From positions 1 through 64,000 of the forward strand of contig JAHBXW010000013.1 of assembly GCA_019636235.1 (NCBI GenBank): a stretch of 64,000 nucleotides of DNA, given 5' to 3'. Origin of the DNA: Planctomyces sp. GTDB lineage: Bacteria; Planctomycetota; Planctomycetia; Planctomycetales; Planctomycetaceae. Made by a program: the position numbers and the translations under genes. This document shows, piece by piece, positions 1 to 64,000 of the stretch (position 1 is the first letter of the stretch; each line of letters begins with the position of its first letter). Under the pieces are notes generated by a model. That model was not told where the DNA came from. It made no database searches and worked only from the letters and a program-made list of their open reading frames with translations.

Positions 1-1
1 A

Positions 2-79
2 ACCAGCCTGAGGAAGAGCCTTGCGTTCTTCAACCTTCAAGTCACCGACTTGGAACTACTGAATGACCAATCCTGTTGA
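2..79 (+). CDS. possible 3' end of an off-window gene
   Basis: An open frame enters from the left edge and gives 25 residues before a TGA stop; the last residues read LELLNDQSC. The stretch is clearly less GC-rich than the rest of the window, which would suit a gene with a different history, for example a mobile-element gene, but the fragment is too short to recognise. It may equally be non-coding sequence with a chance open frame. The sequence left of the window would settle it. Confidence 0.25.
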   Translation, partial: TSLRKSLAFFNLQVTDLELLNDQSC

Positions 80-82
80 GTG

Positions 83-290
83 GTGAGTGGTCAGGACATG
101 GGTGGCGCGATGCCGAGGGGATCAACCCCCTCGGCTCGGGCGCGTGCGGAGGAGGGACATCGGCGGCGCCCCGGGGCTTCCCTCGCTGCGTTCGGTCCGG
201 CCCCGGCCACACGACTGATGCCTCCTGCCCGATGGGTCTCGCCGGCTCGCCCTGAAGGCCCACCGGCTCGACCGCACCCTACCGGCTCGT
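83..290 (+). repeat. dispersed composite repeat, copy A
   Basis: This gene-free stretch downstream of hppA is built from modules found elsewhere in the window. Bases 83-104 match the reverse complement of about 60606-60627 with one difference. Bases 112-129 form a hairpin (GCCGAGGGG, loop atcaac, CCCCTCGGC). Bases 171-212 match the reverse complement of 60429-60470 at 39 of 42 positions and 15322-15363 at 36 of 42. A further module (GGGTCTCG...CACCCTACC) resembles 60330-60290. The hairpin could also end hppA transcription, since it lies downstream on that strand. No credible gene is present between the left-edge fragment and hppA. Confidence 0.75.
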
Positions 291-317
291 CCGCGCCCGG
301 CAGCCAGCCGGCGCGCG

Positions 318-2876
318 TCACGACGCCTCGCGACGCGACTGCCAGATCGCCCAAGCCAGTGCGACGACCGCCACCACGACGGCGCCGTACCACATCCCGT
401 CGATCGGCGTCACATCGAACGCTGACGGCAGCGCGAAATTGTGCTGCGACGCGCCGGTCTGAACCTGCTCGACGATGTTGGCGTCGTAGCGCATCGCCAG
501 CGGAACGATCAGAATGGCGACCATGTTCATGACCTTCAGCAGCGGGTTCACGGCCGGGCCGGCCGTGTCCTTCAGCGGATCGCCGACCGTGTCGCCCGTG
601 ACCGACGCCTTGTGCTTCTCGCTCCCTTTGCCGGTGTTGGCGTCCAGGTCGCGCGGCTCGTCTTCGACCATCTTCTTCGCGTTGTCCCACGCGCCACCCG
701 AGTTGCACATGAACGACGCCAGCAACTGCCCGACGACGATCGACCCGGCCAGAAAGCCGGCCAGCGACACGGGCCCCAGCACAAACGCCACCAGCACCGG
801 CGAGAACACCGCCAGGAACGCCGGGCCGATCAGCTCCTTCTGGGCCGAGGCCGTGCAGATGTTCACGACCTTCGCGTAGTCCGGCTTCTTCGTGCCTTCC
901 CAGATCTCCTTGTCCTGGAACTGGATGCGGCACTCGTTGACGATCAGGAACGCCGCGCGGCCGACCGCGCGGATCGTCATTGAGGAAAACAGGAATGGCA
1001 CGCTGCCGCCGATCAGCATGCCGACGAACAGCTTCGGATCGGACACCGTCAGCAGGCCGGAGATGCGGTCGAACAGCGCGATCGGCAGGGCCTGGTCCTC
1101 GCCGCCGCCCCCCGAGCCAATGACCGTGATGTAGCTGGCGAACAGCGACACGGCGGCGATGACGGCCGAGCCGATGGCGACGCCCTTGGTGACGGCCTTG
1201 GTCGTGTTGCCGACAGCGTCAAGGTCGGCCAGGATCTGCCGGGCTTCCTTGTAGCGCTCCTCCCCCATCTCCTCGCGGTCATAACCCATTTCGCCGATGC
1301 CGTTGGCGTTGTCGGCGACGGGGCCGAACACGTCCATGGAAATCGTGTTGCCCGTCAGCGTGAGCATGCCGATGCCGCACATCGCCACGCCATAGGCCAC
1401 GAAAATCGCGTTCGTTCCGGCGTACATGCTGGCCGACAGCAGGATGGCTGCGCAAAGCGCCATGGCCGTCCAGACGGCGGACGAGTAGCCGACGGCGAAG
1501 CCTTCGATGATGTTGGTGGCGTGGCCGGTCGTGCAGTTGCGGACCAGGCCGCGGACCGGCGAGTACTCGGTCCCGGTGAAGTATTCGGTGATCTTGTTGA
1601 GCGCGATGCACAGCAGAATCCCGATGAAGCAGGTGTAGGCCGGACGCATGTCGAGGCCCGCCTGCCCCAGGTTGGCCCAGTTGGGCAGGGCGTTGATGTT
1701 GGCCAGCTGGTTCGGGTCGGGCATGTTCTGGGCGTTGAACCGCAGGTACATGTATCCGAGCACGAAGAAGCCGACGACGGAGATCGCCGAACCCATGATG
1801 AAGCCGAAGTTGATCGACCGCATGGCCTCGGCGACGTTCCCCTTGTCGCCGGCCTTCACCAGGTAGGTGCTGATGATCGACGCGAACACGCCGATGGCCC
1901 GGACCAGGATGGGGAACAGGACGCCCACGTGGCCGAAGCTGGCGTGGCCGAGGATCATCGCGGCGACGATGGTGACTTCGTAGGACTCGAAGATGTCGGC
2001 GGCCATGCCGGCGCAGTCGCCGACGTTGTCCCCGACGTTGTCGGCGATGGTCGCGGCGTTGCGGGGGTCGTCTTCGGGAATGTCCTGCTCGATCTTCCCG
2101 ACCAGGTCCGCCCCGACGTCCGCGGCCTTGGTGTAAATGCCGCCGCCGACGCGCATGAACAGCGCCAGCAGCGTGCCGCCGAATCCGAACCCGAGCAGCG
2201 CCTCATAGGCCTGCTGGCCGTAGGCCATGAAGATCAGCGTGCCGCCGAGCAGGCCCAGGCCGTCCGTGAGCATGCCGGTGATGGTGCCGGTGCGGTAACC
2301 GAGCATCAGGGCCCGGCCGAAGCCGACCTTCGCCGCCGCAGCCACGCGGAGGTTGCCCGTCGTCGCCAGTCGCATGCCGACGAACCCGACGGTCGCCGAA
2401 AACACCGCGCCCATCAGAAACGCCATCGCCCGGCCCAGCGCGAATGGATCGCTCCAGCCCAGTTCGGACGTCATCGCCTTGGTGGCGAACAGGACGGCGA
2501 CCAGCACGACGATCATCAGCGACACCGTTGTCAGCTGACGTTTGAGATACGCGTCCGCGCCCTCGCGGATCGCCGCCGCGATTTCCTGCATGCGGGGCGT
2601 TCCCTGATCCGCATCGCGGACCTGCTTCATCAGCATCCAGGCGTACAGCAGGCCGGCCGCCGCCACGCCCAGCACGACAAACAGCAGCACGCGTTCGAGA
2701 TTGGTGAACGCATCGTTCGTGAGGAAATCGAAGTACCGGAAGTTCGCGTGGCTTCCGCCACCGCCGCCACCGTCATCCACCTGAGCAAGAAAGTAGCCGC
2801 TCGGAAGCGGCCAGAATGCTCCCAGGCCAAAGAACGCCGCAAACAGCGCAAGCACAACCGTCGGCACGCGTCTCAT
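318..2876 (-). CDS. hppA: K+-independent H+-translocating pyrophosphatase
   Basis: Membrane-bound pyrophosphatase that couples PPi hydrolysis to proton pumping. The 852-residue polytopic protein has the family signatures KAADVGADLVGK (residues 250-261) and DNVGDNVGDCAGM (279-291), which bind Mg-PPi. The segment GNTTKAVTKG puts Lys at 560 and Thr at 563, the positions that mark the K+-independent class; K+-dependent enzymes carry Ala at the first. That makes a proton-pumping, potassium-independent enzyme likely. It is longer than typical bacterial members (about 650-720) because of a Gly-rich N-terminal segment near residues 35-42 and internal loops. The start was chosen where the hydrophobic N-terminus begins; the frame stays open further upstream, but that part is low-complexity and not family-like. 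It is transcribed divergently from the small membrane protein to its right. Confidence 0.96.
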   Translation of the reverse strand: MRRVPTVVLALFAAFFGLGAFWPLPSGYFLAQVDDGGGGGGSHANFRYFDFLTNDAFTNLERVLLFVVLGVAAAGLLYAWMLMKQVRDADQGTPRMQEIAAAIREGADAYLKRQLTTVSLMIVVLVAVLFATKAMTSELGWSDPFALGRAMAFLMGAVFSATVGFVGMRLATTGNLRVAAAAKVGFGRALMLGYRTGTITGMLTDGLGLLGGTLIFMAYGQQAYEALLGFGFGGTLLALFMRVGGGIYTKAADVGADLVGKIEQDIPEDDPRNAATIADNVGDNVGDCAGMAADIFESYEVTIVAAMILGHASFGHVGVLFPILVRAIGVFASIISTYLVKAGDKGNVAEAMRSINFGFIMGSAISVVGFFVLGYMYLRFNAQNMPDPNQLANINALPNWANLGQAGLDMRPAYTCFIGILLCIALNKITEYFTGTEYSPVRGLVRNCTTGHATNIIEGFAVGYSSAVWTAMALCAAILLSASMYAGTNAIFVAYGVAMCGIGMLTLTGNTISMDVFGPVADNANGIGEMGYDREEMGEERYKEARQILADLDAVGNTTKAVTKGVAIGSAVIAAVSLFASYITVIGSGGGGEDQALPIALFDRISGLLTVSDPKLFVGMLIGGSVPFLFSSMTIRAVGRAAFLIVNECRIQFQDKEIWEGTKKPDYAKVVNICTASAQKELIGPAFLAVFSPVLVAFVLGPVSLAGFLAGSIVVGQLLASFMCNSGGAWDNAKKMVEDEPRDLDANTGKGSEKHKASVTGDTVGDPLKDTAGPAVNPLLKVMNMVAILIVPLAMRYDANIVEQVQTGASQHNFALPSAFDVTPIDGMWYGAVVVAVVALAWAIWQSRREAS

Positions 2877-3142
2877 GATCCCCTCGGATGCAGGACCGAA
2901 TGATGCGGAAAATCCAGCACAGACTGCGAACCAGTGTGGACAGGTTCGTAACGGGAAAGCGGGTGTTGATGCAAGCGAGGGGGGCGGGAGGGCCGCTCCG
3001 CCCGTCAGGACCGGATCGACCGGCCCGCCAATCCGAGGCCTGTCCCGGGGATTGCCGCCGCCCCCGCCGCCGCGCGGCCTAGGGTCTTCCATTGGGGCGA
3101 ATGTGTGCCCCGGGTCTCTCGTCCACTTTCGGCGCCGCTGCG

Positions 3143-3298
3143 ATGCCCTTCGTGCTTGCCAATTGGATGCAGCAGTACTACCGCTTCTACACGCGGTACG
3201 CGGTCGAGTCGTGGAACAACATGAGCCCCATGCAGTACGGCATGGTGCTGATCGGCGTGTTCCTGTTCGGCTGGCTGCTGATGAAGAGCAACCGTTGA
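3143..3298 (+). CDS. small single-pass membrane protein
   Basis: Short protein of 51 residues: an aromatic N-terminal half (WMQQYYRFYTRYAVESWNNM) and one hydrophobic segment (about residues 29-45, MVLIGVFLFGWLLMK) ending in a short basic tail. Small proteins of this layout are common in planctomycetes (general knowledge), with no known role. In-frame starts also exist at 3092 (TTG) and 3101 (ATG); the later ATG was chosen because the upstream residues are unlike the rest. No Shine-Dalgarno is visible. It is divergent from hppA and followed by a hairpin, which favours a real transcription unit. Confidence 0.6.
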   Translation: MPFVLANWMQQYYRFYTRYAVESWNNMSPMQYGMVLIGVFLFGWLLMKSNR

Positions 3299-3310
3299 GT
3301 CTGGCGCAAT

Positions 3311-3339
3311 CGACGACGCCTGGAGGCTTCGCGTCGTCG
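3311..3339 (+). terminator. hairpin after the small membrane protein
   Basis: Nine-base perfect stem CGACGACGC / GCGTCGTCG with an 11-base loop, starting 13 bases after the stop codon. There is no clear run of T after it, so intrinsic termination is possible but not certain. Confidence 0.45.
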
Positions 3340-3631
3340 TCATTCTGAGAGCGCCTGACGCCAGTCTGATTCGATTCTGCTCCGGCCTGGCGACGACTTC
3401 CGCAACGGGCATGTCTCTGTAAGCCCCTGTCCGCATTGCCTTTGCAGATGTACAGGCGGAATCCGCCGGAGCCCGGCATTGACTCTGCGATTGTCGCCCC
3501 ACGCAGGCGACTCACGTCCCCGACACAAACGTCAACGCCAAATCGAGACACGGGGTCCGACGGCGGGGGAAGGTACGGCGAGCATCTCCGTCCTCAACGC
3601 AACGCGCGTCGCAGCCTGTGGAGCACCGACC
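3340..3631. other. gene-free stretch
   Basis: Gap between the small membrane protein's hairpin and the secreted-protein gene that starts at 3632. I see no convincing gene, RNA or repeat copy here. It presumably holds the promoter of the following gene, but no consensus elements stand out. Confidence 0.5.
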
Positions 3632-4255
3632 ATGAAGACCCTGTCCCTCACCACGTTGCTGGTCCTCCTGGCGGGGGCGAATTCCGCCCGGGCTGACCAT
3701 TCCTACTATCGCCGGATCGACCGCCTGACTGCCGACGCGATCAGCGACGCCCGCGACCTCCGCTGGACGGTGCGCGACACGCTCAGCCAGTCGCGGAACA
3801 TGCGGGACCTTTTGAACGACGCGGACGACGTGCTGCGGTCGTTGCGAACTGTCGAGGACCTGATCCTGGACGAGGCCCGCATGAGCCGCATCCATGAGTC
3901 GGTCGATGACGCGATCGACGCGCTGAGGGACTTTGACCGGAAGCTGTCTCGCTCCGACTTTGCGACGCTGCGGCCGGCGGGGTTCTCGCCGCGACCGGGA
4001 GGCGGCTATGCGTACTCGCCGGCGACGCGTCATCCGGGATATGTCCACGTGGAGTCGCTGCGGCGGATGGCGGCGCGCCTGGAGACGAAGCTCGACGCGC
4101 TGCATGACTCGGTCGAGCCGGGGTATCGGCGGCCGATCGGCCGTCCCCGCGGCCCGCATCTGGGGCATGCTCCGCATCCCGGACACGTCCCTCAGAACGT
4201 GATCCAGGTTCCGGTCGGCAAGGGGGCCAGCGTCGTGTTCAAGCTGGATCCGTGA
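3632..4255 (+). CDS. secreted hypothetical protein
   Basis: A 207-residue protein of unknown function. Residues 1-22 form a signal peptide (hydrophobic core TTLLVLLAG, cleavage after ARA), so it is probably exported. The mature part is mostly charged alpha helix with regularly spaced Leu and Asp/Arg (about residues 30-115), possibly coiled coil. A Pro/Gly/His-rich linker (PRGPHLGHAPHPGHVP) precedes a short C-terminal tail. The ATG is placed where the signal peptide begins; the frame is open upstream but not protein-like. It stands alone, with the AAA ATPase gene about 200 bases downstream. Confidence 0.8.
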   Translation: MKTLSLTTLLVLLAGANSARADHSYYRRIDRLTADAISDARDLRWTVRDTLSQSRNMRDLLNDADDVLRSLRTVEDLILDEARMSRIHESVDDAIDALRDFDRKLSRSDFATLRPAGFSPRPGGGYAYSPATRHPGYVHVESLRRMAARLETKLDALHDSVEPGYRRPIGRPRGPHLGHAPHPGHVPQNVIQVPVGKGASVVFKLDP

Positions 4256-4454
4256 TGGAGTCGACTTTCGAAACCTGATGCGCCCCGGCCGACCCGCCGG
4301 GGCGCCTTCGCGCGCCGGGATCGGAGGCGCGCCCGGAGCCGATTCGGCCGACAGCCGGGCGGCCGGCCGATACAGTAGCGGTCAGTCCGTCTCCCGCGGT
4401 TTCGGTTGCGAACACCTGCGTGCGACGGCGAATTTCGCCTCGGGTGATCGCCCC

Positions 4455-6422
4455 ATGCTGCGTTCGACTGCCGCCGCGCTCGAAGACCTGCGGACGCGGA
4501 TCGTGTCCGGATATCCGCTGATTCTCCTGCGGACCTATGAAGAGGAGCGCTGGGAAGCGGCGCTCGCCGAACTCCTTCCCGAAATCGAACGGGGCCTGGT
4601 GACGTGGTCAGCGACGGCCGGAGCGCAGCCGGCGCTGAACGGCGGGCGCACCGGACCGCAGGAGTTTCTCAGCCAGGTCCGGGAGTACCCGGACGATCAC
4701 GTGTTCCTGTTGAAGGACCTGCATCCCTGGTTGAAGGATGCGGCCGTCGTCCGTCAGTTGCGGGATCTGATCCCCGAGTTGCGGTCGCGGCGGCAGTCGC
4801 TGTTGCTGATGAGTCCGCTCGATGAGTCGCCGGTCGAACTGGCGAAGGACCTGTCGGTCGTCGAGCTGCCATTGCCGGGTTTGGACGAAATGCGCGAGGT
4901 GCTGCGCAGCGTGCGGGCGGAGCGGCCCGGGGACCTGCGGCTCGATGAGCGGCAGGAAGAGCACCTGCTGAAGGCGGTGCTCGGATTGACGGCCCAGGAG
5001 GCCCGCAAGGCGTTCGCCCGGTCGCTGCAGGGACGGGAGGAAGTGACGGACGAGATTTACGCCGAACTCGTCGCGGAGAAGCGACACATGGTGCAGGGAT
5101 CGGACCTGCTCGAGTTCTTCGATCTCGACGAGTCGCTGGACGACATCGGGGGGCTGGAAGGCTTGAAGGAGTGGATCGAGCAGCGTTCGGAGGCCTTCAG
5201 CGCCGATGCTCAGGCGCGGGGGATTTCGAGTCCCAAAGGGGTGCTGCTGGCGGGCGTGCAGGGCTGCGGCAAGAGCTTGAGCGCTAAGGCGATCGCCCGG
5301 CTGCTGGGTTTTCCGCTGGTGCGGATGGACCTGTCGAACCTGCTGGAATCGACGCGGGGGACGTCGGAGCAGAATCTTCGCGAGGTGCTGCACGTGATGG
5401 AGACGATCGCGCCCTCGGTGCTGTGGCTGGAGGAGATCGACAAGGCGTTCGCCGGGTTTGACGAGGAGTCGTCGCAGGACGCGACGGTGTCGCGGATCGT
5501 GGGACGGTTTCTGACGTGGCTGCAGGAACACACGGCGCCGGTGTTCGTCGTCGCGACGGCCAACAACGTCGCGAAGCTCCCTCCGGAACTGCTGCGCCGC
5601 GGCCGGTTCGACGACCTGTTCTTCGTCGACCTGCCGAACTTCTACGAGCGGCGAGCCATCTATGAGATTCACCTGAAGAAGCGCGGCTGGAAGCCGGACA
5701 TGTACGACATCGAGGGGCTGTCGAACCGCAGCGAGGGCTACAGCGGCGCGGAAATCGAGCAGATCGTGAACTCCGCGATCATCGAATCGTACAGCCAGGG
5801 TCGGATGCTGACGGACGAGGACCTGGAGCAGTCGCGGGACTTGACGGTGCCGTTGTCGGTGACGATGGAGGACAAGATCTTCGCGCTGCGGGAATGGGCG
5901 CGGACGCGGTGCCGTCCGGCGACAGTCGACAGCCGGCTGGCACAGGTGATGGACGAGGAGGAGCGGCGGGGGGAAGCGGTCGATCCGCGGGGCGTCCTCC
6001 AGAAGCCGAAATGGCAGGAACTCGCCGAGTACGGGCAGATCAACGCGGCGATCGTCGAGCATGTGCGGTTCCACGACCACGTGACGCTGGACCGGCTGCT
6101 GAGCGATCTCGCCCCGCACCAGGAGACGGGCGGCGACTTCGGCCTGGTGCTGCGCTCCGACACGAAGGTGGTCGTCTGGACTCGAATGAGCCGGGAGATC
6201 GCCGACCTGCTGGCGGACCTGGTATCGGGGAAGCGATTGTTTTTGAATCCGTGCGCGGCGGATGCGTATGGCGGGCGTCGTCCGGCGCTGCCGGCCCTCG
6301 AGGCTCCGCCTGAAGAGAAACTGGATCGTCCGGGCTGGCTGCCGATGGCGCTGCGTCTGGTCCCGCCTCCGGAAGGGAGCGGACGGTATTCGCGGCTGGC
6401 GAGGATCAAGCTGGGGAAGTAA
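4455..6422 (+). CDS. Ycf46-like AAA ATPase
   Basis: A 655-residue AAA-family ATPase. The N-terminal part (about 1-190, with YPLILLRTYEEER near the start) and central AAA module follow the Ycf46 family of plastids and cyanobacteria, whose biochemical role is unsettled. Walker A is GVQGCGKS (residues 267-274). The Walker B region reads LWLEEIDKAF, so residue 326 is Glu where Asp is usual, followed by Glu327. An arginine-finger segment follows (ELLRRGRFDDLFFV). About 140 C-terminal residues beyond the AAA lid match nothing I recognise. The start at CCCC-ATG was chosen because family similarity begins there. It is likely cytoplasmic. The sulfatase gene starts 60 bases downstream in the same direction. 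Confidence 0.85.
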   Translation: MLRSTAAALEDLRTRIVSGYPLILLRTYEEERWEAALAELLPEIERGLVTWSATAGAQPALNGGRTGPQEFLSQVREYPDDHVFLLKDLHPWLKDAAVVRQLRDLIPELRSRRQSLLLMSPLDESPVELAKDLSVVELPLPGLDEMREVLRSVRAERPGDLRLDERQEEHLLKAVLGLTAQEARKAFARSLQGREEVTDEIYAELVAEKRHMVQGSDLLEFFDLDESLDDIGGLEGLKEWIEQRSEAFSADAQARGISSPKGVLLAGVQGCGKSLSAKAIARLLGFPLVRMDLSNLLESTRGTSEQNLREVLHVMETIAPSVLWLEEIDKAFAGFDEESSQDATVSRIVGRFLTWLQEHTAPVFVVATANNVAKLPPELLRRGRFDDLFFVDLPNFYERRAIYEIHLKKRGWKPDMYDIEGLSNRSEGYSGAEIEQIVNSAIIESYSQGRMLTDEDLEQSRDLTVPLSVTMEDKIFALREWARTRCRPATVDSRLAQVMDEEERRGEAVDPRGVLQKPKWQELAEYGQINAAIVEHVRFHDHVTLDRLLSDLAPHQETGGDFGLVLRSDTKVVVWTRMSREIADLLADLVSGKRLFLNPCAADAYGGRRPALPALEAPPEEKLDRPGWLPMALRLVPPPEGSGRYSRLARIKLGK

Positions 6423-6482
6423 GTCGCGAGGCGGCGGCACGCCGCTGTCGAGGGGTTCAATCGACGTCCAACGGGAGAAGGC

Positions 6483-7832
6483 ATGCTGCGCACGCTGTTG
6501 ACCGCGCTTCTGGGAATGGCGGCAGTTGCGGGACGGCTGGGCGCGGCAGACGTCCGCCCAAACGTGATCGTCATCCTCACGGACGATCAGGGATCGGTCG
6601 ACGCGGGTTGTTATGGATCGGCCGACATTCAGACGCCGCATCTCGATGCGCTGGCCGCGCGGGGCGTGCGGTTCACCCAGTTCTATGCGGGCGCCCCAGT
6701 CTGTTCGCCGTCTCGGGCCGCGCTGCTGACCGGACGCTACCCGCTCCGCGCCGGCGTGCCGACGAACTGCGCCTCTCAGCCCGGCGCGCCGGGAGCGCTG
6801 CCCCCCGAACAGGTGACGATGGCCGAGGTGTTTCACGCGGCGGGATACGCGACGGCCCACATCGGCAAATGGCATCTCGGCTACACGCCCGAAACCATGC
6901 CGCTGGCTCAGGGGTTCGACCACTCCTTCGGCCACATGGGGGGCTGCATCGACAACTGGTCTCACTTCTTCTTCTGGTCGGGGCCGAACATCCACGACCT
7001 GCATCGCAACGGCCGGGAGGCGTTCCACGACGGTCGCTATTTTCCCGATTTGATGGTTGAGGAGGCCGCCGCCTTCCTGGACCAGCATCGCGACGGGCCG
7101 TTCCTCATGTATTTCGCGATGAACATGCCGCATTACCCGTATCAGGGGGACCAGCACTGGCTGGAGCGGTACGCGGACCTGCCTCATCCGCGGCGGCTGT
7201 ACGCGGCCTTTGTCTCAACGCTGGACGAGCGCGTGGGACGGCTGCTGGCGCATGTCGACTCGCTGGGCCTTCGGGGCCGGACGATCGTCGTCTATCAGTC
7301 AGACAACGGGCATTCGACGGAGGACCGCGCGCACCATGGCGGCGGCAGCTCCGGGCCCTATCGCGGGGCGAAATTCAGCCTGTTCGAAGGGGGCATCCGG
7401 CTGCCGGCCGTCATCTCGTGGCCGGGACGGATCCCGGAGGGCGAGACCCGGGAGCAGCCCGCGCATGCGTGCGACTGGCTGCCCACGCTCGTCGAGTTGA
7501 CGGGCGTGGAGCCGCGGCATCCGGAACTTGATGGCCGCAGTCTCGTGGAGGTGTTGCAGTCGTCTGCGGCGCCCTCGCCGCACGCGGTGCTGCATTGGCA
7601 GGTCGGGACGGGGCCGGGCGCGCAGTGGGCCGTCCGCGAGGGGGACTGGAAGCTGATCGGCAACGCGGCCGACACGGGGGAAACCCCCTCTGGGGCGCGG
7701 ATCCCGCTGTTCCTGTCGAACCTCGACGAGGACGTTTCCGAATCGACGAACCATGCGGACGCCCAGCCGGACGTTGTCGAACGGCTCCAGCGGCTGCACG
7801 ACGACTGGCTGCGGGATTCGCAGCCGGAGTGA
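6483..7832 (+). CDS. secreted sulfatase (type I, Cys-type)
   Basis: Formylglycine-dependent sulfatase of 449 residues, cleaving sulfate esters, probably of sulfated polysaccharides outside the cytoplasm. Residues 1-22 form a signal peptide. The metal-site segment VILTDDQG (about 30-37) is followed by the maturation signature C-S-P-S-R (Cys74), which fits a formylglycine-generating enzyme acting elsewhere, and then by the GKWHLGY motif. The C-terminal part carries the conserved DNG (SDNGHST) and the usual small C-terminal domain. A GGGAG Shine-Dalgarno lies 7-8 bases before the ATG. Sulfatases are abundant in planctomycetes. The neighbouring dimethylformamidase-like gene follows after 136 bases and may share the transcript. 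The natural substrate cannot be read from sequence. Confidence 0.93.
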   Translation: MLRTLLTALLGMAAVAGRLGAADVRPNVIVILTDDQGSVDAGCYGSADIQTPHLDALAARGVRFTQFYAGAPVCSPSRAALLTGRYPLRAGVPTNCASQPGAPGALPPEQVTMAEVFHAAGYATAHIGKWHLGYTPETMPLAQGFDHSFGHMGGCIDNWSHFFFWSGPNIHDLHRNGREAFHDGRYFPDLMVEEAAAFLDQHRDGPFLMYFAMNMPHYPYQGDQHWLERYADLPHPRRLYAAFVSTLDERVGRLLAHVDSLGLRGRTIVVYQSDNGHSTEDRAHHGGGSSGPYRGAKFSLFEGGIRLPAVISWPGRIPEGETREQPAHACDWLPTLVELTGVEPRHPELDGRSLVEVLQSSAAPSPHAVLHWQVGTGPGAQWAVREGDWKLIGNAADTGETPSGARIPLFLSNLDEDVSESTNHADAQPDVVERLQRLHDDWLRDSQPE

Positions 7833-7968
7833 CGGGGGATTCGCCGGCGAATTCGGCATCAACCGCGGCTCATGGGAAATCGGACGTCGTCCGGAAGTGA
7901 GGTTGATCCAGCGGCCCGATTTGTCGAAGGTGCCCGGCGCATGCGGGTCTGCGGGCAGGGAGACCGAC

Positions 7969-9396
7969 ATGAAGATGCTGAGCGGATTGTGTCTGCTGTT
8001 GTTGGCGGCGGGGCTGGATGCGGAACGAGCCCGGGCGTCGGAAGCGCCGCCGGCGCTGTTCGTCGAGGGCTACGCCGATCGCGTCAGCTACGCGCCGGGC
8101 GAAGAAGTGCAGTTCCATGTGTCGACGACGGCGCCGACGTACAGCCTTGAGATCGCCCGGATCGGCGCGGAATCGCAAATCGTCTTCTCGAAGTCGGACA
8201 TCCCCGGCGCGGCGCACCCGGTTCCCGAACACGCCTCCTCGCACGGCTGCGGCTGGCCGGAATCGTTCCGCACTACTGTTCTGCAGGGCTGGACCAGCGG
8301 CTATTACCAGGCGACATTCCGGGCGATGGACACCGGCGGCAAGTTCGTCGGGCGCGGGCGGCGGACCGCCGAATCAAGCACGTTCTTCATCGTCCGTCCG
8401 GCCATCCCCGGCCGCAGCACGAAGATTCTGCTGCAGCTCTCAACGAACACCTACAACGCCTACAACAACTGGGGCGGCGGCAGCCTGTATGGGTATCATG
8501 GGCGGGCCAATCTGCAGGGGAACCGCGTCTCGTTCCTGCGCCCGTCCGCCAGCCAGTTCGCCGCCTGGGAACGTCCCTTCGTCGCCTGGGCGGAGAAGAA
8601 CGGGTACGAGCTCGATTACTGCGCGAACAGCGATCTCGAACAACTGCCCGATCTGCTCAAGAATTACCAGCTCGTGCTGAGCGTCGGCCACGACGAGTAC
8701 TGGTCGGCCGGGATGCGGGACAAGCTGGAGGCGTTCATCGGCCGCGGCGGGAATGTCGCGTTCTTCAGCGGGAACACGTGCTGCTGGCAGGTCCGTCCGG
8801 AGGACAACGGCACGGCCCTGCTGTGCTGGAAACAGGCCTTCAACATGGACCCGGTGTTCCGCGAAAAGGACAAGTCGAAGCTGAGCACGCTGTGGAGCCA
8901 CCACCTGGTGGGGCGGCCGGAGAATCAGCTGACGGGCGTCGGGTTCCTATGGGGCGGTTACCACCTCAGCCACGGGCAGTTCATGGACGGCAAGGGCGCC
9001 TACCGCGTCCACGACCCCGACCACTGGATTTTCGCGGGCACGCAGCTCAAGCAGGACGATGAGTTCGGCGCGATGCACACGATCGTCGGCTATGAGTGCG
9101 ACGGGTGCGAACTGGAATGGAAGGACGGAATTCCCAGTCCCACGCATCGGGACGGCACGCCGGAGACATTTGAAGTCCTGGCGACGTGCCCGGCGCGCTG
9201 GCATCCCGACGACTGCGAGTGGTACGACCAGTGGGAGCCAGGCCGCACCGGAAACGCCTGCCTGGGCGTTTACACCCGCGGCGGCACGGTGTTCACCGCC
9301 GGGTCGACCGACTGGGCGCACGGCCTCCGCGGCGGCGACCTCGTGGTCGAGCAGATCACCAAGAACATTCTCAACCGGCTCGGCGAAGCGCCCTGA
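7969..9396 (+). CDS. N,N-dimethylformamidase-like secreted protein
   Basis: A 475-residue protein resembling the large-subunit C-terminal domain of N,N-dimethylformamidase, a mononuclear-iron amidohydrolase. A signal peptide covers about residues 1-25. A beta-rich domain follows (VEGYADRVSYAPGEEVQFHV), then the diagnostic segments LSTNTYNAYNNWGGGSLYGY and SVGHDEYWSAGMRD (His241, Glu243, Tyr244); Glu and Tyr residues bind the iron in characterised enzymes. The C-terminal segment VFTAGSTDWAHGL is also typical. Family members in planctomycetes are uncharacterised, so the amide substrate is unknown. The ATG at the signal peptide was taken; the in-frame upstream extension runs into the sulfatase gene. 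It converges with the ExeA-like gene, 30 bases away. Confidence 0.85.
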   Translation: MKMLSGLCLLLLAAGLDAERARASEAPPALFVEGYADRVSYAPGEEVQFHVSTTAPTYSLEIARIGAESQIVFSKSDIPGAAHPVPEHASSHGCGWPESFRTTVLQGWTSGYYQATFRAMDTGGKFVGRGRRTAESSTFFIVRPAIPGRSTKILLQLSTNTYNAYNNWGGGSLYGYHGRANLQGNRVSFLRPSASQFAAWERPFVAWAEKNGYELDYCANSDLEQLPDLLKNYQLVLSVGHDEYWSAGMRDKLEAFIGRGGNVAFFSGNTCCWQVRPEDNGTALLCWKQAFNMDPVFREKDKSKLSTLWSHHLVGRPENQLTGVGFLWGGYHLSHGQFMDGKGAYRVHDPDHWIFAGTQLKQDDEFGAMHTIVGYECDGCELEWKDGIPSPTHRDGTPETFEVLATCPARWHPDDCEWYDQWEPGRTGNACLGVYTRGGTVFTAGSTDWAHGLRGGDLVVEQITKNILNRLGEAP

Positions 9397-9426
9397 CGCC
9401 CCGTCGCAGACGGTTCCCGCGCCGCG

Positions 9427-10248
9427 TCACTCGACGGCGACGGTCAACAGCTCCTCGGCGGCCGCCTCGATCTCAACCGGGGAAATCGACGTCAGCCGAT
9501 CGGCGAACCCGACCAGCAGCGACAGGTCGCAGAGCTGGTTGATCCGCCGCGGGATGCCCTGCGACAGTTCCCACAGCACGGCGAGCGCTTCGGCGGTGAA
9601 CACCGGTTCCGGCTGACCGGCATGCGCGAGCCGCGACGCGACGTACTGGCCCGTTTCCTCGGCCGACAGCGGGCGGAGCGTGGTTCGCACTGCGAAGCGC
9701 TCGTCGAAGGCGCCGTTGCGCTGCAGCCGCGGGATCAGGTCCGGCTCGCCCACCAGGATCAGCGAGAAGTGCGAGCGGGCCTCGGTCGAAATGTTCAGCA
9801 GCAGGTGCAGCACCTGGAACTGCTCGGGGACCAGCAATTGCGCTTCGTCGATGACGAGAATCGGATGCCGGCCCTCGGCGGCGAGACGCGTCAGCCGGTG
9901 TTCGAGCACCGCCAGCACGCGATCGGTGCGCAGCGTGTCTTGCGGATGGCCCGGCTCGGCGCCGAGTTTCGCAGACAGGTAGGCGAGGAGTTCCGCCGGA
10001 CTCATCTGCGGGAACACGAGTCGCGCCAGCGGTCCGGCCGAGGGCGCGATGTCGGCCTCGAGGACGTGAGTCAGGAATGTCTTGCCCAGGCCATGCGCGC
10101 CCGTCAGCACGCCCGCGCCCAGCCGATGTTCGACGAGGTAGCGCAGTTTGAGCAGCGCGCCCTGGTGAGTGCGCGTGGCGCAGAATGAGGAAACGTCCGG
10201 CGCGCCGTGAAACGGGGGCCGCTGGAGCTTCCAGTAACTTTCGTACAT
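9427..10248 (-). CDS. ExeA/GspA-like AAA ATPase
   Basis: A 273-residue AAA+ ATPase of the ExeA/GspA (TniB-like) group. It begins MYESYWKLQRPPF, the usual opening (YESYWGL..PPF). Walker A is GAHGLGKT (50-57) and Walker B ILVIDEAQ (130-137); a sensor-like segment (SLILVGEPDL) and the lid signature SQGIPRRINQLCDLSL follow. ExeA partners a single-span protein, ExeB, in placing type II secretion complexes. The gene 42 bases upstream encodes just such a single-span protein, so they are probably co-transcribed as a pair. No peptidoglycan-binding domain is attached, unlike Aeromonas ExeA. Not part of a transposon here, since no transposase is nearby. Confidence 0.85.
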   Translation of the reverse strand: MYESYWKLQRPPFHGAPDVSSFCATRTHQGALLKLRYLVEHRLGAGVLTGAHGLGKTFLTHVLEADIAPSAGPLARLVFPQMSPAELLAYLSAKLGAEPGHPQDTLRTDRVLAVLEHRLTRLAAEGRHPILVIDEAQLLVPEQFQVLHLLLNISTEARSHFSLILVGEPDLIPRLQRNGAFDERFAVRTTLRPLSAEETGQYVASRLAHAGQPEPVFTAEALAVLWELSQGIPRRINQLCDLSLLVGFADRLTSISPVEIEAAAEELLTVAVE

Positions 10249-10290
10249 GACGAATCCCCGGGCCGTGCCGCCGGCTGCGGCAACGAATGC

Positions 10291-10974
10291 TCAATCGATT
10301 TCGATGGTTCCGGCCAGCCAGGCGCCGCGCCCCGCGGCGCTCGCGGCAGTGGAATCCGGAAGAAGTCGGTGGCGTACGGGCTGGACGCGGCGGAAGCTGG
10401 CGGCGTCGCTGGCCTGGGCGAGGGCGTGGACGACGCGATCGCCCGCCGGCGACTCTTCCCCCGAGGTGACGATGACGTCCGACGGCGCCGCTGGCGCGCT
10501 CGACGCAGCGGCGACTGTCGCGCCGCGGCTGCGGGCCTTCAGCTCCAGAACCTCCCGCTCGTCCTGGAACCGGGCCAGGCGTTCCGACCAGGGGGGAGGC
10601 GTGACACGTTCGCGTCCCGTCGCTGGGCCGGAGGCGTTCGCGGTCTCGGGCTTCTGACGGACAAAGGGCCGGGGTCCCGGAACGCCGGCGATATTGAGAG
10701 CTTCATTCGCCGGGGCGTCAACCGGGCTCAGCTCCCGGGACACGCTGGCTGCGGATTGCCGCCGCAGCGGCCGTTCCAGGGGGGTGAACAGAATGTCGTC
10801 CGAGTCGTCGGCGTCGAGGAGACTGGCGTCATCCTCGCCGGCGGCCGTCGAAATGCCGAATGACGCGAGCTTGAGGTCGGGCTGGAGCAGCACCACGGCG
10901 GCGGCGGCCAGACCCGCCGCGACTGCGGCGACCAGCAGAGTCTGCCGATGCGATGCTTCAGGCGGCTTGTCCAT
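10291..10974 (-). CDS. single-span membrane protein, possible ExeB-like partner
   Basis: A 227-residue protein of unknown function. One transmembrane helix sits at about residues 11-29 ([19 protein letters not shown]) behind a short basic N-terminus, so most of the chain should be periplasmic. The rest is Ala/Pro/Arg-rich and probably disordered to about residue 180, with an Asp-rich patch ([14 protein letters not shown]), and it ends in a short ordered-looking segment ([12 protein letters not shown]). It lies 42 bases upstream of the ExeA-like ATPase on the same strand. The partnership is inferred from topology and position only; no GspB domain can be proved by eye. It diverges from glyA. 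Confidence 0.7.
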
Positions 10975-11124
10975 CCTGCGCGATCCTCCGGATCGATGCC
11001 ACGCCGACGCCCGTCCGGGGCGCCTGCTTGGATCATCGGCCGGAGGGAAAATCCCGGAATAGCAACTTTGCCGAAAGAGCCGGGATTCCCGCCGGGAAGC
11101 GGCGGGCCACCGAATTCCGGTGCG

Positions 11125-11154
11125 TGGCGACCGGCCCCGCCACGGCCTATAAAT
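11125..11154 (+). promoter_or_regulatory. possible glyA promoter
   Basis: A TATAAAT box at 11148-11154 stands out in very GC-rich sequence, 38 bases before the glyA ATG. The best -35 candidate at 17-base spacing (TGGCGA) is poor, so only the -10 is suggestive. Confidence 0.35.
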
Positions 11155-11192
11155 CCGGTCACGTTTCTGAAGTCCGGGTGGGAGCGAATGCA

Positions 11193-12461
11193 ATGACGGC
11201 CACGGATCAGAGCCTGCAGCAGGCCGATCGTGAAGTGTTTGATGCGGTGCGGCGCGAGGAGCGCCGGCAATCGGAAGGCCTCGAACTGATCGCCTCGGAG
11301 AACTACACCAGCGCGGCGGTGCTTGAGGCCGCCGGCACGGTGCTCACGAACAAGTACGCCGAGGGTTATCCCGGACGACGATACTACGGCGGCTGCGAGT
11401 TCGTCGACGAGGTCGAAAACCTCGCCCGCGAGCGTCTGAAGCAGCTGTTCGGCGCCGAGCACGTCAACGTGCAGCCGCACGCCGGCTCGCAGGCCAACAT
11501 GGCCGCCTACATGAGCGTCCTGCAGCCGGGCGACACGATCCTCACCATGGACCTGGCGCACGGCGGCCACCTGACGCACGGCATGTCGCTGAACTTCTCC
11601 GGCAAGCTGTATCGCGTGGTGCACTACGGCGTGCGGGCGGACGATCACCGGATCGACTTCGATCAGGTGGCCCGGCTGGCCAAGGAGCAGCGGCCGAAGA
11701 TGATCGTCGCGGGAGCGAGCGCCTATCCCCGGGAGATCGATCACGCGAAGTTCGCGGAGATCGCCAAAGAGGCCGGGGCTCTCCTGATGGTCGACATGGC
11801 GCACTACTCGGGGCTGGTGGCGGGCGGCGTGCACAACAGCCCGGTGCCGCACGCCGACTTCGTGACGACGACGACGCACAAGACGCTGCGGGGCCCCCGA
11901 TCGGGAGTCGTCATGTGCCGCGAGGCGTTTGCGAAGGATGTCGACAAGACGGTCTTTCCCGGCCTGCAGGGGGGTCCGCTGATGCACATCATCGCCGCCA
12001 AGGCGGTGTGCTTCGGCGAAGCCCTGCGTCCGTCGTTCAAGGACTATGCCCGGCAGGTGGTGGCGAACGCGCAGACGCTGGCCGAGACGCTGACCGCCGG
12101 CGGCGTGAAGCTGGCTTCGGGGGGGACCGACAACCATCTGATGCTGTGCGACGTGACGTCGATCGGCCTGACGGGCAAGATCGCCGAACAGGCGCTCGAC
12201 CGGGCGGGGATCACCGTCAACAAGAACATGATTCCGTACGACGCCCGCAAGCCGCTCGATCCAAGCGGCATCCGCATCGGCAGCGCGGCGCTGACGACGC
12301 GGGGGATGCGGGAGTCCGACATGCAGCGCGTGGCCGCTTGGATCCTGAGCGTCCTGAAGTCGCCGGACGACGCAGCGGGAATCGACCGGGTGCGCGGCGA
12401 GATCGCGGAGTTCACGAAGTCCTTCCCGGTGCCGGGGATCGACGAGCCGACGGCTGGCTGA
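11193..12461 (+). CDS. glyA: serine hydroxymethyltransferase
   Basis: Pyridoxal-phosphate enzyme of 422 residues that converts serine and tetrahydrofolate to glycine and methylene-tetrahydrofolate, the main one-carbon source. The family signatures are present throughout: LIASENYTS near the N-terminus, [27 protein letters not shown], and the cofactor-binding lysine in [15 protein letters not shown] (Lys230). Length is normal. The ATG overlaps an out-of-frame ATG just upstream; it was chosen because the family N-terminus starts there and GGGAG lies about 9 bases before. It is the only rightward gene between leftward neighbours, and a strong hairpin follows the stop. Confidence 0.97.
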
Positions 12462-12484
12462 GCGGCCCGCCGTCCGCGCATCGC

Positions 12485-12523
12485 CAACGCCCCGGAGAGC
12501 CGGTCGCGCTCCTCGGGGCGTTG
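12485..12523. terminator. bidirectional hairpin between glyA and the cytochrome gene
   Basis: Ten-base perfect stem CAACGCCCCG / CGGGGCGTTG with a 19-base loop, in the 93-base gap between converging genes. It can serve both strands. T-runs are weak (TTGTGTCGT follows on the + strand). Confidence 0.65.
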
Positions 12524-12554
12524 TGTCGTCACGAGATGCGGTCTTGAAGCCTGG

Positions 12555-15089
12555 CTACCGACCCGCGGCGCTGGCGCGGGGCTGGAACACCTCGTGGCCC
12601 GGATCCCCCCCGGACTTCAGGAACGCCACCAGATCGAGGATTTCATCCTCCGAGAACGTATCCAGCAGGCTCTCCGGCATCATCGACGTCGTCGACGGCT
12701 GGCTCTCTTCAATCTCGTCCCGCTGAATGGACTCGATCGAGTTCGGATCGAACATGTTCGTCAGCAGCATCAGGTTCTTTTCGTTGAGGTTGATGACGCG
12801 GCCTTCCAGCACGCGGCCATCCTGCAACTGGTAGACCATCTTCTCGTACTGGTCCGAGATCACCTTGCTGGGCTCAATCAGCGATTCCAGCAGGTTGCGG
12901 TGGTTGAACCGGCCGCCCACGCCCGTCAGGTCCGGCCCCGTCGAGCCTCCCTCCAGACGCACGCGGTGGCACTTGAAACACTGGGCCGCTGAGAACATCG
13001 CCCGGCCGCGGGCGAAATCCCGCCCGTGCAGGCGGTCGTCGACCACCGGCACGAGCTCGTCGACGGTCCACTTCTGGACGAAGGGCCGCTCCGGAGCAAC
13101 CGACGCCGGGTCGACCGCCTCGAAGGCGCCGCTGATCAGCGGCTCGAGCGCCGTGCGCTCCTCGTCCGTCAACGTGTCGATCGCCCCCTTGCGGATGTTG
13201 CGGATGAACCCGATGAACGAGTTTCCGCCGCGCGTTCCCGCCAGCCGGTTGAACCACTCGAAATACTTCGTCCGGTCCTCCAGCGTCCAGTCGCTGGCCA
13301 GCGTCATCAGCGTGAACACGTAATGGATCTGTTCTTCCTGGGTGACGGACCGGTCGAGCACGTCCAGAGTCCGCTTCACTACTCCCGGCGCCTCCAGGTA
13401 GACGAGCTGTTTCGCCAGTTCCAGGTTCAGCCGGGGACTGGCGTTCGGGTACTGCGAGTCGAGCTTCTCGATCACCGAGCGTCGCACGAGCTCATCCCCG
13501 CGGCCCAGCCGGATGAAGACGAGTTGATAGGCCCGCAGCAGATCGACGCGCCGCGCCTCGGTGAGCTGCGACCAGTCGATGCGGTTGAGCGCTTCGATGG
13601 CCCGCGGCTGCAGCGACTCGTCGCCGCAGCGGGCGAGGGCGATGAGGGCTTGAATCGCGGCGATGGGGTTCTGCTCGTCGAGGGCGCGTTCGACCCACCA
13701 CTCGACGGGCTGATGCTCGATGGCGATCCGCGCGGCGAACCGGATGCCGCGGTCCTCGTGGCTGAGGTGGGGCCAGGCGAGGTCGAGCGTATACGGCGAC
13801 TGCTCGCCATGCAGCCGTTCGAGGACGTAGCGCGTGCTCCGCAGAGCCCGCTGGGGATCGTCCCCGCCGGAACTGGCGGGCTCGGTCGATTCGGTTCCGG
13901 TGTAGCTGATCCGGTACAGGCCGGACTGCGTCTTGCGGCCTCCGATCGTGACGTACATCGCGCCGTCCGGATGGATGACGAGATCCGTGACGGGCAGCGG
14001 CTGGGCGGCGGCGAACTTCTCGGCAGTCCCCTGGTAGCTGGAGCCGTCGGGCGTCATGTGCACGGCATAGATGATGCCGTAACTCCAGTCGCAGATGAAC
14101 AGGGCCTTCTGGTACTTCTCGGGGAACTTTGCTCCCGTTCCGAAGACGATGCCCGTGGGCGAACCGGGGCCGATGTCGACCACCGAGCCGAGGCTGTCCG
14201 GGTAGTCCGCCGGCCATTTTCCGGTCCCGCTGCGCCAGCCGAACTCGCTGCCGCTGATCGCATGATTGACGCGCGTCGGCCGGTACCAGGGCGCGCCGAT
14301 GTCCCACTCCATGTCGGCGTCGTAGGTGAACAGCTCCCCTTCGTCGTTGAAGGCGATGTCGTACTGGTTGCGGTAGCCGGTGCTGATCAGGTCGAACCGC
14401 TTGCCCTCCGGGTCGGTGCGGACGATCCAGCCGCCGGGGGCGAAGATGTTGTGAGCATGACCGCCGGCGTCCCACAGCCGCGTCAGCAGGAAGTCTTCGT
14501 TCCAGTTGCGGGGCACGCGGGACGTCTCGGGATCGCACAGCGGCGTGTGGTTGCCGGCGCAGATGTACAGCGACTGCTTGTCGGGCGAGAGAATGACCGC
14601 GTGCGGACCATGCTCGTTGCCGCCGCGGAACGCGCGCAGCAGCGTGACCTCGTCGAACTGGTCGTCGCCATTGGTGTCGCGAACGCGGTACAGGCCGGAC
14701 CCGGGGCCCTCGCGGCCTCCGCCGTTCACGACGACGTACAGGCTGTCGAAGGCGTACAGCAGGCCCTGCGCGGCGCCGATCCGCACGCTGTCGATCGGTT
14801 CGACTTTCGTCTCCGCCGGTTCGGTTCCGGGAGGCGAGACGGTGATGCGGTACAGCTTGCCGTACTGGTCGGACGTGATCAGCCGGCCCTTGTCATCGAC
14901 GCAGAGGCTGACCCACGAGCCCTGTTCCTCGCCGGGGACGGAATACAGGAGTTCCGCCTGAAAGCCGGGAAGCAGGCTGATTCGTTCGACGGGGGTGGCC
15001 TCGGACTGAGCCTGCGCGATCCCGGGGCCGGCGCTGACGAGGACCAGGGCCGCGGCACAGGCCCAGACGTTCCAAACCGCTGCTCGCAT
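12555..15089 (-). CDS. secreted PVC-type heme-binding protein with beta-propeller
   Basis: An 844-residue exported protein with the layout typical of large planctomycete membrane-associated or periplasmic cytochromes. Residues 1-28 are a signal peptide (ending AQAQ). Residues about 35-430 form a PQQ-dehydrogenase-like or DUF7133-type beta-propeller (LPGFQAELLYSVPGEEQGSW, GNEHGPHAVILSPD). About 440-670 is helical and HEAT-like. The C-terminal module contains one c-type heme site, CFKCH (Cys704), with a downstream Met pair (803-804) as possible axial ligand. The heme implies a role in electron transfer; the oxidised substrate, often proposed to be a sugar, is unknown. The ATG was placed at the signal peptide; 30 further in-frame residues upstream are not signal-like. 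Confidence 0.88.
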   Translation of the reverse strand: MRAAVWNVWACAAALVLVSAGPGIAQAQSEATPVERISLLPGFQAELLYSVPGEEQGSWVSLCVDDKGRLITSDQYGKLYRITVSPPGTEPAETKVEPIDSVRIGAAQGLLYAFDSLYVVVNGGGREGPGSGLYRVRDTNGDDQFDEVTLLRAFRGGNEHGPHAVILSPDKQSLYICAGNHTPLCDPETSRVPRNWNEDFLLTRLWDAGGHAHNIFAPGGWIVRTDPEGKRFDLISTGYRNQYDIAFNDEGELFTYDADMEWDIGAPWYRPTRVNHAISGSEFGWRSGTGKWPADYPDSLGSVVDIGPGSPTGIVFGTGAKFPEKYQKALFICDWSYGIIYAVHMTPDGSSYQGTAEKFAAAQPLPVTDLVIHPDGAMYVTIGGRKTQSGLYRISYTGTESTEPASSGGDDPQRALRSTRYVLERLHGEQSPYTLDLAWPHLSHEDRGIRFAARIAIEHQPVEWWVERALDEQNPIAAIQALIALARCGDESLQPRAIEALNRIDWSQLTEARRVDLLRAYQLVFIRLGRGDELVRRSVIEKLDSQYPNASPRLNLELAKQLVYLEAPGVVKRTLDVLDRSVTQEEQIHYVFTLMTLASDWTLEDRTKYFEWFNRLAGTRGGNSFIGFIRNIRKGAIDTLTDEERTALEPLISGAFEAVDPASVAPERPFVQKWTVDELVPVVDDRLHGRDFARGRAMFSAAQCFKCHRVRLEGGSTGPDLTGVGGRFNHRNLLESLIEPSKVISDQYEKMVYQLQDGRVLEGRVINLNEKNLMLLTNMFDPNSIESIQRDEIEESQPSTTSMMPESLLDTFSEDEILDLVAFLKSGGDPGHEVFQPRASAAGR

Positions 15090-15262
15090 CGCATCGATCT
15101 CCGAAGAGGGGGCCGCGCGGACGGCACGGCCAGGCGGGACACAGAACCGCATCATGATTGAGCGATCCATCAACGGCAATCGATCGATGCGCTGAGTTCA
15201 CGGGGATCGGGACTTGGTCGGGCGAGTCGGCGCAACCCGGCGTTTCCACTCGCGCCTGGATT

Positions 15263-15364
15263 GCCGCGGGGATGGGTCCCTCGGCTCGGGTGCGGACGGC
15301 GGTGTGGACATCGACGCCGCTCCGGGGCTTCCCTTGCTGCGCTCGGTCCAGTGCTGGCCACACG
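15263..15364 (+). repeat. dispersed composite repeat, copy B
   Basis: Sits in the 323-base gap upstream of the cytochrome gene, which holds no gene. It aligns with copy A (112-213) over about 100 bases, sharing CCCTCGGCTCGGG, GGACATCG, and CCGGGGCTTCCC...GGCCACAC (36 of 42 at the core). The hairpin arm of copy A is degraded here. The rest of the gap (15090-15262, 15365-15412) shows nothing else I recognise. Confidence 0.75.
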
Positions 15365-15412
15365 CCGCCACCGTGCCGGCCGTCTGCCGCTGCGGGCACG
15401 CCTCAATCAGGG

Positions 15413-15799
15413 CTATTCGGGAATCCTGGTCCCGTCGACGACGCGAAAGATGACGCACCCCGGCAGCGATTCCCGCAGCTCCAGGATGTCTTCGCGAGTC
15501 AAATTCGTGTCACTGAACATCACCGCCACCCAATTGCGGCCAGTCAACGGCTTGAGAATCGACAGCTTCGCTAAATCCTGCTGGCTGAGGTTGCGGCGAT
15601 GGAACTCAACGTGGATCTCGTCGCCGAAGGGCCATGCCCCCAGGCTGCCCATCTTTCCGCCAAGCTCCTGGACGACGGCCGATGCGTCGCTTCTGCGACG
15701 CGACTGGAGCACGTCCCGCACGACGAGCCAACCGGCGCCCGCGATCAGTGCGACCACGACGCCGCGCCTGACTGTCCAGAATGAGCGTCTGTTTTCCAT
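15413..15799 (-). CDS. hypothetical protein with N-terminal membrane anchor
   Basis: A 128-residue protein. After a basic start (MENRRSFWTVRRG) comes one transmembrane helix (about 13-29), then a soluble domain. The C-terminal part alternates Leu and Asp in a leucine-rich-repeat-like manner (LSQQDLAKLSILKPLTG, then LTREDILELRESLPGC), a pattern seen in many small planctomycete proteins. Function unknown. The start was chosen at the ATG directly before the basic segment; the upstream in-frame residues are not protein-like. It stands alone, surrounded by repeat-bearing intergenic DNA. Confidence 0.7.
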   Translation of the reverse strand: MENRRSFWTVRRGVVVALIAGAGWLVVRDVLQSRRRSDASAVVQELGGKMGSLGAWPFGDEIHVEFHRRNLSQQDLAKLSILKPLTGRNWVAVMFSDTNLTREDILELRESLPGCVIFRVVDGTRIPE

Positions 15800-16334
15800 G
15801 CCTGCAGCATACTGCGGTCGCAGGGCGGTCGACGTCCACCGGGCGCCCTTCCTGCCAGCAGAATTCACCAGTGAGCCTGCTGAGCATCCGTCGGACTGCC
15901 AGCGGTGCAACAGGGGACATCCGCGACTCCGGCATCTGATTGGTCAATTACTCCTCAATCACTCCCCTGCCCATCCGGCGTCGAGCTTCGATGGCGAAGT
16001 GTGCCACGGTCCGCTCAAGTCCGCCACCGCTAACCCGGTCCGGACGATCCGTGGCACGCCCGTCAGCGGAGAGATGGGCGCGGTCGGGCGACCAGGGTAC
16101 AGGTTCAGGACAAAGGCAGGTCGGAGAGTTTCCGACTCGCAGCCGGGGCACACTTGATGTCGGGCCGCGACGGCTCGCCAAGGCCCGGCTCCGGATCTGG
16201 TGGGTCTCGGACTCGCCCGCTGGGATCATCACTCGACGCCACCCAACGGCGACGCGACAGACGACAGACGACAGACATGTCCGACGGCGGAGCCGTCGGC
16301 TGGGATTCGTGTCAGTGCCGCGCTCGATCGTCGA
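15800..16334. other. gene-free stretch with repeat fragments
   Basis: No convincing gene in 535 bases. It contains GATTGGTCA near 15937, the reverse of the short ATGACCAATC word found in other repeat-bearing gaps. A 9-base inverted pair GTGCCACGG (16001) / CCGTGGCAC (16049) is present. A module at about 16198-16250 (GGTGGGTCTCG...CTCGACGCCACCCA) resembles modules in copies A and C. A short run of GACAGAC units lies at about 16258-16275. It reads as degraded pieces of the same dispersed repeat. Confidence 0.5.
16281..16299 (-). terminator. hairpin downstream of the uxaA-type gene
   Basis: Eight-base perfect stem CCGACGGC / GCCGTCGG with a three-base loop, 36 bases past the uxaA stop on its strand, followed there by a T-rich run of TGTCGTC units. 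The same hairpin word recurs near 31033 (CCGACGGCTCCGCCGTCG), so it may be a repeat module rather than a dedicated terminator. Confidence 0.45.
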
Positions 16335-17915
16335 CTACAGCACCGGGCCCGGCGTCCAGGGGCAGAACTCCTCGTCCCCGATCCCCTGCTGCTCGCTCTT
16401 TGTCCGCCGCCCGCTCGCCACGTCGATGATCGTCTCGAACATTTCGCGGCCCACGTCGTCCAGCGTCGCCCCCTCCAGCACCCGGCCCGCGTTCACGTCC
16501 ATGTCGTCGATCATCCGCTCGTACAGCGGGGTGTTCGTCGCCACCTTGATCGTTGGAACCGGCTTGCAGCCGAAACAGCTCCCCCGCCCCGTGGTGAACA
16601 CCACCACGTTCGCGCCGCCGGCGATCAGACCCGTCACCGACGCCGGATCGAACCCCGGCGTGTCCATCACCGCGAACCCCCGCCCCGTGATCCGCTCCGC
16701 GTACTCGTACACCGCCGACAGCGGCGCCGTGCCCCCCTTGGCGATCGCTCCCAGCGACTTCTCATAGATCGTCGTCAGCCCGCCGCGCTTATTGCCCACT
16801 GACGGATTGTTGTCGATCGTCCCACCGAACTTCGCGACATATTCCTCCCACCAGCGGACCCGCTCGATCAGCTTTTCGCCGACCGCGCGCGACACGGCGC
16901 GGCGCGTCAGCAGATGCTCGCCGCCATAGATCTCGGGTGTTTCCGCGAGCACGGACGTCCCGCCGTGCGCGACCAGCAGATCGCTGGCGACCCCCAGCGC
17001 CGGGTTGGCCGTCACGCCGCTATTGCCGTCGCTGCCTCCGCATTCCAGACCGAGGATGAGTTCCGAGACGGGGATCGGCACGCGCTCGACGCGATTGACC
17101 TCCGGCAGCAGCTCGCGGATCGCCGCCACGCCCCGGGCGACCGTCTTCGCCACCCCCCCCTGATCCTGAATGTTCATCACCAGCGGCGCGTCGACCAGCG
17201 ACCGACCGGCCGGCGTGCCGCGCCCGCCCCCCCGCAGCCCCGACAACTGGACCAGCCCCTCCGACTCCGCCAGAAACGACGCCTGAGCCGTCTCGCAGCC
17301 CAGGCCGACGACGACATACGCCGCCACGTTCGCATGCTTCGCGAACCCGGCCAGCGTGCGGTTCAACTGCCGGTGGTCGGTTCCGTCAAACTCGATCGCG
17401 CAGCCCCCTTTGTGGACCAGGGCGATGACGCCGTCCACGTTGGGATAGCCCGCGAGCTCCTCGCGGCTGAAAGCCTGTGCGATGGCCCGCGACGAGGTCG
17501 CCGAGCAGTTGACCGTGCTGATGATGCCGATGTAGTTGCGGGTGGCGGCGCGTCCGTCAGGCCGGCGGTACCCGAGAAAGGTCCGAGGCTGTGCGGGGCG
17601 GGGCAGGTCGGCGAGTTCGGTGCAGAACTCGTAGTGATGTTCAAGCACGCCCATGCCGAGGTTGTGCGTGTGCACCCAGTCGCCGGGCTGGATGTCGGCG
17701 GTCGCGTAGCCGATCCGCTGACCGTATTTCCGGACTGGGTCTCCCTGACGGATTGCTTTGAGAGCGAGCTTGTGGCCCAGGTCGATGTCCTGGCGCGCGG
17801 CGACGGGGGGGCCGCCCTCCGGGGGCGTCCAGGGGGCGCCGGCCTTTGCGGACCGGCGGGCGATGGCGACGTCGTCGCCGGGATGCAGCCTCAAAAACGC
17901 CTCGACCGCCGACAT
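16335..17915 (-). CDS. UxaA-family altronate/galactarate dehydratase
   Basis: A 526-residue lyase of the UxaA family, which dehydrates sugar acids such as altronate or galactarate to 2-keto-3-deoxy acids. It has the small N-terminal SAF domain (about 1-95, with VHTHNLGMG) fused to the large catalytic domain starting at TFLGYRRPDGRAATRN. Conserved segments include VHKGGCAIEFDGTDH, VGLGCE, LGLECGGSDGNSG and FTTGRGSCFGCKPVPTIKV; the Cys/His-containing segments bind the catalytic metal. Both domains in one chain match full-length altronate dehydratase (E. coli UxaA about 495). The exact substrate cannot be fixed, because no uxaB, uxaC or kinase gene is adjacent. The start overlaps nothing; the BtuF-like gene ends 121 bases upstream. 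Confidence 0.9.
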   Translation of the reverse strand: MSAVEAFLRLHPGDDVAIARRSAKAGAPWTPPEGGPPVAARQDIDLGHKLALKAIRQGDPVRKYGQRIGYATADIQPGDWVHTHNLGMGVLEHHYEFCTELADLPRPAQPRTFLGYRRPDGRAATRNYIGIISTVNCSATSSRAIAQAFSREELAGYPNVDGVIALVHKGGCAIEFDGTDHRQLNRTLAGFAKHANVAAYVVVGLGCETAQASFLAESEGLVQLSGLRGGGRGTPAGRSLVDAPLVMNIQDQGGVAKTVARGVAAIRELLPEVNRVERVPIPVSELILGLECGGSDGNSGVTANPALGVASDLLVAHGGTSVLAETPEIYGGEHLLTRRAVSRAVGEKLIERVRWWEEYVAKFGGTIDNNPSVGNKRGGLTTIYEKSLGAIAKGGTAPLSAVYEYAERITGRGFAVMDTPGFDPASVTGLIAGGANVVVFTTGRGSCFGCKPVPTIKVATNTPLYERMIDDMDVNAGRVLEGATLDDVGREMFETIIDVASGRRTKSEQQGIGDEEFCPWTPGPVL

Positions 17916-18036
17916 GCGTGGTGCTCCGAAATGCTCGCGCGCCGTTGCGCCGCGATCGATGCAGAATATTCCGGCCTCGTTCCGGACGCGATGCGCCGAG
18001 AACTCGACCTGCCGCGGACAGTCGCCCCGGCGGCGG

Positions 18037-18972
18037 TCATCGTCGATGCGTCTCAGGCGCCGTCCGCATCGCCGCAGGCAGCCCCGGCGGCAGGGGATGC
18101 GTCGCCGGATGCAGCGCGTGAGCGATGATCTCCAGCGCTTCGACCAGCCGCGGGCCGGGCCGGCTCAGGTAGGCGGAACCGTCCAGAACGAACACCCGCC
18201 CCGCTGGCGCCGCCGGCGTATCGAGGATCGCCGGCTGCCGCCACAGCAGCGGCAGGTCCTCGAGCGTTCGTTCCACCGTGTAGCCGCAACAGGAAATGAT
18301 GATTGCCTCCGGCGCGGCGGCCGCGACCTCTTCCCAGCTCAATGTCCGCGAGCGTTCTCCGCCACCGCCGATCGCCTCGTCGCCTCCCGCGAGTCGGACG
18401 ATCTCCGGAACCCAGTGCCCGGCCGAAAAGGGCGGGTCCAGCCATTCCAGGACGACAACGCGGGGGCGGTCGGCCAGCGGTTCGGAGCGCTGCCGAACGG
18501 CGTCGACCCGCGCCTGCAGCCGCGCCCGCGCCGCGCGACCCTGCTCAGCGATTCCCGCGGCCTCGGCCACCTGTTCCAGACTGTCGAGCACTTCGCCCAG
18601 CGTCGTGGGTTCGAGATTCAGCACGCGCGGACGTCCGGGCAGCGTGCAGGCCGCGGCCTCGACTTCCGCTTCGGCGACGGCGCACACATCGCACAGCGCC
18701 TGCGTGACGATCAGCGTCGGCCGCAGCTCGGCGAGCCGCGATTCGTCAAGGGAGTACAGCGCCCGCTGACCCGACAGACGTTCGCGAACGAGCCGGTCGA
18801 TCTCGGCGCTCGACGCGTCGGTCGGGATCAGCGTTCTGGTGACCTTCGGCAGCGACCGGACGTCGGGGGGCCAGTCGCATTCATGCGTGACGCCCACGAG
18901 CGCATCGCGGAGTCCGATTTCGCACAGCAGCTCGGTGGCGCTGGGCAGCAGGGAGACGATGCGCTGTCCCAT
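18037..18972 (-). CDS. BtuF-like cobalamin-binding protein
   Basis: A 311-residue protein of the BtuF/helical-backbone periplasmic-binding family. It starts RIVSLLPSATELLCEIG and contains LVGVTHECDWPP, LIVTQALCDVCAV and the hinge-helix region, then RVVVLEWLDPPFSAGHWVPE and IISCCGY, all typical of the cobalamin-binding-protein branch. There is no signal peptide or lipobox, unlike canonical BtuF, and no BtuCD permease is near, so a cytoplasmic or non-transport role is possible. It lies 16 bases downstream of the nucleoside phosphorylase-family gene and is probably co-transcribed with it. The family is confident; a vitamin B12 ligand is an inference. Confidence 0.82.
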   Translation of the reverse strand: MGQRIVSLLPSATELLCEIGLRDALVGVTHECDWPPDVRSLPKVTRTLIPTDASSAEIDRLVRERLSGQRALYSLDESRLAELRPTLIVTQALCDVCAVAEAEVEAAACTLPGRPRVLNLEPTTLGEVLDSLEQVAEAAGIAEQGRAARARLQARVDAVRQRSEPLADRPRVVVLEWLDPPFSAGHWVPEIVRLAGGDEAIGGGGERSRTLSWEEVAAAAPEAIIISCCGYTVERTLEDLPLLWRQPAILDTPAAPAGRVFVLDGSAYLSRPGPRLVEALEIIAHALHPATHPLPPGLPAAMRTAPETHRR

Positions 18973-18988
18973 CGGCGGGCGGCTCCCG

Positions 18989-19792
18989 TTATCGAGGCTT
19001 CGGGGCGGGGGCCGCGGCGGATTCGGGCACGAGCTGCATGAGGAGCGGCGGCAGGAACGCGGCCAGAGAGTCGGCGGCGCCCTGCGCGTGCTCGCGAAGC
19101 CGCCACAAGTCCGAGGCGCTGCGCGGCCGCTTCCACAGCGAACCGGCGACGGCGCCCAGCCGGCGCACGCCCCGGGTGGCGAAAATGGCTATCGCCTCGG
19201 GGGGCAGGTCCTCGGTCAGGTCGTCGCTGATGCTGCGGATCGCGAGGAAACGCCGACCCTGCCGACGGCAGACATCGGCGACGGCGAAGCTTTCCATATC
19301 GACGGCCAGGCACCCGGTTTCGCCAGCCAGCCGCTGTTTCTCCTCGATGGTGCGGACAATCCGATCCATCGTCAGCAGCCGGCCGCAGTGAATGCCGCGC
19401 TCGGGTTCGGCGGGATACGTCAGGTCGAACGCCAGTTCGCGCGCCTGCCAGTCCCGGACGCGGTCGGCGACGACGATGTCGCCGCGCTGCAGCTCGGGGA
19501 CCAGTGCGCCGGAGAACCCGGCGGAGATGACCCAGTCTGGAGAATGGGCGTCCAACAGGGCCAGTGTGCCGCGTTCCGCCAGGGACAGGCCGGGGCCGGT
19601 CTCGACGATGGCCACACGCACGCCGTTCAGGCGGCCCCCCCGAAAGACGAAGGGGCCGCCCGTATAACGGCGAACGTGTTCGCAGCGATTCAGAAACCCG
19701 GCCAGCTCGATCGGCAGGGCGCAGACGATCCCGACGTCGGCATGAGCCGCATCGCTTCGGGGATCGGACGGAGTTTGCTTCGGCGCAGACAT
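18989..19792 (-). CDS. nucleoside phosphorylase / MTA-SAH nucleosidase family protein
   Basis: A 267-residue member of the PNP/UDP phosphorylase superfamily. It opens with VGIVCALPIELAGF, has the glycine-rich SAGFSGALVPELQRGDIVVAD, and the purine/ribose segment CLAVDMESFAVADVC followed by RSISDD, whose acidic residue is the catalytic position in nucleosidases. The region after that (LPPEAIAIF, then SLWKRPRSASDLWRLREHA) resembles hopanoid-associated phosphorylase (HpnG) more than E. coli MTA/SAH nucleosidase. Candidate roles are therefore SAH/MTA recycling or adenosylhopane processing; sequence alone does not decide. No hopanoid genes are adjacent. It is the first gene of a probable two-gene unit with the BtuF-like gene. 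Confidence 0.82.
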   Translation of the reverse strand: MSAPKQTPSDPRSDAAHADVGIVCALPIELAGFLNRCEHVRRYTGGPFVFRGGRLNGVRVAIVETGPGLSLAERGTLALLDAHSPDWVISAGFSGALVPELQRGDIVVADRVRDWQARELAFDLTYPAEPERGIHCGRLLTMDRIVRTIEEKQRLAGETGCLAVDMESFAVADVCRRQGRRFLAIRSISDDLTEDLPPEAIAIFATRGVRRLGAVAGSLWKRPRSASDLWRLREHAQGAADSLAAFLPPLLMQLVPESAAAPAPKPR

Positions 19793-19927
19793 CAGTGTCT
19801 CACGCCGGGACTATACAGGTTTGGCTCGCGGCGCGCAGCGCCGACGAACCGGGTGGACCAACCTGCATTTCTGCGGCGCCTCCGCCGCAACGCTCCGCCC
19901 GCGTCCGGGACTGCGAAATTCGAACTC

Positions 19928-20164
19928 TCAGCGCCCCCAGAACATCTGGCGGAGCATGGCGTTCTTCTGACGCTCGAACTCCATCATCCGGGCGAACGGG
20001 CCGCGCGAACGGGCGCGATACCCCGAGTTATAGTTGTAGTTATAGGACGGGCTGGTCGCCGCCGGGGCCTGCCGGTAGCCGGACCTGTAGGAGACCACTG
20101 CCGCCTCCGCCTCGATCGCGCCGAACGCAACGATCAGGGCAGCCGCCGTGAGAAGCCGCTTCAT
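19928..20164 (-). CDS. small secreted hypothetical protein
   Basis: A 78-residue protein: signal peptide (1-21, cleaving after EAEA), a Ser/Tyr/Asn-rich low-complexity part with repeated YNYN, then a conserved-looking basic C-terminus (FARMMEFERQKNAMLRQMF). Short exported proteins with a similar C-terminus occur in other planctomycetes as far as I recall; no role is known. AGGGA lies about 8 bases before the chosen ATG. It stands alone. Confidence 0.65.
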   Translation of the reverse strand: MKRLLTAAALIVAFGAIEAEAAVVSYRSGYRQAPAATSPSYNYNYNSGYRARSRGPFARMMEFERQKNAMLRQMFWGR

Positions 20165-20555
20165 GTCTGATTCCCTTGGTTGAAGGAGAACGGTCAACAG
20201 CGGATACGATCGGCCGTCGGACGAGGCGCTGAACGGCAATTTCTGCCGCAAGCGCCGCGGATCGCGGAAACGGGGCAGACGGCGCGAACTCTTTGGCCTG
20301 TGACGATTCTGCGGCGGCGACCTTCCGCCCGCACCGCTGGACCGGCGATCAGCCTGCGCTCGATGGTCGCGCAGCGAGCAGCTCTCTCTGCATGGAAGCC
20401 TCCGTCGCAACTTATTGCAAGGACTGCCCTTGCGGCAGCGTCAAAAATCATCGCGCGTTCGCGCACGCGAGTTGCGTGACATCCCCAGCAAGGCCGGCGG
20501 AGGTCAGTCAGGTTGACCCATCACACTCCGCGGCAGGCCCTGGAGGATTCGCACC
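20165..20555. other. gene-free divergent spacer
   Basis: Between two divergent genes. I see no gene, repeat copy or strong hairpin in these 391 bases. It should hold promoters for both sides, but no clear -35/-10 pair stands out. Confidence 0.5.
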
Positions 20556-21044
20556 ATGTCCTGTTCCAGAAACGGATCGCACGCCACTCTCGGCCGCCGG
20601 ACGGCTGAAGCTTTGAACTCCGCCACCGGCGGTCGGTTCCCATCCCTCGCGCCAGCCCAGAACTCAGTGCAGGTCAGCCATTTCGGAGCGGCGCTGATCG
20701 GCGCGGCCATTGGCTGCCTGGGCGTCTGTGCGGGGATGACCCTGTATCGCCGCCTGCGTGCTCGAGCGAAATTTGATCCCGCCGCGACCCCCGAAGCGAC
20801 TCAGCGGATCGCCGATGAGCTGCGTCGCCGGCGGGAGTACCGGTTCTCGCGGACCGGCTCCAGCGAAGACAGCGACTTCGACCACGTCGATGAGGCGCTG
20901 ATGGAATCGTTTCCCTGCAGCGACCCGCCGGCCTTTATGAGCCAGCCCTCGTCGCCCTCCGTGCCGACGACTCCGTCGGAGCCGAGCCAGCCCGCTCCCG
21001 CGTCTCCAACGCCTCCCACGCAGGACGCCGGATTGGCGAGATGA
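20556..21044 (+). CDS. hypothetical membrane protein with SFPxSDPP motif
   Basis: A 162-residue protein. A hydrophobic segment (about 44-64, GAALIGAAIGCLGVCAGMTLY) is followed by a charged helix and then VDEALMESFPCSDPPAF. That motif (VDEA..ESFPASDPP) recurs as a short conserved element in many unrelated small bacterial proteins; its function is unknown. The C-terminus is a Ser/Pro/Thr-rich tail, probably disordered. The gene converges with the SDR gene; the stops are 8 bases apart. Confidence 0.7.
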   Translation: MSCSRNGSHATLGRRTAEALNSATGGRFPSLAPAQNSVQVSHFGAALIGAAIGCLGVCAGMTLYRRLRARAKFDPAATPEATQRIADELRRRREYRFSRTGSSEDSDFDHVDEALMESFPCSDPPAFMSQPSSPSVPTTPSEPSQPAPASPTPPTQDAGLAR

Positions 21045-21052
21045 ATGGCGGG

Positions 21053-21823
21053 TCACGCCGTGCCGCCGCCGTCGACCGTCAGGATCGCGCCGGTGATGAA
21101 GCTGGCGCGATCGGAAGCCAGGAACAGAAAGGCCTCGGCGATTTCCTCGGGCTGGCCGACGCGTCCAAGCGGCCGGTCCGCGGCGGCCTGCAGGAAGGCC
21201 CGCGGGTCCGCCCCCAGTTGCAACGCTTCCCCCTCCAGCAGGGGCGTCGCTGTGTCGCCTGGGCAGACGCAGTTAACCCGTATGCCGTCCGCGGCGTGAT
21301 CAATGGCCATTGCCCGCGTCAGGTTCACGATCGCCCCCTTCGACGCGCAGTAGGACGCGGCCCGTGTGCCGCCCCGAAGCCCCCAGCCCGATCCAGTGTG
21401 CAGGATCACGCCGCCGCCGCGGGACTGGAGGTGGGGCAGGGCCAGCCGGCTCATCAAATACGGGCCCCGCAGGTTGACGGCGATTACCCGATCCCAGTCG
21501 TCGACCGTGCCTGAGGCGACGTCGTCCCGCCGGATGATGCCCGCGTTGTTGACGAGAATGTCGAGCGCGCCGAAGGCGTCCAGGGCGGTCTGGACGATTG
21601 CCCGGGCGTCGGCCTCCTCGGATACGTCGCCAGTCGCAGCGCAGGCCCGACCCGACGCGCCGACGATCTCCTCGACGACCAAGTCGGCAGCTGCCTCATT
21701 CACGTCCGCCACGATGATCGCAGCTCCCTCCGCGGCGAACAGCCGGGCGATCGCGCGGCCAATCCCGCTGCCGCCCCCGGTGATGATCGCCACGCGTCCC
21801 TGCAGTTCTCCCTGAGACGTCAT
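21053..21823 (-). CDS. SDR-family oxidoreductase
   Basis: Classical short-chain dehydrogenase/reductase of 256 residues. It has the NAD(P) loop TGGGSGIG (15-22), an Asp after beta-2 (IIVADVNEA) that favours NAD over NADP, the NNAG motif, a catalytic Ser in HTGSGWG, and YCASK supplying the catalytic Tyr and Lys. It ends in a FITGAILTVDGG C-terminus. Substrate unknown; the family includes glucose/3-oxoacyl-type dehydrogenases. The start at the ATG before SQGELQGR was chosen from family length. It diverges from the small receiver-like gene. Confidence 0.92.
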   Translation of the reverse strand: MTSQGELQGRVAIITGGGSGIGRAIARLFAAEGAAIIVADVNEAAADLVVEEIVGASGRACAATGDVSEEADARAIVQTALDAFGALDILVNNAGIIRRDDVASGTVDDWDRVIAVNLRGPYLMSRLALPHLQSRGGGVILHTGSGWGLRGGTRAASYCASKGAIVNLTRAMAIDHAADGIRVNCVCPGDTATPLLEGEALQLGADPRAFLQAAADRPLGRVGQPEEIAEAFLFLASDRASFITGAILTVDGGGTA

Positions 21824-22040
21824 GTTGAGCTTTCCTGCGTCGAGGCCGGAGGGCGGAAAACGTGCTGAACGTCGCGGACTGCCCAGTCTTCCAGTGGAGA
21901 ACTTCATTTTGACAGATTCGCTCAAGTTGCAGTAACGTCCCGCCCCCGTGCCCCTCGCAGGCGCGCCCCGTCTGCGGACGCGGGCGGCGAGGTCCAGGGG
22001 CCTGACGCGGCGCAGGATGCGCTGCCTGAAGACTGCAGGG

Positions 22041-22385
22041 ATGCGAATGGCAATGCGATCTCCGACCCTCGTCGTGTATGACGAAACATCCGACACCGCG
22101 GATGTGCTGAGCGCCGTGTATGCCCAGCGGGGCATACCGGTGGAGCGTCGTCGTCCGTCGCTGAGTCCGGTCGCCGACGATCAGGCGGAGTGGCCCGCGA
22201 TTCACGTGGTGGACCGCCCCGCGCCAGGCGGGGTCGAGCGTTCCGGCGCGGGCGTCGTCATCGGCCGCTGGTCGGAATCGGCGGCGGGGACCGCGCGGTC
22301 CCTGCATCGTCTGCCTGCGGTGTTCCAGTACCGCGAACTGATCGCCGTCATCGACCGGCTGCTGGTCGAGCGGCCGGCCGCCTGA
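22041..22385 (+). CDS. small receiver-like hypothetical protein
   Basis: A 114-residue protein (110 if the ATG at 22053 is used). The N-terminus TLVVYDETSDTADVLSAVY recalls the first strand and acidic pocket of response-regulator receivers (VVDDs.DTA..L), and the C-terminus YRELIAVIDRLL fits the last helix. The middle does not show a clear phospho-accepting Asp or the conserved Thr/Lys, so it may be a degenerate receiver. No kinase is near. GCAGGG lies just before the first ATG and could also serve the second. The next gene begins 34 bases downstream in the same direction. Confidence 0.55.
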   Translation: MRMAMRSPTLVVYDETSDTADVLSAVYAQRGIPVERRRPSLSPVADDQAEWPAIHVVDRPAPGGVERSGAGVVIGRWSESAAGTARSLHRLPAVFQYRELIAVIDRLLVERPAA

Positions 22386-22419
22386 AACAGGGAGACGCCG
22401 GAGGCCTCCCGGAACCAAC

Positions 22420-23325
22420 ATGCGGACAATTCCCGCCAGCCGCCGCCGTTGTCGGCCCGCGCCATTGCAAATGGCGTGCGAGGGCTCGGCCGCGCCGGGA
22501 CGGAGCGCGGCGAACATCGCCGCCGGCTGGCTGCTGCTGGTCCTCGCGGCGACCGGCTCGGGCTGCGGCACCGTGCAGCAGAACAGCGCCACCGAGCAGT
22601 TGCTGGCGTCGGACGCCGTCGACACGGCCGTGTCGCAGATCGATTTCACCCCGCTGACCAGCCAGAAGGTCTACCTGGACACGCGGTACGTCTCGAAGCC
22701 GGAGCATCTCAAGGCGATCGGCGCGGTGTCGGGCGACTACATCATCAGTTCGATCCGCCAGGCGATGACGGGATCGGGCGTGCTGCTGATGGATAAGATG
22801 GAGGAAGCGGATTACATCGTCGAAGCGCGGGTCGGCACCTTGGGCGCCGACGGCCATGAGATGGTGTACGGGATTCCGTCGTCCGGGGCGCTTACGGCGG
22901 CATCGACGGCGGTGGCTGCCGCGACGCAGACGCCCGCCGCGTTCGTGATTCCGGAGATTTCGATCGCCAAGAACAAGAACCAGCTGGCGGCTGCCAAGGT
23001 GGCCTGCTTCGCGTATCACCGCGAGAGCCGCGAGCGCGTCTGGCAGTCGGGCTTGTCGACCGCCAAGAGCACGGCCAAGGATTCCTGGGTGATGGGCGCG
23101 GGACCGTTCCAGAAGGGGACGATCTACGAGCGGACGGGGCTGGCGGGCTCGACGCTGCACGTCGGCGAAGAGGGCTTCGGCGGGCAGTCGCTGGGCTTCC
23201 GGGAGCCGATCACGTTCGAGCTGCCTCCGGTGAAGGAAGTCGAAGAGGACGAGGTGATCACGGCGGGGGCGGAGTCGCCGGCGACGGAGACGGTGGAAAC
23301 CCCGGCCGAGACGCCGGCCCAGTGA
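22420..23325 (+). CDS. DUF6655-type lipoprotein
   Basis: A 301-residue lipoprotein of a family seen in planctomycetes, function unknown. A lipobox-like ATGSGC places the lipidated cysteine at residue 49 behind an unusually long basic N-region. An in-frame ATG at 22471 (residue 18) would give a more usual signal peptide and may be the true start. The mature domain includes YLDTRYVSKPEHLKAIG and SGDYIISSIRQAMTGSGVLL, then a hydrophobic patch with TAASTAVAAATQTP. The C-terminus is Glu/Thr/Pro-rich and probably disordered. Confidence 0.75.
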   Translation: MRTIPASRRRCRPAPLQMACEGSAAPGRSAANIAAGWLLLVLAATGSGCGTVQQNSATEQLLASDAVDTAVSQIDFTPLTSQKVYLDTRYVSKPEHLKAIGAVSGDYIISSIRQAMTGSGVLLMDKMEEADYIVEARVGTLGADGHEMVYGIPSSGALTAASTAVAAATQTPAAFVIPEISIAKNKNQLAAAKVACFAYHRESRERVWQSGLSTAKSTAKDSWVMGAGPFQKGTIYERTGLAGSTLHVGEEGFGGQSLGFREPITFELPPVKEVEEDEVITAGAESPATETVETPAETPAQ

Positions 23326-23726
23326 CCGTCACTCTGTGTGTGCCCCGGCTTTGAGGTTCGGCGTTTTCACGCCCGTTCGCGATGAATTGGTCAACGGTCA
23401 TCTCTGACCAAATGACCAATCCGCTGGGCGCCACGGTCGGCTTGTCCGACCGTGCTGTCCGCCCCGGGTGTGGGGACATCGAAACACCCGCGTGGCGGGT
23501 CATCGCACTCGGCCTCTCGGTCTCGTGGCTCGACCGCAGTCTGCGGCTTCGCGGGGCGTCAAGTGCTTCCGTCCACGGCGGCCATTCCGGCTGGCGGGCC
23601 GCGCGCGACGCGCGATACCCTGACTCTCCCTCACGCACGGACGACCCGATCCCGGCCGATGCCCGGCCGCCGATCGCGCGACGCGCGGCAATGTCGCTCG
23701 ATACGGATCAGCAGGAGACACCGCAG
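23326..23726. other. gene-free stretch with hairpin and repeat fragments
   Basis: Contains ATGACCAATCC at 23412-23422, the same 11 bases as at 63-73 and 60838-60848. A perfect 9-base hairpin follows (CACGGTCGG, loop cttgt, CCGACCGTG; 23432-23454). Bases near 23535-23570 (GGCTCGACCGCA, then GGCTTCGCGGGGCGTCAAGT) resemble a module at 60275-60305. I see no gene; the open frame that joins the LOG-family gene across here is low-quality sequence. Confidence 0.5.
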
Positions 23727-24788
23727 ATGGCGAAGTCGGACAGGACCTCCCGGAAGCCTCACGCCGCCAGGCCCGATGTCTCCGAAACGCATTCGCTGCC
23801 CACCGAGCACCAGCCCGTCCCGCAGCCGATCGCCCAGCTGGTCGATGAGATCAAAGACACCGCGGAGAAGCTCGGCCGCGACCAGGCCAGCCGCGGGGAC
23901 GTCAAAATCCTCGCCCGCGCCCTCAAGGAACTCCGCTACGCCTTCAAGGTCTTCACGCCCTATCGCCGCCAGCGGAAGGTGACCGTCTTCGGCTCCGCGC
24001 GGCTGCAGCCAGAACATCCCGCCTACCAGCAGGCGGTCAAATTCGGCCGCCGGATGGCGGAAGTGGGCTGGTACGTCGTGACGGGCGCGGGCGGGGGCAT
24101 CATGGAGGGCGCGCACGTCGGCGCCGGCCGGACCCACTCCATGGGGCTGAACATCATGCTCCCCTTCGAGCAGGAGTCCAACTACATCATCAACGACGAC
24201 CCGAAGCTGGTGCACTTCAAGTACTTCTTCACCCGCAAGCTGATGTTCGTGAAAGAGGTGCACGCGATCGCATTGTTCGCCGGCGGATTCGGCACGCAGG
24301 ACGAACTCTGGGAGACGCTGACGCTCGTCCAGACCGGCAAACGCGACCTGATGCCGATCGTCTGCGTCGACTATCCGGGCAGCACGTACTGGAGCGACTG
24401 GCTGGAGTACGTGAAACGGCACCTGCTCGGCGAGGAACTGATCTCCCCAGCCGACCTGTCGCTGGTGAAGGTCGTCGACGACGTCGATGCGGCGGTCGAC
24501 GAGGTGCTCGAGTTCTACACCATCTACAACAGCATGCGGTTCGTTCGCGACAAACTGTACCTGCGGCTGCACAAAGCGCCCGACGCCGCGCTGCTGGACC
24601 GGCTGAACGACGAATTCCAGGACATCGTCGCCAGCGGCAAGATCGAGCTCGTGGGCAGCCACTCGCTGGAATCCGAGGACGAGCACCTCGCTGATCTGCC
24701 GCGGCTGGCGTTCGTCTTCAACCGCCGCGATTACGGCCGTCTGCGGCAGCTCGTCGACGTTCTGAATCGCGAACTGGCCGACGACTGA
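23727..24788 (+). CDS. LOG-family Rossmann-fold protein
   Basis: A 353-residue protein of the LOG / TIGR00730 superfamily, whose characterised members release free cytokinin-type bases or act on nucleotides. Residues about 20-80 are a helical lead. The Rossmann core starts [10 protein letters not shown] and includes [26 protein letters not shown] and [15 protein letters not shown]. The last is the PGGxGTxxE signature with Ala in place of Pro. A C-terminal extension of about 100 residues follows, as in the longer members. The ATG was picked because AGGAG lies 9 bases upstream; an ATG at 23691 would add 12 residues. Substrate unknown. Confidence 0.88.
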
Positions 24789-25040
24789 TGTTCGGCGTTG
24801 CAGCCATGAAGCAAATGACCGGCCTCGATGCAGGAGCACGCGGGCTTTATGCGCTCAACCGCATCGGGCCGGCAGATGAAGTTTACCACATCTTCCCAGC
24901 GAAATCGCGAGGGCTCACGCGGCAAATTTCGCTGACGCGGCCTTCCGCATGCCTCTGGCGACGCCTACCACGACTTTGCGGGACCTGCCGGGTTCTCTAA
25001 ATTCCGGGCGATGGAGGGGCCGGCCAAACGGAGACGCCAG

Positions 25041-25949
25041 ATGCAAGGAATCATCGGACACGCCGCGGCATTCGCGCTCATTGCCGCTGCGGGAGCGACG
25101 CCGTTGCGGGCGCAGCCGCCGGAGCCCGAAGTTCGCAGGTTGCTCGTCCTGCGGGGACTCGACCCGGAATCCGCCGCGGCCCAGCAGTCGGACGCGGCCG
25201 AAGATGTTGTCGATCGCCGCTTGCTGCGGGAGTTCCTGACAAAACAGAAAGTGGACGTGCCCGACGAACTGATCGACGGGCAGTGGGCGCGGTTGCAGTT
25301 GGCCGCGGAGCGGCAGGGCCTCGACCTGTCCGCCGAACTCGGCCGCCTGGGAATCTCCGAACAGGAACTGCGGCAGGACATGTGGCTGCCGCTGGCCTGG
25401 ACGCTGTACGTCCGGCGGACCGTCACGGACGACCAACTGCGAGAACACTTCGAAGCGCAGCGTCGGCGGTTCGACGGCACGACGCGCCAGGTGCGGCATC
25501 TGGTCGTCCAGCTTTCCTCCGATGCGTCTCCGGGAGACTGGGACGCTGCCGTCAAACGGCTCGCCGAACTCCGCACGGACGTGCTTGCTGAACGGACGAC
25601 GTTCGTGGACGCTGTCCGGAAGCACTCGACGAGCCCGACGCGCGAGTCCGGCGGCGACCTGGGATTCATCCATCCGCGCGGAGACCTCCCGCGGGCGGTG
25701 GCGGAGGCGGCCTTTGCGATTGCGGTCGGAGACATCAGCGAACCCGTGCGGTCGCCATTCGGCGTGCATCTGGTGCTGGTCGAACGGGAACGTCCCGGAG
25801 AGTTGAGCCTCGAGGACGCGCGGCCGGACGTCTACGAATCGCTCGCGGGAGCGATGTGGTCCGAGCGGACCGCGGCGCTGCGTCAGTCGGCGGGGCTGAA
25901 GCCGCGGGGGACGGCGGCGCCGGGATCCGCCGCGCAGGTTCGGCCATGA
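25041..25949 (+). CDS. exported parvulin-type peptidyl-prolyl isomerase
   Basis: A 302-residue foldase of the PpiC/SurA group. A signal peptide covers about residues 1-22 (ending LRAQP). A helical N-terminal chaperone region follows (VVDRRLLREFLTKQKVDVPD), then the parvulin domain (about 135-250) with RQVRHLVVQLS, the ESGGDLGFI segment and VRSPFGVHLVLV, the usual closing signature. It probably acts on exported proteins outside the cytoplasm. GGAG lies 9 bases before the chosen ATG. Its stop overlaps the next gene's start as ATGA, so the two are translationally coupled. Confidence 0.88.
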   Translation: MQGIIGHAAAFALIAAAGATPLRAQPPEPEVRRLLVLRGLDPESAAAQQSDAAEDVVDRRLLREFLTKQKVDVPDELIDGQWARLQLAAERQGLDLSAELGRLGISEQELRQDMWLPLAWTLYVRRTVTDDQLREHFEAQRRRFDGTTRQVRHLVVQLSSDASPGDWDAAVKRLAELRTDVLAERTTFVDAVRKHSTSPTRESGGDLGFIHPRGDLPRAVAEAAFAIAVGDISEPVRSPFGVHLVLVERERPGELSLEDARPDVYESLAGAMWSERTAALRQSAGLKPRGTAAPGSAAQVRP

Positions 25950-26434
25950 CGGGGCCCGGAACTGCGGAACCGCCGTTCGACGATCCGGCCTGGATCGAGC
26001 GGTCGCTGGTCATCGTCGATTCGTTCGAGCGCTGGCTGCGGCGCCCTCTGGTCGGGCGGGGCGCGTCGACCGTCGAGACGGCTGGCGCCTTGTTCGAGGC
26101 GCCGTTTGTCGTCGTCGCGCACGGCACGGAGAGCGACCCGCTGCTGAACTATGCGAACCGCATGGCGCTTGCGCTTTGGGAGACGGACCTGCAGACGTTG
26201 CTGGGAATGCCCTCCCGACTGACGGCCGAGCCGATGCACCGTGATGAACGAGCCCGCATGCTGGAGCGGACTCAGCGCGACGGCTACGTCGACGATTATC
26301 GCGGCATCCGGATTTCGACGACCGGCCGCCGGTTCCGGATCGACCAGGCGTATGTCTGGAATCTCATCAACGCATCCGGCGCAAACGCCGGACAGGCGGC
26401 GTCGTTCGCCCGCTGGGAACGGCTTGGGGACTGA
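25946..26434 (+). CDS. MEKHLA-domain protein
   Basis: A 162-residue protein consisting almost entirely of a MEKHLA domain, a PAS-related module found alone in bacteria and at the C-terminus of plant HD-ZIP III factors. Diagnostic stretches are NYANRMALALWETD, MPSRLTAEPMHR, DDYRGIRISTTGRRFRIDQA and GQAASFARWERL. The ligand and function are unknown in bacteria. It overlaps the parvulin stop by four bases (ATGA), implying coupled translation. It converges with the esterase gene after 24 bases. Confidence 0.88.
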   Translation: MTGPGTAEPPFDDPAWIERSLVIVDSFERWLRRPLVGRGASTVETAGALFEAPFVVVAHGTESDPLLNYANRMALALWETDLQTLLGMPSRLTAEPMHRDERARMLERTQRDGYVDDYRGIRISTTGRRFRIDQAYVWNLINASGANAGQAASFARWERLGD

Positions 26435-26458
26435 CAACTGGAGGCGGAGCCGGATCGC

Positions 26459-28012
26459 TCAGCGCGGCTCGGACGCGTCGCCCACCTCGTAGGCAACCTT
26501 CATCTCGCTGCCGATTCGCCTGATGAGGTCCGGCGTCATCAACGTCGAATGGTCCTTGCCCGGGTGCATCACGACGACGGCGTCGCTGCCCAGCTTTTCC
26601 AGCGACTTCTTGAGCAGCTCGGTCGCCCCCTCCAGCAGGAACGTGTCTTCGGTTCCCATGTGGACGTGCAGCTTTCGGGTCAGCTTCGGTCCCAGCGTCT
26701 TCCAGTTTTCCTCGAGGATCAGCCGGATGTCGTAGGCCCGCCAGGCCTCGGCCACCGCGGAGTCGATCTCGCCGGTCTCGCGGTCCCACAACAGCAGCGG
26801 GCGGCCATCCGGTCCGCGCGGACTGAACACGGCCTCGAAGCTGTGCAATTGCCCGCCGGGACCCAGCACGTCTTCCATCCGACAGAACGCGTCATACCAC
26901 AGGACCGCCATGCCGCGCATCCGGGCCAGCGGGCGTCGCTGACCGGCCCGATCGTGATACATGTTCTCGCCAGCGGCATAGAGGTCGATCTTCTGGAAGT
27001 CCCGGAAGTCGACCGGATCGGGCGCGGTGCTCCACACGCCTCCGAACACCTCCGGATACGTGACCTGCAGCCACAGCGAACTCCAGCCGCCGCTGGAATG
27101 ACCGGTCAGCAGCCGGCCATACGGCTTGCCCGTCATCCGGAACTTGGATTCGAGGTGCGGGATGAACTCCGAAACCAGCGCCTGCCCGACGGGGCCATTG
27201 TTCGCCGAATCCGCGAACGTGTGATGCCCCAGCGGGCAGTTGGCGTCCAGCGTGACGTGAATGAACTCGACCTGATCCGTGCCCGGATGCGAGTGCGGCC
27301 TGTCGGCCATCGCATGGTCGAGCGTGCCGCCGAACCCCTGGATCTCGTAGATCACCGGGAACTTCTTCTGCGGCGAGTCGTGGTACGACGGCGGGAGTTG
27401 CACGGCCGCCTGCATCATCACCTCGCGGCCATGAAACTCGCTGAGCAACGGCGACTTCAGCCGGGCCAGCTTGGTCCAGCGGTTCTCTTCCAGCGGCTGT
27501 TCGGCGACGAGCGATCGGACGTCGAACGTGTAGTTGCCGGGGCCGCGGCTCAATTGGACGACCTGGCTGAACCCGTTACCCGCGCCCGTCCCGACGGTCC
27601 GCTGCAATGGGTTGAACCGCATCACGGCCTGGGCGGACATCCCTTTCAGCGACTCAGGATCGACGTGCCTGGGGTTTGTCAGGACAGGCGCCTCGAACGG
27701 CGGGCGAAACGTCACGACCTCGCCGGGCGACAGATGCTCGACATCCAGCGCGATCATGGGTGGCGGCGAGAACCAGTTCATCGAGCGTCGCGGCTCCCCT
27801 GTCGGAGAGAACATCAGGTACACGCGTCCCGTGAACGGCTCGCTGCGGACGGACGCATCGAACCGAACCTGAAACTCCCAATCCTGCGCGTGCGCCGCGA
27901 CCGGGAACAGACCGGCGGTCAGGGCGATCAGCGCCGCAAGGGACGCGCGCAGCAGCCAGTCGCGGCGCGGCAGGGAGACGACGGCGATGGCCGGGGTTCG
28001 TCGAACTCTCAT
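26459..28012 (-). CDS. secreted alpha/beta-hydrolase, esterase D/Fes-like
   Basis: A 517-residue exported hydrolase. A signal peptide covers about residues 1-42 (basic start, ending AHAQ). Residues 45-200 are a beta-rich lead, and the esterase domain begins near LPPSYHDSPQKKFPVIYEIQGFGG. The nucleophile elbow is GHSSGG, followed by LWLQVTYPEVFGGVWSTAPDPVDF; a late His in HPGKDHST could complete the triad. The closest known group is the putative-esterase family (antigen 85/Fes-like). Substrate unknown. Its start overlaps the stop of the HAD gene by four bases, so the two are coupled. Confidence 0.85.
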   Translation of the reverse strand: MRVRRTPAIAVVSLPRRDWLLRASLAALIALTAGLFPVAAHAQDWEFQVRFDASVRSEPFTGRVYLMFSPTGEPRRSMNWFSPPPMIALDVEHLSPGEVVTFRPPFEAPVLTNPRHVDPESLKGMSAQAVMRFNPLQRTVGTGAGNGFSQVVQLSRGPGNYTFDVRSLVAEQPLEENRWTKLARLKSPLLSEFHGREVMMQAAVQLPPSYHDSPQKKFPVIYEIQGFGGTLDHAMADRPHSHPGTDQVEFIHVTLDANCPLGHHTFADSANNGPVGQALVSEFIPHLESKFRMTGKPYGRLLTGHSSGGWSSLWLQVTYPEVFGGVWSTAPDPVDFRDFQKIDLYAAGENMYHDRAGQRRPLARMRGMAVLWYDAFCRMEDVLGPGGQLHSFEAVFSPRGPDGRPLLLWDRETGEIDSAVAEAWRAYDIRLILEENWKTLGPKLTRKLHVHMGTEDTFLLEGATELLKKSLEKLGSDAVVVMHPGKDHSTLMTPDLIRRIGSEMKVAYEVGDASEPR

Positions 28013-28716
28013 GAATTCTCCAGAACGTCTTCCAGGGACGTGAGGGTGTCAGCGGCAGGCGTCCCGCCGCGGGCGATCAACAGCGCCCGCATTCCGGCGG
28101 CCCGCGCCGCCTGGACGTCGTTCACCGGGTCATCGCCAATGAACAGGATCTCCTCAGGACGCACTCCGCACGCGGCGACCACCGCCTCGAAGAACGGCGC
28201 AGCCGGCTTCTTCCACCCGACCTCCGATGAGATCAGCCGCAGTTCCAGGCCGCGGAGTTCCGGGCGGCCGTCCAGCACCGGATGCAGCCGGCGGTCGAAA
28301 TTCGAGGCGATGCCCAGTTTCAGTCCGCGGCGGCGAAGCTCGGCCAGCGTGTCTTCGACGTCCGCGTAAACGCCCCAGGCCGCAGGCTCGGCGAAGTGCT
28401 GGAACAGCGCGTCGAAACAGGCGTCCGGATCGGCGAGGTCCGGGAGGACTTCGTCCACGAGCGTCCGCCAGAACTCGCGTTCCGCGTCTTCCGTCGTGGC
28501 CAGGGAATCGCCGTCGCCGCGACCGGCCGACGCGCGGCTGAAGGCCTCTCGGAAGCGGCGTCCGCAGTCCTCCGGCGCGATCCGCGACCCGAACTTCCGC
28601 CCCACCCGGTGGTAGGCCATGTGGATCGGAGGGTCCGCGAAAATCACCGTTCCGACGGCGTCGAACACAACGGCCCGAATGCCCGCAAGAGGTCCGTCGC
28701 TGTTCACTCTGCCCAT
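28009..28716 (-). CDS. HAD-family hydrolase
   Basis: A 235-residue haloacid-dehalogenase-like phosphatase. Motif I is VVFDAVGT, with Val at the second acidic position, as in the HDHD3/REG-2-like branch. Motif II lies in [11 protein letters not shown], motif III is the Lys of [11 protein letters not shown], and motif IV is [17 protein letters not shown]. The helical cap sits between motifs I and II. Substrate unknown. The start at the ATG before GRVNSDG gives normal family length. It is upstream of, and coupled by a four-base overlap to, the esterase gene, and diverges from hisB. Confidence 0.88.
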
Positions 28717-28921
28717 TCCCCGGATTATGCGTGGCGTGAGGCCACAGAATCGGACGAGCCGGGCCGGCCTGTCAATCGTCTGGTTGACCGCTGAGGCGGA
28801 GGGCCGCAGAATTCCTGCGGTCCTGTCCTCCGACCCGCTCGCCGGCAGGAACCCGCGGCGACTCCGCCGTGTCGCTGTTTCCGAACCGAGCGCCGACCGC
28901 GTTGACGACCCGCTGTTGCCC

Positions 28922-29515
28922 ATGCCCGCCGACCGCACCGCGACGATCGATCGCGCCACCGCCGAAACCGAAATCCGGCTGTCCCTGAATCTCGACGGCA
29001 CGGGTCAGGCCGACGTGCAGACGGGCGTCGGGTTCTTCGACCACATGCTGACGCTCCTCGCACGGCATGGCCTGTTCGATCTTTCCGTCGCCGCCAAGGG
29101 CGATCTCGAAGTCGACCAGCATCATACGGTCGAAGACGTCGGCATCTGCCTGGGGCAGGCGCTGGCCCGCGCGCTGGGGACCAAGCAGGGCATCACCCGC
29201 TACGGCAGCCTCACTCTGCCCATGGAGGAAACGCTCGTCACAGTCGCCGTCGACCTCTCCGGCCGGTACGCGTTCCATCCCGGGTTCCGGTTCCCGACGG
29301 AGAAGATCGGCGAGTTCGACACCCAGCTCGTGCGGGAGTTCTGGCAGTCGGTCGCGGTCAACGGCCTGTTGAACCTGCACGTGCTGCTGCATCACGGCGA
29401 GAACAGCCACCACATCTCCGAGGCGATCTTCAAGGGCACGGCGCGGGCGCTCCGCCAGGCCGTGGCCATCGATCCCCGGCAGGTCGGCGTCCCCTCGTCC
29501 AAAGGGACTTTGTGA
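28922..29515 (+). CDS. hisB: imidazoleglycerol-phosphate dehydratase
   Basis: Sixth-step enzyme of histidine biosynthesis, dehydrating imidazole-glycerol phosphate. The 197-residue protein is monofunctional, without the phosphatase domain of E. coli HisB. Metal-binding signatures are present: [22 protein letters not shown] and [15 protein letters not shown]. It begins [15 protein letters not shown], the standard family start, which fixes the ATG. The queE start codon follows the stop after three bases, so they are probably co-transcribed although their pathways are unrelated. No other his genes are in the window. Confidence 0.96.
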
Positions 29516-29518
29516 CGG

Positions 29519-30199
29519 ATGCGGATCTGCGAAGTTTTTCATTCGATCCAGGGGGAAGGCCGGCTGACGGGGACGCCCAGCGTGTTTCTGCGCACCAGCG
29601 GCTGCAACCTGCGCTGCTGGTACTGCGACACCCCGTATTCCTCCTGGGACCCCGAGGGGGAGCAGCGGACGGTCGAGGAACTGCTGGCGGAGGTCGACCG
29701 GTTTGACTGCGGTCATGTCGTCATCACGGGGGGCGAGCCGCTGCTCGTCGCGGAAGTCGCGACGCTGTCGCGGGAGCTCCGCCGTCGCGGCCGGCATGTG
29801 ACCATTGAGACCGCCGGCACTGTCGATCTGGACGTCGAGGCGGACCTGATGTCGATCAGCCCCAAGCGGGCGAATTCGACGCCGTCGCCGGACACCGGCT
29901 GGGCCGAGCGGCATGACGCACGGCGACATCGCCCGAACGTCATTCGCCGGCTGACCGCGGACTACGAGCACCAGCTCAAATTCGTCGTCGACGCGCCGGC
30001 GGATGTTGAAGACGTTGCGGGTTATCTCGCGGAGTTTCCGGAGATCGCCGCCGCGAATGTCTATCTCATGCCGCAGGCGACCGAATCGGACGACCACGCG
30101 CGAAAGTGCGCCTGGATCGCGGAAGCGGCGGAGCGCCGCGGCTGGCAGCTGTCGCGGCGGCTGCACATCGAGCTGTTCGGGAACACGCGCGGCACGTGA
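29519..30199 (+). CDS. queE: 7-carboxy-7-deazaguanine synthase
   Basis: Radical-SAM enzyme of the queuosine/7-deazapurine pathway, contracting the ring of carboxy-tetrahydropterin to CDG. The 226-residue chain has SIQGEGRLTG at the start, the iron-sulfur motif CNLRCWYC (Cys29, 33, 36), VITGGEPLL for SAM binding, and IETAGT. The LKFVVD and YLMPQA segments complete the family pattern. It lies three bases after hisB. No queC, queD or queF is visible in the window. Confidence 0.95.
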   Translation: MRICEVFHSIQGEGRLTGTPSVFLRTSGCNLRCWYCDTPYSSWDPEGEQRTVEELLAEVDRFDCGHVVITGGEPLLVAEVATLSRELRRRGRHVTIETAGTVDLDVEADLMSISPKRANSTPSPDTGWAERHDARRHRPNVIRRLTADYEHQLKFVVDAPADVEDVAGYLAEFPEIAAANVYLMPQATESDDHARKCAWIAEAAERRGWQLSRRLHIELFGNTRGT

Positions 30200-30228
30200 G
30201 CGCGGACGCACCGCGCCTCGCGAAGGCG

Positions 30229-30864
30229 TCAGGACGGTTCGGGGACGATCATCGTTCGACGGCCGTCGATGGAGATCCGCCCGGCGGCGAACTGACGGAT
30301 CGCCTCGGGATAGGCCCCGCATTCGGCCTCGAAGACGCGCGCCGCCAGCACATCGGCGTCGTCATCATCCAGGACCGGCACGGCACGCTGCAGAATGATC
30401 GGCCCGTGGTCGAACTCGTTGTCTGCGAAGTGAACGGTGCAGCCGGACAGCTTGCAGCCGCGGGACAGGACGGCCTCGTGGACATGGCGGCCGAACATGC
30501 CGTGCCCGCAGAACGCGGGGATCAGCGACGGGTGAATGTTCATCACCCGATGCGTGAATTCCGGGGGGATGTCGACGCGGGCCAGAAAGCCCGCCATGGC
30601 GACGAGTTCGACGCGCGCCGTGCGGAGGCGATCGAACACCGCCTCGCTGAACTCCGACGTGTCGGCGAAGCTTCGCCGGGGCAGGACTTCGCAGGTCAGT
30701 CCCGCCTGCATGGCGCGGGCGATGCCCGTGCAGTCGCGGTCGGCGAGGACCAGCGGAAACTCGACGTCGAGCTGCCCCGCCTCGCGGCAGCGCAGCAGAT
30801 TGACAAGCGTCGTGCCCCCGCCGGAGATCAGGACTCCGATCTTAAGGGGAGGACGGGGCGGCAT
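30229..30864 (-). CDS. purN: phosphoribosylglycinamide formyltransferase
   Basis: Third step of purine synthesis: transfers formyl from 10-formyl-tetrahydrofolate to GAR. The 211 residues begin KIGVLISGGGTTLVNLL and carry the catalytic set Asn109, His111 (MNIHPSLIPAF) and Asp152 (VHFADNEFDHGPII). Length is normal. Its stop is 29 bases from the convergent queE stop. Upstream lies a 276-base gap holding repeat modules. Confidence 0.96.
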   Translation of the reverse strand: MPPRPPLKIGVLISGGGTTLVNLLRCREAGQLDVEFPLVLADRDCTGIARAMQAGLTCEVLPRRSFADTSEFSEAVFDRLRTARVELVAMAGFLARVDIPPEFTHRVMNIHPSLIPAFCGHGMFGRHVHEAVLSRGCKLSGCTVHFADNEFDHGPIILQRAVPVLDDDDADVLAARVFEAECGAYPEAIRQFAAGRISIDGRRTMIVPEPS

Positions 30865-30992
30865 CGCAGTCAGTCAGTCGGGGTTGCAGTGGTCCGCGGG
30901 ACGTCGCGTCATGCGGACCTGGGACAGCGTACGCAGGCGCGGCGGCGGGGTGAAGCGATGGGACGGGGGACGGCGGATTGGCCGGGCGATGG

Positions 30993-31105
30993 CCCGCCGA
31001 CCCAAGCCGACCGTGGCGCCCCGCCGACCCAAGCCGACGGCTCCGCCGTCGCCCCGCCAGCACGCGCCCGGCCACACAACCGAGGGGAGCAACCCCTCGG
31101 CACAG
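30993..31105. repeat. repeat cluster: 19-base direct pair and hairpins
   Basis: In the gap between purN and smc. CCCGCCGACCCAAGCCGAC occurs at 30993-31011 and again at 31020-31038. Next comes CCGACGGCTCCGCCGTCG (compare 16281), GGCCACACAACCG as at the end of copy A's core, and a hairpin CCGAGGGG / CCCCTCGG at about 31081-31103 matching the hairpin of copy A (112-129). These are rearranged modules of the dispersed repeat; the last hairpin also lies about 40 bases downstream of smc on its strand and could terminate it. Confidence 0.6.
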
Positions 31106-31140
31106 ATTCCAATGCTCGCGGTTCGCGCCGCGTCCGCACG

Positions 31141-34100
31141 TCACGCCGCGCGGGACTGCGCGGGGCTCAGAATCTCGCCGTGTTCGCCGACCTCCTCGAA
31201 CCGCACGGACATGCGTTTGGAGATCCCGGCCTGCTCCATCGTCACGCCATAGATCGCATCGGCGGCCGTCATCGTCCGCTTGCGGTGCGTGATGATCACG
31301 AACTGCGTCATCGATACGAAGTCGCGGACGATCGACGCATACCGCTCAACGTTCGCCTCATCGAGCGCCGCATCGACCTCGTCCAGAATGCAGTACGGGC
31401 TGGGCTTGCTCTTGAACATCGCGAACAACAGCGCGACGGCGGTCAGCGTCTTCTCGCCGCCGCTCAGCAGCGAGATGCTGCGCAGTTCTTTTCCGGGGGG
31501 GCGGGCGACGATGTCGATCCCGCACTCCAGCACGTCGTCCGGATTCTCCAGGACGATTTCCCCCTCGCCGCCGCCGAAGAGCTTGCGGAACAGCTCCCGG
31601 AAGTGTGTGCGGATGCTCTCAAACGTTTCGAGAAACAGCTTGCGGCTTTCGACGTTGATCCGGCGGATGATGTCTTCCAGCGCGGTGCGGGCCTCCTGCA
31701 GGTCATGCAGCTGTCCGGCCAGGTCCGCGTACCGTGTTTCGAGTTCGTCGAGATCGTTGAGCGCCTCGGTGTTGACGTGCCCCAGAGCCTTGATGCGCCG
31801 GCGGAGCCGTTCCACCTGGGACTCAAGTTCGTCGCGGACTTCCGCGAACGCGGGAGCCAGTCCGGTCGCCCACTCCGGCGCAGCGGAGGCCGGGTTCGCC
31901 GCCGTGGAATCCCTCGCCTCGACTTCCGTTGAAGATTCGAGCGGCTGCTGACCGCGCGAGGTCAGGTAATCCCGATACGCGGAGGCGCCGGACGCCCGCA
32001 CGTCTGCCAGCGACAATTGATACTCCTCCTGCATCCGGGCCTCGAGCGTCGCACGCTGCTGAACAATCTCGCGAAGCTGCATTTCCGCGGAGTGAATGCC
32101 GTCGCCGATCCGATGCCGGTCCCGGCGGCAGGCATCCTCTTCGGACAGCAGTTGCTTCCGTCGAACCCGCACGCCGCCGCGCTGCTCCTCCAGCCCCGCC
32201 AGCTCCGATTGCAGCGTCTCAACCTGCAGCGTGAGCGCCGCCACGTCGGCGGACGCCTGCAGCACGGCCAGCTGCGACCGTTCGAGGCCCTCCAGAAGGA
32301 CCTGCAGTCGGGACTCGGCCTCGGTCCGCTGCCGCTGGCGTACGACCTGATCGCGCTGCAGCCGGTCGTGCGTCTCGCGGAGTGCGTGCAGCCGTTCCTC
32401 CTGCTTGGCCAGTTCCAGCCGCTCGCGGTCGAGTTCCGACAGCAGCGATCGCAGCTCCCCGTCGACGGAATCGATCTCCGTCTGCAGCCCGGCGACGTCG
32501 GCATCGAATGCGGCGAGTTCCTGTTCCAGCGATTCGACATCGGCCTGCAGGGCGCCCGCCTGGGCGGACAGCTCCTGATCGCGGGCGACGGCCGCAGCCC
32601 ATTGGTCTTCGAGGCCCTGGACCTGTTCGACGATCCGCCCGTGCTCCTGGACCTGCACGTCGTGCTGGGCGCGGGCGGCGGTCGAGAGTTCGAGCCGTTC
32701 GCGAACGGCGGCGTCGGCGTCGGCGACGGCCGCTTCGCGGGCGTGCTGCTGAGCGGTGAGTTCGGCGAGCTGGCGGGTTTCGGCGTCGATCTGACGGTCG
32801 AGTCGGCGGAGATCGAGCGTCAACTGTCGGAGTTCGCTGCGGCGGGAGACGACGGCCGATTCGCCGGACGAGACGCCCAGCGTCAGGCGTCCATCCCGTT
32901 CGAGGAATTCGCCCTGCAGGGTGACGCAGTCGCAACGTCCGGCCGCGGCCCTGAGAAAGGTCTCCGCGACGCCCAGATCGTTGACGATCCAGACGTCCCC
33001 CAGCAGCCGCCGCGCGAGCCCGGGAGCGAGTTCGCTGTCGGCCAGCACTTCATCGGCCCGGGCGACGACTCCGGGAAGCGATCGCAACAAGGCTTCGAAG
33101 CCGGCGTCATCGGCGGGCGGCGCCGTGCCCAGGGAGATGAGCACCAGTCGGCCAGCGGCGACATTCTCGGCCTTCCGCCAATGCGCCAGCCAGGGCGCGA
33201 GGTCCTCGACGACGATCGCCTGGCTGCGCTGCCCGAGTGCGAGGTCGATCAGCGGCGCGTATTCGAGCGGCACATCGAGCAGCGATCCGGCGACGCCGAG
33301 CACGCTGTTCCAGGGAGGCGTCGAGCAGTCGGCGGCGCGTTCCAGGATTTCTCGGACGCCAATTCCGATGCCGGTCTGGTTGGCCTCCCACTCCTGAAGG
33401 ATCAGCCAGCGGGCATGCCAGGTGCTGCGCTGTTCGCGGCGCTGATTGAGGCAGCGTTCGAGTTCCGCGAGCTGCGCGGCGAGGCGGGCGCGTTCCTGCA
33501 GGCGGGCGTCGAGACGCGTCCGGGCGTCGGCGGCCTGCGCATCCAGTTCCGACAGGCGGGCGGCCGCTTCCGCCAGCTTCCGCGCGGAGACGTCCGCCCG
33601 TTCTCCGAACTGGGCGCGGCGATCGTCGAGTTCGCCAATGGAGGCGCGGCTGATCTCGAATTGCGAGCGCAGCGCGTCCAGCCGGCGGCGGTCATCAGCC
33701 AGTCGTTTCAGCGACTGCTCGCGTCGCGCCCGCCGACCCTGAAGATCGTCCCGGGCGGCCGCCAGATTGCGCTGGACGTCTCCGGCGAGGGCCTCCCGCT
33801 CCTCGAATGCGCCGCGACGCTCGGTGATTGACGCCTCAAGCCGCGCCAGGCGGTCGGCCGCGTCGCCGAGTTCGCGTTCGGCCAGCGCGGCGTCAGCGGC
33901 CAGCCCGGCCTGCTGGCGGCGGACCTGTTCGATCTCGTCGTTCAGCTCGGCACAGCGCTGCGACTGGTGTCCGATGGTCGCATTGCTGGCGGCGATGGAC
34001 TGGCGCCAGCCGGCGGCCTGCTGGTCCAGTTCTCGGATGCCGGCTTCGCAGTCCGTGAGTTCAGCTTCGATCGTGCGGCGTCCGGCCTCGATAGCGCCGA

Positions 34101-34881
34101 GCTGGGTCTCGAGATCTTCGGCGCGGGTCCGGAGTTCGGCAAGCCGCGCGTCGACATCGGCCTGTTCGTCGTCGAGGCGCTGGCTGTCGTCGGCGGCGAG
34201 GCCCGTCCAGAGTTGGCGAAGCTCCTGGCTGAGCTCACGGTATTTGGCCGCCTTGCTGGCCTGACTGCGAGTGGCGTTGAGCTGGGTTTCGATCTCATCG
34301 ACGATGTCGGTGAGTCGCAGGAGGTTCTGGGAGACGCGTTCGAGGCGGCGTTCGGCGTCGATGCGTTTCGATTTGAACCGGCTGATGCCGGCGGCCTCCT
34401 CGAACACCTGGCGTCTGGAGGCGGGGTTCGACTGCAGGATCTGATCAACGCGACCCTGCTCGATGATGCTGTACGCGGCGGCGCCGGCGCCGGTGCCGAG
34501 CAGCAGATCGCGGACGTCCTTGAGGCGCACGACGGCGCCGTTCAGCAGGTATTCCGAGTCGCCGCTGCGGTACAGCCGGCGTCCGATGCGGACCTCGGCG
34601 GCATCGATCGGCAGGATGCCCCGGGCGTTGTCGAAGGTCAGCGAGGCTTCGGCGAACTGGCTGGGTTTGCGCTGCGAGGAGCCGTTGAAGATGACATCGG
34701 ACATCTCCTTGCCGCGGAGGCTTTTGGCGCTTTGATCGCCGAGGATCCACTTGATGGAGTCGACGACGTTGCTTTTGCCGCTGCCGTTGGGGCCGACGAC
34801 GCAGGTGATGCCCGCCGCGAACTCGAACACGGTGCGTTCGGCGAAGCTCTTGAAGCCGAACAGTTCGAGGGACTTGAGCAT
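31141..34881 (-). CDS. smc: chromosome segregation ATPase SMC
   Basis: Structural maintenance of chromosomes protein, 1246 residues, organising and condensing the chromosome as a dimer. The N-terminal head has Walker A GPNGSGKS (30-37), and the C-terminal head has the signature LSGGEKT (starting 1139) and Walker [13 protein letters not shown] (about 1164-1175). Two long coiled coils flank a hinge at roughly 500-690 ([26 protein letters not shown]). Length and layout are standard. The ATG before [14 protein letters not shown] is the family start; the in-frame upstream extension is not. Partners scpA and scpB are not in the window. The FlgI-like gene ends 81 bases upstream. Confidence 0.96.
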
Positions 34882-34962
34882 CGGACGAGACGGGACTTCG
34901 GCCAGGGGCGGAACGCGGCGGCGGCACGGGGCAGGAGGTCCCGCGCCGACCGCCTTCACCGG

Positions 34963-36828
34963 TCAGGGGCTGGGCGTGACTTCCGGCGGCCGGGAGCCCG
35001 CGTCGAGGTCGACGTTGCGGAGGACCTTGGTGGGGGGGGATTCGGGCTCGGGTTCGGGGAGCGAGTCGGTTTCTTCGGGGCTGAGGCCGCCGGCAGGGGC
35101 CTTGCCGCCGAGGAACAGGTTCGGGACCAGGGCCTCGTCGCCGATCTGAACCTCGGTCGACTGTCCGCTGGGGAGCGGCCGCTGGTAGACCCGCAGCGCC
35201 TGCGGCATTTCATCGATGCCGATGCGGCCGGGGAGGTTGTGCTGCAACTGGGCCTGGACCAGCATCTGCACGATGTCGGGATAGCTGGCGCCCAGATCGG
35301 AGCAGGCGCGGATGACGTCGGCGATGCGTGCGGAGACCTCCAGCGACCGGGGAGTTTCGCCGGCCGCGATTCGGGCGACCTTGACGATGCCGCTGCCCGC
35401 GTCGCCGCGGACGACGATCCGCTGTCCGGCGCGGACCATCAGCGGCGTGTCAAATTTCTGATCCTGTCCGAACAGGACGATCTCGGCCTTCTGATAGCGG
35501 GTCAGATGCACGACCGGCGTCCCCTGCGAGGCGATGGCGTGCAGCTTGAATCCGCCCGGCAGCTTCTCGCCGCGGATGTTGGGATCGTCGGGATTGGACG
35601 TGCTCAGGGCGCGGAACGCTCCGTACTTTGTTTCCACGCTGTCGCTGTTCATCAGTTCCACGAGGGCGTTGAAGGCGTTGCCGTCATCGAGCGTGGCCAT
35701 CGCGGCGAGGGCGTACACGCGAAAGGCGGCCTCAGTGGCGGCGACGTCCTTCAGGACGGTCGAGCCGGCGGGATCGCCGAGATAGGCCAGCGCCTCCGCG
35801 GCGCGGAACCGGCACTCCAGGATCGGCGACTTGAGCCCTTCCTTGAGGATCGGAATCGATTCGTGGCCGATGGCTTCGAGCTGCAGCGCGGCCGACTCGC
35901 ATTCGTCGGCGGAACCCAGACGGTCGCGCAGCGCCTGGATGCGCAGGTGGCGTTCGACGGGGGACTCGCGGAGGGCGATGCTGCGGACGACCTGCATGTA
36001 GCGCGGGAAGTTGTCGCGGTAGCGATCCGGGACGAGCAGCGTGATCTTGCGGTCGGTGTTGGCCTCCGCCTGGGCCCGCTGCAGGCCGTGCCGGTCGTAA
36101 TCATGAAAGCGGTCGCCGATTCTCTGGGCGATGCGGTGCGAAAGCTTGGCGCTGCGATAGTCCTGGCGAACCATGGCGACGAGGCTGCGATCCCCGCCGA
36201 CATACGTCGCGCCGCCGGGCACCGTGCCGCGGATCTGGCTGCCCAGCGAGCCCTTTTCGTCCTGGATGCCCAGCAGGATCGGGCCCGCGGCCTTGGCCAG
36301 CCGCTTGCCCTCGCGCACGCCGCCGCCGGAGACGTTCGCGTATTCCTTGAGATCGCACTCCAGCAGCCAGCCTCCGGACAGGCTGGTGCACTTCGTGCCG
36401 TCCGGCAGCATGACTTCAATGTCGAACGGCTCTCCCTTTTTGATCAGCGGCGGGAGCATGGCGCGGACCAGCACCAGGGCCGTGTCCTTGGAGCGCAACA
36501 GCGTGTTCGGGTCCTTGACGCCGCGACGCTTCATGTCTTCCATCAGCTTGGTGCGGAACGGCGAAACCGGAATGTCCTCGCCCGTGCCGTCCAGATTCGT
36601 GATCAGTCCGACCCCCTCGAGGACGACGTTGGTAAACCCGGAGACGCTGATGTAATCGCCGATCAGCTTGGAGTGCCCGTGGCGGCCTTCCAGCGCGCCG
36701 GTGGCGTTCGCCTTGCTGACCTTCCGCTCGTACTCCTTGGGGTCGCGAATGCGCAGCATGAGATCCTGGCAACCGGAGCACAGCAGGGCCGCTGCGAGAA
36801 TCGCGGAGAGTGTCTGGGGGGCGGTCAT
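34963..36828 (-). CDS. FlgI (P-ring)-like lipoprotein with inserted HEAT domain
   Basis: A 621-residue lipoprotein (lipobox LCSGC, Cys20). Residues about 55-180 resemble the start of flagellar P-ring protein FlgI: VVLEGVGLITNLDGTGED, LVRAMLPPLIKKGEPFDIEV and LSGGWLLECDL correspond to the YGLVVGLDGTGD, VMVTASLPPF and LRGGTLLMTPL stretches. A middle FlgI-like part follows (SAKLSHRIAQRIGDRF, LLVPDRY). About 290-430 is a HEAT-like helical repeat region (CRFRAAEALAYLGDP, AAFRVYALAAMATLDD). FlgI-like sequence then resumes to about 560 (ADVIRACSDLGASYPDIVQM). The tail is Pro/Glu-rich. No other flagellar gene is in the window. Function is open: a P-ring variant, or a FlgI-fold protein for another envelope structure. 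Confidence 0.75.
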   Translation of the reverse strand: MTAPQTLSAILAAALLCSGCQDLMLRIRDPKEYERKVSKANATGALEGRHGHSKLIGDYISVSGFTNVVLEGVGLITNLDGTGEDIPVSPFRTKLMEDMKRRGVKDPNTLLRSKDTALVLVRAMLPPLIKKGEPFDIEVMLPDGTKCTSLSGGWLLECDLKEYANVSGGGVREGKRLAKAAGPILLGIQDEKGSLGSQIRGTVPGGATYVGGDRSLVAMVRQDYRSAKLSHRIAQRIGDRFHDYDRHGLQRAQAEANTDRKITLLVPDRYRDNFPRYMQVVRSIALRESPVERHLRIQALRDRLGSADECESAALQLEAIGHESIPILKEGLKSPILECRFRAAEALAYLGDPAGSTVLKDVAATEAAFRVYALAAMATLDDGNAFNALVELMNSDSVETKYGAFRALSTSNPDDPNIRGEKLPGGFKLHAIASQGTPVVHLTRYQKAEIVLFGQDQKFDTPLMVRAGQRIVVRGDAGSGIVKVARIAAGETPRSLEVSARIADVIRACSDLGASYPDIVQMLVQAQLQHNLPGRIGIDEMPQALRVYQRPLPSGQSTEVQIGDEALVPNLFLGGKAPAGGLSPEETDSLPEPEPESPPTKVLRNVDLDAGSRPPEVTPSP

Positions 36829-37223
36829 GCTCGAGGCTCCGCAGGCGCCGGCCAGGGGAATGGCCGGGAACGCCGCACCGGAAGGGGATCGCGGGGAGTG
36901 GAGGTCTCGTATACGACCGCGGAAATCCGAGGGTCAAGAGGGCTTCCGGCGGCTCTCGGGAGGCCCCGGCCGGCGCGGCGTCCGCACTTTAATTCTTTTT
37001 GAGAACACGACTTGCGGGGCTGATGCGAGCAGCGAAAATGGCAGGTGACGGCGGCAATCGCCGCATCGGCGAAGTCCCCGGAACCACTGCGAGTTTCTCG
37101 TTTGCGGCGAAGTATGCCGGTCGGGCGCGACGGCCGGTGGGCTGTGCCGGACGAAGCAGCGGGACTGCCGGCGGCTGATGAGGACTGCCGATCCAGTGGT
37201 GCGGGCGAATTCCATCGGCCAGA
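36829..37223. other. gene-free divergent spacer
   Basis: Between the divergent FlgI-like and PDZ genes. An AT-rich patch (CTTTAATTCTTTTTGAG, near 36987-37003) is the only outlier and could belong to a promoter. I see no gene, RNA or repeat copy. Confidence 0.45.
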
Positions 37224-38432
37224 ATGGACGTCATGATCCGGCAGACCATCGCCAGTCCCTGCAGACTGCATTTCGCCGCGTGGGCGGCGGCCGCCGTGAC
37301 GTTCCTCATGGGAACCGTCGGACCTGCCCGGGGTGCGGAGCTGACGGCCGAAGAGGCCGAAACGCTGATCGGCCAGCTGGACGACGACGATTTCGCGGTG
37401 CGATCGGCCGCGGCGCTGGAGCTCGAGCGGGTGGGCCTCGCGCACGTCGAAGTGCTGGAGGCGTCCGCCATTCGGAATCCGGAATACGCGGCGCGGATCG
37501 TGCCGCTATTGGAGCGGCTGTATGTCGGGTCGACGGATCGCGAGTCCCGGCGGCTGGCCGTTTCGGCCTGCGTGTCGTCGCTCGAGCCGGTGATGACGGC
37601 GATGCATCTGAGCGTCTCGGAACATACGGACACGACGCGGGCGGCGGACCAGGCGCTCAAGCGGCTGTCGCGTTTGAACTCGCCGGTCGCAGGATATGCC
37701 CGATCGGTGTTCGAGCGGCATGGCCTGCTGCGGGCGGGCCGCGCGGTGTCGGACCTGAGGCAACTGGGCGCCAAGGTCGTGTTCACGAGACGAGCCGAAC
37801 GCGACGAGTCGGTCCTGCTCCTGGATCGCGCGGCCTCCGACCAGCGGGCGGCGACCCTGGGCTATCAGCCGGCGCGCCCGCACCCAGTGTATCAGGTGTT
37901 CATCCTGCCGGGCTGGCGCGGAAACGTCGAATCGCTGGAGCTGATCAGCCAGTTGGAGCGGGGCCACCGTTTCACCGTGTACGCGATCACGGGCTCGGGA
38001 GTCACGTCGACGGACATCGAGCACGCCAACCGGGATGCGCCGGGCTTTCAGTCGGAGAACCGGGGGGCCGCGACGCTGGGCGCCACGTTTGATTCGCTGA
38101 GCGCCTGCGAAATTCGTTCCGTGATTCCCGGCATGGCGGCCAGCCAGGCCGGCCTCAACAAAGGGGATCGGATCCTCGCAATCGACGACCAGCGGATCAA
38201 CACATTCGATGCGCTGGTCCAGTCCCTTCGCGGACGGCAGGTTGGAGAAGTCGTGTCGATGAAAGTGCTGCCCGGGCGATACGCGCTCCTGCCGGCATTC
38301 GACGAGCCGCTGCCCATCGATCCGGAAGAAGGGCGCAACGGACCGGACGACCGCCACGTGCGGTCGATCGAGGTGCGGCTGTCCGGCTGGGATGAACTGG
38401 CGGACTTCGCGGCCGAACCGGACGACTTGTGA
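37224..38432 (+). CDS. exported protein with HEAT-like and PDZ domains
   Basis: A 402-residue protein with a signal peptide (about 1-36, ending ARG-AE). Residues about 40-165 are helical and HEAT-like (LIGQLDDDDFAVRSAAALELERVG). A middle segment follows (VYQVFILPGWRGNVESLELISQL). Residues about 285-350 form a PDZ domain (CEIRSVIPGMAASQAGLNKGDRILAIDD). There is no protease domain, so it is probably a scaffold or sensor outside the cytoplasm rather than a DegP-type enzyme. A second in-frame ATG four codons in is an equally possible start. It converges with aroH. Confidence 0.8.
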   Translation: MDVMIRQTIASPCRLHFAAWAAAAVTFLMGTVGPARGAELTAEEAETLIGQLDDDDFAVRSAAALELERVGLAHVEVLEASAIRNPEYAARIVPLLERLYVGSTDRESRRLAVSACVSSLEPVMTAMHLSVSEHTDTTRAADQALKRLSRLNSPVAGYARSVFERHGLLRAGRAVSDLRQLGAKVVFTRRAERDESVLLLDRAASDQRAATLGYQPARPHPVYQVFILPGWRGNVESLELISQLERGHRFTVYAITGSGVTSTDIEHANRDAPGFQSENRGAATLGATFDSLSACEIRSVIPGMAASQAGLNKGDRILAIDDQRINTFDALVQSLRGRQVGEVVSMKVLPGRYALLPAFDEPLPIDPEEGRNGPDDRHVRSIEVRLSGWDELADFAAEPDDL

Positions 38433-38478
38433 TGGGACGTCCCGCGACGGGCGGCTGCTGCAGCGGCCAGCCCGGCCG

Positions 38479-38850
38479 TCACTGGGCGCTGGAGACGTCC
38501 GGTCGCAGCCGTTTGGCGTCCCGCAGATAGACGTGCGTGATCTCCCGCTGCCCGCGCTCGGTGTTGACGTGCAGCAGGATGCGGATGACGCGGGGCATGC
38601 CGTGCGGAACGGCGATCTCCGAGGCGCACAGCAGCGGGACCTGGTTCATGCCCAGTCCCCGCGCGGCCTCGGCGGGAAACGCGGCGGTCAGGTCGGGCGT
38701 CGTCGTGAAGATCGCCGAGACGACGTCGTCGAAGTCCGTCAGCGCGTTCGCGCGGCACAGCTCGTCCAGCAGTTCGCGCGTCGCCGAGAGGATCTCGGCG
38801 GAGCAGTTTTCGGCGACGCTGATGGCGCCGCGAATGCCACGAACGGCCAT
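38479..38850 (-). CDS. aroH: monofunctional chorismate mutase, AroH class
   Basis: Converts chorismate to prephenate for phenylalanine and tyrosine. The 123-residue chain follows the Bacillus AroH type: [14 protein letters not shown] at the N-terminus, [16 protein letters not shown] in the middle, [21 protein letters not shown] with the active-site Arg, and [15 protein letters not shown] at the end. Length is normal. It is the last gene of a leftward run; the spacing to the upstream small gene is 104 bases. Confidence 0.95.
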
Positions 38851-38954
38851 GGAACGGGAAACCGGGGACGAGGGAAGTGCGGAGGCTCGGCCGCGAACTT
38901 AGGCCCGGCGCGGAGCGAAGGCAAGCGTCTCCCGGGGAGGACGAGCGGCTTAAC

Positions 38955-39236
38955 TCACTTCGCGGCGGACGCCGGGCCTTCAAAGCCGAACGCCTTGAAC
39001 CGCGACAGCTCGAAGGTGTCCAGCAGCTTGACCGCGGCGATCGCATCCAGCGAGATCATGGCCTTCCGCGCGCCGTACGCGTCCGGCTTGTCCCGCTCCA
39101 GGAGCAGCACGCCGTCGGCGATCATGAAATTCGCGAACGGGATCGATTCCTGAAACGTGGTCACGACCAGTCCCGTGCGCGGATAGCCGGCCGGCCAGTT
39201 CTTGAAGATCTGCAGCCAGCTTTGCGACGAATCCAT
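38955..39236 (-). CDS. conserved hypothetical protein
   Basis: A 93-residue soluble protein without signal or membrane segment. It opens WLQIFKNWPAGYPRTGLVVT and continues GVLLLERDKPDAYGARKAM, then ISLDAIAAVKLLDTFELSRF. The even hydrophobic pattern suggests a small beta-rich fold. I do not recognise a characterised family, though similar short proteins seem common in planctomycetes. The VWA gene ends 82 bases upstream on the same strand. Confidence 0.7.
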   Translation of the reverse strand: MDSSQSWLQIFKNWPAGYPRTGLVVTTFQESIPFANFMIADGVLLLERDKPDAYGARKAMISLDAIAAVKLLDTFELSRFKAFGFEGPASAAK

Positions 39237-39318
39237 CGAGCGAATCCTTTCCAGGCGGCGCGGGCAGCGGCCTCGCACGCGCGATTCCCGCCCGGTCCGC
39301 AGGCGATCCCTGAGGTGA

Positions 39319-40353
39319 TCAGGGCGCCGCGAGCTGCCGGGCATCGCGGTAGACGTAACGGCCCCGCGACCCGGCCGCAAGCTTCTGCAGAAAGTTCGGC
39401 AGCGGGCGGCCGCTGGCATCCGTCGGCTCGGGCCCTTCGCCGAAGTCGATGCAGTGGATCTGCGCGCCGCTGCGGTTCTTGCGCAGGGCGTCGTCGAGTT
39501 CCCGCGCCGACATCGGATCGGCGGAATCCGTCAGAAAGAAAATGACGTCCGGATTATACTCATAGGCCTTCAGCAACGCCGGCAGCCGGTCGGTGCCGCC
39601 GTCGGCCGTGACGTCCTGCAACTGCCGCACGACCTGCTCGCGATCCTCATCCGTCCCGGAGAACACGTTGAAGCGGGTCTTCAGCGTCGTTGTGCGGTTG
39701 CTGAAGAACACGACCTGAAACTTCTGCTCCCGGTCGAGTTGCTGCAGGCTGGCCAGGAGTTCGCCCTTGGCGGCGGCGAGGACGACGTCCATGCTCGACG
39801 ATCGGTCGATGACATACACGAACCGGCGGCCCTTGGCGGCGACCTGAAACAGGCTGGTCTCGCCGGCTTCGCTGCGGACCGCACCCCCCGACGATGCGCC
39901 TGCGGGATTGCCCGTCGCGGCGGAGGCCGGACTGGTCGGCGGCAGGCCCGCGCCCAGCGGAGGAGCGCCGCGGCCAATCACGGGACGCTCCGCCGGGCGC
40001 GGCAGGGTCAGGGGAATGGGCGGTTCGGCCGAGGCGATGGGCGACGGCGGGCGACTGTGGACGGGCGTGGATTCCGGACTGGCCGCATTCGCTTCCGTCG
40101 AGGTAGGCGTGGGCGCGGGCTGCGACGCGGCGGGCGTTCGCAGCACGATGCCGACCTCCCGCGCGCCGGCGTCGCTGAGCCGTTCGCCACGAGTCGCCCG
40201 GCAGCCTGGGGATTGGGACGCCAGGACGATCGCCGTCGCCGCGCCGACATGCAGGCACGCCGAGAGAATCCAACCCGAGCCGGCGGCCCACGCGAGGCGC
40301 GGCGTCAGCCAGTCGGGGATCTCTCGGGACAGCCTCGGCGCGGGAGTCGCCAT
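39319..40353 (-). CDS. VWA-domain protein with N-terminal membrane anchor
   Basis: A 344-residue protein. One transmembrane helix lies at about 25-46 (GWILSACLHVGAATAIVLA). A long Pro/Ala/Ser/Thr-rich linker runs to about 165. A von Willebrand A domain fills about 170-340, with the metal-ion-dependent adhesion motif D-R-S-S-S (Asp183) in FVYVIDRSSSM. Asp in FFLTDSADP and Thr in GGTDRLPALLKA complete the expected site. It probably displays a metal-dependent binding domain outside the membrane. It lies in a leftward run of unrelated genes, so no partner can be named. Confidence 0.82.
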   Translation of the reverse strand: MATPAPRLSREIPDWLTPRLAWAAGSGWILSACLHVGAATAIVLASQSPGCRATRGERLSDAGAREVGIVLRTPAASQPAPTPTSTEANAASPESTPVHSRPPSPIASAEPPIPLTLPRPAERPVIGRGAPPLGAGLPPTSPASAATGNPAGASSGGAVRSEAGETSLFQVAAKGRRFVYVIDRSSSMDVVLAAAKGELLASLQQLDREQKFQVVFFSNRTTTLKTRFNVFSGTDEDREQVVRQLQDVTADGGTDRLPALLKAYEYNPDVIFFLTDSADPMSARELDDALRKNRSGAQIHCIDFGEGPEPTDASGRPLPNFLQKLAAGSRGRYVYRDARQLAAP

Positions 40354-40450
40354 GCTCGAACTCTACGCACGTGCGGAAATGCGGGTCAACAGGCGTTGTG
40401 CGGCCGCCCCCTTTGCTCGCCGTGCCGCCGCCGTCCCGCGGATGCGGCGC

Positions 40451-41302
40451 TCAATGACGGCCGGGCTGCCGGTGCTCGGGAAAGTCCCGCCCGTAGCGGT
40501 CCAACAGCGCCGGGACATCGTTCGGCAGCATGTACATCTTTCCTCGAATCGACTTCGTCTCCCCGGCCTCAATCCCGCCCAGCCGGAAGTCCGCATGCAG
40601 GCAGACGATCACCCCCTGAAACAGCTCCTGCCAGGGTTCGAAAGCCGTGGCGAACAGCATCGATTCGTCGGCGGAGAAGCAGCCGATCAACCCGTGGCTG
40701 GGAATCAACGGGTTCAGCGGGCGGGGATTGACGTCTTCCGCGGGGACGCCGGCGTCGCGCCACACCTGGCCGGGCGTGTAGCGGGCTTCGGTGGCCCAGT
40801 CGCGGGTCGGCATCCGTTCCAACTGTCCGTCCAGGAACACGAAGCTCTTGGCGAGATACGACTCCTGATTCGCTCCCGTGAACCGGTCGAGACGGATACA
40901 GGGCTGCGCCCAGTGGACGACGGACCGCTGCCGGGTGGGATTGCGGGCCGTGATCCGGAAGTCGACCTCATCGTGCGTCGCGCGGATGTCGTGATCGACG
41001 ATGAGGCCGTCCGCGACTCGGCATTGCAGGCGAATCCGCTGCGGGGTCGCGGAGACGAGCCGGGTTTCATGCGGCACGACGGTGTGGGCCGTCCAGTCGG
41101 CGTCGGTCGATCCGGCCCGGCAATAGGCCTCCAGGTACCACACGCTGATCGTCTCCCCCGGAAGGCGCGGCCCGGAGATCGTGAGCAGATTGCGGTCCCA
41201 GCTCAGCACCAGCGGCTCGACTTCGCTGGCGAAAGCCGAGCGGGGCAGAGGCCAGGTGACCGCACCGACGGCGGCGGCTCGAAGAAACGACCTGCGGCGC
41301 AT
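40451..41302 (-). CDS. Tat-exported hypothetical protein
   Basis: A 283-residue protein with a twin-arginine signal (RRRSFLRAAAVGAVTWPLP, ending AFA), so it is probably exported folded. The mature chain is rich in beta strands and aromatic residues (ADGLIVDHDIRATHDEVDFR, SVVHWAQPCIRLDRFTGANQ). No catalytic motif is evident. A sugar-binding or lyase-like fold is conceivable but unsupported. The ATG coincides with the Tat signal; the frame runs on upstream without coding character. It diverges from the FtsK-type gene, with 219 bases between starts. Confidence 0.72.
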   Translation of the reverse strand: MRRRSFLRAAAVGAVTWPLPRSAFASEVEPLVLSWDRNLLTISGPRLPGETISVWYLEAYCRAGSTDADWTAHTVVPHETRLVSATPQRIRLQCRVADGLIVDHDIRATHDEVDFRITARNPTRQRSVVHWAQPCIRLDRFTGANQESYLAKSFVFLDGQLERMPTRDWATEARYTPGQVWRDAGVPAEDVNPRPLNPLIPSHGLIGCFSADESMLFATAFEPWQELFQGVIVCLHADFRLGGIEAGETKSIRGKMYMLPNDVPALLDRYGRDFPEHRQPGRH

Positions 41303-41521
41303 GGCGAGGCTCCATGACGGCAACGGCAGCGTCCGCACGTCGGGACGCACGCTCGGATTCTCGCCCTCGCGCTGTTTTCCCGCCAGCCTGTGTGTCCCGT
41401 GTCCTCGGGCGGGATAGAATGCCATGCGGACAAGGCGTCGACGCCTCGTCCGGGCGCCGGCGGTTTCCCAAAACGGGGGCGGGCGGCGCCGCCTTGCTGT
41501 CACTCCCGGTGTGTCGCACTT

Positions 41522-44500
41522 ATGCCGAAACCGCCTCGTGACCTGTTGCGGGACTTTCAGGCGGCCATCGAGACGCGGCTGCGTCTCGAGCGCGAATTCC
41601 AGACGGGAGCCCGGGCTAGCGACCCGCAGCTGGCTGAGGCGCAGGCCGGACTGCAGGCGGCGGAGGATCGGGCCGCGGCCGAGGCCGCAGCGATCGACGC
41701 CAAGGCGGAAGCCCGGCGTCGCGCGGCGCTGGAGCGATTCGAGACGGCGGAACGCGCCGCTCGCACAGAACACGATGCCCAGGTTCGTCAGACAGTCCGT
41801 GCCCTGGACGCCGAAACGGCCGACCTGGAACGGCAGCACGCCGACAGCGCCTGGGTTGTGACGTCCCTCCTCGACGAAAGCCACGATGAGAATCCCGTCC
41901 GCCAGCACGAACGGTTCGTGGGCGGCGTCGAGCGCACCCGGGCCGAGCAAACGGCGGCCCTGGAGGCGGCGGAGCTACGGTTCGAGGAACAGCTCCAGGA
42001 GGCCGGCCGAGCCCGCTGGGACATCGCGCCCGATGCCCTCTCCGGCTCGACGCCCGACGATCTGCAGGAGCAGTTTCAGCAGCACTTGCAGGCTGCGGAG
42101 CAGGCCGCCGAGCGGGGCCGGAAGCTGTTCCTGCCCAGGCTGTTCAAAGGGTTCCGATCGCTGTGGTTGTTCGCGCTGTTGTTCGGGGCGATCTTCGCGC
42201 CGGTTCTGCTGGCGGTCGATCCGGCGCTGTTGAGCATCGTCAGCGGGCGGTTCGGAGGGGAATGGCTGGCGATTTCGTTCGGCGCGGCGGCGATCGGCGC
42301 GCTGATCATCACGCTGGCGTTGTATTCGCTTTCGTCGATGGCCGTGTCGGACGTGCTGCAGGACCGCGAGCGAGCGCTGGCGACGGCGCGGGCGGCTCGT
42401 AAACAGTGGGATGCGGCGACAAACCGCGACCTGGCGCGCCGCGATCCGGAGATCAGGCAGATGCAGGCGGAGATGGAGACGCGCCGCGAGGAGACGCTGG
42501 AACGCTATCGCCAGACGTACGACGCGCGGATTGCCGAGCTGCGGCAGCGCCGCGCGGATGCGCTGTCGCAACTCGCGGAGACCCTCCAGACGCAGCATCG
42601 CGAAGCGACGGCCCGCCGCGATGCGGAACTGGCCGCCGCGGACGCCGACCACCAGTCCCGGCAGGTCGAACTGGCACACAGCGGCCTGGCGGAATCGGAT
42701 CGGCTGAAGTCGGAGATCGCCGCCCGACTGACGGCCCGCCAGAAACAGCAGTCGGCGATCTGGTCCGAGCTGAAGACCGGCTGGGAGCGAGCGACCGCGG
42801 ACTTGTGGAGCGCGGTTGACGACGCCCGCGCGGACAGCGGCGAGCAGTTCCCGAACTGGCCGACGCTCGCGGCCCCGGATCGAAACTGGCCGACGGCGAT
42901 CCCGTCCGGCATCCGGCTGGGGGAATTCGAGATTCACCTCGACTGCTGGGAGGGGGCGGTCTCCAGCGACATGCGGCTGGCGCCGCGGACGACAAGTTTT
43001 CGGCTGCCGGCCACGCTGCCGTTCCCCGCCCGGCCCAGCCTGCTGCTGAAGTCATCGAGTCCGGAGGGGCGGGCGGCGGCGCTGCCGATTCTGCAGACCG
43101 CCGTGCTGCGACTGCTGACGTCGTTGCCCCCCGGAACGATCCGGCTGACGCTCATTGACCCGGTGGGCCTGGGAGACAGTTTCGCCGGTTTGATGCATCT
43201 GGCCGACACGGACGAACTGCTCGTCAACAGCCGGATCTGGACGGAGCCGGGGCAGATCGAGGCGCGTCTGGCTGACCTGACGGAGCACATGGAGAACGTT
43301 CTGCAGACGTATCTGCGGAACGAGTTTCCGACGCTCGAGGACTACAACGCCCACGCGGGCGAAGTCGCCGAGCCATACAGGATCCTGGTGATTCGCGACT
43401 TCCCGTCGAAGTTCTCGGAGGTCGCGGCCCGGCGGCTGACGAGCATCATCGTCAGCGGACCGCGCTGCGGCGTGTACACGTTGATGGCCATCGACGGCAA
43501 GCTGCTGCTTCCGAACAACTTTCATCTTGCGGACATCGAGGCCGCGATGAACGTCTTTGAATGGCGCAGCCCGGGAGAACGCCGCGAACGACCGCTGGAC
43601 TGGGTCGAGCCGGAACATCCGATCGCCGCCCCGGGGGAGCCGCCTCAATCCAGGGACGAACGACCGCCTGCGTTTTACGCCGTCGACCCCGTGTTGTCGG
43701 ACTGGCCGCTGCTGCCCGATGAACCGCCTCCCGCGGACACGTTCTCCCGGATCGTCAAGCAGGTCGGTGCGGCGTCGCGCGGCGCCCGGCGGGTCGAAGT
43801 CTCGTTCGAACGCATCGCGCCCTCGCGCGAAGAACGCTGGTCGCGGGACAGCCGCGCGGGCATCGACATCCCGATGGGCCGGGCCGGGGCCGTCAAACTC
43901 CAGCACGTCCGCCTCGGGCAGGGGACGTCGCAGCACATGCTGATCGCCGGCAAAACCGGGTCCGGCAAGTCGACGTTCCTGCACGGGCTGATCACGAACC
44001 TGGCGCTGCACTACAGCCCGGATGAGTTGCAGTTTTTTCTGATCGACTTCAAGAAGGGGGTCGAGTTCAAGGACTACGCGGCCTGGCGACTGCCGCACGC
44101 GCGGGTCATCGCGATCGAAAGCGACCGCGAGTTCGGTGTGAGCGCGCTGACGCGGCTCGATGAACTCATGCAGGAGCGCGGAGAGCTGTTTCGCCGGCAT
44201 GGCGTTCAGGACATCGCCGGGTTCCGCAATGCGAATCCGCGCCGACCGCTGCCGCGCGTGCTGCTCGTCATCGACGAGTTTCAGGAGTTTTTCGTCGAGG
44301 ACGATCGGTACAGCCAGTCGGCGGCGCTGCTGCTGGACCGGCTGGTCCGGCAGGGGCGGGCCTTCGGCATCCATGTCGTGCTCGGATCGCAGACGCTGGG
44401 CGGCGCGTATTCACTGGCGCGGAGCACGCTGGGGCAGGTCGCCGTCCGCGTGGCGTTGCAGTGCAGCGAAGCGGACGCGCATCTGATCCTCAGCGAGGAC

Positions 44501-45640
44501 AACACGGCCGCGCGCCTGCTGACGCGACCGGGCGAAGCGATCTATAACGACGCCAACGGCCTGGTCGAGGGCAACCATCCGTTCCAGATCGCCTGGCTGC
44601 CCGACGACCAGCGCGAACAGTATCTCCGCGAACTCAGCAGTCTGGCGGAACAACGGCAGTTGGAACTCGATGCGCCGCTGGTGTTCGAAGGCAACGTGCC
44701 CTCGGACCTGTCGACGAATTCCGGCATTCTGCGGCTGATCGAAGCGGCGGCCGAGCGGTCCGGGGCGGAACTGCTGGCGCCGCGGGTCTGGCTGGGCGAC
44801 GCGGTCGAGATCGGCGATCCGACGTCCCTGTCGCTGGAGCGGCAGACGAGCGCGAACGCCCTGTTCGTCGGACAGGAGCAGGAGGCGGTGCAGGGCATCT
44901 TCGCGTCGGCGGCGCTGGCGCTCGCGCTGCAGGGACCGGCGGATGATTCGCCCGAGCGACGGACGAACGAGGCGCCGTCGGCCGAGGAGGCGACGGTCTG
45001 GCTGTTCGACGGCAGCGCGGCGAGCGATCCGGCGCGGCGGACCTGGGCACGGCTGCAGGAGGCGCTCGGCGGGCGGCTGAGGATCGTTGCGGCGAGCGAC
45101 GCGGCAGGCGCTGTCGGCGAACTGATGCGCGAGTTCGAGTCCCGGGACGGGAACCGTCAAGAATTCGGGCCGACGATCGGCATCTTCATTTACAACCTCA
45201 GCCGGTTTCGCGACCTGCGAAAGGCCGAGGACGACTTCGGCTTCGGCGGCATGGGCGGCAGCGAGGCCCCGCCGTCGTCCGCGAAGCAGTTTTCGCAGCT
45301 CCTGTCGGGCGGCCCGGACCTGGGACTGCATGCGTTCGTGTGGGCAGACTCGTACAACAACGTCGAACGGTGGTTCAGCCGTCAGACGCTGCGCGACTTT
45401 GAATGGCGGATCCTGTTCCCGATGAACGCGGCCGATTCGAGCAACCTGATCGACTCGCCGCAGGCATCGCGGCTGGGGCCGGGGCGCGGAATCTTGTATC
45501 GCGAGGACCGCGGCACGACCGAAAAGTTCCGGCCGTATGCCGTTCCCGCGGACGAGCTCCTGGCCGGCGCGCAGCGTCGCCTGCAGGGAGCGCCGCCGCT
45601 CGAGCTGGCCACGGACCTGGAAGAGTTTCGCGTCCTGTGA
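41522..45640 (+). CDS. membrane-anchored FtsK/SpoIIIE-type ATPase, EccC-like layout
   Basis: A 1372-residue protein. Residues 1-205 are charged, coiled-coil-like helix rich in Ala, Glu and Arg. Two transmembrane helices follow (about 214-233, 249-270), then more coiled coil to about 445. The remainder looks like three RecA-type modules. The middle one (about 780-1040) is an FtsK/SpoIIIE motor with Walker A GKTGSGKS (810-817), Walker B VLLVIDEF (Asp918, Glu919) and the VVLGSQTLGGAYSL segment. A preceding module (LLLKSSSPEGRAAALP at 507, then IRLTLIDPVGLGD) and a following one (ALFVGQEQEA at 1113, then VWLFDGS) mirror its strands but lack P-loops. That layout recalls EccC of type VII secretion more than FtsK: no gamma domain is evident, and no WXG100 gene is near. 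The cargo, DNA or protein, is unknown. Confidence 0.82.
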   Translation: MPKPPRDLLRDFQAAIETRLRLEREFQTGARASDPQLAEAQAGLQAAEDRAAAEAAAIDAKAEARRRAALERFETAERAARTEHDAQVRQTVRALDAETADLERQHADSAWVVTSLLDESHDENPVRQHERFVGGVERTRAEQTAALEAAELRFEEQLQEAGRARWDIAPDALSGSTPDDLQEQFQQHLQAAEQAAERGRKLFLPRLFKGFRSLWLFALLFGAIFAPVLLAVDPALLSIVSGRFGGEWLAISFGAAAIGALIITLALYSLSSMAVSDVLQDRERALATARAARKQWDAATNRDLARRDPEIRQMQAEMETRREETLERYRQTYDARIAELRQRRADALSQLAETLQTQHREATARRDAELAAADADHQSRQVELAHSGLAESDRLKSEIAARLTARQKQQSAIWSELKTGWERATADLWSAVDDARADSGEQFPNWPTLAAPDRNWPTAIPSGIRLGEFEIHLDCWEGAVSSDMRLAPRTTSFRLPATLPFPARPSLLLKSSSPEGRAAALPILQTAVLRLLTSLPPGTIRLTLIDPVGLGDSFAGLMHLADTDELLVNSRIWTEPGQIEARLADLTEHMENVLQTYLRNEFPTLEDYNAHAGEVAEPYRILVIRDFPSKFSEVAARRLTSIIVSGPRCGVYTLMAIDGKLLLPNNFHLADIEAAMNVFEWRSPGERRERPLDWVEPEHPIAAPGEPPQSRDERPPAFYAVDPVLSDWPLLPDEPPPADTFSRIVKQVGAASRGARRVEVSFERIAPSREERWSRDSRAGIDIPMGRAGAVKLQHVRLGQGTSQHMLIAGKTGSGKSTFLHGLITNLALHYSPDELQFFLIDFKKGVEFKDYAAWRLPHARVIAIESDREFGVSALTRLDELMQERGELFRRHGVQDIAGFRNANPRRPLPRVLLVIDEFQEFFVEDDRYSQSAALLLDRLVRQGRAFGIHVVLGSQTLGGAYSLARSTLGQVAVRVALQCSEADAHLILSEDNTAARLLTRPGEAIYNDANGLVEGNHPFQIAWLPDDQREQYLRELSSLAEQRQLELDAPLVFEGNVPSDLSTNSGILRLIEAAAERSGAELLAPRVWLGDAVEIGDPTSLSLERQTSANALFVGQEQEAVQGIFASAALALALQGPADDSPERRTNEAPSAEEATVWLFDGSAASDPARRTWARLQEALGGRLRIVAASDAAGAVGELMREFESRDGNRQEFGPTIGIFIYNLSRFRDLRKAEDDFGFGGMGGSEAPPSSAKQFSQLLSGGPDLGLHAFVWADSYNNVERWFSRQTLRDFEWRILFPMNAADSSNLIDSPQASRLGPGRGILYREDRGTTEKFRPYAVPADELLAGAQRRLQGAPPLELATDLEEFRVL

Positions 45641-45680
45641 CGGCCAGCGCGCCCTGTCTCCGCCGATGCCGAAACGGGAT

Positions 45681-45944
45681 TCAGGCCGGAGTCTTCTTGA
45701 GGTAGCCGGCAATCAGCGGCAGGATCGCGCCGAGAATCGCCGACAGCCCCGCGTTCCCCGCCTGCCCGCCGGGTATCCCGTCCTTGAAGATCTGTTCCAG
45801 GATTTGGCCGCCTCCCGCGCCTCCCAGGGCGCCGAGGATGCTGTTGATCAGCGGCCCCATGTTCTTCGCTTTGGCAATCAGACCAGCCAGATTGCCGCCC
45901 ACAGCACCGGAAATCAGTTGGACGATGAGAGTCGTCGGGTCCAT
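45681..45944 (-). CDS. small Gly-rich hydrophobic protein
   Basis: An 87-residue protein with alternating Gly/Ala/Leu/Ile stretches (LIVQLISGAVGGNLAGLI, then NSILGALGGAGGGQILEQIF). It has few charges and ends in a Lys pair (GYLKKTPA). It could insert in or lie on a membrane, but the glycines make a classic helix uncertain. I do not recognise a family. It converges with the FtsK-type gene, 40 bases between stops, which may be chance. Confidence 0.65.
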   Translation of the reverse strand: MDPTTLIVQLISGAVGGNLAGLIAKAKNMGPLINSILGALGGAGGGQILEQIFKDGIPGGQAGNAGLSAILGAILPLIAGYLKKTPA

Positions 45945-46110
45945 GTCGCCACCTCAGAGGAGGAACTCACGGCAGCCAGCGCAGCAGAAGCCAGCCTGAT
46001 GCTAGATCGCGGCGGCCTGACCGGCGAACAAATTCCGGCAGAATTGTCCCGCCGCCGATTCGCTTCGCATGTGAACGTTCGACCAGCAGATTCGCACGTC
46101 CCAAACTCGA

Positions 46111-46138
46111 TTGACCCCCTCGCCAAGTCTGTTATCCT
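46111..46138 (+). promoter_or_regulatory. sigma-70-type promoter of rplS
   Basis: TTGACC and TATCCT are separated by 16 bases, matching the housekeeping consensus at nine of twelve positions in GC-rich surroundings. Transcription would start near 46145, leaving a leader of roughly 55 bases. Confidence 0.55.
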
Positions 46139-46200
46139 GCACGACTTCGACAAAACCTGAAACGAGGGGGCGTGTTCACGCCCTGCGAGGAAGAAGCGTC

Positions 46201-46572
46201 ATGCACCCGCTGCTGCGTAAAGCTGAAGAGCCCTGCTTTCGCGAGAACCCGCTGAAATTCAACATCGGCGATACGGTCGACGTTCACACGCGGATTCTGG
46301 AAGGCGACAAGGAGCGCATTCAGATTTTCTCCGGAGTCGTGATCGCGCGTCGCGGATCGGGCACCCGGGAGATGTTCACCGTCCGCCGGATCGTCGCCGG
46401 CGAAGGCGTCGAGCGGACCTTCCCGCTGCACTCCCCCAAAGTCGCGGAAATCGCGGTCAAGCGCCACGCCCGCGTCCGCCGCGCCAAGCTGTACTTCCTC
46501 CGCGACCGGGTCGGCAAGGCGACCCGCCTCACCGAACGCCGCGCCAAGGGGGATGAGGTCGTCACGAACTGA
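46201..46572 (+). CDS. rplS: 50S ribosomal protein L19
   Basis: Large-subunit protein at the 30S-50S interface, 123 residues. Family segments are FNIGDTVDVHTRILEGDKER, IQIFSGVVIARRGSG, FTVRRIVAGEGVERTFPLHS and VKRHARVRRAKLYFLRDR. GAGGAA lies 8 bases before the ATG. Unlike many bacteria, the usual neighbours trmD, rimM and rpsP are not adjacent: it stands alone between a promoter and a strong terminator. Confidence 0.97.
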   Translation: MHPLLRKAEEPCFRENPLKFNIGDTVDVHTRILEGDKERIQIFSGVVIARRGSGTREMFTVRRIVAGEGVERTFPLHSPKVAEIAVKRHARVRRAKLYFLRDRVGKATRLTERRAKGDEVVTN

Positions 46573-46630
46573 CGCCCCGCATCGGTCCCGGGTTTCAACC
46601 AGCCGGGCCCGCCGCTCATCGAAATCTCGC

Positions 46631-46656
46631 CGAACCGCGCCGTCCAGCGCGGTTCG
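46631..46656. terminator. bidirectional terminator after rplS
   Basis: Ten-base perfect stem CGAACCGCGC / GCGCGGTTCG with a six-base loop, followed on the + strand by TTGCGTTC. It lies 58 bases past the rplS stop and 75 bases before the convergent moaD-like stop, so it can serve both. Confidence 0.7.
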
Positions 46657-46728
46657 TTGCGTTCAGGGACGACTCGACAGGGCACGGGGCGCGGACCTGT
46701 TTCGCGCCCCGGCGTCCCGCGCTCCGAC

Positions 46729-47010
46729 TCAGCCACCCGAGACTGTCGGCAGAAACGTCACGTCCGCACCGGCGGGCAGCGGCGTCGACAGGCCCGTCGA
46801 ACAGATGCGCGAGTTCACCGCGACCGCCAGCCCCGTCCGCAGCCGATCCCCCTCGCAGAGTCGGTCCCGCAGCCCCGGAAACTGCGCGTCCAGTGCGGCG
46901 ACCAGGTCCCGCACGGTCGCCGCCCGCGCCGTCGCCTGAGCAGCCCCGCCGGTCAGCCGGCGCAGCGAGGCGGGAATCTGCACCGTCAACTCCGGGCCGT
47001 CGTCGCTCAT
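46729..47010 (-). CDS. MoaD/ThiS-family sulfur carrier
   Basis: A 93-residue ubiquitin-like protein ending in Gly-Gly (FLPTVSGG), the tail that is thiocarboxylated in MoaD and ThiS. TVRDLVAALDAQFPGLRDRL and VAVNSRICSTGLSTPL match the MoaD-like core. It is longer at the N-terminus than ThiS. Without moaE, moeB or thi genes nearby, molybdopterin synthesis cannot be told from another sulfur-transfer role. It lies 77 bases downstream of the DUF1501 gene on the same strand. Confidence 0.85.
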   Translation of the reverse strand: MSDDGPELTVQIPASLRRLTGGAAQATARAATVRDLVAALDAQFPGLRDRLCEGDRLRTGLAVAVNSRICSTGLSTPLPAGADVTFLPTVSGG

Positions 47011-47087
47011 CTGTCGTCCTGCCGCGGCGCGGGTCTGGGTGCGGAGCGAACCGGCGCCGGCCCTGCCCGCCGCCGCGCGGGAACGCC

Positions 47088-48467
47088 TCACACCAGCTCG
47101 TGAATCAGCTCGCCATGGTCGATTGCCGGAATCGGCCGCCCGCTGTGATTCAGGAAGGCGATCTCCCGGTCGACGCCGAGCACGTGGAAGATTGTATGGT
47201 GCAGATCGCCGGGGCGAAGCGGGCGTTCCGCGGGATTCTCGCCCAGCCGGTCGCTGGCGCCGACGACAAGGCCCCCCTTCAGGCCGCCGCCCGCCACAAG
47301 CACGGACATCACATTCCCCCAGTGATCGCGGCCGGGAGTTCCCTGGCTCAGCGGCGGGCCGCCGTTGCCTCCGTCGTTCATCCGCGGCGTGCGGCCGAAC
47401 TCGCCGCAGACGATGACCATCACCCGGTCCAGCAGCCCGCGCTCGACGAGGTCGCTGATCAGGGCGCTGACCGCCATGTCGACTTGCGGCAGATACCGCT
47501 CCATCGCCGACTGGTGATCCCAATGCGTGTCCCAGCCCCCGAAATGGCAGGTGACGAACGTGCTGCCCGCCTCCACCAGCCGCCGGGCCAGCAGCACGCT
47601 CTGCCCCCAGCTTGTGCGGCCGTACCGCTCGCGGGAGATCGAGGGTTCCGTGGAGATGTCGAACGCGTCCCGGGCCGCGGAACCCGTCACGAGGTCGAAC
47701 GCCTGCTGGTCGAACCGATTCATCGCCTCGACGATGCCGCGCTGGTCGGCGTCCCGTCGGAGCCGGTCCAGCCCGCCGATCAACTGCCGGCGGCTGTCGA
47801 GTCGGTCCAGCGTCAGGCCGGCGATCGAGGACAGGTTGGTCACCTGAAACTGGTCGGCGTTGGGATCGCCTTCGGTCTCGAACGGATTCTGATCCACGCC
47901 CAGATAGTTGCCGCCGAAGTACCCGGGCCGCAGACCGATGCTCATGGCGTAAGGGACGGCGACGTTGGCCGGCATGCCGGCGCGGCGGGCGCCCGTCATC
48001 TTCGTGGCGATGCTGCCGATGAAGGGATACCGCTGGGGCGTGTTCGCGCCGTTGACCTCGCCGCGGCCGGTCAGCATCCAGTGGCCGCCGGTGAAGTGGT
48101 CGCCCGTGTCATGGTGCATCGAGCGGATCAGCGAGTACCGGTCGGCAAGCTGCGCCTGCCGGGGAAACAGTTCGCAGACGTCCATTCCGGGGACGTTGGT
48201 CGGGATGTGCCGCCAGATGCCGCGGTACTCGGCCGGAGCGTCCGGCTTGGGATCGTAGGTGTCGTGATGGCTGGGGCCGCCGTCCAGCCAGATCAGAATG
48301 ACGGACGTGTCCTTCGCCGGCCGCCCCGATTCCGCCGCCGCCGCCCGACCGCGGAGCACGTCCTCCAGCCCCCAGGCGCCGAGCCCCGCGGCCCCGATCT
48401 GCAGGAACGAACGGCGATTGACGCCATCGCAGTAGGCGGGCGTCCGACCCAATTCAAGGCGAAGCAT
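47088..48467 (-). CDS. DUF1501 twin-arginine protein
   Basis: A 459-residue member of the DUF1501 family, very common in planctomycetes and related to alkaline-phosphatase/sulfatase folds. A Tat-like signal includes NRRSFLQIGAAGLGAWG. Family segments are VILIWLDGGPSHHDTYDPKP, LIRSMHHDTGDHFTGGHWM, VTCHFGGWDTHWDH and MVIVCGEFGRTPRMN, whose Asp and His residues could bind metal. Function is uncharacterised; paired cytochrome-domain genes are frequent elsewhere but not here. The start at MLRLELGRT is an ATG 21 residues ahead of the signal core, normal for the family. Confidence 0.92.
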   Translation of the reverse strand: MLRLELGRTPAYCDGVNRRSFLQIGAAGLGAWGLEDVLRGRAAAAESGRPAKDTSVILIWLDGGPSHHDTYDPKPDAPAEYRGIWRHIPTNVPGMDVCELFPRQAQLADRYSLIRSMHHDTGDHFTGGHWMLTGRGEVNGANTPQRYPFIGSIATKMTGARRAGMPANVAVPYAMSIGLRPGYFGGNYLGVDQNPFETEGDPNADQFQVTNLSSIAGLTLDRLDSRRQLIGGLDRLRRDADQRGIVEAMNRFDQQAFDLVTGSAARDAFDISTEPSISRERYGRTSWGQSVLLARRLVEAGSTFVTCHFGGWDTHWDHQSAMERYLPQVDMAVSALISDLVERGLLDRVMVIVCGEFGRTPRMNDGGNGGPPLSQGTPGRDHWGNVMSVLVAGGGLKGGLVVGASDRLGENPAERPLRPGDLHHTIFHVLGVDREIAFLNHSGRPIPAIDHGELIHELV

Positions 48468-48749
48468 GCGGCGTTTCCTCGACAGGCAGCGGGCGTGGCG
48501 AATCCATCGACACGGACGCATCAACGGTAACTTACGCGTTCCGGCTGCGTCAATTGGAGAGAACGGACGATGGCCTGCTGCGCTCCATCCCGCGCGTCGC
48601 GGCCGGTCCATGCCCTGCGGGGGATTCCCGGAGCTTCCACGGGGGTCCGCTCCTTGACCGCCCGCGGCGGCGTGGGTCGAATGAACGTCGGTCGTCCGCT
48701 CCGTCCGATCGACTTCGCAATCCTCGACCTTGAGGTCGCCCGCCGCGCC

Positions 48750-50012
48750 ATGCTTCTGCCCCGGATGATCCGCGTTCGACAGACGTTCGAACGCCCGCTG
48801 ATCGAGGACGTCGCCGCAGAGACCCGGCGGCAACTGGCGTCGCTGCAGCTCGAGCGCCGCGTGTCCCCCGGGCAGACGGTGGCCATCACGGCCGGCAGTC
48901 GCGGAATCGCCAACGTCGCGGACATCACGCGGGCGATCGTCGCCCACTGCCGCGATCTGGAGCTGCAGCCCTACATCGTCCCCGCGATGGGCAGTCACGG
49001 CGGCGCGACGGCCGACGGCCAGCGCGAGCTGCTGGCAGGATACGGCATCACGCAGGAGCTGGTCGGGGCGCCGATCCGGTCGTCGATGGAGACGGTCGTC
49101 GTCGACACGACTCCGCAAGGCATCCCGGTGCACTTCGACCGGCACGCCTCGCAGGCGGACCACGTGATCGTCGCCGGCCGCGTCAAGCCGCACACGGGCT
49201 TCGTGGGGGACATCGAGTCGGGCCTGCACAAGATGATGCTGATCGGCCTGGGCAAGGCGACAGGCGCGGCCATATATCACAAGGCCATCAAGGACTTCAC
49301 ATTTCTGGAGATCATCCGGGCCGTGGCCGAGGCGGTGATCCGGCGCTGCCGGGTGCTGTGCGGCGTGGCGATCGTCGAGAACGCCTACGATGAGACGGCG
49401 CGGATCTCCGCCGTGCGGCCGGAGGAGTTCTACGATCGCGAGGTCGAGTTGCTGCGGCTGGCGCGGCAATGGCTGCCGCGGCTGCCGTTTCCCGACGTGG
49501 ACCTGTTGATCGTGGACCGCATCGGCAAGGAGATCAGCGGGACGGGGATGGACACGAACGTCGTGGGCCGCAAGTACAATGACCACGCGGCGACCGAGCG
49601 GGACGAGGCCCGCGTCCGACGGATATTCGTCCGGGGGCTGACCGAACAGACGCACGGCAACGCGACGGGCATTGGCATGGCGGAGTTCACGACGCAGTCG
49701 ACCGTCGATGCGATCGACATGGAAATCACGAAGGTCAACTGCGTGACGGCGGGGCATCCGACGGCGGCGATGCTGCCGGTCACCTACGACACGGATCGCC
49801 AGGCGATCGAAGCGGCGCTGTTGACGATCGGACTCACGCCGCCGGAACGGGCCCGCGTGGTCCAGATCTCCGATACGCTGCACCTGGCGACGACGCTCGT
49901 CAGCGAGGCGTATGCCGGCCTGCTGCAGGAGCGGGACGATCTGGAAGCGCTCGACGAGGCGGCGCCGATGTCTTTCGACGAACGCGGCGGTCTCTGGCCG
50001 GTCGGCGAGTAA
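48750..50012 (+). CDS. LarA-like (DUF2088) protein
   Basis: A 420-residue protein related to the N-terminal domain of lactate racemase LarA, a family of nickel-pincer or related racemases and isomerases. Segments include VAITAGSRGIANVADITRAI, PAMGSHGGATADGQRELL, and HVIVAGRVKPHTGFVGDIES with GLHKMMLIGLGK, then RIGKEISGTGMDTNVVGRKY. The His/Lys set suits substrate or cofactor binding. No larB, larC or larE is adjacent, so nickel-pincer use cannot be assumed. The start at MLLPRMIRVRQTF was chosen because similarity begins there; an ATG at 48681 would add 23 residues. It diverges from DUF1501. Confidence 0.85.
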   Translation: MLLPRMIRVRQTFERPLIEDVAAETRRQLASLQLERRVSPGQTVAITAGSRGIANVADITRAIVAHCRDLELQPYIVPAMGSHGGATADGQRELLAGYGITQELVGAPIRSSMETVVVDTTPQGIPVHFDRHASQADHVIVAGRVKPHTGFVGDIESGLHKMMLIGLGKATGAAIYHKAIKDFTFLEIIRAVAEAVIRRCRVLCGVAIVENAYDETARISAVRPEEFYDREVELLRLARQWLPRLPFPDVDLLIVDRIGKEISGTGMDTNVVGRKYNDHAATERDEARVRRIFVRGLTEQTHGNATGIGMAEFTTQSTVDAIDMEITKVNCVTAGHPTAAMLPVTYDTDRQAIEAALLTIGLTPPERARVVQISDTLHLATTLVSEAYAGLLQERDDLEALDEAAPMSFDERGGLWPVGE

Positions 50013-50032
50013 GGCCGGCCTCCGAGGGACGC

Positions 50033-51247
50033 TCAGCCGCTGCTGTCGAATTCCAGCGCGCCGGCGTCGATGAGTTCAATCGCCCGGCGGCGGAGGGCCT
50101 GGACACGCTTCTGGTCGCGTGCCGCCAGGAACTGGACTTCCAGGGGCTGCAGCAACCGTAACGTGGCGTGCGGCCGCTGCAGCGCATGCAGCGCGAGCTC
50201 CGCTGCCTCGATGCGGACTGGTTCAGACTCGATCGGGTGATTCTTCAGGTAGTCCCGCAGTTGGCCGACCGCGGCTTCCGACTGTCCGGCTCCGGCCAGC
50301 GCGCGGGCCAGCTCGAGCTGCAGATCGCCCGGCGGCTTCCATTCCGGTTTCCAATGCTTCAACGACTGAAACGCGGACCACGCGGCGGCCGTTTCGGATT
50401 CGGCAAGGTGGCGGCGGATTCTGCGGACGACCTTTCGCTCCCGGTCCTGGGCGGTTTGCTCAGGGTCCGCCTTGCGGGCGCGCGGCTTCTTCGGGGGGAC
50501 CGCATCGACGACTGGAGCGCTCCGCTTGAACCGTTCGTCCAGTTCGGATGGCGGGGGGCCATGCCGCAGCAGAGACAACAGGTCCCAGCCCTCGCAGTCG
50601 ACCCACTTGCGATTCAGCATCATCCAGCCGATCCCCGCGCCGACCGCCGCTCCCGCCAGATGCAGCACCTCCGACGCCGGACGGAACCCGTTCAACCACG
50701 CGATCAGAGTCTCCTGCAGCAGCAGCAGCAGCGCGTACCACTGGATCGACAGGTCGACCGTCCCCACGCGGAACATCAGCGGCAGCACCGAAATGAAACC
50801 GAACGTGATTTCATTCCGGGGCGCCCACAACAGCGCGATCGCCAGCAGGCCAAACAGCACCGAGGACGATCCGAACGAGCCCCCCGTCAGGTTTCGCAGA
50901 CAGGCCTGCTCCAGCGCGCACTCAATCACGCCAATCGCAAACCACATCGCCAGAAACTTCCACCAGCCCACCTTGCCCTCGACCACCAGCCCCAGTCCCC
51001 ACAGGAGGAACAGGTTGCCGAGCAGATGCAGCCAGCCGCCGTGGACGAACAGCGACGTCACCCACTCCAGCGGCCGCAGCCCCTGGCCGTAGTGCAGCAT
51101 CAAGGCGTCGATGACGTCGTCCTCGGGGCCGAACGCCCCGCCGCGAATCGCGGCGAACGCCGCGTACTGGGCGATGATCAGCCCCAGCGTGGCCCGCGGC
51201 CAGTGGTAGATCGGGGCGTCGGTGTTCAGCGGCGCGAAGAACAGCAT
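50033..51247 (-). CDS. rhomboid-family intramembrane protease with TPR-like tail
   Basis: A 404-residue protein. Residues 1-210 form a six-to-seven-helix rhomboid domain with VTSLFVHGGWLHLLGN (loop-helix signature), GSSSVLFG holding the likely catalytic Ser128, and His196 in VLHLAGAAVGAGIG. The usual GxSG reads GSSS, so the oxyanion Gly is replaced by Ser while the Ser/His dyad is intact. Residues about 260-400 are cytosolic, charged and TPR-like (LQLELARALAGAGQSEAAVGQL). It cleaves membrane proteins within the bilayer; substrates unknown. It starts 82 bases downstream of the adenylate kinase gene. Confidence 0.88.
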   Translation of the reverse strand: MLFFAPLNTDAPIYHWPRATLGLIIAQYAAFAAIRGGAFGPEDDVIDALMLHYGQGLRPLEWVTSLFVHGGWLHLLGNLFLLWGLGLVVEGKVGWWKFLAMWFAIGVIECALEQACLRNLTGGSFGSSSVLFGLLAIALLWAPRNEITFGFISVLPLMFRVGTVDLSIQWYALLLLLQETLIAWLNGFRPASEVLHLAGAAVGAGIGWMMLNRKWVDCEGWDLLSLLRHGPPPSELDERFKRSAPVVDAVPPKKPRARKADPEQTAQDRERKVVRRIRRHLAESETAAAWSAFQSLKHWKPEWKPPGDLQLELARALAGAGQSEAAVGQLRDYLKNHPIESEPVRIEAAELALHALQRPHATLRLLQPLEVQFLAARDQKRVQALRRRAIELIDAGALEFDSSG

Positions 51248-51329
51248 GCGGACCCCAACGGCGGCTGGAGAGTCCGCAGGCCGGCGCCGCTTTGGACGCC
51301 GCTCGCGATCCGGCGCGGACTCTCAGCTG

Positions 51330-51962
51330 CTACGACTCCGGCAGCCCTTTTCGCGGGAAATTCGACCGGAGAACCGGCACCAGGTGCTTGAGGCACTCAA
51401 GCAGCACCTCCGCATGGATTCCGGTCGATTCGACCTCGCGAATGATCTCCTGAGGATAATACTCCAGGACCGGCAGCGTTTCCTGCCGGTACACCTCGAA
51501 CCGCCGGCGGGTGACCGATTCGCTGGCGTCGTCGAGCCGGTTCTCCAGCACGGCCCGGCGGCGGATCCGCGCGATCATCGCCTCTTCGTCGTGGCAGGTC
51601 AGGTGCACGATCAGCTTGACGTCGCACAGCTTCCCCAGCATGTCGCACTGCCGGATGTTGCGGGGGATGCCGTCGAGCAGCAGCAGATGCTCTTTAGGGC
51701 GGAACCGCTCGGCGACGCGTTGCGACTCCAGCCAGTTGCGGAAGATCTGGATCGTCGTGTCGTCGGGGGCCAGTTCGCCGCGGGCGCTGTATTCGCGGAC
51801 GACGCGTCCTTCCTCGGACTTGGGGTCCAGCTTGCGGAAGATGACGCCGCTGGACAGGTGAAAGAACCCGGGGATCCGCGACAGGATCTCTCCCTGGGTT
51901 CCCTTGCCGGCGCCCGGGACGCCGAAGATGAGGGCGGCCGGAAAGGGCAGCAGACTGGCCAT
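51330..51962 (-). CDS. adenylate kinase-family nucleotide kinase
   Basis: A 210-residue NMP kinase of the adenylate-kinase fold. The P-loop is GVPGAGKGTQ (14-23), SSGVIFRK is the NMP-binding segment, and LLLDGIPRNIRQC matches the DGFPR motif with Ile for Phe. The LID region (RRRAVLENRLDDASESVTRRRFEVY) is short and has no zinc-binding cysteines. Adenylate kinase is most likely. A strong terminator separates it from rpsD, so it probably has its own promoter; the rhomboid gene follows. Confidence 0.88.
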   Translation of the reverse strand: MASLLPFPAALIFGVPGAGKGTQGEILSRIPGFFHLSSGVIFRKLDPKSEEGRVVREYSARGELAPDDTTIQIFRNWLESQRVAERFRPKEHLLLLDGIPRNIRQCDMLGKLCDVKLIVHLTCHDEEAMIARIRRRAVLENRLDDASESVTRRRFEVYRQETLPVLEYYPQEIIREVESTGIHAEVLLECLKHLVPVLRSNFPRKGLPES

Positions 51963-52018
51963 GGCGTTCGCTCGTCAGTGAATCGGCCGGCCGCAGGCGC
52001 CCCCGGGGCCAGCCGGCA

Positions 52019-52047
52019 ATAAAAAAGCAGCCGCACGTCGCGGCTGC
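52019..52047 (-). terminator. intrinsic terminator after rpsD
   Basis: On the - strand GCAGCCGC, loop gacgt, GCGGCTGC is followed directly by TTTTTTATT, a textbook Rho-independent terminator 37 bases past the rpsD stop. It marks the end of the long leftward hpf-to-rpsD run. Confidence 0.92.
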
Positions 52048-52083
52048 CGTTGGTTGTTCGATGCCGGAGTCGGTCGACTCCGA

Positions 52084-52692
52084 TTACCGCGACAGGAAGG
52101 CCACGACCTGCCCCATGTCCACGGGGAGGCTGACGTCTTCCATCTTGGGCAGCGTGGTCACGATGGCCTTCATTTCGCCGGCGGCTACCGAGATCCAGCT
52201 GCATTCCTGTCCGGACTTGTCATTCATCCGGTCGCGGTAGATGTCCCGAAGATTGGGCCGGTTGCGGACGGTGATGACGTCGCCGGCGCGAACCGAGTAG
52301 GACGGGCGGGTGATCGTGCGGCCGTTGACCTGGAAATGGCCGTGGACGACGCCCTGCCGGGCCTGGGGCCGTGTCTGGGCGAAGCCGGAACGGCGGACGA
52401 CGTTGTCCAGTCGGCGCTCGCAGAGAATCAGCAGCGCGGCCGAGGTGTTGCCCTTGGTCCGCTTCGCCAGCGCGAAGTACCGGCGGAGCTGCTGCTCGCG
52501 CAGACCGAAGTAATACTTGATCTTCTGTTTTTCGTTGAGGGCCAGCCCGTAGTTGGACTGCTTCCGGCGGCGGGTGGCCATGCCGGGCGGATACTCCTTC
52601 TTCTCCGCTGCCCGCACCGCGCCGGCGTTCTCGAAAACCATGAACCCCAGGCGGCGATTGATTCTCGCCTTCGGACCGGTGTAACGCCCCAT
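52084..52692 (-). CDS. rpsD: 30S ribosomal protein S4
   Basis: Primary 16S-binding protein of the small subunit, 202 residues. It starts GRYTGPKARINRRLG, contains KQSNYGLALNEKQKIKYYFG, and has the S4 RNA-binding domain at about 95-160 (ERRLDNVVRRSGFAQTRPQAR, HGHFQVNGRTITRPSY). There is no N-terminal zinc knuckle. Position is unusual: S4 here follows rplU instead of sitting in the alpha operon with rpsK, rpsM and rpoA. It is 107 bases downstream of rplU and closed by a strong terminator. Confidence 0.97.
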   Translation of the reverse strand: MGRYTGPKARINRRLGFMVFENAGAVRAAEKKEYPPGMATRRRKQSNYGLALNEKQKIKYYFGLREQQLRRYFALAKRTKGNTSAALLILCERRLDNVVRRSGFAQTRPQARQGVVHGHFQVNGRTITRPSYSVRAGDVITVRNRPNLRDIYRDRMNDKSGQECSWISVAAGEMKAIVTTLPKMEDVSLPVDMGQVVAFLSR

Positions 52693-52799
52693 CCCTTGCT
52701 GTCCTCTGACTGCCTTGGGCCGCGTCGCGACCCTGCCTCATTACGTGTGGATTGGACTCCCGTCGTCCGCGGCAACGACCGCCGGACGGCGCTCGCGGA

Positions 52800-53177
52800 T
52801 CAGCCGGCCTCGCCGGACGGCTCCTGCGACTCGACGACCTGCAGCCCCGGCACCGAAATGTCCGTGACCTCGATCAGCGTGTGCTTCTGACGATGACCCG
52901 TATGCCGGCGCGACGAATTGTGACGCCGACGAATCTTCTGAATCTCGAGCTTCGGCCCCTTGTGGACCGACTCGACCACCTTCGCCGCCACCGTCGCTCC
53001 GGAGATCAACGGCGCGCCCAGCACGCTGTCGCCCCCGCCGTTCGCCAGCAGCACCCGGTCAAACGTCACCGACTGACCCGGCTCGACGTCCTCGCGCAGA
53101 TCGATCGGCAGCTTGTCGCCAGCGGAAACGCGGTACTGACGACCGCCGTCTTCGATAATCGCAAACACGCTCGACAC
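52800..53177 (-). CDS. rplU: 50S ribosomal protein L21
   Basis: A 125-residue large-subunit protein. Family segments: FAIIEDGGRQYRVSAGDKL, FDRVLLANGGGDSVLGAP and KIRRRHNSSRRHTGHRQKHT. A C-terminal extension past the usual end (ISVPGLQVVESQEPSGEAG) is acidic. L21 is normally followed by rpmA (L27); here rpsD follows instead and no L27 gene fits in the gap. The start lies 136 bases downstream of rng. Confidence 0.96.
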   Translation of the reverse strand: MSSVFAIIEDGGRQYRVSAGDKLPIDLREDVEPGQSVTFDRVLLANGGGDSVLGAPLISGATVAAKVVESVHKGPKLEIQKIRRRHNSSRRHTGHRQKHTLIEVTDISVPGLQVVESQEPSGEAG

Positions 53178-53313
53178 CTGAATCCACCTCTCCGACTGTG
53201 TCTGACTTCGCCAGCGCCCTCAGCACGGGCACGGCGTCCGCCGTGGCGAACTCCTCCGCCAACACCCCTGGAAAATCGCCGGGGGGCGCGGAAGAACGCG
53301 GCAGTTTAATGGC

Positions 53314-54900
<1,587 letters not shown>

Positions 54901-54932
54901 TGTTCGCCTTTTCTGGGGAGGTAGGGCGAACA
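54901..54932 (-). promoter_or_regulatory. hairpin over the rng translation start
   Basis: Inverted pair TGTTCGCC / GGCGAACA (8 bases, 16-base loop) sits immediately 5' of the rng ATG. On the mRNA its start-proximal arm includes the last bases of AAAAGGCGAACA, the best Shine-Dalgarno candidate. Folding could hide the ribosome site; RNase E controls its own mRNA in E. coli, so autoregulation is conceivable here. Confidence 0.4.
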
Positions 54933-55375
54933 GAGGATTGACCGCGCCCGGGGGGCGCCGCGGGCTGGACGGACGTCGGGCCGATGCGCTCCCGGGCGGC
55001 GGATGCCGGCGCCGCCGCCGCACCCGCGGAGCGCGGGAGACGGGGGCAGGGCGCGACGAGGCCGCGGGCGGCGCCACAGGGCGCGGCCTGGGGAACGAAC
55101 GGACGCCGGCTCGTTGGCCAGGCATCCGGAGCAGACGGCCGCTGACGCGGCAGGAGCGGCGCATGCCCGACGCCTGCGGCGCTCGGGGCCGATTCCACTC
55201 CGGCGGCGGGCAACTGGGTCAACACTCTGTTCTCAGTCAATGTCTGTGGGACCATGGGGCCGGGCGCTCCAGCCCCGCCGCATCGGACTTCGGCGAATCG
55301 CCGACGATGCGGAACGTGGTCGTTCATCTCCCCGGCCAGCGGACCCGCCCCGACTGGGCGGCATCGCCTCAGCGG
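54933..55375. other. gene-free stretch between ptsI and rng
   Basis: No credible gene. At 55278-55312 lies a two-part hairpin: outer stem CCGCATCG / CGATGCGG, inner stem TCGGCG / CGCCGA, about 64 bases past the ptsI stop, with no T-run. It may end or process the PTS part of the transcript. The rest is very GC-rich (repeated GCGGCGCC-like words at 55000-55080) and shows nothing definite. Confidence 0.5.
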
Positions 55376-57124
55376 TCACAGGCCTGCGTCCGGGCTGATC
55401 TTCTTGAGTTCGCCTCTCAGGTACGACTCGACGTCGCGCGCGACCTCAAAGTCCGCCACGCGAGCCGCAATCTCTTCCGCCCGTGTGATCGTCAGGTTTC
55501 GGATCACGTCCTTCAACACCGGGACCGCCTGCGGCGTCACACTCAAATGCCGCAGGCCCAGCCCGATGAGCAATGGCACAAACTTCACATCCGAACTCAT
55601 CTGACCGCACACCGTCACGGGGATGCGGGCATCCGATGCGGCTGTGACCACCATGCGGATGAGCTTCAGGATCGCCGGATCGGCTGAGTTGTAGTACTTC
55701 GCCACAGCCGGGTCCGACCGATCAGCCGCGAGAGTATATTGGATCAGATCGTTCGTGCCGATAGAAAAGAAGTCCACTTCCCGGGCAAATTCTTCAGCCC
55801 GGATCGCCACGGACGGCACCTCCACCATGATCCCCACCGGCACGTCCCGTCGGAACGGAACCCCCTGATCCTCAAGGTCTTCCACGACGTCCCGCAGGAT
55901 CATCCGCGCCTGGCGGACCTCGGTCAGCGACGACACCAGCGGGAACATCACCCGCACGTCCCCCTCCACCGCCGCACGCAGAATCGCCCGCAACTGCGTC
56001 CGGAACAGCGTCAGGTCCTGCAGGCAGACCCGGATGCTCCGCAGTCCCAGCTCCGGATTCATCGCGTCCGCGAACATGTGCTTCAGCATCCCCGGCACTT
56101 TGTCCGCGCCCAGGTCCAGCGTGCGGATCACGACGGGCCGGTCCCCCACGGTCTTCACGACCCGGCAGTAGGCCTCGTAGTGCTCCTCCTCGCTGCGTTC
56201 CTTGTGCTCGCCGAGGTACAGGAACTCGGTGCGGTACAGGCCGATGCCGTCCGCCGCGCGCTCGCGGCAGTGCTCCGCCTCCTCGGGGAACTCGATGTTC
56301 CCGTAGACGTGAATCCGCACCCCGTCCTGCGTGACGGCCTCCCCCTGGCCGCGTGAGCGGAGCTGGGCCCGCTTCCGGCGGGAGGTGGTTTCGGCCTCGT
56401 GATACTCGGCCAGCGTCGCGGCGTCGGGGTCGATGATGACCTCCCCCTGGTCGCCGTCGATGATGACCGTTTCGCCCCCCGAGATGTCCGTCAGAAACGT
56501 GCCCAGGCCGACGATCGCCGGGATCTCCAGCGCGCCCGCGAGGATCGCCGTATGGCTCGTATGCCCGCCGACTTCCGTCGCGAAGGCCCGCACAAAATTC
56601 CGATTCAGCTTCGCCGTCTCACTGGGCGTCAGGTTGTGCGCCAGCACGATCACCGGCTCGGTCAGATGCTCCAGCTCGCCCCGCCGTTCTCCCAGCAGGT
56701 GCCGCAGCAGGTTCCTTTCGAGATCGAACAGGTCGTGGACGCGCTCGGCGAGGTACTTGTTCCCCAGGTTCTGGAGCTGGCGGGCATAGCGTTTGAGCAC
56801 GAAACTCGCCGCGTACTCGGGCGAGAAGTGCTTGTGCGTGACGAGGTCGACAATCTCGGCGACCAGCTTGGGGTCGCGCAGCAGCTGCAGGTGGGCGGCG
56901 AAAATGGCCCCGTACTGCTCGCCCAGATGTTCGGCGGCGAGCCGCTCGTTCTGTTCGATTTCCCGGCAGGCCCCGTCGAGGGCCAGGTTCAGCCGGGCGA
57001 GTTCGGAGTCGACGGCGTCGACGCTGACAAAGCGTTCGGGGATGCGGAACACGTCCGCGCCGAGCACTAGGGCGGGCCCGATGGCCAGGCCCGGTGAGAC
57101 GGCGATGCCCCGTTTGACAAGCAT
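55376..57124 (-). CDS. ptsI: PTS enzyme I (PEP-protein phosphotransferase)
   Basis: Takes phosphate from phosphoenolpyruvate and passes it to HPr. The 582-residue chain is full length: N-terminal HPr-binding part, active histidine His191 in [13 protein letters not shown], swivel domain, and a C-terminal PEP-binding barrel with [31 protein letters not shown] and [10 protein letters not shown]. The acid/base Cys506 lies in [10 protein letters not shown], where the usual CGEMAGD is altered around it. The start is 22 bases after the HPr stop, so the two are co-transcribed. No sugar-specific IIB or IIC gene is in the window, which suits a regulatory PTS. Confidence 0.96.
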
Positions 57125-57146
57125 GGATGCGGAATCGGCGTGCCGG

Positions 57147-57458
57147 TCAATCTGCGTGTTGTGATGGCCCCGGGGGGCCGCCGTCGGCCGGAGCGCCGGA
57201 CATCAGGCGTGCGACGCCTTCAACCAGCTCCTGCGCCTGCTCGCCCGAGGCTTCGACGACCAGCATCGTCCCTTTGACGGCGTTGAGCTGCAACAGGTCG
57301 AGCATCGATTTGGCGTCGGCGATGAATTCGTCCCGGGCGATCGAAACGGGGCCGGAGAAGGCGCACGCCAGCCGATTGATCTGCGAAAGCGGGCTCATGT
57401 GCAGCCCGTCCTTCAGCAGCACCTCGATTTCGCGGCGGAAAACCAGCGAGTTGTTCAT
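57147..57458 (-). CDS. HPr-family phosphocarrier, divergent
   Basis: A 103-residue phosphocarrier expected to move phosphate from EI to IIA. The active site reads [11 protein letters not shown]: His20 is kept, but the Ala-Arg-Pro of classic GLHARPA is Met-Ser-Pro, so the Arg that stabilises phosphohistidine is Ser22. [10 protein letters not shown] places Ser51 at the regulatory HPr-kinase site. An N-terminal extension of five residues and a C-terminal Gly/Pro tail exceed typical HPr (85-90). It lies between ptsN and ptsI on one transcript. HPr identity is clear by fold pattern and context; activity with the altered loop is untested. Confidence 0.88.
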
Positions 57459-57565
57459 CCGCGTGTCAACGTCCCGCCTGACAACGGGCGAGGAAACAGA
57501 GCCCTGTGCCGAGGCGGCAGCGGGGGCGGTTGGCGGGCGCGTCAGTCCGTCCCCGAGTCGGAAGG

Positions 57566-58039
57566 CTACGAACCCGCCTGGTCATCGACTTCCTTCAACA
57601 GGTCGACAATCGCCTCGCGCGTCCGCGACTGCCGCAGGAAGCGGCAGAAATCGTCGCTCTTCAGGTGCCGGGTGATCGTTTCCAGCCCGCGGAGGTGATC
57701 CCCCGGCCGATCCGGCGGAGAGACGAGCAGGAACAGGATGTACACGTTCTCACCGTCCAGGCTCGCGAAATCGAGCCCGCTGGAGGAGAGCGCGACGGTC
57801 GCGATCAGCGATCCGACCGAGCTGTGCTTCGTGTGCGGGACGGCGACGCCGCGGCCGATGCCGGTCGAGCCGAGTTCCTCCCGCTTCATGATCGCCGAGA
57901 CGATGGTCTGTTCGTGCTCAGCGGCGATCTGACCCGCGCGGCAGAGGCTGCCGACCATTTCGCGGATCGCTTCTTCCTTGGTCCCGGCCTTGAGCTCGGG
58001 GATCACCGCATCCGCCACGATAAAATCGCTCAGCTTCAT
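57566..58039 (-). CDS. PTS IIA protein, PtsN-like
   Basis: A 157-residue IIA domain of the fructose/mannitol/nitrogen type. The phosphorylated histidine is His69 in [32 protein letters not shown] opens the chain and [19 protein letters not shown] is the conserved later segment. It is a stand-alone IIA without IIB or IIC, as in nitrogen-PTS PtsN, which works as a phosphorylation-dependent regulator. The start was set at MKLSDF. It sits 241 bases downstream of hpf, the same neighbour ptsN has in proteobacteria, and 107 bases before HPr. Confidence 0.92.
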
Positions 58040-58280
58040 TCCAAACTCCCAGTGACGGCGGGACGACATGCCCGCTCGACAGGCGTTTTCGTTCCAGCCC
58101 GGAAACGCGGGCCGCCTGTCCGGAAACGCGTATCGTAAGAATCGAAAACAGGAATCGTAAAGACGGGTCCCGCCGCCGCACAACCGACAGCGGGCGAACC
58201 CTTGACGCCGAGGCCCGCCGTCCGGGGTCGCCCGACGACGATGATCTGCCGCTTCGCGGCCCGCCTCGCCCCGGGGGGGA

Positions 58281-58631
58281 CTATTCCGGCTCCGCGGCCG
58301 ACTCCGCCTCCAGGGCGATCTGCCCCAGGGGTTTGTCGCGGCGGTGATCCTGCAGCTTCTCCTTATACCGCTTGATTTGCTGCTCCATCTTGTGCAGCGT
58401 CTGGTCAAAGGCCGACAGCGAGTCGCCCCCCTCGTCGTGAGCCACGAAATTGTGCTTGTGCTCCGCGTCGACGAGAATCTCGCACTTCACCCGATCAGAG
58501 TTCATGTCGAAGGTGACGGTGATCGCCGTGACCCGCTCGAAATACGTCAGCAACTTCTCGGATTTCCGAGCGACGGTCTCCTGCACGTCTGGACGCAGAC
58601 TTCCATGACGGCACGCGATCTGAACTTGCAC
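58281..58631 (-). CDS. hpf: ribosome hibernation-promoting factor, short form
   Basis: A 116-residue HPF/YfiA-type protein that binds the 30S decoding region in resting cells. Recognisable parts are [21 protein letters not shown], then [40 protein letters not shown] and [27 protein letters not shown]. It lacks the C-terminal dimerisation domain of long HPF. A GTG start is proposed because GAAGAGG lies 6-7 bases upstream and similarity begins there; an in-frame ATG 15 codons further up has no such site. It heads the leftward PTS run and diverges from xylA. Confidence 0.9.
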
Positions 58632-58702
58632 CGGAAACCTCTTCCACTCCGCGAGTCGGGAACATTCGTCAGGCATCGGACGACGGGCGCGATTCTATCC
58701 GC

Positions 58703-58722
58703 AGGTCAACTCAGGTCAATTC
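58703..58722 (+). repeat. direct repeat between hpf and xylA
   Basis: AGGTCAACTC is followed directly by AGGTCAATTC and then AGGG, a nearly perfect 10-base tandem. It lies in the divergent spacer and could be a regulator site or chance. Confidence 0.3.
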
Positions 58723-58873
58723 AGGGTTTCGTCCGCGCTCCGGACGCAGCGCCCGTCGAAGCCGGCCTCCCGAATGCTTTTCGGACCCTGTCCGACTCCG
58801 TAGACTCCCCGCTCCGCGGCCTTCCGCTGATGTTGTCCCGCATCTCCGCACACCTCCGCGCCCGGTGAACTCC

Positions 58874-60187
<1,314 letters not shown>

Positions 60188-60310
60188 CCGCGCCCGCCCA
60201 CGGTTGAAGACGCCCAGCCCGGCGCCCGGTTGTGTGGCACGTCCCGGAGCGCAGCGACGGACTGGCCTGCTCGACGCCACCCTACCGCTTCGCGCGGCGT
60301 CAAGTCGATG

Positions 60311-60416
60311 TAGGGTGTGGTCGAGGCACGAGACCCACCGGATTTCCGGCCGTCATTGCAAATTGCAAAACGGCAATTGCAAAGTGCAGATTGAAGAGGC
60401 GAGGGGGGACGTCAGT
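60311..60416 (+). repeat. tandem unit 1 of the repeat block
   Basis: First of two copies starting TAGGGTGTGGTCGAGGCACGAG and ending GGGGACGTCAGT. It differs from the second by a few substitutions and one base. Its middle is AT-rich for this genome, with repeated ATTGCAA words around CAAAACGGCAATTGC. Confidence 0.85.
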
Positions 60417-60428
60417 GGGCGGCTCGCT

Positions 60429-60470
60429 GTGTGGCCGGGGCTGGACCGAGCGCAGCGCGGGAAGCCCCGG
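60429..60470 (-). repeat. core of dispersed repeat, reverse orientation
   Basis: Its reverse complement matches copy A (171-212) at 39 of 42 bases. It lies between the two tandem units. Confidence 0.85.
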
Positions 60471-60479
60471 GAAGGGTCG

Positions 60480-60586
60480 TAGGGTGTGGTCGAGGCACGA
60501 GACCCACCAGATGTCCGGCCGTCATTGCAAATTGCAAAACGGCAATTGCAAAGTGCAAATTGAAGAGGCGAGCGGGGGACGTCAGT
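60480..60586 (+). repeat. tandem unit 2 of the repeat block
   Basis: Second copy of the 106-base unit, beginning 169 bases after the first. Only two copies exist and no unique spacers of constant size separate more, so this is not a CRISPR array. Confidence 0.85.
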
Positions 60587-60939
60587 CCCCGGTGGCGATG
60601 ACCCACCCATGTCCTGACCGCTCACGGGGATTGGTCAATGGTCATCGCGGAATGGTCATGTGTCATTGACGGAGCGACCAACTGACGCGGTGTGAAGCAG
60701 GGCGGACTGCGCCCGTCGGTGCGCTCCGGGACGTGCCACATAGGATCAACCCTTCGGCTCCAGGCGGCCAGCGCCCGGCGTTCCAGCCGCCCGACGGCGG
60801 AGCCATTTGCTTGGGTGCGGGGCGATCGATGACAAAAATGACCAATCCAACCCCCGCCACGCCCGCTTCCGGCTCGTGCCACTGAAGCCCCGTGTTCCGC
60901 CATTCGCCGCGGCGTTGGCCGGTCGCGTAGAATTCGACC

Positions 60940-62289
60940 ATGAGCCGCGAAGAGTCCCCACCCGAACCCCGCTCCCCCGAACCGCCCCTGGCCCCCCGGG
61001 AAAAGGTCCGCCGTTTCCCGACCGTCCCCGGCGTGTACCTCATGAAGGACGCCCAGGGACGCGTCATCTACGTCGGCAAGGCCGTCAATCTCCGGAACCG
61101 CGCGGGCAGCTACTTCACCTCCGCAGCCGCCGTCGATTTCCGAACCGCCGACCTCGTTCGCGAAATCGCCGACATCGACTTCATCCCCACTGACAGCGAA
61201 GTCGACGCCCTGCTCCTCGAAGCCCGACTCGTCAAGGACGTCCAGCCCAAGTTCAACCAGGAGTTGAAGGACGACAAGACGTTCCCCTACCTGCAGATCA
61301 CCACGGACGAGGATTTCCCGCGCGTGGAGTTCACCCGCAAGCCGCGCCGCAAGGGGGTCAAGCTGTATGGCCCGTTCACCAGCGCCAAGCGGCTTCGCGG
61401 GGCGATCGCCGTGCTGCAGCGGATCTTCCGGTTCCGGACCTGCGGTCTGGACATCATCGAATCGGAGGAGAAATGGCGCTGGTTCCGGCCCTGCCTGCTG
61501 GCGAGCATCAGCCAGTGCACGGCGCCCTGCAACCTGCGGATCTCGCAGGCCGAGTACCAGGAGGACATCCGGCGGCTGCGGATGTTTCTGGACGGACACA
61601 AGCGGCAACTGCTCGATGAGCTGCGGGAGTCGATGCAGACGGCCGCCCGCGAACTGAAATTCGAGAAGGCGGCGCGCATCCGGGATGAGATCAAGGCGAT
61701 CGAGACACTGAACCTGAGGGGGAACCTGCGCGATCACGCGCAGCCCGAGGCGTTCTACATCGATCCGAAGCGGGGCATGGCCGGCCTGCAGAAGGTGCTG
61801 CACCTGCCGGTCCGGCCGCGGCGGATCGAGGGAGTGGACATCGCGCATCTGCAGGGCGGGGAGACGGTCGCCAGCCTGGTGCAGTTCATCGACGGGCTGC
61901 CGTTCAAGCACGGGTACAAGCGGTACCGCATGCGGACCGTGGAGGGCGTGGACGACTTCGCCTCGATGCGGGAGGTCGTCAGCCGGCGGTTCCGCAGGCT
62001 GCAGCAGGAGGGGGAATCGTTTCCGGACCTGCTGTTGATCGACGGCGGAAAGGGGCAGTTGAGCGCAGCGGTGGAATCGCTGGACGCGCTGGGGATCCGG
62101 CGGCCGGCGGTGATTTCGCTGGCCAAGCAGGAGGAGGAGGTGTACGTGCCGGGCGAATCAGAGCCGATCCGGCTGTCGCGGCACAGCTACGCGCTGCGGC
62201 TGTTGCAGTACGTGCGGGACGAGGCGCACCGGTTCGCCCAGAACTACCACCACCTGTTGCGGCGGAAGTCGACTTTCGACGAGGGCTGA
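60940..62289 (+). CDS. uvrC: excinuclease ABC subunit C, short form
   Basis: Nuclease subunit of nucleotide excision repair, 449 residues against about 600 in E. coli. The GIY-YIG domain is at about 24-105 (PGVYLMKDAQGRVIYVGKAV), the UVR helix near 205-240, and the RNase H-like 5'-incision domain at about 295-430 with GVDIAHLQGGETVAS, LLLIDGGKGQL and YVRDEAHRFA, retaining the Asp, Asp and His/Asp residues. The chain stops right after RRKSTFDEG, where the tandem helix-hairpin-helix domain would start, so that DNA-binding module is absent. The spacer between UVR and RNase H domains is also short. No frameshift is apparent. Confidence 0.92.
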   Translation: MSREESPPEPRSPEPPLAPREKVRRFPTVPGVYLMKDAQGRVIYVGKAVNLRNRAGSYFTSAAAVDFRTADLVREIADIDFIPTDSEVDALLLEARLVKDVQPKFNQELKDDKTFPYLQITTDEDFPRVEFTRKPRRKGVKLYGPFTSAKRLRGAIAVLQRIFRFRTCGLDIIESEEKWRWFRPCLLASISQCTAPCNLRISQAEYQEDIRRLRMFLDGHKRQLLDELRESMQTAARELKFEKAARIRDEIKAIETLNLRGNLRDHAQPEAFYIDPKRGMAGLQKVLHLPVRPRRIEGVDIAHLQGGETVASLVQFIDGLPFKHGYKRYRMRTVEGVDDFASMREVVSRRFRRLQQEGESFPDLLLIDGGKGQLSAAVESLDALGIRRPAVISLAKQEEEVYVPGESEPIRLSRHSYALRLLQYVRDEAHRFAQNYHHLLRRKSTFDEG

Positions 62290-62296
62290 GCGGGAC

Positions 62297-63655
62297 TCAG
62301 CGAAAGAGGTGCATCCGCTCGATGCTGCTGCCGGTGCGGGTGGCGTGCGGACCGGACAGGGTGCGGGCGGCCGTCGATTGGGCGGACTCTTCAAGATCCG
62401 GCGGATGCAGGTGCGCCAGCCGGGGGCGGAACACGACCATCAGGAACAGCGGCAGGTACCACAGCAGGTAAATGCCGCCCTGCTGCGTGTACCAGAACTG
62501 CGTGCCGACGATCAGGGCCGCGGAGTGGGCGATGAGGTGCTCGACGGTCTTGCGCCGCGGCCAGACGGTCAGGCAGATCAGCAGGACGACATAGGCGACG
62601 ATGATCGGGACGCGGTACATCGACAGGAATGTGCCTTCGTCCCAGAACGTGGCGCCCCCTTCGCCGGCGCGGAACGCCAGGCGGGCGACATCGAGCGTGC
62701 CGATGGCCTTGCGGAGAAAGGCGTCGACGGTGGCGGAGGTGAACGCCAGGCTGCCGAGCGTCACGGCCGTCACTCCGGCGAGCGCGGCGCAGAACTTCAC
62801 ACAGCCGCGGCGGCCGTAGAAGGCGGCCCACAGCGGCAGCAGGAACACCGGAAAGAACATGCTGCCCCCGGCCAGCCCCAACAGGACGCCGGAGACCAGC
62901 GGCTTGCGGTACGCGACGACGGCCCAGACGACGAGCGCGGCCGGCAGCACGTGATTGAACTCGCCGACGTCATACGCCGTGCAGGGCAGCAGGAGATACA
63001 GGGTCGCCATCGCCCAGCCCGAGGAGACGTCCCCGAACAGCCGCGTGCCGACGGTCAGCAGTCCGAGGACGACGGCCAGGTGGGCGACGATCGCCAGAAT
63101 TCGGACGGCGAGGATTTCCGGGAGGATGCCCGTCTGGACGGACAACAGCTCCGCCATCGATTCGACGGGAGCCGTGATGATCGGCGCGGCCGGCCCGGGC
63201 GTGCCCTGGCGGGGCGGTTGAGGCTCGATCGGTTCGCGTTCCAGCATGGCCTTGCTGCTGGCGACAGTGGCCTGGGCCAGATCGGCCGGCGGTTTGGTGA
63301 CGGCCTGCACCGTCAGGAACACGAAGGCGCAGATGCAGAGGAACGCCAGCCCGGCCCCGTTCAGGTTCTGTGTGAATTGGGGGCGTCGGGTGAAGCCGGT
63401 GTCCGCGAGGAGGCGGATCAGGATGCAGGCCGACGCAGCGAACAGCGTGCTGTAACCGAGGGCCTGCACGTGTGAGCCGGGATCGCCGGCCTCGATCAGG
63501 AGCAGGCCCGGCGAGCAGGCCAGCAGCAGACCGAGATCGAGATTCCGGACCGACCAGATGCGATTGAACCGGAAAAAGACAGCAATGATCAGGAGCAGCG
63601 ACAGGTAAAACCAAGTCGCCGCATTGACCGAGTAGCCTCTGAGGATGATGTCCAT
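62297..63655 (-). CDS. polytopic membrane protein, possibly GT-C glycosyltransferase-like
   Basis: A 452-residue integral membrane protein with roughly ten hydrophobic helices, the first at about 14-30 (WFYLSLLLIIAVFF). A large soluble loop rich in Pro and Glu sits at about 125-165. Segments such as LLPCTAYDVGEFNHVLPAALV and PLVSGVLLGLAGGSMFFPVFLLPLW recall GT87/DUF2029-type lipid-linked sugar transferases, but no catalytic Asp motif can be fixed by eye. The C-terminal 50 residues are charged and cytosolic. It converges with uvrC, 7 bases between stops. Confidence 0.75.
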   Translation of the reverse strand: MDIILRGYSVNAATWFYLSLLLIIAVFFRFNRIWSVRNLDLGLLLACSPGLLLIEAGDPGSHVQALGYSTLFAASACILIRLLADTGFTRRPQFTQNLNGAGLAFLCICAFVFLTVQAVTKPPADLAQATVASSKAMLEREPIEPQPPRQGTPGPAAPIITAPVESMAELLSVQTGILPEILAVRILAIVAHLAVVLGLLTVGTRLFGDVSSGWAMATLYLLLPCTAYDVGEFNHVLPAALVVWAVVAYRKPLVSGVLLGLAGGSMFFPVFLLPLWAAFYGRRGCVKFCAALAGVTAVTLGSLAFTSATVDAFLRKAIGTLDVARLAFRAGEGGATFWDEGTFLSMYRVPIIVAYVVLLICLTVWPRRKTVEHLIAHSAALIVGTQFWYTQQGGIYLLWYLPLFLMVVFRPRLAHLHPPDLEESAQSTAARTLSGPHATRTGSSIERMHLFR

Positions 63656-64000
63656 CGACGCCTGTGAAAAGGCAGACCGCAGCCAGTCTTATCGACGAAC
63701 CAGAACGCCGCCGATCCAGGTCAGCGTCCGGGTTCGGATCCTCCCTGCGCGTGGCAGCACGCGGTCGAACCCACGGCGCACGGCATCCGGCCGTGCGCCC
63801 TCCTGTCCGAGGAGTTCGGGGACATGCGAGACGCTCCCCTGTGCTCCTCACCAAGTGCGACGACCGCTTTACCCAAGCGCCGCCGCGCCGGCCGAACGTC
63901 GAATGTTCGGCCGGGAACTTTCGTACTCCACTTGGCAGACTACCGCCGGCGCGGCGGTTGGACCAGTCTGTGAAGGCCCGTGCGGCGAATTCCGACCGAG
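63656..64000. other. right-edge intergenic stretch with two strong hairpins
   Basis: No credible gene to the window's end. GGCGCACGGC, loop atccg, GCCGTGCGCC (63775-63799) and CCGGCCGAAC, loop gtcgaat, GTTCGGCCGG (63888-63914) are both perfect 10-base stems. Neither has a T-run. They could end a gene beyond the right edge or lie in the leader of the membrane-protein gene. Confidence 0.5.

What the first reader, a model, noticed from the sequence alone, without database searches (positions are those of the whole stretch)
41522..45640. Three-module FtsK/EccC-like ATPase with only one intact nucleotide site
By eye the chain holds three RecA-like modules. The middle one has perfect Walker A and B (residues 810-817, 914-919). 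The one before it (LLLKSSSPEGRAAALP, IRLTLIDPVGLGD) and the one after (ALFVGQEQEA, VWLFDGS) keep the strand pattern but have no P-loop. With two N-terminal membrane helices this is the EccC layout of type VII secretion, yet long coiled coils flank the helices and no WXG100, EccB, EccD or mycosin gene is near. It may be the motor of an uncharacterised envelope translocation machine in planctomycetes.
Basis: partly seen in the sequence, partly recalled or inferred. Interest (0 to 1): 0.65.

Follow-up and report, generated by a model that had tools for sequence, protein, structure and literature searches.

The report
Minimal type VII-like export motor, planctomycetes
The gene encodes a membrane-anchored relative of the EccC/EssC secretion motor with one working ATP site, and it is kept or lost together with two small WXG100-like proteins and a hairpin protein, so some planctomycetes appear to carry a stripped-down, four-part type VII secretion system, here scattered around the chromosome.

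Summary
The 1372-aa protein (41522-45640) has two membrane helices and three FtsK/EccC-like modules. Only the middle module has a P-loop: 81 of 81 sequences, against 0 of 81 in each outer module. Foldseek's best match is Thermomonospora EccC. 'No WXG100 nearby' is true for the window, not for the family. In 45 of 62 homologue loci with enough upstream DNA the gene follows three others: A, a WXG100-family protein; M, a long helical hairpin; B, a second small W-x-D protein. The window's genome has one copy of each, on three other contigs. Of 59 genomes 39 have all four genes, 17 none, 3 a part. In a 119-genome phylum sample, motor and A occur in the same 12. In 17 of 17 genomes lacking A beside the motor, A lies elsewhere. 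YukC is absent (0 of 59); EccB could not be judged; neither A nor B carries the usual export motif. The core idea is in print: Zhang 2012 (a footnote naming planctomycetes) and Bell 2024. New here: the membrane anchor, the hairpin partner, the strict four-way link and the dispersal. Export is inferred, not shown.

The parts
41522..45640 (+). gene E: membrane-anchored three-module FtsK/EccC-like ATPase, 1372 aa (P0001)
42161..42217 (+). transmembrane helix 1 (about residues 214-232)
   Evidence: hydropathy 2.55; two such helices in 77 of 81 sequences
42266..42322 (+). transmembrane helix 2 (about residues 249-267)
   Evidence: hydropathy 2.34
42884..43591 (+). module 1 (residues 455-690), RecA-like, no P-loop
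   Evidence: model; 0 of 81 with a P-loop pattern
43661..44668 (+). module 2 (residues 714-1049), the one intact ATPase module
43949..43972 (+). Walker A GKTGSGKS (810-817)
44261..44278 (+). Walker B LLVIDE (914-919); D918 and E919 in 81 of 81
44675..45598 (+). module 3 (residues 1052-1359), RecA-like, no P-loop, conserved NxLxVGQ in its place

Best explanation
E is the motor of a minimal type VII-like export system made of four proteins: A (about 90 aa, WXG100 family), M (about 175-200 aa, two very long helices forming a hairpin), B (about 70-80 aa, second W-x-D helical protein) and E. Shown: the four genes form an operon A-M-B-E in most relatives, and are kept or lost together even where the operon has been broken up, as in the window's genus; E is membrane-anchored and has one P-loop ATPase module between two P-loop-less ones, on the EccC plan. 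Inferred: A, B and M form a pre-secretion complex, as an LXG protein does with its two WXG100-like partners in T7SSb; the complex docks on the outer modules; E hexamerises and the middle module drives the complex across the inner membrane, with M or what is attached to M as cargo. M looks like a carrier whose C-terminal passenger varies: a short, mostly polar tail in most, an extra domain of about 170-190 aa in 4 of 49, and, in the same cassette position on a Helicobacter plasmid, a protein with a nuclease domain. Likeliest history: a mobile toxin-exporting cassette that became a fixed chromosomal system in planctomycetes, gained or kept a membrane anchor, and lost the nuclease.
For: Cassette A-M-B directly upstream on the same strand in 45 of 62 loci with at least 2 kb upstream, B alone in 7, none in 10; no hit of A, M or B in any other place of those loci. 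A is WXG100 by Pfam (40.0, 36.6 and 39.9 bits, cut-off 27.3; 3 of 3 sampled); PF06013 is over its cut-off in 37 of 59 genomes (the window genome's own A scores 26.6, just below). Co-occurrence in 59 genomes (window's own included): all four 39, none 17, A+B only 1, E only 1, M+B+E only 1; Fisher p 1e-11 to 3e-14, not corrected for kinship. In 119 genomes drawn from the phylum, E and A are found in the same 12, three of which are also in the 59. 17 of 17 genomes whose E locus lacks A nearby have one A elsewhere (at least three of them appear to be genomes already in the 59). In the window's genome A, B, M and E lie on C6, C42, C43 and C5; in its congener, one chromosome, at 0.71, 1.94, 2.66 and 0.23 Mb, with A 93% identical between the two and E about 60%. 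Structure: Foldseek top hit EccC 4nh0, E 1.7e-30. Module 2 by profile matches EccC ATPase 1 best (E 2.6e-20), then ATPase 2 (2.8e-13) and 3 (2e-5). M model: helices 9-75 and 86-158, pLDDT 87.4. Relatives on plasmids have a WXG100 gene recognised by the planctomycete A profile: Caballeronia E 1e-22, Helicobacter 3e-15, Rhodococcus 4e-11, Deinococcus 3e-7; not found on the fifth, Rhodococcus pseudokoreensis.
Against: No secretion data. A and B carry W-x-D, never W-x-G (20 of 20 and 26 of 26), and the YxxxD/E export motif is in 0 of 20 A, 1 of 26 B and 7 of 23 M. B reaches the Pfam WXG100 cut-off in 0 of 4 sampled; that it is WXG100-like rests on size, W-x-D and helical pattern. No EssB/YukC in 59 genomes, and YukD in 7 of 59, unrelated to presence of E, so channel or partner subunits are unknown. 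M has no significant structural match (best Foldseek E 0.07; VIA Z up to 11.3, within what long helices give). M's kinship to the plasmid coiled-coil proteins is detectable in only 2 of 4 (25.5 and 19.4 bits against best shuffles 5.8 and 2.3; the Caballeronia and Helicobacter ones do not beat shuffles). Best structural Z for module 2 alone is with FtsK (25.8), so the fold does not by itself separate protein from DNA transport. Alignment of modules 1 and 3 to EccC by sequence is not significant.
Confidence: 0.7

Rival explanations
1. An intracellular stress or defence machine: E is a FtsK/HerA-type nucleic-acid or complex-remodelling motor and A, B and M are cytoplasmic adaptors, as in TerY-P/CoCoNuT islands.
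For: Plasmid relatives sit beside TerY-P-type genes (Caballeronia: VWA, CARF, PP2C, kinase) and TerD genes (Rhodococcus, with TerD fused to the motor); Bell 2024 places such motors in CoCoNuT operons. Module 2 has its highest Z with FtsK.
Against: The planctomycete motors carry a membrane-helix pair (77 of 81) that the five plasmid relatives lack at comparable strength. No TerY-P-type neighbour recurs: after A, M and B the largest non-overlapping neighbour cluster is a DUF1501 family in 13 of 81 loci. WXG100 partners usually mean export (Bell 2024 argues likewise).
Confidence: 0.17
2. A DNA translocase (FtsK/SpoIIIE paralogue) acting in chromosome segregation or conjugation.
For: FtsK_SpoIIIE domain and membrane anchor.
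Against: Genome has a separate FtsK (221 bits, C43); no gamma domain match; best whole-length structural match is EccC; family patchily absent in relatives (18 of 59 lack it); tied to WXG100 protein A.
Confidence: 0.05
3. A relic in this lineage: the operon has broken up and the parts are decaying.
For: Dispersed in the window's genome and congener; the window's A falls just under the Pfam cut-off.
Against: All four genes open and single-copy in both species; A 93% identical between them; catalytic motifs intact; the same retention in other genomes with split cassettes.
Confidence: 0.05

Closest known systems
'Solo WXG' mobile T7SS with YueA-like three-domain ATPase, only the middle domain active (Zhang et al. 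2012, PMC3482391, Table 1 footnote 6)
   Same: Planctomycetes are named; three FtsK/HerA domains, middle one active, with WXG proteins. This is the same family as far as one sentence allows one to tell.
   Different: The footnote calls them mobile; here the genes are chromosomal, mostly single-copy and shared by descent-like patterns, with a membrane anchor, partner M and second small protein B that the passage seen does not mention.
EssC-like ATPase with two WXG100 proteins in extended Type III-A CoCoNuT operons (Bell et al. 2024, PMC11090510)
   Same: Three ATPase domains with only the central one active, long N-terminal coiled coil, two WXG100-like proteins (one without WxG), a coiled-coil protein in the operon.
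   Different: Those lack transmembrane helices and their coiled-coil partner bears a nuclease; here there is a helix pair, no nuclease, and no TerY-P or McrBC neighbours in the window.
EccC of T7SSa (Thermomonospora curvata, PDB 4nh0) and EssC of T7SSb
   Same: Two membrane helices, tandem RecA modules, whole-length structural match, WXG100 partner.
   Different: Three modules, not EccC's DUF plus three; one P-loop; long coiled-coil-like flanks; scores far below the EccC/EssC equivalog cut-offs; no YukC partner.
LXG-Lap1-Lap2 pre-secretion complex of T7SSb (Klein et al. 2022, PMC9600955; abstract and section list seen)
   Same: One helical carrier plus two WXG100-like small proteins, as M plus A plus B.
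   Different: No sequence relation was shown; no toxin domain in most M; no FxxxD motif in A (0 of 20).
Helicobacter pylori HP0062/HP0066 and TerY-P island WxG+FtsK (PMC4978471; passages seen)
   Same: WXG plus FtsK called a minimal set of T7SS there.
   Different: Other phylum; M not described there in the passages seen.

Membership tests
Type VII secretion system, broad sense (FtsK/SpoIIIE membrane ATPase plus WXG100 protein) | membrane-anchored FtsK/SpoIIIE ATPase of EccC/EssC type | tested here: met
Type VII secretion system, broad sense (FtsK/SpoIIIE membrane ATPase plus WXG100 protein) | WXG100-family partner linked to the ATPase | tested here: met
   A over Pfam cut-off in 3 of 3 sampled; linked by operon and co-occurrence. 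Motif is W-x-D, not W-x-G
Type VII secretion system, broad sense (FtsK/SpoIIIE membrane ATPase plus WXG100 protein) | ATPase-dependent export of the WXG100 protein | not testable with these tools
   needs an experiment
Type VII secretion system, broad sense (FtsK/SpoIIIE membrane ATPase plus WXG100 protein) | YxxxD/E export motif in a substrate | tested here: not met
   0 of 20 A, 1 of 26 B, 7 of 23 M
T7SSa (ESX) | EccB | tested here: inconclusive
   0 of 59, but no control genome rang
T7SSa (ESX) | EccC equivalog score (TIGR03924) | tested here: not met
   102.3 bits, cut-off 509
T7SSa (ESX) | EccD, EccE, mycosin | not tested
   only the YukD domain was searched (none in the window's genome, 7 of 59 overall)
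T7SSb (Ess) | EssB/YukC | tested here: not met
   0 of 59; control Bacillus subtilis rang
T7SSb (Ess) | EsxB/YukD ubiquitin-like protein (YukD) | tested here: not met
   absent from the window's genome; 7 of 59, one of them without E
T7SSb (Ess) | EsaA, EssA | not tested
   -
Solo-WXG / three-domain YueA-like ATPase family (Zhang 2012) | three FtsK/HerA modules, only the middle with a P-loop | tested here: met
Solo-WXG / three-domain YueA-like ATPase family (Zhang 2012) | WXG partner in the genome | tested here: met
Solo-WXG / three-domain YueA-like ATPase family (Zhang 2012) | mobile | tested here: inconclusive
   four plasmid records cover 80% or more of the query, none planctomycete among the rows seen; chromosomal and dispersed here; no formal test of transfer
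CoCoNuT-associated EssC-like ATPase (Bell 2024) | no transmembrane helices | tested here: not met
   helix pair in 77 of 81
CoCoNuT-associated EssC-like ATPase (Bell 2024) | TerY-P and McrBC-type neighbours | tested here: not met
   in the window, 10 neighbouring frames scanned: one VWA, no kinase, PP2C or McrB/C; family neighbours clustered
FtsK/SpoIIIE DNA translocase | gamma domain | tested here: not met
   no match at E up to 1
FtsK/SpoIIIE DNA translocase | XerCD/dif linkage | not tested
   -

The most novel reading that the evidence does not exclude
A complete protein-export system of only four proteins, working in diderm planctomycetes without any of the other T7SS membrane subunits, in which E alone forms the inner-membrane conduit and A, B and the hairpin M form the exported complex; it descends from a mobile toxin-delivery cassette and was turned to a housekeeping role after losing the toxin, which is why its genes can drift apart on the chromosome and still be kept as a set.
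Probability: 0.35. Interest if true: 0.78.

Novelty: new variant of a known kind. Interest (0 to 1): 0.55.

Why it matters
Type VII secretion is known chiefly from Actinobacteria and Firmicutes, with motors surrounded by several membrane partners; what the smallest working set is remains open. A family in which motor, WXG100 protein, a second small protein and a hairpin protein are gained and lost as a set, with no YukC and no consistent YukD, offers a natural minimal version that can be tested in cultivable planctomycetes. It also turns one footnote in the literature into a defined four-gene system, supplies the missing partners for an orphan gene, and connects it to mobile toxin cassettes.

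Tried and rejected
FtsK chromosome translocase: rejected because of no gamma-domain match, a separate FtsK, and the EccC match. Canonical ESX or Ess system: rejected as membership; EccB could not be judged. PADLOC best hits were SspH (96 bits) and mad8 (76 bits), matching only the ATPase module; not pursued. M as a toxin: no Pfam toxin domain; Imm33-like tail in 2 over cut-off and 2 below it, of the 4 long-tailed M among 49. Homology of M to the plasmid coiled-coil proteins: supported in 2 of 4, not in the other 2, so kept as a lead. L066's long M is an artefact of an over-extended start. Module register on EccC: sequence puts module 2 on ATPase 1, the whole-chain structural alignment runs module 1 to 3 along ATPases 1 to 3; unresolved. 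Fold search of M gave nothing usable. A phage-collection contig (MT836827) covers 78% of the query but is unannotated; only an HMM scan was done on it. The gene just after A in the window's genome and its congener is similar in both but has no Pfam match; not followed. Literature searches gave no functional study of the planctomycete family; subscription papers, including Anantharaman 2012 (seen only as cited), were not available.
Full report
What is there. The frame at 41522-45640 encodes 1372 aa. Pfam finds one FtsK_SpoIIIE domain at 784-958 (122.5 bits). By sequence the nearest solved proteins are EccC (4nh0, E 1.7e-31), EccC5 and YukB, ahead of FtsK. The NCBIfam EccC and EssC models match it far below their cut-offs (102, 95 and 85 bits against 509, 347 and 778). 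Two hydrophobic helices lie near 214 and 249, and 77 of 81 sequences have two.

One site of three. In 81 aligned sequences (window plus 80 homologues) the P-loop pattern is present in the middle module of 81 and absent from both outer modules in 81 of 81. The Walker residues are invariant apart from K811, which is R in 4. The AlphaFold2 model from 64 sequences (residues 455-1372, pLDDT 85.9) gives Foldseek's best match to Thermomonospora EccC, E 1.7e-30 over 980 columns. VIA-align gives EccC Z 22.5 over 715 residues but rmsd 14, meaning the modules agree and their relative placement does not; for the middle module alone FtsK scores slightly higher, Z 25.8 over 262 residues. A profile comparison puts the middle module on EccC ATPase 1 first (E 2.6e-20), then ATPase 2.

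The missing neighbours. All 80 loci returned (the best 80 of at least 382 confirmed, so biased to close relatives) were cut into frames and clustered. Three upstream families stood out, same strand, fixed order: A (about 90 aa), M (about 185 aa), B (about 79 aa). With 2 kb or more upstream (62 loci; 18 dropped for too little DNA), 45 have A-M-B, 7 have B alone, 10 have none. A matches Pfam WXG100 above cut-off in 3 of 3 sampled; B and M match no family above cut-off (4 and 3 sampled). A and B carry W-x-D in 20 of 20 and 26 of 26, never W-x-G.

The window's own genome. It has no A, M or B in the 64 kb, but one of each elsewhere: A at C6:105393-105662, B at C42:195332-195553, M at C43:208345-208845. 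The congener has the four genes at four distant places on one chromosome. Of the 39 genomes with all four, 24 have at least one contiguous A-M-B-E (21 plus 3 with a second M-B-E copy) and 15 are split in some way, 5 of them completely (some splits may be contig breaks, but not those in single-chromosome genomes such as G001, G005 and G019).

Co-occurrence. 59 genomes including the window's: 39 have all four, 17 none, G015 has A and a weak B, G036 has a partial E only, G037 lacks A. G015 and G036 are 78% complete. Thresholds were E 1e-20 for the motor, 0.001 for A and 0.01 for B and M. In a phylum-wide draw of 119, motor and A were found in the same 12 genomes. In 17 genomes whose motor locus has no adjacent A, 17 have A elsewhere. 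The Fisher values ignore kinship, but losses scattered within one family (G002, G003, G008 and others) make a single shared loss an insufficient account.

M. The model is a hairpin of two helices of 67 and 73 residues; no significant structural match. Of 49 M frames, 4 have tails of 172-187 aa (L086, L092, L106 and L112, three of them titled Phycisphaerales or Tepidisphaeraceae), matching Pfam Imm33-like at 32.7, 32.5, 24.9 and 21 bits, cut-off 27. Others end in short polar tails.

Mobile relatives. Of 617 plasmid records with a match, 4 cover 80% or more of the query. I looked at five: Caballeronia has VWA, WXG100, 436-aa protein, small genes, motor, CARF, VWA, PP2C, kinase; the Helicobacter plasmid has a WXG-like gene, a WHH/colicin-DNase-domain protein (Pfam), an SMI1-type gene, a 77-aa gene, motor; the others carry TerD genes, an Hsp70/GrpE pair or unnamed genes. 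The planctomycete A profile recognises a protein in four of the five. All five motors keep the P-loop in the middle module only, by aligned columns, and show no helix pair of comparable hydropathy (best 1.71 against 2.55 and 2.34).

How it likely works. By analogy with LXG-Lap1-Lap2 (Klein 2022, abstract) A and B would chaperone M to the motor, and M would be the exported carrier. The order and the company of genes support this; nothing here shows export, and the usual export motif is missing.

What was known. [quoted passage not shown] So the central observation is not new. In the passages seen neither gives the membrane anchor, M without nuclease, the four-way linkage or the dispersed state. 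Poulsen 2014 drew its WXG100 set almost only from Actinobacteria and Firmicutes, some Chloroflexi (passage).

Noticed in passing
window 34963-36828 (-): FlgI (flagellar P-ring) domain, 71 bits, fused to HEAT repeats.
   Followed up: no
window 39319-40353 (-): VWA-domain protein two genes from the motor; VWA genes flank the motor on the Caballeronia plasmid, but no matching cluster with a window member recurs at the homologue loci, so probably chance.
   Followed up: partly
window 46729-47523 (-) and 47088-49883 (-): ThiS-family and DUF1501 proteins downstream; DUF1501 is also near 12 other motor loci, in all orientations.
   Followed up: no
L092:8056-9108, L106:8551-9618, L112:7970-8998, L086:4524-5594: M proteins with an extra C-terminal Imm33-like domain (two over the Pfam cut-off, two below).
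   Followed up: partly
genomes G046, G050, G058: A second copy of M-B-E without a second A.
   Followed up: no
L128:6492-10457 (Rhodococcus plasmid): Motor relative with an N-terminal TerD domain.
   Followed up: no
L140 (MT836827, phage collection): Unannotated 10-kb contig from human faeces with a motor relative over 78% of the query.
   Followed up: partly
L133:3167-4348: Single-helix, coiled-coil-like protein directly after A in the window's genome and its congener; no Pfam match.
   Followed up: partly
genomes G013, G037, G042, G046, G050, G052, G058: YukD-like genes unlinked to the motor family.
   Followed up: no
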